Source: a virus
Length of the DNA stretch: 30,922 bases
IMG/VR virus record: IMGVR_UViG_3300005613_000282
Coordinates: 1-30,922 of that record
Reading direction: 5' to 3' (one strand)
The notes beneath the pieces were generated by a model. The model was not told the origin of the DNA. It saw nothing but the letters and a program-made list of their open reading frames with translations, and ran no database searches. Positions within the stretch are counted from its first letter, which is position 1; the number at the start of each line of letters is the position of its first letter. Positions 1 to 30,922 of the stretch are shown here, one piece after another. A program made the translations under genes and the position numbers.

Positions 1-1
1 A

Positions 2-856
2 GACGAAGAAAATGTGCTCAGCGAAGCCGGGGATGAAGAAGTCGAAGAGCTACAGCTCGACGATGACGCAGAACCGTCGGACGAGCCGTCGGAGCCGGTA
101 GAAGCCGAGGCCGAAGAGTCTGAAGAAGATCTAATTGTTTCGATTGACGGGGAGTCGCCAGCCCCAGAGGAAGCAGCACCGGAATGGGTGCGCGACCTGC
201 GTAAGCAGCACCGAGAGCAGAAGCGTAGGAACCGTGAGCTAGAGCAAGAACTTGAGCAGATGCGGAGCCAGGGCCAACGAGCCCAGCCGCTAGGGCCTAA
301 GCCCACCCTCGAGGTCTATGACTACGACACGGACAAATACGAGAAGGCTCTCGCTGACTGGTTTGACAGGAAGCGTAGGCATGACGCGGAGCAGCACGCT
401 GCCCAACGTCAGCAGCAGGCCATTGAAGAGGCCTGGACCGCTAAACAGCAGGAGTATTTCCGTCGCAAGGAGGCGATGAAGGCCAAGGACTTCGACGACG
501 CGGAGGATACCGTTAAGGACATCCTGAACGTCACGCAGCAAGGCATCATCGTCAAAGGCGCGGAGAACCCTGAGTTCGTGGTTTATGCCCTAGGGAAGAA
601 CCCAAAGAAGGCGCAGGAGCTTGCTCAGATTGATGACCCCATTGACTTCGCGTTTGCGATCAGCAAATTGGAGAGCAAATTGAAGATTGCAACGAAGAAG
701 TCGGCACCCCCGCCCGAGAAGACGGTCAAAGGCACTGGTCGCGTATCGGGTTCGGTGGACTCAACCCTTGAACGGCTGCGAGCTGAAGCGGAAAAGACCG
801 GGGACTATTCCAAGGTCATGCGCTACAAGAAACAGCTCAAGGCAAACAAAACTTAA
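2..856 (+). CDS. Scaffolding protein, copy 1 (5'-truncated by window edge)
   Basis: Likely head scaffolding protein that assembles with the coat protein encoded directly downstream and leaves before or during packaging. The frame is open to the left edge of the window, so the true start lies outside; the internal GTG at 14 is probably not the start. The visible N-terminal part is extremely acidic (runs of Glu/Asp). A charged, coiled-coil-like centre follows (QKRRNRELEQELEQMRSQ), and the C-terminus is short, basic and helical (residues RYKKQLKANKT). In P22-type scaffolds a basic C-terminal helix-turn-helix binds coat. The identification rests on composition, architecture and position immediately before a P22-like coat gene, not on a conserved motif. 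A second, different scaffold candidate lies at 13902-14636. Confidence 0.75.
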   Translation, partial: DEENVLSEAGDEEVEELQLDDDAEPSDEPSEPVEAEAEESEEDLIVSIDGESPAPEEAAPEWVRDLRKQHREQKRRNRELEQELEQMRSQGQRAQPLGPKPTLEVYDYDTDKYEKALADWFDRKRRHDAEQHAAQRQQQAIEEAWTAKQQEYFRRKEAMKAKDFDDAEDTVKDILNVTQQGIIVKGAENPEFVVYALGKNPKKAQELAQIDDPIDFAFAISKLESKLKIATKKSAPPPEKTVKGTGRVSGSVDSTLERLRAEAEKTGDYSKVMRYKKQLKANKT

Positions 857-868
857 AGGACTTAGACA

Positions 869-2140
869 ATGGCTAACTCGTTTTCCAAGGAAGAGCGCGT
901 TGCGTTCGAGGATCTCCTCGAAGGCTTCAACGATGCCCTGATCCTTTCCCGCAACGTGAGCGTGTACAACACGGATTCCGCAATGATGGAGCGCGCACGC
1001 GACACCATCTGGCGTCCGATGCCCTACATCGCTCAGTCCATCAACGCTACCGCTGGTAGCTCCATCGCTGGTTCCTACCAGGACATGACCCAGCTTTCTG
1101 TGCCCGCTACCCTGGGCTACAGCAAGGCCGTCCCCTGGACGATGACCACGCTGGAACTGCGTGACGCTCTGCAAGAGGGTCGCCTCGGCACGGCTGCACG
1201 TCAGAAGCTTGCTTCCGACATCAACACCGCCGTCCTCGACGTTGCCGCTAACCAGGGCACGCTCGTTGTGACCACCGCCACCCCGGCTGGTGACTACGAC
1301 GACGTGGCTCTCTGCGACAGCCTCATGAACGAGCAAGGTGTGCCGGACTTCGACCGCTACCTGGCCCTCTCCAGCCGTGACTACAACGGCATGGCAGGGA
1401 ACCTGGCAGCAGCTACGCGCTCCTTCGGGAACGCCAAGTCTGACTCCGCCTACGAGCGTAGCCAGGTGGGTATGGTCGCCGGCTTCGACACCTACAAGCT
1501 CGACGTGGCTAAGCGGATCACGGCTCAGGGCGCTACCCCCACGGTCGACACGACCTCCGGCGCGATTGTGAACTACGTTCCGCAGGCAACCTCGACCGCT
1601 GTTGGTGGTGAGATCAACGTGGACAACCGCTATCAGCAGATCGCCATCTCCAGCACCGCTGGCCTGGCTGCTGGTGACGCCTTCGAGATCGCTGGCGTGG
1701 AAGCTGTGCATCACATCACGAAGAACAGCACGGGTCAGCTCAAGACCTTCCGTGTTATCTCCGTGGACAGCGGCACCCTGATGACCATCTCCCCGGCTAT
1801 CATCAGCGGCGGTGGCGGTACGGACGCTGAGCTTCAGTACAAGAACGTGGAGCTTGCTTCCACCTCTGGTACGGCGGCTATCAACTTCCTCAACACCAAG
1901 GCAGCTAACGTCAACTGCTTCTGGCAGCGGGACGCTCTCGAGCTTCTCCCTGGCCGGTTCGCAGTGCCCTCCGACGCTGGCACGGCTGTGATGCGTGCGA
2001 CCACCGATCAAGGTGTGGAGCTTGTCATGCAGAAGTTCTATGACATCGACTCCATGACGATCAAGTATCGTCTCGACACCCTCTTCGGGGTTTGCTGCAA
2101 GCAGCCTGAAATGGCCGGGATACTATTGTTTGATCAATAG
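869..2140 (+). CDS. Major capsid protein, P22 gp5-like (copy 1)
   Basis: HK97-fold coat protein of the P22 type, 423 aa (P22 gp5 is 430). Several segments align by eye with P22 gp5: DTIWRPM near residue 45, ANQGTLVVT near 127, and INVDNRYQQIAISSTAGL at 249-266. The last of these matches the start of the P22 insertion (I) domain, here about residues 223-345, followed by the conserved AAINFLNTKAANVNCFWQRDA stretch (only its two ends are highly conserved). The C-terminus (FGVCCKQPEMAG) also matches, so the protein appears full length. An AAAGGA Shine-Dalgarno lies 7 bases before the ATG. The last codons (ata cta ttg ttt gat caa) are AT-rich, unlike the rest of the gene, and adjoin a homing endonuclease gene. 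Confidence 0.93.
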   Translation: MANSFSKEERVAFEDLLEGFNDALILSRNVSVYNTDSAMMERARDTIWRPMPYIAQSINATAGSSIAGSYQDMTQLSVPATLGYSKAVPWTMTTLELRDALQEGRLGTAARQKLASDINTAVLDVAANQGTLVVTTATPAGDYDDVALCDSLMNEQGVPDFDRYLALSSRDYNGMAGNLAAATRSFGNAKSDSAYERSQVGMVAGFDTYKLDVAKRITAQGATPTVDTTSGAIVNYVPQATSTAVGGEINVDNRYQQIAISSTAGLAAGDAFEIAGVEAVHHITKNSTGQLKTFRVISVDSGTLMTISPAIISGGGGTDAELQYKNVELASTSGTAAINFLNTKAANVNCFWQRDALELLPGRFAVPSDAGTAVMRATTDQGVELVMQKFYDIDSMTIKYRLDTLFGVCCKQPEMAGILLFDQ

Positions 2141-2156
2141 GATGATACTAGACTAG

Positions 2157-2178
2157 GCATCGTGACATAGAGCGATGC
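2157..2178 (+). promoter_or_regulatory. Hairpin and direct repeat before the homing endonuclease gene
   Basis: A perfect 6-bp inverted repeat (GCATCG at 2157-2162, CGATGC at 2173-2178) with a 10-base loop lies in the short gap between the capsid gene and the endonuclease. The right arm is part of a direct repeat, GCGATGCTT, at 2172-2180 and 2188-2196, and the second copy contains the endonuclease ATG. The CGATGC arm could also pair from the start codon, which would block the ribosome site (GAGGTG, 2181-2186). Hairpins that limit translation are known for T4 homing endonuclease genes; a regulatory role here is inference. Confidence 0.4.
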
Positions 2179-2190
2179 TTGAGGTGCGCG

Positions 2191-3030
2191 ATGCTTAGTC
2201 TTTATCAACTGACGTTCCCGAATGGGAAGGTGTATATAGGGCAGACGGTTCGCAAAATGAGTGTCAGGCTGGCACAGCATAGGGCGGCTGCTAAACGCGG
2301 CAGTCCTCTTCCAGTGCATAACGCTTGGCGAAAACATGGTGAGCCGTCTGTCTCTATATTGAGTGAATACGATTGCCAGGACGCTTTGCATAAGGCCGAA
2401 ATTGCGGCCATTGAAAAGCTGAATTGTTTAGTCCCTAATGGGTATAACCTTTCTCTTGGCGGTGATACAGCTCCATCGAAATCCCCAGAGGTAGCGGCCA
2501 AAATAGCGGCCAAGGCCAAGGGCCGAAAGCATTTAGATACGTCGGTATGGTCGGAAGTACTGAAGATCCGATGGGAGGATGAGGGATACCGAGAAAAGGT
2601 GTCCGAAGGGCTCAAAGCCTCGTGGGATGATGACCGAAGGAAAGAGGCCTCGGAAAGAGCAAAGGCCATGTGGGCCAAGCGCAAGAAGGACGGATGGAAG
2701 ATGCCTGAAAGCACAAGGCAAAAGCTGTCCAAGAAGGATGTCTCGGAAGAGACGCGAGCCAAAATGAGTGAATCCGCAAAGGCTCGAGGAGCGCGGACGC
2801 ATTCAAGAGAGACAAGATTGAAAATTGCTGCTGCGACGACGGCGGCATGGAAGGATGAAGAGTTAAGGGCGCGCCGATTAGCGTCCATGATGGCAGCAAA
2901 AAAGAGGGCCAAGAATGCCGCTCAAGAAAGGTTACTCGAAGAAGACGATCAGCAAGAACATCAAGACCGAGATGAAGGCTGGTCGGCCTCAGAAGCAGGC
3001 GGTTGCGATTGCCCTCAATGTTGCTCGTAA
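2191..3030 (+). CDS. GIY-YIG homing endonuclease, free-standing
   Basis: Site-specific DNA endonuclease that spreads its own gene. The N-terminus carries a GIY-YIG core in variant form: LYQLT, then KVYIGQT (residues about 4-19), then an Arg/His segment ([13 protein letters not shown]), VHNAWRKHG and [10 protein letters not shown] long Lys/Arg-rich region of repeated NUMOD3-like DNA-binding motifs follows (for example KAKGRKH and [16 protein letters not shown]). I chose ATG 2191, which has GAGGTG 4 bases upstream, over the TTG at 2179. The C-terminal ~38 residues are read from the DNA of the next gene in another frame, so the native stop seems to have been lost or the element joined in-frame at insertion. 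Base composition is lower in GC than the neighbours, which fits a recent arrival. The flanks are too short for a group I intron. Confidence 0.88.
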
Positions 3031-3052
3031 GGCGAAGAAGAGGAAGAAGTGA
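2915..3052 (+). CDS. Lysine-rich 45-aa protein, DUF6496-like (copy 1)
   Basis: Tiny, strongly basic protein (13 Lys, 3 Arg, 1 Glu in 45 residues) beginning [17 protein letters not shown] and containing QKQAVAIAL. That motif resembles the KQAIAIALSEA core of the DUF6496 family, whose function is unknown. The gene overlaps the 3' end of the homing endonuclease in another frame and has an AAGAGG ribosome site about 6-7 bases upstream, inside the endonuclease coding region. Its reality is supported by a clear homologue at 16227-16361 in the same order next to the second capsid gene. It shares one base with the next gene (TGATG). A role in binding packaged DNA is only suggested by charge and position. 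Confidence 0.85.
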
Positions 3053-3201
3053 TGGCTAAGGGTCTCTACGCTAACGTTCACGCCAAACGCAAGCGCATCA
3101 AGGCAGGCTCTGGCGAGAAGATGCGGAAGCCTGGAGCGAAGGGCGCTCCCACGGCCAAGGCATTTAAGCAATCGGCCAAGACGGCGAAGAAGAAGAAATG
3201 A
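3052..3201 (+). CDS. Lysine-rich 49-aa protein (copy 1)
   Basis: Very basic protein (14 Lys, 3 Arg of 49) starting [17 protein letters not shown] and continuing EKMRKPG, GAPTAKAFKQSAKTAK. I recognise no named domain. It is translationally coupled at both ends (TGATG before, ATGA after). It is nearly identical in layout to 16361-16513, and the two genes share an exact 22-base stretch. Conservation next to two different capsid genes argues for a head-related role such as lining the capsid or neutralising DNA; that is inference. Confidence 0.85.
   Translation: MAKGLYANVHAKRKRIKAGSGEKMRKPGAKGAPTAKAFKQSAKTAKKKK
3115..3136 (+). repeat. 22-base exact repeat, copy 1 (partner 16430-16451)
   Basis: The same 22 bases occur at 3115-3136 and 16430-16451 in direct orientation, inside homologous small basic genes and encoding EKMRKPG. 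The flanks stay similar but diverge, mostly at third codon positions. It is a possible seed for recombination or for misassembly. Confidence 0.9.
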
Positions 3202-3506
3202 TCGACTTCCCGAATCAAGTATTCCGCGAGGGCGGCCCGCACTGGCACCCTCGCATTCGCGTTAAGTACGCGATCAAGGGTGTAAGCAATCAGGAAGAGC
3301 TTGACGCTGCGTTGAAAGACGGCTGGCGCCTCTCCCTGGAAGCTGTGATCGAGCCAGAACCAGTGATAGAATCCGAAGAGCCCCTAGACGATTCTCCCCC
3401 CACGAAGGAGGAGATGCTCCAGAAGGCTGAAGAACTCGGTTTGAAGATCGACAAGCGCTGGTCTGAGAAGACCCTGCTTGCCAAGATCGAGGAGGCTCTC
3501 CAGTGA
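3198..3506 (+). CDS. Small virion-region protein with C-terminal HeH/LEM-like helices
   Basis: 102-aa protein. The N-terminal half (FPNQVFREGGPHWHPRIRVKYAIKG ending in DGWRLSLE; key residues only) is of a type common in phage head-to-tail gene clusters. An acidic, proline-containing linker (about residues 51-67) follows. The C-terminal ~34 residues (TKEEMLQKAEELGLKIDKRW) look like the helix-extension-helix SAP/LEM-type fold found in many small phage proteins and in Rho. It starts at an ATGA overlap with the previous gene, and its stop overlaps the GTG of the next. The function is not known. Confidence 0.8.
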   Translation: MIDFPNQVFREGGPHWHPRIRVKYAIKGVSNQEELDAALKDGWRLSLEAVIEPEPVIESEEPLDDSPPTKEEMLQKAEELGLKIDKRWSEKTLLAKIEEALQ

Positions 3507-3982
3507 GCTATACAAAGCGCCAGTTCATCACCGCAGCCTTTGAAGAGATTGGGCTGGCCTCGTATGTCTTCGATCTACAGCCGGAGGATCTACAGACCGC
3601 CCTGCGCCGCTTAGACGCGATGATGGCGGAGTGGAACGGGAAGGGCCTACGGCTGGCGTATCCCATCCCCTTGAGCCCGGAGGACGCTGACCTTGATACG
3701 GAGACGACGGTCCCTGACTGGGCGAATGAGGCGGTTATCACGAACCTTGCTACGCGCCTTGCGTCGGGCTATGGAAAGACTGTTCCCCCCGACACCAAGA
3801 TGATCGCACGCCAGGGTTACAACACGATCATGTCACGCGCTGCCATGCCGCCCCAGCAACAGATGCCTCACTCCATGCCGCGTGGTGCAGGACGCAAGCC
3901 CTGGCGCTACGACGACCCCTTCATGCCCGTGCCTGACGCTCCTGTGGAGACTGGTGGCGAGGGCGAGCTAGACCTTTATTGA
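3503..3982 (+). CDS. Head-completion / tail-accessory factor, P22 gp4-like
   Basis: 159-aa protein resembling P22 gp4, which attaches below the portal ring, closes the packaged head and starts tail assembly. Matches by eye are in the N-terminal helical part: FEEIGLASYVFDLQPEDLQTA against the gp4 [23 protein letters not shown] region, and then LDAMMAEWNGKGLRLAYPIP, which has the gp4 MMAEW core. ANEAVITNLATRLASGYG at about 75-92 also fits. The C-terminus is proline-rich with RGAGRKPWRYDDPF. The start is GTG 3503, overlapping the upstream TGA, with GGAGG at 3491-3495. No gp10 or gp26 analogue follows, so the P22-type set is incomplete here. Confidence 0.85.
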   Translation: MSYTKRQFITAAFEEIGLASYVFDLQPEDLQTALRRLDAMMAEWNGKGLRLAYPIPLSPEDADLDTETTVPDWANEAVITNLATRLASGYGKTVPPDTKMIARQGYNTIMSRAAMPPQQQMPHSMPRGAGRKPWRYDDPFMPVPDAPVETGGEGELDLY

Positions 3983-3992
3983 GGGCTGAACG

Positions 3993-4442
3993 ATGCCGAC
4001 TATTAACCAACTGCCGACCGTTACGAGCCTCTCAGGCGGCGATCTCTTCGCGGTCTACAACACGGGGAACGGTGACGCCCGGAAGGTGTCTGCAACGGCC
4101 CTAGCGACGTTTGTGCAGCAGCAGTCTCCGACCAGCCAAGCAACGCAGTATGTGGCCCCCACGAGCGGCCTCACGGTGCCCTTACAGGCTGCTGGCGACC
4201 AGAACTGGGTAATCATGACCCCAGCCACTAGCCTCGCCTCTGTGACGCTTGTGATGCCTGCTGCAAGCTCTCTCTCAGACCGTACAGAGATCCTGGTAGT
4301 GACCACGCGGCAGATCAATAACGTCTCCTATACGCTCAACGGCGCCACGGCCATCTACGGCAATCCTGGCGTTCTGGCTGCGGAGGATTACTTCACCCTC
4401 AAGTATGACAACGGCCTGAACTCCTGGTTCCGGGTCGCGTAA
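3993..4442 (+). CDS. Tail-associated protein with fibre-type N-terminus
   Basis: 149 aa. The first ~45 residues (INQLPTVTSLSGGDLFAVYN, then ARKVSATALATF) follow the pattern seen at the N-terminus of many phage tail-fibre proteins and match the pattern of the 507-aa protein at 4889 (ISQLTDGTSFQAGDEAVVN). The remainder is beta-rich and ends in a YDNGLNSWFRVA segment. It lies between the gp4-like gene and the receptor-binding protein. It could be a short fibre, an adaptor, or a competitor for the same docking site. No enzyme motif is visible. Confidence 0.7.
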   Translation: MPTINQLPTVTSLSGGDLFAVYNTGNGDARKVSATALATFVQQQSPTSQATQYVAPTSGLTVPLQAAGDQNWVIMTPATSLASVTLVMPAASSLSDRTEILVVTTRQINNVSYTLNGATAIYGNPGVLAAEDYFTLKYDNGLNSWFRVA

Positions 4443-4452
4443 GGAGTAGATC

Positions 4453-4752
4453 ATGGAAATGACGACCTTTAAGCCGGGCTATGGCACCGGGTCTATCAAC
4501 GCGGTGACTGACGTTTCGGCTCAGGCAGATCTTACGCCAAACGCTCGGAGTGTATGCCTGACTAATCTAGGCGGTCAGACGGTTTGGGTTCGTTGCGGAG
4601 ACAGCTCTGTTGCGGCTACGACGGCGGACTATCCCCTTGTCTCTGGCTCCCAGGTGAGCATTGCGAAGGCTCGGGACCATAGCCACATTGCATTCATCTG
4701 CGCATCTGGCGAAAGCTCATCCCTTCATGTAATGGTCGGAGAGGGCTTCTAA
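4453..4752 (+). CDS. Hypothetical small beta-rich virion-region protein
   Basis: 99-aa protein with a good ribosome site (GGAG at 4442-4445). The sequence alternates hydrophobic and polar residues (SVCLTNLGGQTVWVRCGDS, then HIAFICASGES), suggesting a small beta-sandwich. It contains Cys at about 35, 48 and 82 but no obvious metal site. Its position among tail genes suggests a structural or decoration role. I do not recognise the family. Confidence 0.7.
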   Translation: MEMTTFKPGYGTGSINAVTDVSAQADLTPNARSVCLTNLGGQTVWVRCGDSSVAATTADYPLVSGSQVSIAKARDHSHIAFICASGESSSLHVMVGEGF

Positions 4753-4878
4753 GTGCTTGGTCGAACCAGGTTCAGGTTTCGATTCCGATCAGCGGGGACC
4801 TTCTTCCTCGGTTTTCTGTTGCTTGAAAACAACTTTGCCATTCTTTTGGAAGATGGCTTCAAGATTGAGCTAGAGTAG
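4753..4878 (+). CDS. 41-aa ORF with LLE-rich repeats
   Basis: A GTG-started frame lies directly behind the previous stop (TAA then GTG), with GGAGAGG at 4739-4745 as a possible ribosome site. The product is basic at first (RTRFRFRFRSAG), then repeats a hydrophobic-acidic pattern (FLLLENNFAILLEDGFKIEL). Similar LLLE/ILLEDG patterns occur in small proteins beside phage tail genes. It fills an otherwise empty gap in a tightly packed operon, which supports it. The GTG start and small size keep confidence moderate. Confidence 0.5.
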   Translation: MLGRTRFRFRFRSAGTFFLGFLLLENNFAILLEDGFKIELE

Positions 4879-4888
4879 GGGCTCCGAT

Positions 4889-6412
4889 ATGTCTAACAAA
4901 AAGATTTCACAACTTACTGACGGCACCAGCTTCCAGGCTGGGGACGAGGCTGTTGTCAATCGAAGCGGGACTAACTTTAAGGTCGACCCGACCGTATTCC
5001 AGACGCTTACCGCCGAAGAGGCGACTATTGCAAAGCTAAACGTAGGCGCCAACCTCGCGTGGAACAGCTCGACCGACACCTACACGGCCAACACCACGCC
5101 TTCTACGGTCACCAAGATTCACGAAGGCATGAAGCGCTGCCTACTTCGCGACGACGGGACAGTGAACTACTACCTCGATCCCACGGACTCCACGCAGAAG
5201 CTGGATGGCACCTCGGCAACCCTTACGGGTGCTGACGGCAACGTGATGGTCGAGATTCCGCGCTTCTACTTCCGGCAAGTGAAAAACGGCAACACGACCA
5301 CTTGGGAAATCTCGGACGTTCCCTTGGCTGGCTATCAGCTCCACCCAGCCTTTTTCAAGAACGGCGAGATCGTGGACTATCGCTACATCGGCGCTTATGA
5401 CGCTGCTCTTAAATTTGAGCGCAGTATTACAGCAGTAGCAGACGCTGGCGGCGGAGATATCACAGTAACGACCTCTGCCCAACACCCGCTCTACGCGGGA
5501 GACACCGTGACTATTTCAGGTACTACCAGCTATGACGGCGACTATACGGTCGTCACTCGGGCAAGCGGTACTACCTTTACCGTAACGGCGGCGTTTGTTG
5601 CGACGGAAACGGGGACGGCGACGGGTTATGTCTCTGGCAAAAACCTCGACGATATGACGTCAAATATCGACACTTCAAACGACACTTTGGCGGCCATTTC
5701 AGGCCAATACCCCCTTGTCGGTGTGACTCGTGATGAGTGCCGCGACCTTGCAGCAAATGTGGGCACTGGCTTCCGCCAGCAGGATTTCTGGCTAACCTGC
5801 GCAGTCCAGATTCTGTACCTTGTGGAATACGGCACGTTTTACAGTCAGAACGAGCTTGGGGACGGGAATACCAACGGCTCTTATGTTGGCTCCTCCAGCA
5901 GCCAATCAGACAGCCCTCACACTGTAGCAGGGGCCTCAAACGCCTTGGGCAATGTTTCAACGGACGGCACCCAGCCTAGCGCAGGAGCGAAGCCGGGGAC
6001 GGCGTATATGTCCTATCGCGGCATTGAAAACTTCTTTGGCAACTGTTGGAATTGGGTTGACGGGTTCAACATCGGTATTGTTGTGGACCGTGACGCCTTC
6101 GTCTCAAACAACGATGCGGACTTTGCGGACAACACCTCAACAAACTATACCGATTTGGGTATAACGATGGCGTCGGCCAATGGTTATGTTCAAAACATTG
6201 CCGATGTGCCGGGGGCGTTTCTGCCGAATGACACAACTGGCGCGTCGTCAAGCACCTACCTTACGGACCAATTTTTCCAGAACACAGGTAACCGCGTTGC
6301 GCTTTTCGGCGGTAATGCGATTTATGGCGCGAGTGCCGGCGCTTTCGCTTGGAATGTGGGTCGTTCGTCTTCTTTTGCGACTCGTGATATCGGCGCGCGG
6401 CTCAGTTATTAA
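4889..6412 (+). CDS. Receptor-binding tail protein with C-type-lectin (FGE / DGR-target-like) domain
   Basis: 507 aa, modular. Residues 1-40 are a tail-attachment-type N-terminus. About 75-175 include IPRFYFRQVKNG and LHPAFFKNGEIVDYRYIGAY, typical of phage proteins carrying this lectin fold. About 177-250 form a beta-rich FCCH-like insert (DITVTTSAQHPLYAGDTVTI then DGDYTVV). About 265-507 form the lectin/formylglycine-enzyme-like fold, with CAVQILYLVEYGTFYSQN, RGIENFFGNCWNWVDGFNI and a terminal ALFGGNAIYGASAGAF...SSFATRDIGARLSY. The terminal pattern (LFGG, G..AG, W, SS, GAR) is the one seen in targets of diversity-generating retroelements such as Mtd. No reverse transcriptase or template repeat is visible in the window. 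Role: host recognition at the tail tip. Confidence 0.8.
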   Translation: MSNKKISQLTDGTSFQAGDEAVVNRSGTNFKVDPTVFQTLTAEEATIAKLNVGANLAWNSSTDTYTANTTPSTVTKIHEGMKRCLLRDDGTVNYYLDPTDSTQKLDGTSATLTGADGNVMVEIPRFYFRQVKNGNTTTWEISDVPLAGYQLHPAFFKNGEIVDYRYIGAYDAALKFERSITAVADAGGGDITVTTSAQHPLYAGDTVTISGTTSYDGDYTVVTRASGTTFTVTAAFVATETGTATGYVSGKNLDDMTSNIDTSNDTLAAISGQYPLVGVTRDECRDLAANVGTGFRQQDFWLTCAVQILYLVEYGTFYSQNELGDGNTNGSYVGSSSSQSDSPHTVAGASNALGNVSTDGTQPSAGAKPGTAYMSYRGIENFFGNCWNWVDGFNIGIVVDRDAFVSNNDADFADNTSTNYTDLGITMASANGYVQNIADVPGAFLPNDTTGASSSTYLTDQFFQNTGNRVALFGGNAIYGASAGAFAWNVGRSSSFATRDIGARLSY

Positions 6413-6423
6413 GGGAGTTGACC

Positions 6424-7101
6424 ATGAAAGTATCAAGCAACAATAAGCTCCCGACCTATCAAGTCATCGGGAACAAGCTGCGCATCCATTGGGATGCCAA
6501 GGAAGTTACGAAAGAGACCGACGAAGGTACGGAAGTGTTCTGGGAGCAGGAAGAAGCCCTAGTGCCTGTCACAGCCTCGCGGTCGATGATCATCGAAGCA
6601 ATCATGGCGACCAAGTACCCCACGCCGGGGGCGGAATTTGCAGCCTTGTCAAATGGTTCTGAGAGCGTAGCAGAACATCAAGCCATGCGTGATTTGGCTA
6701 AGAGTCTATGCGACATGGAAGCCATCAAGGCTGAGGCAGAACGCGCCTCGTTGTTTGAGCGGCAGCTTAACGAATACCAAATTGCCGTAGCACGGCTGTC
6801 TCAATACGTCCTCTCAGAAGGCTTATCGGAAGTCACCGAGATGCAGCAGGGCGAGCAGAAGGTAGACGAGGAAGGTATGCCGGTGTTTGACGAGGATGGC
6901 CTTGTTTATGAAATGGTCGAGGTAGTTATCCGCCCCGCCATCGAACCCCTAGAGCCTACGGTAGAAGAAACCGTGTACGACGAGGACGGCAACGCAACGA
7001 CTCAGACCGTGGCTAATCCGTTAATCGTTAAGGACGAGGCCGAGCGCAAAGCAGCTCAGGCTCTTATTAATTCTACTCCGACTAATGTAAAGGAGTTCTG
7101 A
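6424..7101 (+). CDS. Hypothetical protein downstream of the receptor-binding gene
   Basis: 225 aa, mostly hydrophilic and acidic. The N-terminal part (YQVIGNKLRIHWDAKEV) looks folded. The middle is helical (about 75-140). The C-terminal third has extended acidic segments with two DEDG motifs (VFDEDGLVYEMVEVVIRP and VYDEDGNATTQTV). The start is ATG 6424 with AAGGGAG at 6411-6417; the TTG at 6418 is inside the spacer. It sits directly behind the lectin-type gene, where tail-fibre chaperones or accessory proteins are often encoded, so an assembly role is plausible but unproven. Codon use becomes AT-rich in its last ~20 codons. Confidence 0.75.
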   Translation: MKVSSNNKLPTYQVIGNKLRIHWDAKEVTKETDEGTEVFWEQEEALVPVTASRSMIIEAIMATKYPTPGAEFAALSNGSESVAEHQAMRDLAKSLCDMEAIKAEAERASLFERQLNEYQIAVARLSQYVLSEGLSEVTEMQQGEQKVDEEGMPVFDEDGLVYEMVEVVIRPAIEPLEPTVEETVYDEDGNATTQTVANPLIVKDEAERKAAQALINSTPTNVKEF

Positions 7102-7397
7102 TGTTATTTCTTCAAAGTGCACAAACAAGTAACGACACCGGAAGCTGGTTCAAGGTTAACACCAGCGGTGAATACGTGTTCCGGTACTTCGGAACCTTTA
7201 ACGGTTGTAATATCACACTACAGACAAAAGCTGAAGATGAAGCTGGTAATGTAGAAGGTATTCCTGTTCCTAATACAAACCAAGACTCTGCTTGGGTAGC
7301 ATTGATTTACCTTGAAGCTGGGGCAGAGGTTCGTGCTGTAGTGGCTAGTGCTGGTGCTAGCACTAATGTTGATGTGACACTAAACAAGGCGCATTAA
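7101..7397 (+). CDS. Hypothetical small tail-region protein
   Basis: 98 aa, beta-rich (GEYVFRYFGTFNGCNITLQT, then AWVALIYLEAGAEVRAVV), with no motif I recognise. The start overlaps the previous stop (TGATG) with AAGGAG at 7090-7095. The second half of the gene has the AT-rich codon use of the following region. Size, fold type and position beside a tail spike resemble the 99-aa protein at 4453, but I see no convincing sequence match. Confidence 0.7.
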   Translation: MLFLQSAQTSNDTGSWFKVNTSGEYVFRYFGTFNGCNITLQTKAEDEAGNVEGIPVPNTNQDSAWVALIYLEAGAEVRAVVASAGASTNVDVTLNKAH

Positions 7398-7398
7398 G

Positions 7399-9837
7399 AT
7401 GGCAAAGCGACCGACACTAACAGACGTTACAAGTGGGTTCGGTACTGCTGCGGTAATTAATGGTAATAACGCAGAGATCGAAACAGCATTTGATAACACG
7501 CTAAGCAGAGATGGTAGCTCTCCAAATCAGATGGAAGCTCCCCTCGACATGAACTCTAACCGTGTCTTGAATCTTCCTGACGCAGTAAATAACACTGAGC
7601 CTGCTACGTTTAAGCAACTTAAAGATGTAATTGCTGCTGGTAATCTTAGTGTTCTTGAGCGTCTTGATGACTCTGACGGCGCATCGCTAATTGGTTACAC
7701 ACAAGGTGGCACAGGTGCTGACCCTACTACAGTACAGGATAAGCTTCGTGAGTTCGTGAGCGTTAAAGACTTTGGCGCTGTTGGTGATGGGGTAACAGAC
7801 GACACTGCTGCTATCCAAGAAGCTATTACTGCTATGGGGCAGATTAGAAATCTAACCCGTGGCGGTACAGTGTACTTTCCTGCTGGCACTTACAAAATCA
7901 CAGACACCCTGTTTGTTTTGTTTGATAATATTAATCTTGTCGGTGACAGCAACGGCGGCAGTATTATTACAGCAGATAATACCTTTACTGGATCAGGCTC
8001 TTCTGTTGTTGAAACCATGATTCAAGTTAATGCTTTTCCTGCAACTACTGCATTAAACCGCATTAACATTAAAGATTTGTTTTTAAGTGCTACCCAACTT
8101 ACTGGCACTCGCGGTGCTGGTGGTGGTAACAACGTTGTTAAATGTCTTTTGCACATGAATAATACTTATTTCTCTCGCGTTGAGAGAGTAGGGTTTTATG
8201 GCTGTGACACAGGCACCACAGGGATTGGTTTGCTACTTACTGCAGACAACAGTAGCGGTGCTTTTAATCGTTTCTCTATGCTTAACAGCATTACAGATTG
8301 TGACTTTACGTATAACTTTTATGGCGTATGGTGGGGTGTGGAAGATTCTTCTGGCTCCCAGGGTGATATTAACGCCAGCCAGCTTTCTCGCTGCCGTATT
8401 GGTGGACCTGAAAGAGCTATTGGGCAAAACCCAGGAACGTATACTCAGTCTGGCACTACGATTACCGTAACGTATAACAGCCATGGGTATGTTAACGGGC
8501 AGCTTGTTCCTTTAGTGTTTACCACAGGACAAGCTAAAACTAAGACTGGCACCTTTGCTGTTGCTAATGCTACTGCTAATACGTTTGAAGTAACGTCTGA
8601 TACATCCGTTACTACCAGCGGTGCCGTGAACCTGAATCCTTTTATGGGTGTCTGGGTTCGTGCAGGAAGCTACGCTAATAGCTTTGTTGATAATGATATC
8701 GAAAGAGTTGATATCGCTATTAATGCTTTTGATATCAAAGATGGCACAGGTGTTATTAAGCAGAGAATGAATTACTTCCGTGGTAATCTCTGTGAACAAA
8801 ACTCTGTTGACTTCATTGGTGGTAGAAAGTCTCAGAGCTTTGGTAATATGTTTAACAGTATGAGCAGTACTCAGGAAGGTTCATTTTTCCAGCAGCATGG
8901 TATTGCTAGACACTTTATGGTAGAAGCACAAGCTCCTAACATGATTGTTGATCCTTGGTTTAATACTAATTTGTACAACAGCACTTTTGCTTCCGCTCTT
9001 AGTACAGTTGCTCCTAAAACTGGGGACGAATTAGGCAAAAATGTTCTTCAGCTCTCTGCTATTGCTACTTACGAAAACCGCACACGGCTCCTTGTGAATA
9101 ATCAAGATCAACCGTTACGTGGTTGGTACACCTTTGTGGTCCGAGCCAAGGCAGATGTGGAAGGAACTAAACTGTTTGTGCGGTTGCCTGGATCTAAAAC
9201 AACAGATGCAGAAAAGAAAAATGATGTCGCTTATGCTGAAATTCGTTCTGGCACAACTAGAACGTTAGAGCTTCTTGAGGCTAATTGCACAGAGTTTGTA
9301 GCAAATGAAAATCGTTCTGGGTATTTGACTACAGATTATAAAGTGTACTTTGGTTCTGTGTACTATGAAAATCTTGCTTTGGGAGAACTAGAGTTACGCT
9401 TTGGCACAGAAAACAATGGCGTAACAAATGCTACGATTTCTGTTGATTACTTTGGTATGTTCCCTGGAAGAACAGCGTTTATTCCTGAAGACTCCAGAGT
9501 AATCGAAAAGTACATTGATGTAACTGGGTTAACAACAGATACAAGTGCTACTATTGTTAAGCTTCCCTTTCCGACTCAAGCTTATATGAAATGTACTTCT
9601 GTACTAAATGGTTCCGTAACCAGGGCTATTAACGAAGCTAACATTGATGTAGCTAACGGCACACCGTTCTCTTATGTGTACCACACAGGGTTGAATGCTT
9701 TTGGTCATGATGGCACTGGATCAGATATTACTGACGACCACTTACTAATTAACTCTAGTTCTGAGCTGTTGTACTTTACAAGAACAGGAAGTGTGGCAGG
9801 CACAGTACCTTTGTACACAAGGATTGAGTTTATCTAA
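7399..9837 (+). CDS. Tail spike with pectate-lyase-fold (beta-helix) domain
   Basis: 812 aa. Residues 1-80 form a podovirus spike/fibre head-binding region with QMEAPLDMNSNRVLNLPD. From about 121 the sequence FVSVKDFGAVGDGVTDDTAA is the classic entry into a pectate-lyase_3 beta-helix, continued by GGTVYFPAGTYKITDTL. About 347-415 hold a beta insert (GTTITVTYNSHGYVNGQ, TANTFEV) of the same FCCH-like type as in the 507-aa protein at 4889. About 560-700 look like a jelly-roll carbohydrate-binding module (GWYTFVVRAKADVEGTKLFV). Such spikes bind and often cleave surface polysaccharide; catalytic residues cannot be assigned by eye. The stop shares a base with the terminase ATG (TAATG). Confidence 0.87.
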   Translation: MAKRPTLTDVTSGFGTAAVINGNNAEIETAFDNTLSRDGSSPNQMEAPLDMNSNRVLNLPDAVNNTEPATFKQLKDVIAAGNLSVLERLDDSDGASLIGYTQGGTGADPTTVQDKLREFVSVKDFGAVGDGVTDDTAAIQEAITAMGQIRNLTRGGTVYFPAGTYKITDTLFVLFDNINLVGDSNGGSIITADNTFTGSGSSVVETMIQVNAFPATTALNRINIKDLFLSATQLTGTRGAGGGNNVVKCLLHMNNTYFSRVERVGFYGCDTGTTGIGLLLTADNSSGAFNRFSMLNSITDCDFTYNFYGVWWGVEDSSGSQGDINASQLSRCRIGGPERAIGQNPGTYTQSGTTITVTYNSHGYVNGQLVPLVFTTGQAKTKTGTFAVANATANTFEVTSDTSVTTSGAVNLNPFMGVWVRAGSYANSFVDNDIERVDIAINAFDIKDGTGVIKQRMNYFRGNLCEQNSVDFIGGRKSQSFGNMFNSMSSTQEGSFFQQHGIARHFMVEAQAPNMIVDPWFNTNLYNSTFASALSTVAPKTGDELGKNVLQLSAIATYENRTRLLVNNQDQPLRGWYTFVVRAKADVEGTKLFVRLPGSKTTDAEKKNDVAYAEIRSGTTRTLELLEANCTEFVANENRSGYLTTDYKVYFGSVYYENLALGELELRFGTENNGVTNATISVDYFGMFPGRTAFIPEDSRVIEKYIDVTGLTTDTSATIVKLPFPTQAYMKCTSVLNGSVTRAINEANIDVANGTPFSYVYHTGLNAFGHDGTGSDITDDHLLINSSSELLYFTRTGSVAGTVPLYTRIEFI

Positions 9838-10340
9838 TGAATCGTCATGGACCTTTGAAGAACCCTCAAGGTGTCAGACTTACGCAGTCGCTGTTCCTTG
9901 AAATGTCGCACGATGATATTCAACCATCGTACACAATGAAAGACTACGACTACGAGAAAGATAATGTGATGTACCCGTCACTGCGTCGTCTGTACATGGA
10001 CTGCATGGACCCTACGGAACATCTGTTTGTGCAGATGGCGTTTGATGGGGACTGGGATCACTGGAAGAAAATCAAAGCTAATGATCTGCTGGCTACTAAG
10101 CTGAAGTACAACGAGTGGGAAGAAGAGCTGTCGGCTAAGCTGCGTAGTACAGGCATGAGAGGGCTTGTAAAGCAGGCTCAGGAAGGCAATGTGAATGCCG
10201 CTAGGTGGCTAGCGGAAGGGTCTTGGAAAAGCAAGAGAGGGCGTCCTAGCAAGGCTGAGAGGGAAGGTAAGCTACGTCAGGACGCATTGCTTGAAAAAGA
10301 ATTCGCAGAGGATCTAAAGAGGTTAGGTCTTGAGTCTTGA
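9837..10340 (+). CDS. Small terminase subunit (DNA recognition)
   Basis: 167 aa, directly upstream of and overlapping the large terminase gene. Most of the sequence is helical and charged. Features are LRRLYMDCMDPTEHLFVQMA at about 50-69, a central DHWKKIKANDLLATKLKYNEW, then LVKQAQEGNVNAARWLAEGSW and a basic KRGRPSKAEREGK tail. The last resembles an AT-hook/linker common in podovirus small terminases. It should select viral DNA for packaging. The assignment rests on size, position and this tail. Confidence 0.78.
   Translation: MNRHGPLKNPQGVRLTQSLFLEMSHDDIQPSYTMKDYDYEKDNVMYPSLRRLYMDCMDPTEHLFVQMAFDGDWDHWKKIKANDLLATKLKYNEWEEELSAKLRSTGMRGLVKQAQEGNVNAARWLAEGSWKSKRGRPSKAEREGKLRQDALLEKEFAEDLKRLGLES
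10316..10322 (+). promoter_or_regulatory. Ribosome binding site for the TTG-started large terminase
   Basis: AAAGAGG lies 7 bases before TTG 10330, inside the end of the small terminase gene. The terminase frame has no ATG before residue 110, so this site and the TTG define the likely start and an 11-base overlap. Confidence 0.6.
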
Positions 10341-11859
10341 AGCGATACGTAAAAAGGCTGAAGAAGACCTGTACAGCTTTGCTCGTCTGGTTAATCCTCA
10401 CAGGGTGTATGGCGAGGTACACAAAGAGCTGTTCGATTGGTGGACAAGAGCTTCTGCTAAAGACAACCAGCTCTGCCTACTACCGAGAGATCATCAGAAA
10501 TCCCATTGCGCTGCAGTGCGTTGTGCATGGGATCTAACGAGAGATCCGACAGAGACAGTACTGTACGTGTCTGCTACGTCAGACCTTGCGGAGAAACAGC
10601 TTTACGCAATCAAGCAGATCCTAACATCAGAGGTGTACCGCAGGTACTGGCCTGAGATGGTTAACCTAGAAGAAGGTAACAGGGAACGCTGGAATACTAA
10701 CGAGATCATCGTAGATCATCCTTTGAGGAAGAAGGAAGGTGTCCGAGACCCGAGTATTAAAGCTGCTGGAATCACCACTAACATCACTGGATTCCATGCT
10801 AGCCGTGTTTATCTCGACGATCTTGTTGTACCTGGGAATGCTTACACTGAGGATGGGCGTTCTAAGGTTGCAGCGTTGTATTCGCAACTGGCGAGTATTG
10901 AAACAACAGGTGCGTCAGAGATTGTAGTAGGTACACGGTATCACCCTAGAGATCTGTACCAAACGTTGATTGAAATGGAAGAAGAAGTGTTTGATGAGAA
11001 CGGAGAGTTTTCTCACACTGACAGGGTGTACGAAGTATTCCAGAGAGTAGTAGAGCAGGAAGGGGTGTTCCTCTGGCCCCGAGAGATGAGACCTGACGGT
11101 AAGCTGTTTGGTTTTGACCTGAAGGAACTGGCAAGAAAGAAAGCTAAGTACGTAGACACAACGCAGTTCTATGCACAGTACTACAACGATCCTAATGATC
11201 CGACAAGTAACCGGATCAGCAGAGATAAGTTCCAGTACTTTGATCCTAAGTTCCTAGTGAACGAAAGAGGATCATGGTTCTTTAAGGATCGTAAACTGAA
11301 TGTAGTTGCAGCTATGGACTTTGCGTTTAGTTTAAATAAGAAAGCTGACTACACAGCTATTGTTGTAGTAGGTATTGATGCAGAGAACAGAATCTATGTA
11401 CTAGATATTGATAGATTCAAGACAGATAAGATCAAGAGTTATTACGATGCTCTGCTTGATTTACATATGAAGTGGGGTTTTAGGAAGATACGTTGTGAAG
11501 TATCAGTAGCACAGAAGGTGCTGGTTAAAGAACTTAAAGACAGTTACATAGTGCCTAATGGACTTATGTTAAGTATCGACGAACATAATCCTACTAGACA
11601 CTCAGGAAGTAAAGAGGAACGTATAGCCGCAACTCTTGAGCCTAAGTATGATAACATGCAGGTATGGCATCAAAAGAACGGTATGTGTTCTCTGTTAGAG
11701 GAAGAGTTAATTCTAGCTAGACCACCGCATGATGATATCAAGGATGCTTTAACAGCAGCTATTGATATCGCAGTGGCACCTACTAGGAATACAAACAGAA
11801 CACGCAGAGGCAATGTAGTGTTTGATTCCCGCTTCGGCGGTGTTGCATTTGCTGGCTGA
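10330..11859 (+). CDS. terL: Large terminase subunit (packaging ATPase/nuclease)
   Basis: 509 aa, motor that pumps DNA into the prohead through the portal and cuts the concatemer. The N-terminal ATPase has a deviant P-loop LLPRDHQKSH (50-59), where related terminases usually show a PRG.GKS/T-type sequence. The Walker B-like VYLDDLV is at 160-166 and the coupling-type VVGTRYHPRDLY at 199-210. The C-terminal RNase H-like nuclease is intact, with the acid D330 in VVAAMDFAFS, E390 in IRCEVSVAQK and the HDDIKDALTAA acids at 468-472. It starts with TTG, overlaps the small subunit gene and is followed by the portal. Confidence 0.92.
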   Translation: MSLEAIRKKAEEDLYSFARLVNPHRVYGEVHKELFDWWTRASAKDNQLCLLPRDHQKSHCAAVRCAWDLTRDPTETVLYVSATSDLAEKQLYAIKQILTSEVYRRYWPEMVNLEEGNRERWNTNEIIVDHPLRKKEGVRDPSIKAAGITTNITGFHASRVYLDDLVVPGNAYTEDGRSKVAALYSQLASIETTGASEIVVGTRYHPRDLYQTLIEMEEEVFDENGEFSHTDRVYEVFQRVVEQEGVFLWPREMRPDGKLFGFDLKELARKKAKYVDTTQFYAQYYNDPNDPTSNRISRDKFQYFDPKFLVNERGSWFFKDRKLNVVAAMDFAFSLNKKADYTAIVVVGIDAENRIYVLDIDRFKTDKIKSYYDALLDLHMKWGFRKIRCEVSVAQKVLVKELKDSYIVPNGLMLSIDEHNPTRHSGSKEERIAATLEPKYDNMQVWHQKNGMCSLLEEELILARPPHDDIKDALTAAIDIAVAPTRNTNRTRRGNVVFDSRFGGVAFAG

Positions 11860-11871
11860 TAAGAGAATATT

Positions 11872-13647
11872 ATGGCAGGTAAAGTAGCCCAGATTCAACA
11901 AGCCATCACCAAAGATAATCTCGCTGAGAGAGTTGCTGATCTCTGGCGTGAGTGGGACATGGCTCGTGCGGAGTGGAAAGAGCAGAAGCGTGAACTGCGT
12001 AACTACGTTTTTGCTACGGACACAACGACTACAAGTAACTCTAAGCTGCCGTGGAAGAACAAGACCACGCTGCCTAAGATCTGTCAGATCCGAGATAACC
12101 TACACGCTAACTACAAGTCTGCATTGTTTCCTAATGATAACTGGCTTCGTTGGGAAGCCTATGATGCAGACTCTGCAACTAAAGCAAAGGCAGAAGTTAT
12201 TCAGGCATACGTTGCTAATAAGCTTCGCCAGTTTAACTTCATTGATATTATCGACCAAGTAATCTATGACTACATTGACTACGGTACAGCTTTTGTAGAC
12301 TGCGACTACGTTAAGGAATATCACGAGGTTGATGGTGAGCTACAGGTTATTAAGCAAGGCCCTCGTGCTATCCGTCGTAGCCCTCTGGATATTTGTATTA
12401 ATCCGATTGCTCCCAGCATAGGTGAGTCTCCTGAGATCACACGTTATGTTAAAAGCATTGGTGAGCTAGAGAAAGAGATCGAAGAGAATCCTAGTGCTGG
12501 GTATCTGAAGTCTTCTCTTGATCGTATTAAGAAGAACAGAGAAGAACTAGCAGCATACCGTGATAGTGATATCGACAAAGCATTCGGTATGCAGATCGAC
12601 GGGTTTGGTACGTACTCCCAATATCTCAAGACAGGCTGGGTAGAGATCCTTGAGTTCAAGGGCGACATGTACCTAGACTACGAGCAGAAGTATCTACGTA
12701 ACCGTGTGGTCACGGTCATGGATCGCACTACAGTGCTACGTGACGAGCCTATTCCTACGTGGTCTGGTGAGAAGACTTGTGTTGGCACTCAGTGGCGTAA
12801 GCGCCCTGATAACCTCTACGGCATGGGTCCGCTAGATAACCTAGTTGGTATGCAGTACCGCATTGACCATCTAGAGAACATCAAGGCTGACCTGTTTGAC
12901 TTAATTGCACACCCGCCCCTAAAGATCAAGGGACAGGTGGAGGAGTTCGATTGGGAACCCTTTGCACAGATTTTCTTAGGCGACGATGGAGACATTGAGA
13001 CACTAAGAATCGACGCTACTGCATTAACTGCAGATACACAGATTGCAATTCTTGAACAGAAAATGGAGGAGTTTGCAGGCGCACCTCGTCAGGCTGTTGG
13101 TATCCGTACACCCGGAGAGAAGACAGCATTTGAGGTAAACATCCTAGAGCAGAACAGCAGTAAGATGTTCCAAGAGAAAGTTGTACATTTTGAAATGTAT
13201 ATCTTGGAACCTCTTTTGAACAACATGCTTGAGTTAGCTCGTATGGAGCTGGATGCTGCAGATGTTATTCAGGTTATCGACACGGATGTTGGTATCCAAG
13301 ACTTCATCAGTGTTACCCCAGCAGACATTAGAGCTAAAGGCAAAATCCGTCCCGTAGGAGCCCGGCACTTTGCTGCCAGAGCGCAGATGGTGCAGAACTA
13401 CCAAGGGTTCCGTGCGATCTTTGGAGGTGATCCAGCCGTAATGAATCACGTTAGCGGCAAGAGAGAGGCTGAGATGTTTGAGGAGCTGCTGGGCTTCGCT
13501 AAGTACGAACTGGTACGAGATAACGTACGCCTAGAGGAACAAGCCGAAAGCATTAGACTTTCTCAGGAATACCAGCGTCAGTTGCAAGAAGAAAGCATCA
13601 CGCCTGCTAATGTTGATGAAGCTGCTGTGGAAGGTGGTGCGCTTTAA
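11872..13647 (+). CDS. Portal protein (podovirus type)
   Basis: 591 aa, the dodecameric ring at one capsid vertex through which DNA enters and leaves. Recognisable regions are an N-terminal helical WREWDMARAEWKEQKRELRN, then NLHANYKSALFPNDNWLRWE at about 77-96. The conserved stem-region sequence NLYGMGPLDNLVGMQYRIDH is at about 312-331, followed by ENIKADLFDLIAHPPLKIKG. Then come AGAPRQAVGIRTPGEKTAFEV and a long helical C-terminus. Length and position (after terL, before scaffold) fit. It is the only portal in the window; none accompanies the first capsid module, although that module's upstream part is cut off by the edge. Confidence 0.92.
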   Translation: MAGKVAQIQQAITKDNLAERVADLWREWDMARAEWKEQKRELRNYVFATDTTTTSNSKLPWKNKTTLPKICQIRDNLHANYKSALFPNDNWLRWEAYDADSATKAKAEVIQAYVANKLRQFNFIDIIDQVIYDYIDYGTAFVDCDYVKEYHEVDGELQVIKQGPRAIRRSPLDICINPIAPSIGESPEITRYVKSIGELEKEIEENPSAGYLKSSLDRIKKNREELAAYRDSDIDKAFGMQIDGFGTYSQYLKTGWVEILEFKGDMYLDYEQKYLRNRVVTVMDRTTVLRDEPIPTWSGEKTCVGTQWRKRPDNLYGMGPLDNLVGMQYRIDHLENIKADLFDLIAHPPLKIKGQVEEFDWEPFAQIFLGDDGDIETLRIDATALTADTQIAILEQKMEEFAGAPRQAVGIRTPGEKTAFEVNILEQNSSKMFQEKVVHFEMYILEPLLNNMLELARMELDAADVIQVIDTDVGIQDFISVTPADIRAKGKIRPVGARHFAARAQMVQNYQGFRAIFGGDPAVMNHVSGKREAEMFEELLGFAKYELVRDNVRLEEQAESIRLSQEYQRQLQEESITPANVDEAAVEGGAL

Positions 13648-13898
13648 TGGACTCAAGGTTCTTTAAAGAAGTCACACCAGAGGCCAAAGAGCAGCTCAAA
13701 GCGAAGTTATTAACAGCGGACGAAGAGTTCAACTACGTCCGTGAGATTCTTAATAAACATATTGAGAGTAGAAGATCTCGTTTGGAGAGTAGTGACATCG
13801 TTGCTAACGCTAACTGGCAAAACGAAGTAGCTACTATCCTTGGGGAAATCCGTGCATTCAAGCACGTTGTAGCTTTACTAACCTTAGCTAAGGAGTAA
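13647..13898 (+). CDS. Hypothetical 83-aa protein between portal and scaffold
   Basis: Start overlaps the portal stop (TAATG). Helical and charged throughout (EQLKAKLLTADEEFNYVREI, RAFKHVVALLTLAKE), with no transmembrane segment or known motif. Small genes at this place are common in T7-like late operons. The function is not recognised. Confidence 0.75.
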   Translation: MDSRFFKEVTPEAKEQLKAKLLTADEEFNYVREILNKHIESRRSRLESSDIVANANWQNEVATILGEIRAFKHVVALLTLAKE

Positions 13899-13901
13899 TT
13901 T

Positions 13902-14636
13902 ATGTCGGAAACCACCGACTTGTTTGACGGCCAACAAGCCGAGCCAGAGTCTGATCTGTCCCAGTGGATTGGTGAAGACAAAAAGTACAAGACTCAAGAG
14001 GATGCTCTTAAGTCTGTGCCTCATGCTCAGAAGCATATTCAAAACCTAGAGGAGTCTTACTCTTCCATGAAGGCAGAGTTAGAGCGCCTACAGGCGGAGA
14101 TGCAGAAGAGAGAAGGTATGGAAGAAGTACTTAAGAGACTAGAGCAAAGGGAATCACAGGCGACTGAATCACAAGTTCAGGAATCGCAAGGCGCTCAGCC
14201 AAGTGTGGACCCAGCGAGCCTTGAAGAGCTTGTTGCATCTCGTGTACCGGAGCTTTTTAACCAGTACCAAACAAAGCAGAAGCAAGAACAGAATCTCGAT
14301 TATGTTCAAGATCAACTGCTGAGTAGGTTTGGAGATAAGGCAAAGGAAGCACTAGCAGGTAAAGCCCAAGAGTTAGGTGTCTCTGTGCAGGATCTTAAAG
14401 AGATGTCTATGAAGTCTCCGAAAGCTGTGCTTGCGTACTTTGGTTCTACGGGGAACCCTACCCGTCAGATGCAAGGTAGTGTTAACACGGATGGTATGAG
14501 TCAAGGTGTCTCTGAAGGCACTTGGAAGTACTACGAACAGTTGCGTAAAACCGATCCGAAAGCTTATTGGAGAGGGGCTACACAACAAAAACTTTTCAAA
14601 GACAGAGCCCGCCTTGGTGCGGATTTTTATAAATAA
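13902..14636 (+). CDS. Scaffolding protein, copy 2
   Basis: 244 aa, immediately upstream of a capsid gene with an AAGGAG ribosome site. The N-terminus is acidic (TDLFDGQQAEPESDLSQWIG). The centre is a long coiled coil (about 45-90, SMKAELERLQAEMQKREGME) and the Gln-rich linker is QESQGAQPS. The C-terminus carries the basic helical tail (WKYYEQLRKTDPKAYWRGAT then QKLFKDRARLGADFYK) that in podovirus scaffolds contacts coat. It guides prohead assembly of the 14647 capsid protein. It shows no clear sequence similarity to the first scaffold. Confidence 0.82.
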   Translation: MSETTDLFDGQQAEPESDLSQWIGEDKKYKTQEDALKSVPHAQKHIQNLEESYSSMKAELERLQAEMQKREGMEEVLKRLEQRESQATESQVQESQGAQPSVDPASLEELVASRVPELFNQYQTKQKQEQNLDYVQDQLLSRFGDKAKEALAGKAQELGVSVQDLKEMSMKSPKAVLAYFGSTGNPTRQMQGSVNTDGMSQGVSEGTWKYYEQLRKTDPKAYWRGATQQKLFKDRARLGADFYK

Positions 14637-14646
14637 GGAGTAGGTT

Positions 14647-15630
14647 ATGGCTGGTGGAATGACTACCGCTAACAGCGATCTCCTGATTCGCAGTGAACTG
14701 TACAGCGCCCAGCTCAAGGAAATCCTTGAAGACGAGTTGATGGCTCAAGGCTACGTTGACTGGCTGACTGAATTCCCCGATGGGACCACCTTCACGGTGC
14801 CCTCGGTTGGTCAGGCTACAACGCAGACAGTTGCTGAAGATCAGGCTATTAAGTACAGTGCTCTCGATACTGGTGAATTCCAGTTCACGATCACTGAGTA
14901 CCTGGGTTCCGCACACTATGTGACGAAGAAGAATCTCCAAGATTCTTTCTACATGCAGCGTGTGATGAGCCAGTTTGCAGCTAAAGAGTCCCGTGCAATC
15001 ATGGAAGTTCTGGAAGCAGACATCCTGAAGACACCGGGTCCGACAGCTTCTCAATCGGGTACAAACCAATCTGCTAGCAGTGCTAACCAAGTGAACGGGT
15101 ACGATCACCGTTACATTGGTACAGGCTCTGGCGATACGATGGACCCTGCTGACTTTGCTTACGCAAAGCTGGCTCTCAAGAAGGCCAATGTTCCCCTGAA
15201 CAACCTTGTTGCTATCGTTGACCCGACTGTTGGCTATCAGCTTGAGACCCTCACGGGTCTTTCCGATGTGACCTATAACCCGCGTTGGGAGGGGATCATC
15301 GGTACAGGTCTGACCACAGGTATGCGCTTTATCCGTAACGTGTATGGTTTTGACGTTTACGAGAGCAACTACCTTGCCGCAGGTCTTGGCGAAACAATCA
15401 CTCACGGTGGTGCCTCGAACAGCGTGACGAACGGGGTGCAAAACCTGTTCTTCTCTGCTGACTCGACTGTGCTCCCGATTATGGGTGCTTGGCGTCAGAT
15501 GCCTGAGGTTGATGCGGAGTTCAACAAAGACTTCCAGCGTGAGGAGTACGTTACTACTGCTCGTTGGGGTCTGAAGTTGTTCCGTCCTGAAAACATGGTC
15601 TGTGTCCTCACCGACTCGACCGCTGTTTAA
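14647..15630 (+). CDS. Major capsid protein, T7-like type (copy 2)
   Basis: 327 aa, a HK97-fold capsid protein of the T7-like/marine podovirus kind. Recognisable features are the N-terminal LKEILEDELMAQGYVDWLTEF, TTFTVPSVGQATTQTVAED, SQFAAKESRAIMEVLEADIL (E-loop to spine region), a central AKLALKKANVPLNNLVAIVD and a C-terminal TARWGLKLFRPENMVCVLTD. It lacks the P22-type insertion domain and is about 100 residues shorter than the capsid protein at 869-2140, so the two are not recent duplicates. Scaffold lies upstream and a decoration-type protein downstream. Confidence 0.9.
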   Translation: MAGGMTTANSDLLIRSELYSAQLKEILEDELMAQGYVDWLTEFPDGTTFTVPSVGQATTQTVAEDQAIKYSALDTGEFQFTITEYLGSAHYVTKKNLQDSFYMQRVMSQFAAKESRAIMEVLEADILKTPGPTASQSGTNQSASSANQVNGYDHRYIGTGSGDTMDPADFAYAKLALKKANVPLNNLVAIVDPTVGYQLETLTGLSDVTYNPRWEGIIGTGLTTGMRFIRNVYGFDVYESNYLAAGLGETITHGGASNSVTNGVQNLFFSADSTVLPIMGAWRQMPEVDAEFNKDFQREEYVTTARWGLKLFRPENMVCVLTDSTAV

Positions 15631-15641
15631 GGAGATCAACA

Positions 15642-16178
15642 ATGACTGATTTCACAAACAAAGACGGTCTTACACGGCACTACGGTCCTCAGACCGCCCG
15701 TGATAAGGCATACCAAGTTGTCCGTGTTGGTGGCGGGATCAGCCAGCTTGTCGTGGATTTCTCCTACGATGATCTGCCTGGGTTCGATGCAGATGCCGGG
15801 GGTGGTTCCACTCCTGACAGCTTCAGCGAAGCTATTCCGTACATCCCTGCAGGGGCTACTATCCTCGACGCAACCTTCCTTGTCTGTGACGCATTCGCTG
15901 GTGGCACAAGCTACGTAGTGGGTACGTACACCAAGGCAGGGGTTGCTATCGACGCAGACGGTATCTTCACGGGTACTGCTCTGGCACTCGCAAACATCGA
16001 CGCAGATGGTGACGTTGTGTCACCTGATGGTGTTGACGTTGTGAAGACATCCGGTACCTTTGACGGTTCCGCTGTTGACACAGCAAACGATGCTTATCTC
16101 GTGGTTGCTGCTTCTGGCACGTTCACTGACGGGCAAGCCCGTATGGTGATTACGTACCTGGAGAAGAACACGCTTTAA
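15642..16178 (+). CDS. Putative head decoration protein
   Basis: 178 aa, beta-rich with Gly/Asp/Thr loops (IPYIPAGATILDATFLVCDA, TGTALALANIDADGDVV, TFTDGQARMVITYLEKNTL), no cysteine cluster and no enzyme motif. It follows the capsid gene with AAGGAG in the 11-base gap and is followed by a strong terminator. That is the usual setting of highly expressed capsid-surface proteins in marine T7-like phages. The role is inferred from context and fold type. Confidence 0.65.
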   Translation: MTDFTNKDGLTRHYGPQTARDKAYQVVRVGGGISQLVVDFSYDDLPGFDADAGGGSTPDSFSEAIPYIPAGATILDATFLVCDAFAGGTSYVVGTYTKAGVAIDADGIFTGTALALANIDADGDVVSPDGVDVVKTSGTFDGSAVDTANDAYLVVAASGTFTDGQARMVITYLEKNTL

Positions 16179-16190
16179 GCGTACGGTGAC

Positions 16191-16208
16191 GGCCCCCTTC
16201 GGGGGGCC
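16191..16208 (+). terminator. UUCG-tetraloop hairpin after the capsid/decoration genes
   Basis: A perfect 7-bp stem (GGCCCCC / GGGGGCC) closes a C(UUCG)G tetraloop, one of the most stable RNA hairpins. It lies in the 48-base gap after the decoration gene. There is no clean U tract (TGATCCTCT follows), so it may be a partial terminator or a message stabiliser, like the terminator behind T7 gene 10. Confidence 0.7.
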
Positions 16209-16226
16209 TGATCCTCTGGAGGAACT

Positions 16227-16361
16227 ATGCCTCTTAAGAAAGGTGCATCTAAAAAGACTATTAGTGCAAACATTAAACGAGAGATCAAGGCTGGTAAACC
16301 TCAGAAGCAAGCAGTAGCTATTGCTCTTGAGACAGCACGTAGATCTAAGAAGAGGAAGTAA
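16227..16361 (+). CDS. Lysine-rich 44-aa protein, DUF6496-like (copy 2)
   Basis: Homologue of the 2915-3052 product: starts MPLKKGASKKTISANIK, contains [14 protein letters not shown] and ends KKRK. It has an excellent ribosome site (GGAGG at 16218-16222). It overlaps the next gene by one base (TAATG), as its counterpart does (TGATG). The function is unknown; strong positive charge and position after a capsid gene suggest contact with DNA or the capsid interior. Confidence 0.85.
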   Translation: MPLKKGASKKTISANIKREIKAGKPQKQAVAIALETARRSKKRK

Positions 16362-16513
16362 TGGCTAAGAGACCGGGACTGTACGCAAACATCCACGCTA
16401 AGCGTAAGCGTATCAAGGAAGGCTCTGGAGAGAAGATGCGGAAGCCTGGAGAGAAAGGCGCTCCTACTGCTAAAGCATTCAAGCAATCTGCTAAGACAGC
16501 TAAGAGGAAATAA
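16361..16513 (+). CDS. Lysine-rich 50-aa protein (copy 2)
   Basis: Homologue of the 3052-3201 product: MAKRPGLYANIHAKRKRIKE, then GSGEKMRKPGEKGAPTAKAF and KQSAKTAKRK. It differs mainly by a two-residue insertion (RP) after MAK and scattered substitutions. It contains the 22-base repeat shared with copy 1. There is no known domain. Confidence 0.85.
   Translation: MAKRPGLYANIHAKRKRIKEGSGEKMRKPGEKGAPTAKAFKQSAKTAKRK
16430..16451 (+). repeat. 22-base exact repeat, copy 2 (partner 3115-3136)
   Basis: Direct repeat of 3115-3136 in the homologous gene, about 13.3 kb away. Confidence 0.9.
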
Positions 16514-16514
16514 A

Positions 16515-16649
16515 ATGCCTAACATCTCAAGCTATGGATCTGCTAGCAAGAAAAAAATGACTAAGAAAAAAACTGCCATGAACAAACCTAATGTTCGTGG
16601 TGGCATGAGCCAATCTACTATGCGCTCTAAGCCCAAAAAGAGGAAGTAA
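16515..16649 (+). CDS. Third lysine-rich protein, 44 aa
   Basis: Starts one base after the previous stop with MPNISSYGSASKKKMTKKKT, then AMNKPNVRGGMSQSTMRSKP and ends KKRK. It is basic (12 Lys and 3 Arg) and rich in Met and Ser. The sequence is different from the two preceding basic proteins and has no counterpart in the first module. I recognise no family. Confidence 0.7.
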   Translation: MPNISSYGSASKKKMTKKKTAMNKPNVRGGMSQSTMRSKPKKRK

Positions 16650-16651
16650 CT

Positions 16652-16831
16652 ATGGACATCATGGAAATCTTTGACGTAATTCCTGCATGGTTCGTAGCAC
16701 TAGATGCACTGCTAATTGCTCTGCTGGGTATTGCTGCACTCACACCCACAGAGAAAGACGATGCTGTGCTTGCTCGTGTGAAGAACCTGTTCGACAAAGC
16801 AATGTCTTTGGTTGTAAAGCCTAAGCAATGA
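16652..16831 (+). CDS. Holin-like small membrane protein
   Basis: 59 aa. One hydrophobic segment lies at about residues 9-30 (VIPAWFVALDALLIALLGIA), followed by PTEKDDAVLARVKNLFDKA and a basic end. The LTPTEKDD..L.RV pattern after the membrane segment occurs in small phage proteins annotated as holins. It is followed by overlapping spanin-type genes (ATGA junction), which supports a lysis role: pore formation that releases the endolysin encoded at 28978. A single membrane span is unusual for a canonical class I holin. Confidence 0.55.
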   Translation: MDIMEIFDVIPAWFVALDALLIALLGIAALTPTEKDDAVLARVKNLFDKAMSLVVKPKQ

Positions 16832-17031
16832 TTGAACTAGGGTTACTTCTAGCTTTCGTAGGTCTGCTGTTCTATGCCTACAAGACAGGCTACGACTCAG
16901 GCTTTAGTGCTAAAGAGTCAGAGGAGCTTAAGAAATATGCAGACAGCGTTACGAAAGGCATCAAAGCTCGTAGGGCTCACACTGATAACGCTGCTTTGCG
17001 TGACAGGGTGCAAGACCGTTTCACTGAATAA
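16828..17031 (+). CDS. Putative inner-membrane spanin (Rz-like)
   Basis: 67 aa with an N-terminal anchor (LGLLLAFVGLLFYAYKTGYD, residues 4-23) and a short charged helical tail (SEELKKYADSVTKGIKARRA, ending NAALRDRVQDRFTE). It overlaps the holin-like gene (ATGA), and a lipoprotein gene begins inside it in another frame, the hallmark of Rz/Rz1 pairs. It is shorter than lambda Rz (153 aa), so it would need its partner to reach the outer membrane. The assignment depends on the nested lipoprotein. Confidence 0.6.
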   Translation: MIELGLLLAFVGLLFYAYKTGYDSGFSAKESEELKKYADSVTKGIKARRAHTDNAALRDRVQDRFTE

Positions 17032-17143
17032 CTTCTGTGATTTATACACCCCGGTGTATTCAAAACAAACAGATCGTCAAGAACTACGAGACAACATTAA
17101 TGCTAATAACGCAGTGTACTTGGAGCTTTGTGAGGAACAGTAA
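16937..17143 (+). CDS. Putative outer-membrane spanin lipoprotein (Rz1-like)
   Basis: 68 aa with a clear lipoprotein signal: basic start (MQTALRKASK), hydrophobic core (LVGLTLITLL) and lipobox VTGC with the acylated Cys at 25. The mature part ends in FCDLYTPVYSKQTDRQELRD then NINANNAVYLELCEEQ; the NNAVY..LC ending is typical of phage o-spanins. I chose ATG 16937 over ATG 16874 because it gives a normal-length signal peptide and has GAGGAG at 16921-16926. It begins inside the i-spanin gene in another frame and its stop overlaps the next ATG (TAATG). It joins inner and outer membranes for the last step of Gram-negative lysis. Confidence 0.75.
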   Translation: MQTALRKASKLVGLTLITLLCVTGCKTVSLNNFCDLYTPVYSKQTDRQELRDNINANNAVYLELCEEQ

Positions 17144-17907
17144 TGGCTAAGATGACAGTACTTGACATTGTTCAAGCTACCCTCACGAGTATGGGCTCCG
17201 ATGAGGTCAACACTATTGATGCAACGCCAGAGGCGTATGACGTAGCACACATTGTTCGTGACTGTTACTTCAACATCATCAACAGCAAGGACTGGCCTCA
17301 CCTTCGGAGAGTAATTTCTCCTACTCCCTTTGCTGATCCTGCCCGTCCCACACACATGAATATCGAAGATCCTATTCAAAAGATCGCTAACGATACAATG
17401 TACTACGATGTGCGTGTGGATGTTTCTGGTGATCCTGAGTGGAGACTTATTAAGTACTTAGAGCTAGATAACTTCATGAAGTACACCATGAGTCGAGGGA
17501 CAGCTCTGAGTGACAGTAACGTGGATCTTGTGGTTGATCCCAGTGGTTTCCGTTTTTATATCTACAATGATCGTGGTCCTACGTACTACACCTCTGTGGA
17601 TGACGAGACACTGATCTTTGATTCTTATGATTCTGGTGTAGAAGTAAGCTTGCAGAATGATAAAGCACAGGTTACAGCGTATAAAGAACCTACGTTTTCT
17701 TTAACTGATACTCACGTACCTGATTTACCTAGCAAGGTGTTTCCGTACCTGCTAGCAGAAGTTAAATCTGTTGCTTCTCTTGAGATTGCACAGACTGCTA
17801 ACGCTAAACAAGAGCAGACTAGCAGAGCATACAAGGGCTGGATGGCTCTTGAGAAGTGGAGAACCCGTGGTGGTATTCGTAACCTGAATAACTTTGGGAG
17901 AAAGTGA
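17143..17907 (+). CDS. Tail adaptor (T7 gp11 / tail tubular A-like)
   Basis: 254 aa. The helical N-terminus (TVLDIVQATLTSMGSDEVN, IVRDCYFNIINSKDWPHLRR), the middle beta region (FRFYIYNDRGPTYYTSVDDE) and the C-terminal helices (FPYLLAEVKSVASLEIAQ, SRAYKGWMALEKWR) follow the podovirus adaptor pattern. It forms the ring between portal and nozzle. It sits just upstream of the nozzle gene, as in T7, separated by two small genes. Confidence 0.8.
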   Translation: MAKMTVLDIVQATLTSMGSDEVNTIDATPEAYDVAHIVRDCYFNIINSKDWPHLRRVISPTPFADPARPTHMNIEDPIQKIANDTMYYDVRVDVSGDPEWRLIKYLELDNFMKYTMSRGTALSDSNVDLVVDPSGFRFYIYNDRGPTYYTSVDDETLIFDSYDSGVEVSLQNDKAQVTAYKEPTFSLTDTHVPDLPSKVFPYLLAEVKSVASLEIAQTANAKQEQTSRAYKGWMALEKWRTRGGIRNLNNFGRK

Positions 17908-18239
17908 TGACCGAACAAGGTCTAGAGCTTGCATTAGATTATGAATTTGAGGTAGGGGCATCAACACTGAAGCCAGAGAAAGTACCTCAGCTTAATATGT
18001 ACACACTGAAGTCTACGAAGGGATCTGTGCCAGATGTTCTGTCTGGTAGATACACTTCCTTACGTAATCTTGGGAAAGCTGTGCAGGATTATTTGGATTT
18101 CAAAGAGCAACGTGAAGAGAAGCTTGAAGTTAAAAGGCACCAAAGAAAGCGTAGACAAGAAATCCAAGCACACATAGACGCGAAGGCCGAAGGCCAACTT
18201 GACCCGAAGGGTAAGGCAGAGACAGATGGCGAATCTTGA
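17907..18239 (+). CDS. Hypothetical charged protein in the tail cluster
   Basis: 110 aa from ATG 17907 (TGATG overlap with the adaptor gene; GGGAG upstream). The N-terminal half contains TLKSTKGSVPDVLSGRYTSL. The C-terminal half is a strongly charged helix (KEQREEKLEVKRHQRKRRQE). The 3' end overlaps the next gene by 14 bases. I recognise no family; the arrangement suggests a small structural or chaperone protein. Confidence 0.7.
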   Translation: MTEQGLELALDYEFEVGASTLKPEKVPQLNMYTLKSTKGSVPDVLSGRYTSLRNLGKAVQDYLDFKEQREEKLEVKRHQRKRRQEIQAHIDAKAEGQLDPKGKAETDGES

Positions 18240-18876
18240 ACACACAGCCCTGAATAGCTCGCAGGTCCATGAGCCTAAGCATATCACCAGTGCCACTACG
18301 TCTGATGCAGGCAAGATTATTACGCCTAGCGGCGCTACGAATGGTGTTAGCCAGCTACGTCTTCTGCAGCTAGATGAACTAGATACTGCTGGATACCGTA
18401 GTAACAACACTGGTTGGGCACATTACTTCGACAGCACGTATACCTCTGGCTCCCCTCTTGCTTTGTCTGCTGGTGTACGCACAAAGGTTACGATTAACGG
18501 TCTAGGTGCTGGCACAGATAACAGCAATGTAGCTGTGGGTGACACAGATTACTGGAACACCACAACTAACAAGGTAACTCCAACAGCATTGAATGATGTG
18601 TATGCAGTTACCTTTAGATTCAAAGCGACTACTACTGCGTCAAAGCCGTACTTTGATCTTGACTTTGATATCGGTGGTGGTGTGGGTGTTGCTTCTAGCA
18701 TCACAGAAGAGGTTATCAAGGGTTCCAGTGCAGTGAACTGGTTCGACGAGTCTTCTAACTTCCATGTTAACTCTACATTCTTAGCTAACGGCGCTGAGAT
18801 TTACTTTAACTCTAGTGCAACGATTAATGTGTACGACATGAATATCATGATTATCAAGATTCACCAAGCTGGATAA
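18226..18876 (+). CDS. Beta-rich virion protein with N-terminal HEPK motif
   Basis: 216 aa from ATG 18226 (the upstream TTG-type extension at 18199 overlaps the previous gene and has no ribosome site). The N-terminus ALNSSQVHEPKHITSATTSD is a short attachment-like sequence seen at the start of several phage head or tail surface proteins. The remainder is beta-strand rich (VYAVTFRFKATTTASKPYFD, AEIYFNSSATINVYDMNIMI) and jelly-roll-like. It is probably a surface or fibre-like virion component. No enzyme motif is visible. Confidence 0.65.
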   Translation: MANLEHTALNSSQVHEPKHITSATTSDAGKIITPSGATNGVSQLRLLQLDELDTAGYRSNNTGWAHYFDSTYTSGSPLALSAGVRTKVTINGLGAGTDNSNVAVGDTDYWNTTTNKVTPTALNDVYAVTFRFKATTTASKPYFDLDFDIGGGVGVASSITEEVIKGSSAVNWFDESSNFHVNSTFLANGAEIYFNSSATINVYDMNIMIIKIHQAG

Positions 18877-18879
18877 AAC

Positions 18880-21159
18880 ATGGCTAGAGTTTCCCAAGAG
18901 TTCCAGCAGTTCAATTTCTCCCAGGGTAAGATCACTGAGGCTACGCCTCTGACCTTCCCTGAGAATGCTGCACTTGAGCTTGACAACATGGATCTGCGCA
19001 AAGATGGCAGTGTGCGCAGACGCCTTGGTGTTGACTACGAAGTTAACTATGACACAGATGACTTCCAGTTCAGCAAGACATCCTTTGCAGATGCAGGTGT
19101 TAATAACTTCCTGTGGAAATCTGTAGGTGGTGTAGGTGGTAGAGACTTTGCTGTAGTACAGATTGGCTTTAACCTGTACTTCTTTGATGCTACGAAAGAT
19201 TCTTTCAGTGCTAACAAGATCACTACTACTCCTCTGGATCTCAGCAGCTACGCTCTAGCTGGAGCTATTGGGGATAAAGAGTTCGGCTTCTCTGCAGGTA
19301 ACGGCTACCTGTTCGTGGTTGGTGAAGAGATCGAGCCTATCTACGTAGAGTATGACAGCAGTGGTCCTAGCTTTTCTGCTACACAGATCAGCATTAAGAT
19401 CAGAGACTTTGATGGGGTAAATGATGGTCTTGCTATTGACCAGCGCCCTACAACTCTGAGCACTACGCACAGATACAACCTGAGAAACCAAGGTTGGCCT
19501 AACACCTTCAGTAACTTTGCTTTAGAGAATGGTGATGCTGCTCCTGTAGTCAATGATCCTATCCAGCACACCTATAATAAAGTAGGTTTTTACCCTAGCA
19601 ATGCAGATATTATCCACCTGGGTAAGAGTACTGCCAGTAAGTTCATTGAGGGTATCGGCTCCTACAGCCCCTGGTTCCTGCAGAAGCTTAACGTGGGCAA
19701 CACAAGAGCACCTAGGGGTAGGTACATCCTTGATGCTTTTGTGCGTGACAGGGCTTCTGTGTCTGGTATTGCTATCCCTACAGTCACCTATAACAGCAGA
19801 CCTAGTGCTACAGCATTCTTTGCTGGCCGTGTGTTTTATGCTGGCATGACTGACGGAGATCTTGTCGGTACGATTTACTTTTCTCAGTTACTCACAGACA
19901 TTGAAAGAGTTGGTCAATGCTATCAAGAGCAAGATCCTACAGCAGAGCAGCTTAACAGTCTGCTGGCTACAGATGGTGGAGCTATTGAACTACCTGATGT
20001 GGGCAGGATCTACAAGCTTATTCCCTTTGAGAGAAGTGTTGTTGTCGTAGCGGACAATGGTGTGTGGGAGATTGTCAGCTCTGACACCACAGGCTTTACA
20101 GCCAGCAGCTTCTTTATTCGCTTTGTGACTAACACAGGAGCTATTGCACCTGGGACAATCACAGCTATCGAAGGTGGTGTGTGCTACTGGGCAGACTCTG
20201 GCATCTACTTACTCTCTCCTGATCCTACCTCTGGTGTTCTTGCTGCTACTAATCTCACACTGAATACTATTCAGCAGGACTATCTAGGTATACCTGAGAG
20301 TTCTAGGTTGTTTGCTCGTAGTTTCTACGATGCAGAGACTAACAAGCTGATCTTCTTGTACAAAGAAAATCAGTCTTTGACACAGAGTAACTACCAGTTT
20401 GACAAGATCTTGCATCTAGATATCACACTCTCTGCGTTTTACACGTACACACTCAGCTTTGACGGTGCGGATGCACCTATTGTGTGCGGCATTGCTCGCA
20501 AAAGAGGTTTAGGAATTGCAGATACTACATTTGACGTAGTTCTGGGTGCTGATGATGTGGTGTTAGGTTCTGATGATGTGGTTCTTACACAGTCTAGTGG
20601 GGTAATTAGCACTTCTTCTGCTATTAAATTAATCACAGCAGCTAATATCAACGCTACAACTAGGGCCTTAGTGTTCTCTGAGTTCACAGATCGCAAGTTT
20701 GTGGACTGGGAATCCAGCTATGGTACTGGCAACGGACTAGATTACACCAGCAACATGGTAACTGGCTATCAGATCATGGGGGAAGCTGCTCGTAACAAGC
20801 AGATCCAGTGGTACATTCCTCACTTTGAGCGCACAGAACAGAATTTAATTACTACTGGGACAGAAACTGTCTACGATTTCCCCAGTGCATGCACGATGCA
20901 AGTGCGCTATGACTTCACTAGCACTAGCACAGCAGGTAAATGGTCTGGAACCTTTGAAGGATACCGTCTAAAGGTGCCTTACATGCCTGCTGGTGGCTCT
21001 GATCCTGAGCCTTTTGACTACAGCTACGAAGTTATTAGCACTAAAAACAGGGTTCGTGGTGCAGGTAGAGCCCTACAGTTCAGTATTACAAGTCAGCCTG
21101 GAAAAGATATACGTTTACTTGGGTGGGATGTAGTAATTACTGGACGGAGCAGAGTGTGA
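18880..21159 (+). CDS. Tail nozzle (T7 gp12 / tail tubular B-like)
   Basis: 759 aa, T7 gp12 being about 794. The N-terminus FNFSQGKITEATPLTFPENA, then ELDNMDLRKDGSVRRRLGVD, is the conserved opening of podovirus nozzle proteins. Further typical segments are FFAGRVFYAGMTDGDLVGTIYFSQL (key residues only), FERSVVVVADNGVWEI and ARSFYDAETNKLIFLYKEN. It forms the tip of the short tail. Residues near 555-570 contain a short tandem repeat (VVLGADDVVLGSDDVVL). The stop overlaps the next GTG. Confidence 0.88.
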   Translation: MARVSQEFQQFNFSQGKITEATPLTFPENAALELDNMDLRKDGSVRRRLGVDYEVNYDTDDFQFSKTSFADAGVNNFLWKSVGGVGGRDFAVVQIGFNLYFFDATKDSFSANKITTTPLDLSSYALAGAIGDKEFGFSAGNGYLFVVGEEIEPIYVEYDSSGPSFSATQISIKIRDFDGVNDGLAIDQRPTTLSTTHRYNLRNQGWPNTFSNFALENGDAAPVVNDPIQHTYNKVGFYPSNADIIHLGKSTASKFIEGIGSYSPWFLQKLNVGNTRAPRGRYILDAFVRDRASVSGIAIPTVTYNSRPSATAFFAGRVFYAGMTDGDLVGTIYFSQLLTDIERVGQCYQEQDPTAEQLNSLLATDGGAIELPDVGRIYKLIPFERSVVVVADNGVWEIVSSDTTGFTASSFFIRFVTNTGAIAPGTITAIEGGVCYWADSGIYLLSPDPTSGVLAATNLTLNTIQQDYLGIPESSRLFARSFYDAETNKLIFLYKENQSLTQSNYQFDKILHLDITLSAFYTYTLSFDGADAPIVCGIARKRGLGIADTTFDVVLGADDVVLGSDDVVLTQSSGVISTSSAIKLITAANINATTRALVFSEFTDRKFVDWESSYGTGNGLDYTSNMVTGYQIMGEAARNKQIQWYIPHFERTEQNLITTGTETVYDFPSACTMQVRYDFTSTSTAGKWSGTFEGYRLKVPYMPAGGSDPEPFDYSYEVISTKNRVRGAGRALQFSITSQPGKDIRLLGWDVVITGRSRV

Positions 21160-21488
21160 TTATAGAGTTCACTGATGAAGGCGAGAATGTAGTCCTTGAA
21201 GACTCTGAGCGGATGACGCTAGGGGTAGAGATCTACGGACCTGTAGCTCAGTTTCACTTTACTCCACATAAGTGGAGTGTAAAGCACTTCAAGACCTACA
21301 AGAAAGTCTTAGATCACTGGGAAAGATGGCTCAAGGACAAAGGTGTGAAGTTAGTCCTAGAGTTCTTTGAGCCTGAAAGCCTAGACAAGATGAAGTTAAC
21401 TAAGATGTTTGGTTTTACAGAAGTACATATCAACAAAGAATTACTTGAAGAACCTATGGAATATGTTTGTTTAGGAAAAATCCTATGA
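21156..21488 (+). CDS. GNAT-like internal virion protein (T7 gp13 analogue)
   Basis: 110 aa from GTG 21156, which overlaps the nozzle stop (GTGA) and has GGAG at 21146-21149. The sequence HKWSVKHFKTYKKVLDHWER, then GVKLVLEFFEPESLDKMKLT and KMFGF follows the end of an N-acetyltransferase fold (helix, strand, terminal LGF-type turn). T7 gp13 lies at the same place, between nozzle and gp14, and also has a GNAT-like ending. The first half is too divergent to assign acetyl-CoA binding, so catalytic activity is doubtful. Confidence 0.6.
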   Translation: MIIEFTDEGENVVLEDSERMTLGVEIYGPVAQFHFTPHKWSVKHFKTYKKVLDHWERWLKDKGVKLVLEFFEPESLDKMKLTKMFGFTEVHINKELLEEPMEYVCLGKIL

Positions 21489-22222
21489 GTGACGTAGATT
21501 TCAAAGACATTGCCACTGCTGCTGCAGTTATTGGTGCTGCAGCCTTGACTGGTGGGGCTGCTCTTGGTGCATTTGGTGCAGGTGCTGGTGCTACAGCTAC
21601 CGGAACTGCCGCAGGTGCAGCGGGAGCTGCTGGTACAGCAGGTGCAGCAGGTGCTACTGGAGCAGCAGGAGCGGCAGGTGCCACAGGTGCTACAGCCGCT
21701 GGCGCTACTGGTACAGCAGCAGCCGCAGGTGGGGCAGCGGCAGGAGGTGCTGCTGCGGCTCCTACGATTGCAGGGTTAACTGCTGGACAGTTAACTACAG
21801 CAGGGTTAACTGCTACTACCCTTGGTACTGGGGGTATGAGTATTGCTGCCCAGCAGGAGGCTGCACAGCAGGCTCGTGTGGCTAATGCAGCTAGACAGAG
21901 GGTGTCTGAGATCCAGAACCGTAGAGCCCGTCTGAGGACCATTGAGGAGCAAAGAATCCGTGGTGCTCAGGTACAGCAGGCTGGCGTGGGTGCAGGTATT
22001 GGCACTGAAACCAGTACGGTACAGGGCACTGTAGCTTCTCTGAGATCCCAAGCAGCACAGAACATCGGTATGCAGCAGACCTTAGCTGCAGGTGAGAGAA
22101 GTATCTTTGGTGCAGAGCAGAGTGCAGCCAGAGCTGGAGCTAGAGCAGACCTGTTCGGAGCAGCATCTCAGATTGGTGCTGACCTAGGCGGCTATACTCC
22201 TATCCGTAATCTGTTTGGATGA
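21485..22222 (+). CDS. Gly/Ala-rich ejection protein (T7 gp14-like)
   Basis: 245 aa from ATG 21485 (ATGA overlap). Residues 10-95 are almost entirely Gly, Ala and Thr, including nine consecutive Gly-X-Y triplets at 44-70. After APTIAGLTAGQ comes a long helical half (about 115-215) with AAQQEAAQQARVANAARQRV and RTIEEQRIRGAQVQQAGVGA. Size, order (nozzle, gp13-like, this, two large proteins) and the helix-rich second half fit T7 gp14, which is ejected and forms a pore in the outer membrane. The Gly/Ala tract could be the membrane-inserting part. Confidence 0.7.
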   Translation: MSDVDFKDIATAAAVIGAAALTGGAALGAFGAGAGATATGTAAGAAGAAGTAGAAGATGAAGAAGATGATAAGATGTAAAAGGAAAGGAAAAPTIAGLTAGQLTTAGLTATTLGTGGMSIAAQQEAAQQARVANAARQRVSEIQNRRARLRTIEEQRIRGAQVQQAGVGAGIGTETSTVQGTVASLRSQAAQNIGMQQTLAAGERSIFGAEQSAARAGARADLFGAASQIGADLGGYTPIRNLFG

Positions 22223-22401
22223 TCGAAAACTTTGCACAGGAGTGGTGGCCGCAGATAACTGCTGGGATTGTCCTAGTAGCGTATCTGTCACGGGTGACTG
22301 CCCAGCAGAATGAAAGAATCCTCCAGCTAGAGAAGAAAGTAGAAAACTTGTTTGCCCTCTGGAACAAGCACATTGACTGGCTGCTAAATAGAAGAGATTA
22401 G
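22219..22401 (+). CDS. Small membrane-anchored coiled-coil protein
   Basis: 60 aa beginning at an ATGA overlap. A membrane-compatible segment (WWPQITAGIVLVAYLS, about 9-24) is followed by an amphipathic helix (NERILQLEKKVENLFALWNK). The design is like the 81-aa protein at 28736. It could be a holin-type, superinfection or virion-membrane protein; no family is recognised. Confidence 0.65.
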   Translation: MIENFAQEWWPQITAGIVLVAYLSRVTAQQNERILQLEKKVENLFALWNKHIDWLLNRRD

Positions 22402-22402
22402 T

Positions 22403-25400
22403 ATGACTACAGCTCGTATGGAACAGCCTTTAACAGAAGATACCCCTGTTGAAGCGCCGGTGGTAGAACAAGCTCCTGAGCAACCTCAAGAGAATATAAC
22501 TCCTGAGCCTGCAGTTAGTCGGAATACTGTTATTACTCCAGAGGTAACACCAGACGTTTATGCTGAGGAAGAAGATCCCAGCATTGACCCGTATGTTGCG
22601 CCTGAACCTCTCCCTCCTACAGACACGACTGTTAATAACTTGTCTGCTATGGGAGCTATGAGTGCAATAGCAGAAGGTGATAGCACTGGCGTGTACGGAG
22701 CGTACCAGCAAACTAAGGTAATGGCAGAAAGAAACCCTGATGCTGTCAAGGACAGCTATCGCCAGTTTTTGCAAGCGTTTGACAGACAGACTACTGAGGT
22801 TCTAGTTGGTCAGGCAGACCCTGAGATTGTTGCAGATAAAATCCAAGAGGATGCAAAGCAACAAGAGAGTATGTTTGGTGCGTATGTTGGGGCTGCAACT
22901 AAAGCATACCCCACTGCTCCTAGAAGCATGCAAGAAAAGATTGGCGCTAGATTGTTTGCAATGGAGATGCTCTCTGAGTACATGGAAGGGTACTCTGGCT
23001 GGAGTGTAGCTGGGGATATCTTGAAGAGCATGATCCCTGGTGTTGCATACAAAGATATCTTAGATTCAAACATCAAGCCTGAGACTATCGAAGCAGTCAA
23101 GATGATGTCAGGTGAAGACCAAGCTAAGTTCTTTGCTGCTGTACTTCCGTTTCTAGATGAAGCATACGATCAAGACAAAACCTTTGTTGCTCAGGTATTC
23201 AGCTCATTCCTTGATATCGAAGGGGCTGAGGATCTTGCTACATACCAGAACCTAGAGAAACTATTCCTAGGGCTAGACGCTGCTACGATTTTCACTGGCG
23301 CTGCGAAGATGATTCGTGGTGGTCAAGTTGTTAAAGACGTTAAGAAGATCAACAAAGTTCTTGCTGGTAAAGTTGCTGCATCTGGCATCAAAGACCAGAC
23401 AGGAGAGCTAGCTAAAGCTTTGAACATGACTCGTGATGAGTTAGTTCAGTCTGGTTTACCCTGGAGAAATGATGTTGTTGAAGGGATGGATCATCTTCCG
23501 AATGTCCCTGAAGGTGTGGAGCAGCTTGCTCCTATTGATATGCAGCAGATCCAGGCAATCCGAGATGGATTCATTACTGTTCTTAGTGACGATCTGACAC
23601 TAGCTCCTCAGCTTCTCCGTCAAGGTGAAGTTGCTGGGGCAATGGACAGAATCACCAAGGAAACACAAAAGAAAATCACCGAGTCCTTAGAGGGTACGCC
23701 TCTGAAGACAGGCAGCATTCGTGTTACCAAAAAAGAAGGTGAAGATGTTTTTGTAGTTAACGTAGATGTGCTTGGTCCTGTGGATGTACGCACAGGCAAG
23801 CTTGGTAATGATGAGTTCGAAGCTCTGGTAGAGACCTTAGACATTCCTGCTAAGCAAAAGAAAGCCCTCATGAAAGAGTTCGACGAGGGCGGTGATCCGC
23901 AACAGATCATTGATGATTTTGTGGGCAACACTAAAGTAGTGCAGGAAGGTATTCAGAGTTTTAGAACATCTCGTACTACTACACTTGGCACTATCAGAAC
24001 TGAAACATTCGAAGCCAGACCTACACTAGATGACTACGGTAGCTATGCAATCAAGCAAGACTCTATGTTTGACTATGCTCTGTCTCCGGTTGAGAAGCTA
24101 GACAGAGAGCTGGTTGCTGGTGCTGAGCTACTGGCTAGTACACAAGAAAGAGTAGCTGCTCAGCTAGGTGAGATCTACAAGTTCGCTCTGTCTCCTGTAT
24201 CTGGACTTAGAAACAGGGCAGCACGTAAGAATGTAGAGAATGCTTACGAGCTGTGGGAAAGAGCTAACAAGGTTGAGTACGATGCTGCTGGCAACATTAT
24301 CAAGTCAGGGCAGAATGTTAGACCTAGCCAGTATCAGCTTGCTTATGAGGGCATCACTGCCCCTGATGGCAGCAAGATCTACCTAAGATCTCAGGCAGAG
24401 CAACAAGCATTTTATAACCTAGCTAACATTGCTGATGGGTTTTATTTGATTGGCAACAAGCTGGATCTGCAGCGTCTTAAGGCTACAGGTGTCAAGCAGA
24501 TTGCAATCAATGAAGGCATGCGTGGCTGGCCTAGACTGACTGAGGCCCAGGTTTCTACGACACTCAAGAACTTAGACGAAAACGCTATGGTGTTCGACAC
24601 TGTTCGTAACATCAGCATTCCTAAAGCTCAAGTAGCTGAGGCATTGCAGAACAGCGATAATGTTCTTGTGTCTATGTACGATGCTCTGAAGACAAAGGAT
24701 GGCATGTTCAGTGTGGCTATCGTGCCGCGTAATGCTGTCTCTGAGCTAGGTCCGTATCAGAGAGCAAGAAGGAATCTGTACTCCCCTAAGATCAACCTAG
24801 GGGTACGTGGTGTTGTATTTGAAGTTAAAGATGGTGTGTTAAATGGTGTCACTAAGGCAGCTACTGATCCTGCTAATCCTAACAGAAAGGCAGTCCGCTT
24901 TGCGAGAGGGGTTAAAGAAGGTGAGAAGATTGCTGAGGAACTTAACCAGCAAGCACCTGATGGTGTGCGGTATATCTTCCAAGAAGACACCGTAGATCCG
25001 TTATCTGGTGAGCTGAGAAGCTTTAACCAAACAGGGCTGTATCGTGGTGCTCGTAGTAAAGACGAGATTATGATTGGTCTTGAAGAAACATCCGTAGAAA
25101 CTGTGCCTGTGTACGAGGCAATGGCTAGGAACCTGCAGCATCTTAGCAATCAGTACCCGATGAACGAGTGGCGTATGGCTACGCAACAGCGTTTCATCAA
25201 CAGTGTGAACAGCACTGCAGCTAATGATGCACAGAAGATCAAGGCATTCGACGATACTATCCCTGATAGCCATCCGATGAAAGATAGTCTTGAGAACATG
25301 AAAGACTACATTCGTCAACAGCTCAAGGTGCCTAGCAAGCAGGAAACAGTGTACGAGAAGCGAGTGCTGCAGCTTGCAGACTGGGTAGAGGGCAAGGGGT

Positions 25401-26983
25401 TAACTCAAGCTAGCCAGACTGTTATGCGTCTGAAGGACACAAACCTTACAGCTAAGCTACGTGGTCTTACTTTCCACAGCCTGCTTGGTATGTTTAACCC
25501 TGCCCAGCTATGGATGCAGGCGCAATCTGCCAGCATTGCTATCAGCATGCACCCCTGGTTTGCAACTAAGGGACTACCTCGTGCCATGGCTATGCGCTTT
25601 GGTTTGTATGCTGATGATGAGGCGCTACAAGCTATTGCCAAGAGAGCCAAGCTTGACGTAGATGACTACGTTAGCATGGTTAAGAACTTCCGTAGAACTG
25701 GATTACATCAGTCGGTACGTAACAATGCTGACTTTGATGCAGCTATCCAGGGCTACACGCTATCTGGCAGAGCGTTTAAAGGATTCTTAGATAAGGGTCT
25801 GATGTTCTACAGACAAGGTGAGATCTCTGCTCGTGTGTTCTCGTGGGAGATTGCTACCCAGAGATACATGCAGCAAACAGGCAAGAAGATCTCTAGATTC
25901 ACAGACGATGACTGGCGTGAGATCTTTAAGCAGCAGCAGAACATTACTTTGAATATGTCCTCGGCTAACAAGGCTGGCTTCCAGCAGGGTATAGCTGGTG
26001 TGGCTACCCAGTTCTGGCAGGTAACTACAAAGTTTGCAGAGACTGTGTTCCGTAACGGCAGAGAGTTCACTGTTGGTGAGCGAGTGCGAATGCTGGTTGG
26101 GCAGGCTGCACTCTACGGTGCTGTGGGTATCCCAGCAGGTCGTTGGCTTGTGGATACAGCAGCAGGGTTCTTTGAGGTGGACCCAGAGGAAGTCACAGAA
26201 GAGCAACTGACATTCATTACTCAAGGTATTGTTGGCTTCTTGTCTGATGGTCAGCTTGATCTCTCCGCAAGATCTGCCATTAACAAGGGTCTTGAAGACA
26301 TGGTGTTTGGGTTCTTCGAAGGAGAGTTCACACCTGTCGAGACTCTGCTTGGTGCTAGCTTCTCGTTAGTGGAGCGGGGCTCTGAGACTTTGATGTTTTT
26401 TGAGCCGCTACTGTTCAGAAGCAGCGAAGATATCACCACAACAGACCTTGCTGCACTGATTGGTAAGGGGCTTGTCCAGATTCCGAGCAGCATTAGGAAT
26501 GCTTCTCAAGCTGTTGAAGCTGCAAGAAAGCAGCAGTTCATTGACAGAAACCACAGAGTTATCTTCGAAGATCCTACTTGGATTGAGATTGCTGGTAAGT
26601 TCGCAGGCTTTACTCCGAACAGACAGATCATTCAGTACGAAGTATTCAAAGATGTACAGGCAAAAGAGAAGTACCTGAATGACAGAGCTGCTAGGATCTC
26701 TAATCTGTACATGGATTTGATGGAAGCTCGCGGACTGTTTGATGGTGATCCTGATCTAGACAAAGCAGAGTCGCTGCTGCAAGCAGTCTTTACAGAGTTT
26801 GCTGTAGACTATGAAGCTAACCCCCGTGATGCACATGAGATTCGTAAGCGTGTGGTTAACCGTATTAGAAACCCCAAAACAAAAGAAGAACAGATTCTCC
26901 TCGACTTAATCCGTAATGGATACCGTGGTGATAAGTTCTTGAACGAAGCTGTTATCAGAGAAATTCTAAGAGAGGCACAATAA
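22403..26983 (+). CDS. Giant internal virion / ejection protein, 1526 aa
   Basis: Largest gene in the window. Residues 1-75 are Pro/Glu-rich and probably disordered. The rest is mostly helical with few cysteines. A hydrophobic stretch near 1017-1060 (SLLGMFNPAQLWMQAQSASI, then AISMHPWFATKGL) and another near 1225-1255 (LVGQAALYGAVGIPAGRWLV) may contact membrane. The C-terminal ~150 residues are charged helices. Length and position (after the gp14-like gene) match T7 gp16-type core proteins that enter the host and build the DNA channel. I see no lytic transglycosylase or polymerase motif. The stop overlaps the next ATG (TAATG). Confidence 0.75.
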   Translation: MTTARMEQPLTEDTPVEAPVVEQAPEQPQENITPEPAVSRNTVITPEVTPDVYAEEEDPSIDPYVAPEPLPPTDTTVNNLSAMGAMSAIAEGDSTGVYGAYQQTKVMAERNPDAVKDSYRQFLQAFDRQTTEVLVGQADPEIVADKIQEDAKQQESMFGAYVGAATKAYPTAPRSMQEKIGARLFAMEMLSEYMEGYSGWSVAGDILKSMIPGVAYKDILDSNIKPETIEAVKMMSGEDQAKFFAAVLPFLDEAYDQDKTFVAQVFSSFLDIEGAEDLATYQNLEKLFLGLDAATIFTGAAKMIRGGQVVKDVKKINKVLAGKVAASGIKDQTGELAKALNMTRDELVQSGLPWRNDVVEGMDHLPNVPEGVEQLAPIDMQQIQAIRDGFITVLSDDLTLAPQLLRQGEVAGAMDRITKETQKKITESLEGTPLKTGSIRVTKKEGEDVFVVNVDVLGPVDVRTGKLGNDEFEALVETLDIPAKQKKALMKEFDEGGDPQQIIDDFVGNTKVVQEGIQSFRTSRTTTLGTIRTETFEARPTLDDYGSYAIKQDSMFDYALSPVEKLDRELVAGAELLASTQERVAAQLGEIYKFALSPVSGLRNRAARKNVENAYELWERANKVEYDAAGNIIKSGQNVRPSQYQLAYEGITAPDGSKIYLRSQAEQQAFYNLANIADGFYLIGNKLDLQRLKATGVKQIAINEGMRGWPRLTEAQVSTTLKNLDENAMVFDTVRNISIPKAQVAEALQNSDNVLVSMYDALKTKDGMFSVAIVPRNAVSELGPYQRARRNLYSPKINLGVRGVVFEVKDGVLNGVTKAATDPANPNRKAVRFARGVKEGEKIAEELNQQAPDGVRYIFQEDTVDPLSGELRSFNQTGLYRGARSKDEIMIGLEETSVETVPVYEAMARNLQHLSNQYPMNEWRMATQQRFINSVNSTAANDAQKIKAFDDTIPDSHPMKDSLENMKDYIRQQLKVPSKQETVYEKRVLQLADWVEGKGLTQASQTVMRLKDTNLTAKLRGLTFHSLLGMFNPAQLWMQAQSASIAISMHPWFATKGLPRAMAMRFGLYADDEALQAIAKRAKLDVDDYVSMVKNFRRTGLHQSVRNNADFDAAIQGYTLSGRAFKGFLDKGLMFYRQGEISARVFSWEIATQRYMQQTGKKISRFTDDDWREIFKQQQNITLNMSSANKAGFQQGIAGVATQFWQVTTKFAETVFRNGREFTVGERVRMLVGQAALYGAVGIPAGRWLVDTAAGFFEVDPEEVTEEQLTFITQGIVGFLSDGQLDLSARSAINKGLEDMVFGFFEGEFTPVETLLGASFSLVERGSETLMFFEPLLFRSSEDITTTDLAALIGKGLVQIPSSIRNASQAVEAARKQQFIDRNHRVIFEDPTWIEIAGKFAGFTPNRQIIQYEVFKDVQAKEKYLNDRAARISNLYMDLMEARGLFDGDPDLDKAESLLQAVFTEFAVDYEANPRDAHEIRKRVVNRIRNPKTKEEQILLDLIRNGYRGDKFLNEAVIREILREAQ

Positions 26984-28734
26984 TGGCGCTCGATATTGCT
27001 GAAACAACCTATGCTCCCACAGGTGCTCGTGTCGTACAAGACCAGACAGCACAAAGAGCTTTGCAAGTAGCTGCTCCTGCTGTGGGAGAAGCTGTTGTTG
27101 GTTTTGCTGAGGGGCAACTGCAGAAAGAAATAGGCAGTATGGAAACCTCTTTGCAGAATACACTGGCTTATGTCAATGATCTTAGAGCGCAACAAGCTAC
27201 TCTTGATCCCGCAAGGCAGGATGATCTAGCAGCTTCTGTCCAGCTTAGCGAAGAGATTGACAAGGTAATGAAGGGACAGAGACAAGGCTTGATGAGTGCT
27301 ACTCAAGCTGAGGCTAGACTCTCTTCTACTGTGCGTCAGCTATCTCGCCAGTTCCCTGTGGCTGCTGGAACACTACGTAGTCTGGTGTCTTCGGGCAGTC
27401 AGTACGCTATGAACTCCAGCGCCTTGGCGCAGTTAACAGCAGAAGAAGAACGGTATCAGGCAGTAGAAAAGCAGATTGATACTGACATGATTAACGCGGG
27501 TCTTGATCCGTTGAATCCTTCTGCTCGTGCTTCTTGGCGCATGCTCACTGCTCAAACTCAGAACATGCAGCTAGAGGCTACTCTGAACTCCAGACAGGCT
27601 GCGCTTCTTCAGTCTAGAAGACTGGTCAGTGAAGAAGAGAACATGGTTACTGCTGCTTCCACAATTAACAGCACAATCGGAGCAATGCAGCCCGATCTGT
27701 TGAATATTGTGAACAGCATTGAGTACGGTGCTAATGGTGGAGTAGCTAACTCTGCTCTTGTTATGCAGCAGATTGATACGAGGATTGCTGCAGCTAAGAC
27801 AGCATTAGCAACTAACCTTGAAGGACTGCGAGGGGTGGATCTTGCTAGTTCTTTTTCTCGACTAGATGATTTGCGTGATTCTTATAGCAAAATTATTGAG
27901 AACGGGAGTATCTCTAAGGTACACCAGTCAGTAAAAGATGATCTTATTGCAGGCACTGAGTCTAACCTTTTGAAGTTAAACCCTGCTCTAGTGTACATGA
28001 CTGATAAGTTCGGAGAGGACTTCCTGGCTGCACGTGGTGAGGCCAGACGTATGGGTCCGACTGCACTTGCACAGTTTGACAGGGACATGGGTGTAACAGA
28101 CCTTAATAAAGCTATTGAACTGCAAACAGGTATTATTTCTGGTACAGCTACTTCAGAACAAATAGATGCTCTTACCCACCAAGCAACAGAGAATCCTAGC
28201 CTGAAGCTGCCTGATGAAATTCTTGAGTCATCGTACAAGCAGCTTGGCTACGGCAGGATGAACAGGTTCCTCAAGAATCAAGGCCATGAGTTTGTTAAGA
28301 AGTACCCCGAGTGGTTCTCTAATAGATTCGAAAGTGAGACTGCACAGATAGAAGCAGATGGTTCTCTCAGAACTGCTGCTGCAGAAGGGAATACCTTTAC
28401 CTACGATGAGGGGACTAAGACTCTAGTTGTAGTGAACTCTGAAGGCAGGTACGTGCAGCACTACAGTGTGCCGCAAGGTACAAGCAAGATGCAGCAGAAT
28501 ACTTCTAGAGCCAGAGTTAATCAGTTTTTAGAGACAGTTCCTGGGTACGGGGAAGCTCCTACTCTTTCTGGAACGAGAGGTAGCAGAGTACGCAGACCCC
28601 AAGCATCCATGATTGACACTAACATTCTGAGAAGAATCACTGATGGTGTCGAGAACATCAGAGTCAACGGCCAGTATATTGCTTTCAAGACTCCGAAAAG
28701 CTACTTTGATTTTCTGACACAAGGACAGCAGTGA
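26983..28734 (+). CDS. Second internal virion protein, 583 aa (gp15-like role)
   Basis: Helix-rich protein with long Gln/Ala/Ser-containing segments (AQRALQVAAPAVGEAVVGFA, QKEIGSMETSLQNTLAYVND, EARLSSTVRQLSRQFPVAAG). The C-terminus is a mixed region with a YDEGTKTLVVVNSEGRYVQH strand pair and a basic GTRGSRVRRPQAS segment. It is translationally coupled to the giant protein. By order and composition it is a core/ejection protein comparable in role to T7 gp15, although the order of the two large genes is reversed relative to T7. No motif confirms this. Confidence 0.7.
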   Translation: MALDIAETTYAPTGARVVQDQTAQRALQVAAPAVGEAVVGFAEGQLQKEIGSMETSLQNTLAYVNDLRAQQATLDPARQDDLAASVQLSEEIDKVMKGQRQGLMSATQAEARLSSTVRQLSRQFPVAAGTLRSLVSSGSQYAMNSSALAQLTAEEERYQAVEKQIDTDMINAGLDPLNPSARASWRMLTAQTQNMQLEATLNSRQAALLQSRRLVSEEENMVTAASTINSTIGAMQPDLLNIVNSIEYGANGGVANSALVMQQIDTRIAAAKTALATNLEGLRGVDLASSFSRLDDLRDSYSKIIENGSISKVHQSVKDDLIAGTESNLLKLNPALVYMTDKFGEDFLAARGEARRMGPTALAQFDRDMGVTDLNKAIELQTGIISGTATSEQIDALTHQATENPSLKLPDEILESSYKQLGYGRMNRFLKNQGHEFVKKYPEWFSNRFESETAQIEADGSLRTAAAEGNTFTYDEGTKTLVVVNSEGRYVQHYSVPQGTSKMQQNTSRARVNQFLETVPGYGEAPTLSGTRGSRVRRPQASMIDTNILRRITDGVENIRVNGQYIAFKTPKSYFDFLTQGQQ

Positions 28735-28735
28735 C

Positions 28736-28981
28736 ATGGAAGTCGATATCATCTGGAGCACAGTGTTAACTGCAGCTATCAGCCTGCTAGCATGGACGTT
28801 CAAGAGTAAGTCGGAGGAAGTTCAGAGGATCAGTATCTTGCTGAACAGAACCCGAGAAGAGATAGCCAAGGAGTACGTGACTAAGGCTGAGGTGCATGCG
28901 GATATTAACCGCATCATCGACAGACTGGAAGCGTTGGATGCTAAGTTAGATCGTCTGATGGAACGCAAGACTCACGAATGA
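28736..28981 (+). CDS. Membrane-anchored coiled-coil protein next to the endolysin
   Basis: 81 aa: an N-terminal membrane segment (IIWSTVLTAAISLLAWTF, residues 5-22), then a heptad-like helix (REEIAKEYVTKAEVHADINR, IIDRLEALDAKLDRLMERK). The stop overlaps the endolysin start (ATGA). Proteins of this build often sit beside phage endolysins and are annotated as holin-, antiholin- or spanin-like. Topology (N-in, soluble coiled coil) allows either a lysis or a virion role. Confidence 0.65.
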   Translation: MEVDIIWSTVLTAAISLLAWTFKSKSEEVQRISILLNRTREEIAKEYVTKAEVHADINRIIDRLEALDAKLDRLMERKTHE

Positions 28982-29427
28982 AGATTGGAGTAGAAGGCAT
29001 TGAACTCATTAAGCACTTTGAAGGTTGCAGGCTTAATGCTTATCTCTGCCCTGCCAATGTGTGGACTATTGGTTATGGTCATACTGGCGACGTAAGCGAA
29101 GGCGACGTTATTACTGAGCATCAGGCTGAGGCTTTACTTGTACATGACCTAGAGGTATTTGAGAACTACGTTAGCAAATATGTAGAGGTATCTCTGTATC
29201 AGCACGAGTTTGATGCGTTAGTCTCATGGGCGTATAACCTAGGTCCAGGGAATCTCAAGGCTAGCACCATGCTACGCAAGCTAAACATGAGTTGCTACCG
29301 TGATGTGCCTGACGAGATGCGCAGATGGAATAAAGCAGGCGGGAAGGTACTGCCTGGGTTAGTGCGGAGGAGAGAAGCAGAGGCTAGGTTATTCGAAGGT
29401 TATGAGTGGAGAGAGGCCCCCGGTTAG
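28978..29427 (+). CDS. Endolysin, GH24 phage lysozyme
   Basis: 149 aa, hydrolyses the glycan bond of peptidoglycan. The catalytic arrangement E-8-C-5-T is visible: E15 in IKHFEGCRLNAY, C24 in LCPANVW and T30 in WTIGYGHT. VSLYQHEFDALVSWAYNLGP and LPGLVRRREAEARLF are the usual GH24 helices. There is no signal peptide or anchor, so export should depend on a holin. It is last in the late operon, about 12 kb from the holin/spanin group, and its stop lies within a terminator hairpin. Confidence 0.93.
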   Translation: MKIGVEGIELIKHFEGCRLNAYLCPANVWTIGYGHTGDVSEGDVITEHQAEALLVHDLEVFENYVSKYVEVSLYQHEFDALVSWAYNLGPGNLKASTMLRKLNMSCYRDVPDEMRRWNKAGGKVLPGLVRRREAEARLFEGYEWREAPG

Positions 29428-29432
29428 GGGCC
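29415..29432. terminator. Convergent-gene terminator hairpin
   Basis: Stem GGCCCC (29415-29420) / GGGGCC (29427-29432) with a 6-base loop lies between the endolysin end and the converging ribonucleotide reductase gene. ATCCCTTT follows on the plus strand. The symmetric GC stem could stop transcripts from both sides, but neither side has a long U tract. Confidence 0.6.
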
Positions 29433-29438
29433 ATCCCT

Positions 29439-30407
29439 TTAGACTACAACAGACCAGTCAAGCTCGCCAGTCATACCCTTCTGTACGTAGTCAGTAACCC
29501 TACGCTCAAAGAAGTTTGTATCCCTAGCGCCCATCGTGATACCAGTTAACCACTCCATGCTAGCTGGCATTTTCTTTACGTTGAAGTTCCCCTTCAGTCC
29601 TAGCTGGATAAGCCTACGATCTGCAAGGAACCGCACGTACTGCTTAAGATCATCAGCAGTGAAGCCATCAGGCTCATAGATCTCAAAGGCTTTGTTGATG
29701 AAACGATCCTCATGCTTGATAACTTCTCTAGCGATATCATAGATACGCTTCTTAAGTTCATCATTAACAATCCGAGGATGCTCGTGAGTGAACTCGCGGA
29801 ACAGCTTAGCCTCTCCCTCTACGTGCAGTGACTCGTCACGCAGTGACCACTCCACTACCTCACACATCCCTAGCATCTTAGCCTGTTGCTTGAACCACAG
29901 CAGCATAGCAAAGCTGCCAAATAAGGAGACTCCCTCCATAAATACCTGCTTAGCTAGGGTGTACGCCATGTCGCTCAGCGTAGTACCAGCAGGCTCAGTC
30001 ATGAAGTCCCACTTATCTTTCATGTGCTTGTAGTCAAGGAACGCATGCCACTCTGCATCAGGGAACCGTAGGGTTTCAGGGATCAGAGCGTACGCACGTT
30101 GGTGAACTGATTCACGGTTTGCGAAACTTGTCAAGAGATTACTGATCTCATTGTTCTTGAAGTACGGAATCAGTACGTTCTTGTAAGTTTCACCTACAGC
30201 TACATCAGACTGGGTGAACAGGCGTAGCACGTTAGTGATGAACTCTTTCTCACTGTCCGTGATAGTCCCATCGTTCCACTGCTGTACGTCTTGCTGCAGG
30301 TTGCACTCTTTCTCATGCCAGTGCAGTTCAATCTCGTGGGTCTGCGTCATCTCCACAGCCCAGGGGTAAGTAAATGGTCTGTATGTCTGGTTAACTTCAG
30401 TTAGCAT
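29439..30407 (-). CDS. nrdB: Ribonucleotide reductase class I, beta (radical) subunit
   Basis: About 322 aa, makes the tyrosyl radical that the alpha subunit uses to reduce ribonucleotides for phage DNA synthesis. Metal-ligand and radical motifs are present: RESVHQRAY (E, H at +3, radical Tyr at +7, as in E. coli E115/H118/Y122), KQVFMEGVSLFGSFAMLLWF and RDESLHVEGEAKLF. The first ligand is probably in FTQSDVAVGE. The C-terminus (NFFERRVTDYVQKG, then WSVVV) matches the subunit-binding tail. Two starts are possible: 30407 (overlapping the previous stop by 7 bases, weak GGA upstream) or 30419 (19-base overlap). The alpha subunit is not in the window. Confidence 0.93.
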   Translation of the reverse strand: MLTEVNQTYRPFTYPWAVEMTQTHEIELHWHEKECNLQQDVQQWNDGTITDSEKEFITNVLRLFTQSDVAVGETYKNVLIPYFKNNEISNLLTSFANRESVHQRAYALIPETLRFPDAEWHAFLDYKHMKDKWDFMTEPAGTTLSDMAYTLAKQVFMEGVSLFGSFAMLLWFKQQAKMLGMCEVVEWSLRDESLHVEGEAKLFREFTHEHPRIVNDELKKRIYDIAREVIKHEDRFINKAFEIYEPDGFTADDLKQYVRFLADRRLIQLGLKGNFNVKKMPASMEWLTGITMGARDTNFFERRVTDYVQKGMTGELDWSVVV

Positions 30408-30781
30408 AGTGTTTTCCATAGTTCGCAGTAGTGAATAATCTTGTCGATGTCTTCCTTGGTTGCATCTTTCTTACCTGCACGGCAGGTGTACTTAACAATG
30501 CAGCCTTGGATAAAGTCCAGCTTGTTCTTCTGGATGAACTCAATAGGTTGGATTTCAAAGTCCTTGTAGTGACTACCACCTACCTGTTTCTCCAGAGGAT
30601 TTGCGGAGTTAATGCTGGTAATCTCCGCATCAACTCTGTTCCCCCTGTAGTCGGTGAAGTACTTACCTTCACTAACGTAGTACATCCCAGGGTAATCTGT
30701 GCTGATATCCGTAACCATGTCTTCCTCCAAGTGTGCCCCCACATTCACACTAGGTGTCACACCTAGTTTCTTTGGGTTCAT
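30401..30781 (-). CDS. DUF3310 protein (T7 gp1.7-like family)
   Basis: 126 aa. The C-terminal half has the full DUF3310 signature: KQVGGSHYKDFEIQPIEFI, then LDFIQGCIVKYTCRAGKK and KEDIDKIIHYCELWK. Family members are widespread in phages near nucleotide-metabolism genes; T7 gp1.7 of this family is a nucleotide kinase, but activity cannot be assumed here. The N-terminal ~65 residues are variable. I chose ATG 30781 because AAGGA (30788-30792 on the minus strand) is 6 bases away, while ATG 30787 abuts it. It is cotranscribed with nrdB. Confidence 0.9.
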   Translation of the reverse strand: MNPKKLGVTPSVNVGAHLEEDMVTDISTDYPGMYYVSEGKYFTDYRGNRVDAEITSINSANPLEKQVGGSHYKDFEIQPIEFIQKNKLDFIQGCIVKYTCRAGKKDATKEDIDKIIHYCELWKTLC

Positions 30782-30783
30782 TA

Positions 30784-30922
30784 TCATTCCTTATATACCG
30801 TGCCCCAGGTAGCTGGGAAGTTAGTCTCTGATTTTATAGATCCTTCTCTGATATCTTGCTTCCATTTGATTTTCTCTTCGCGGTTATTAGATCCTGCCCT
30901 ACCAATACCAACACCACGTTCA
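30784..30922 (-). CDS. Partial hypothetical gene at the right edge (C-terminal 45 aa)
   Basis: An open minus-strand frame enters from the right edge and ends at TGA 30784-30786, two bases before the DUF3310 start. The visible product is hydrophilic (GVGIGRAGSNNREEKIKWKQ, then DIREGSIKSETNF, ending PATWGTVYKE). The DUF3310 ribosome site lies inside its last codons (AAG GAA), a normal coupled arrangement, which supports a real gene. I do not recognise the family. Confidence 0.6.
   Translation of the reverse strand, partial: ERGVGIGRAGSNNREEKIKWKQDIREGSIKSETNFPATWGTVYKE

Follow-up and report, generated by a model that had tools for sequence, protein, structure and literature searches.

The window analyzed here is a viral stretch of 30,922 nt, and on its + strand it carries an ORF of 507 amino acids at 4889–6412 (from the ORF list), annotated as a putative DGR-target tail or receptor-binding protein by its PHROG and fold matches and its viral relatives. 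A first-pass annotation had placed this gene at 5681–6412; the end was right, whereas the start falls within the longer frame. The product matches PHROG 5302 ("tail protein," E = 4.8e-85), and its relatives comprise 47 viral loci in IMG/VR. Among annotated phages only distant relatives were found, for example Methanosarcina virus MetMV (34%), and no matches were obtained against Pfam and NCBIfam, or by phmmer against the PDB sequences. A search of one genome per bacterial or archaeal species returned just five matches, all of them distant and partial and all in Bacteroidales MAGs, and therefore pointed to no host or prophage donor. The motifs previously quoted for this protein (ALFGGNAIYGASAGAF, W, SS, GARLSY, and RGIENFFGNCWNWVDGF) are all found in the sequence. 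The last of these is the C-type-lectin core motif, of the type seen in formylglycine-generating enzymes (FGE), at 6020–6070 (+ strand), and several of its residues are invariant or nearly so across the aligned relatives. Residues 176–247 (5414–5629, + strand) form an insert of ~72 amino acids, modeled with low confidence (pLDDT <50). Among the aligned relatives it is present only in L003–L005, where the DNA is ~75% identical, and from the alignment it looks like an exchanged domain.

The fold was approached with an AlphaFold2 model built on 22 sequences, which had a mean pLDDT of 66, with the lectin domain mostly at 70–93. The model matched TaqVP, the DGR variable protein of Thermus aquaticus (PDB 5VF4), with a Z of 24.5 over 268 residues, and also FGEs and Mtd of Bordetella phage BPP-1, both with a Z of about 10. 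In addition, the sequence profile of the family detects TaqVP (E = 6.5e-6), and an Mtd_N domain is present in one aligned relative. The protein is thus predicted to have a C-type-lectin fold of the FGE/Mtd type, and these matches bear out the variable-protein fold that had been proposed from the sequence alone.

The 3' end of the gene could be compared with a template through L001, a related locus of 4.3 kb that is 98.6% identical to window positions 2915–6412. Shortly 3' of its own target variable region (VR), L001 has a second, template-like copy of 6292–6399, rich in AAT codons. The window VR (6292–6399, + strand) has 26 mismatches to this copy when the full copy is used, and 20 of them lie on template adenines. 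Because the last ~30 nt of the copy encode DRWIGARLAF-stop, a VR-like end, the statistics were restricted to its reliable part, 6292–6379 (88 nt with 26 adenines), the template in every case being that of L001 and not the window's own. Within this part, 19 of the 21 mismatches of the window VR are at template A (p = 1.3e-11), as are all 22 mismatches of the L001 VR (p = 5e-17). Between the two VRs there are 18 differences in 108 sites, of which 15 are at template adenines, compared with 14 differences in the 1416 sites of the gene outside the VR, 12 of which are at third codon positions (Fisher p = 1e-13 for VR against the rest of the gene). Adenine-specific mismatches to the L001 template and a VR that diverges much faster than its flanks are the marks of a DGR target, and the earlier suggestion that this gene is one is supported by the adenine-specific differences both between VR and template repeat (TR) and between the VRs.

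The codons tell the same story. The template has nine Asn (AAY) codons, starting at 6314, 6320, 6323, 6353, 6359, 6362, 6374, 6380, and 6386 (6314–6388, + strand), for which the window encodes N I Y N G R F T D. The third base is T in nine of nine, as expected if AAT had been altered solely at its two adenines. It had been remarked that few of the variable codons are AAC or AAT, and indeed two of the nine are still AAT, the others being altered at position 1 or 2. The templates of eight relatives have a closely agreeing register, like HVTHFGGNANNG...NVNNSSxNANRNIG. At the 3' end of the VR is a GC-rich segment, TCGGCGCGCGGCTC (6390–6403, + strand), which resembles in position and composition the GC14 and IMH described for the BPP-1 DGR (PMC12875486) and by analogy may have their function. 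These comparisons show that 6292–6399 is a genuine DGR variable region. Since the template mismatches are nearly confined to adenines and the VR differs in the near-identical L001 gene, two VR alleles attributable to mutagenic retrohoming are seen on what is nearly one and the same gene.

No complete DGR cassette was found in cis: searches with RVT_1, with a profile of the family's own reverse transcriptases (RTs), and with template queries detected neither a TR nor a DGR-type RT in the contig. The first-pass annotation had likewise seen no RT and no template repeat in the window; both RT queries gave zero matches there, and the template repeats of three relatives match it at the VR itself or nowhere. 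It had pointed to an RT and a near-copy of 6290–6400 as the sequences to look for; neither is in the window, and L001 has a near-copy with A-specific mismatches. At 6410–6423 (+ strand) of the window, the VR stop codon is directly followed by TAAGGGAGTTGACC, the next gene's ribosome-binding region, the sequence of the junction being TAAGGGAGTTGACCATG. This next gene, a small ORF at 6424–7101 (+ strand), is homologous over its first ~95 amino acids to a gene of 80–115 amino acids found 3' of the target or of the RT in relatives; after about residue 95 it is unrelated to their small genes, and it is a fusion near the composite junction described below. It had no convincing protein-family match, a sequence search with it returned no relatives, and scanning for the exact pattern of its start turned up L001 only, so the true downstream DNA of this phage is not traceable past 6.7 kb. 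With nothing between the VR stop and the small ORF's ribosome-binding region, gene order indicates that the usual slot is without TR and RT. Two of the options first raised had been an RT outside the window and a fossil target, and the latter, in the sense of a target left orphaned, is preferred over the former, since the normal TR/RT slot is visible and empty.

Gene content and homologies show the contig to be composite, with two phages meeting near 6.7 kb; the join may represent misassembly or natural mosaicism. The left part (1–6.7 kb, GC about 0.56) has a P22-type coat (PF11651), scaffold, and neck genes, and the right part (7.3–30.9 kb, GC 0.44) has a T7-type terminase, connector/portal, scaffold, and second coat; the whole contig has two coat modules and two scaffold-like modules. 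Homology to L001 stops at 6701 and near-identity to L056 starts at 7311, which places the zone of passage from the P22-type to the T7-type phage at 6702–7310. Left-type relatives match up to the target region only (one that was checked has a P22 portal upstream), and for right-type relatives the match begins no earlier than 7311 or 9837. The idea that the entire right half goes together with the target gene was rejected, as relatives of either half are without the other half's coat and portal. It follows that the absence of an RT from the right 24 kb is uninformative on the left phage; the empty slot itself lies in the left part.

Several other features of the window were recorded. A GIY-YIG homing endonuclease gene (2179–3030) lies 3' of the P22-type coat; L001 is without it, window positions 2116–2914 corresponding there to ~79 nt between flanks that are 98.6–99.5% identical. 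Behind each coat gene are two adjacent small basic ORFs (2918–3200 and 16226–16511, DNA ~77% identical), with products MPLKKGxSKKTISxNIK... and MAK..GLYANxHAKRKRIKxGSGEKMRKPG.... In the right phage, a Gly/Ala/Thr-rich repeat with a period of 9 nt (21551–21771) lies inside the ORF 21467–22222, and two − strand genes occupy the right end (29439–30787), the longer of which, read by eye, resembles a ribonucleotide reductase small subunit.

L001 must also be read with care. It has several homopolymer-type indels, and it was rejected as an RT-less locus with a clean VR and TR, for the 3' end of its template is VR-like and the small ORF 3' of the template copy is ~9% different from that of the window. 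It is better read as a recombinant, or an assembly join, of cassette-bearing and cassette-less genotypes, and either reading implies the existence of both.

Both genotypes are also found across the family, where RVT_1 was detected in the records of 23 of 46 relatives. Complete relatives have the order target-VR, TR, RT, and small ORF, and in the relatives examined the RT often abuts or overlaps the start of a conserved ORF of ~100 amino acids. Their RTs have the motifs IGNYTSQ and YRYCDD and match PHROG 1423 (reverse transcriptase). Graded remains occur in other members: a template without RT in L024, a truncated template without RT in L015 and L037, an intact template repeat beside a dead, frame-broken RT stump in L010 (11417–11598, with the first ~21 and last ~46 amino acids), and a homing-type endonuclease (HNH_3 plus AP2, 2245–2724) occupying the TR/RT slot in L008. 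L003–L005 and L018–L022 have neither template nor RT, and several relatives have the compact VR-to-small-ORF order of the window. In a phylogeny of the target from which the VR was left out, with the long branch L046 kept out of the argument, the RT label needs about six changes, at least three of them forced by well-supported branches. The cassette therefore appears, from these alignments and the tree, to be missing from the slot in several other lineages of the target family.

Longer records of cassette-less relatives were searched as well. The record of L022 and L032 (G022; 40.9 kb, classed as linear) has ends that overlap by 1.96 kb at 99.9% and, being terminally redundant, represents a nearly complete genome of ~38.8 kb, the only one to close among the records checked for terminal repeats; no RT was found in it. 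Nor was an RT found in cassette-less records of 29.9, 31.4, 36.1, and 87.3 kb, and the search of the long records for remote templates revealed no second copy other than the truncated template of G036. The VRs of G022 and L025 have third-base drift, which should be the look of a long-orphaned VR; the window VR has none.

We consider it probable, at roughly 0.7, that the gene encodes a receptor-binding protein of the phage, its fold that of a C-type lectin (FGE-like), and that its DGR-made 3' end is now an orphaned VR, the cassette being gone from its slot. This explanation is held to be the best for the window because the slot is empty and no RT is present in any of the longer cassette-less records. 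The cassette-less genotype would have arisen by deletion or recombination, in a population that presumably also holds cassette-bearing genotypes. The target protein would still bind the host surface through the VR face, and the VR, now an orphan, would be refreshed only by DNA exchange with cassette-bearing relatives or by an RT acting in trans.

That VRs may change after the cassette is lost is suggested by three cassette-less pairs, each of which has one same empty or truncated junction, so that the loss is shared by descent within the pair. The VR differences at positions 1–2 of template-Asn codons number 14 of 18 in L018/L021 (p = 4e-10), 14 of 24 in L011/L016 (p = 2e-7), and 9 of 15 in L015/L037 (p = 9e-5). 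As these are DGR-type sites, diversification, or the import of diversified VRs, continued after the loss. The source may be an RT encoded at another place in the genome, one from a different genome, or recombination with cassette-bearing relatives.

The first of these sources, applied to the window, would mean that the target is still diversified by a TR and RT elsewhere in the same phage genome, outside the contig. The composite nature of the contig, which leaves most of the left phage unseen, speaks for such an arrangement, as do the changes at DGR-type sites in the three pairs and the precedent of DGRs whose targets lie far away (PMC8144416, PMC3521204). The four long cassette-less records, however, have neither an RT nor, the truncated copy in G036 apart, a further template, and the nearly complete G022 genome has no RT, though its VR looks drifted. 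We therefore regard a remote cassette as unlikely.

Cassette-less VRs could instead be rewritten in trans, with the RT and TR supplied by another phage infecting the same cell, by a prophage, or by the host. The pair L015/L037 speaks for this: its VRs differ at 15 of 108 sites, with one difference or none per 100 nt across ~500 nt upstream and none in ~160 nt downstream, despite a truncated TR and an RT-less slot in both, and the differences extend past the end of the truncated template. There is also precedent, since a BPP-1 DGR acts on a target carried by another plasmid (PMC12875486). On the other hand, cassette-bearing phages of the same population could pass on VR alleles by homologous exchange, with an outcome that looks alike when the flanks are identical, some of the L015/L037 differences are at non-adenine sites, and the search of one genome per species yielded no donor. 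Action in trans is accordingly improbable as an explanation of these VRs, and it is equally doubtful that the receptor-binding tips of cassette-less phages are still being rewritten by DGRs encoded by other phages, prophages, or the host; if this were true, targeted hypermutation would be a shared good of the phage community.

An assembly artefact, with reads joined across VR and TR, could also have removed the TR and RT. The two coat and two scaffold-like modules, the phage-to-phage passage at ~6.7 kb, and L001, itself a TR/VR-like hybrid, would fit such an error. Yet the VR-specific 3' end of the window (GGCTCAGTTAT) directly abuts TAAGGGAGTT, and only the stop TAA is common with the TR copy, which is too short for a repeat-driven join. 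Moreover, in the 3' part of L001, too, TAAGGGAGTT follows a VR-like end, the genotype there being ~9% different, and the compact order recurs in several relatives, so an artefact has a low probability. Finally, that this lectin-like tail protein was never diversified by a DGR, another of the options raised at first, would agree with a window devoid of RT and TR but is effectively excluded by the adenine-specific VR/TR and VR/VR differences, by the VR-limited divergence, and by the TR and RT that adjoin the target in about half of the relatives.

Surveys find DGRs through the RT, so RT-less targets go uncounted, and a large DGR survey states that remote targets would escape its detection (PMC8144416). 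In a limited literature search we found no description of a single phage target family that has lost its cassette repeatedly. In the present family, targets seem to have outlived, or to live apart from, the cassette in several lineages, and the family is a naturally occurring setting in which to see what becomes of receptor diversity once the machine is lost: whether phages keep it, freeze it, or borrow it.

Among the nearest known systems are the complete-cassette relatives (for example, L006, L007, L009, L013, L017, L023, L026, L033, and L043), which have a target homologous to that of the window, the template register NANNG...NxNN.SSNANRNIG, and in many cases the same downstream small ORF, but which retain TR and RT between the VR and the downstream gene. 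A duplicated DGR that lost its RT and kept its targets is known from Pseudogulbenkiania sp. NH8B (DiGReF survey, PMC3521204); as here, distal targets stand beside a lost machine, in that case a strongly mutated RT, which the authors read as RT loss after duplication. That genome, however, has a second, working RT, and none is known for the window target. TaqVP has the fold in common over residues 56–507 of the window protein, has its VR likewise at the C terminus, and is found by the sequence profile, although the identity is ~20% and the gene in the window codes for a phage tail protein and has no adjoining cassette. With the BPP-1 DGR, the differences are that neither TR nor RT adjoins the window gene and that the N-terminal part of its product is unlike Mtd, even though one relative has Mtd_N; what the two would have in common is a phage receptor-binding protein with a C-terminal C-type-lectin VR (Z about 10) that bears the traces of adenine-specific rewriting.
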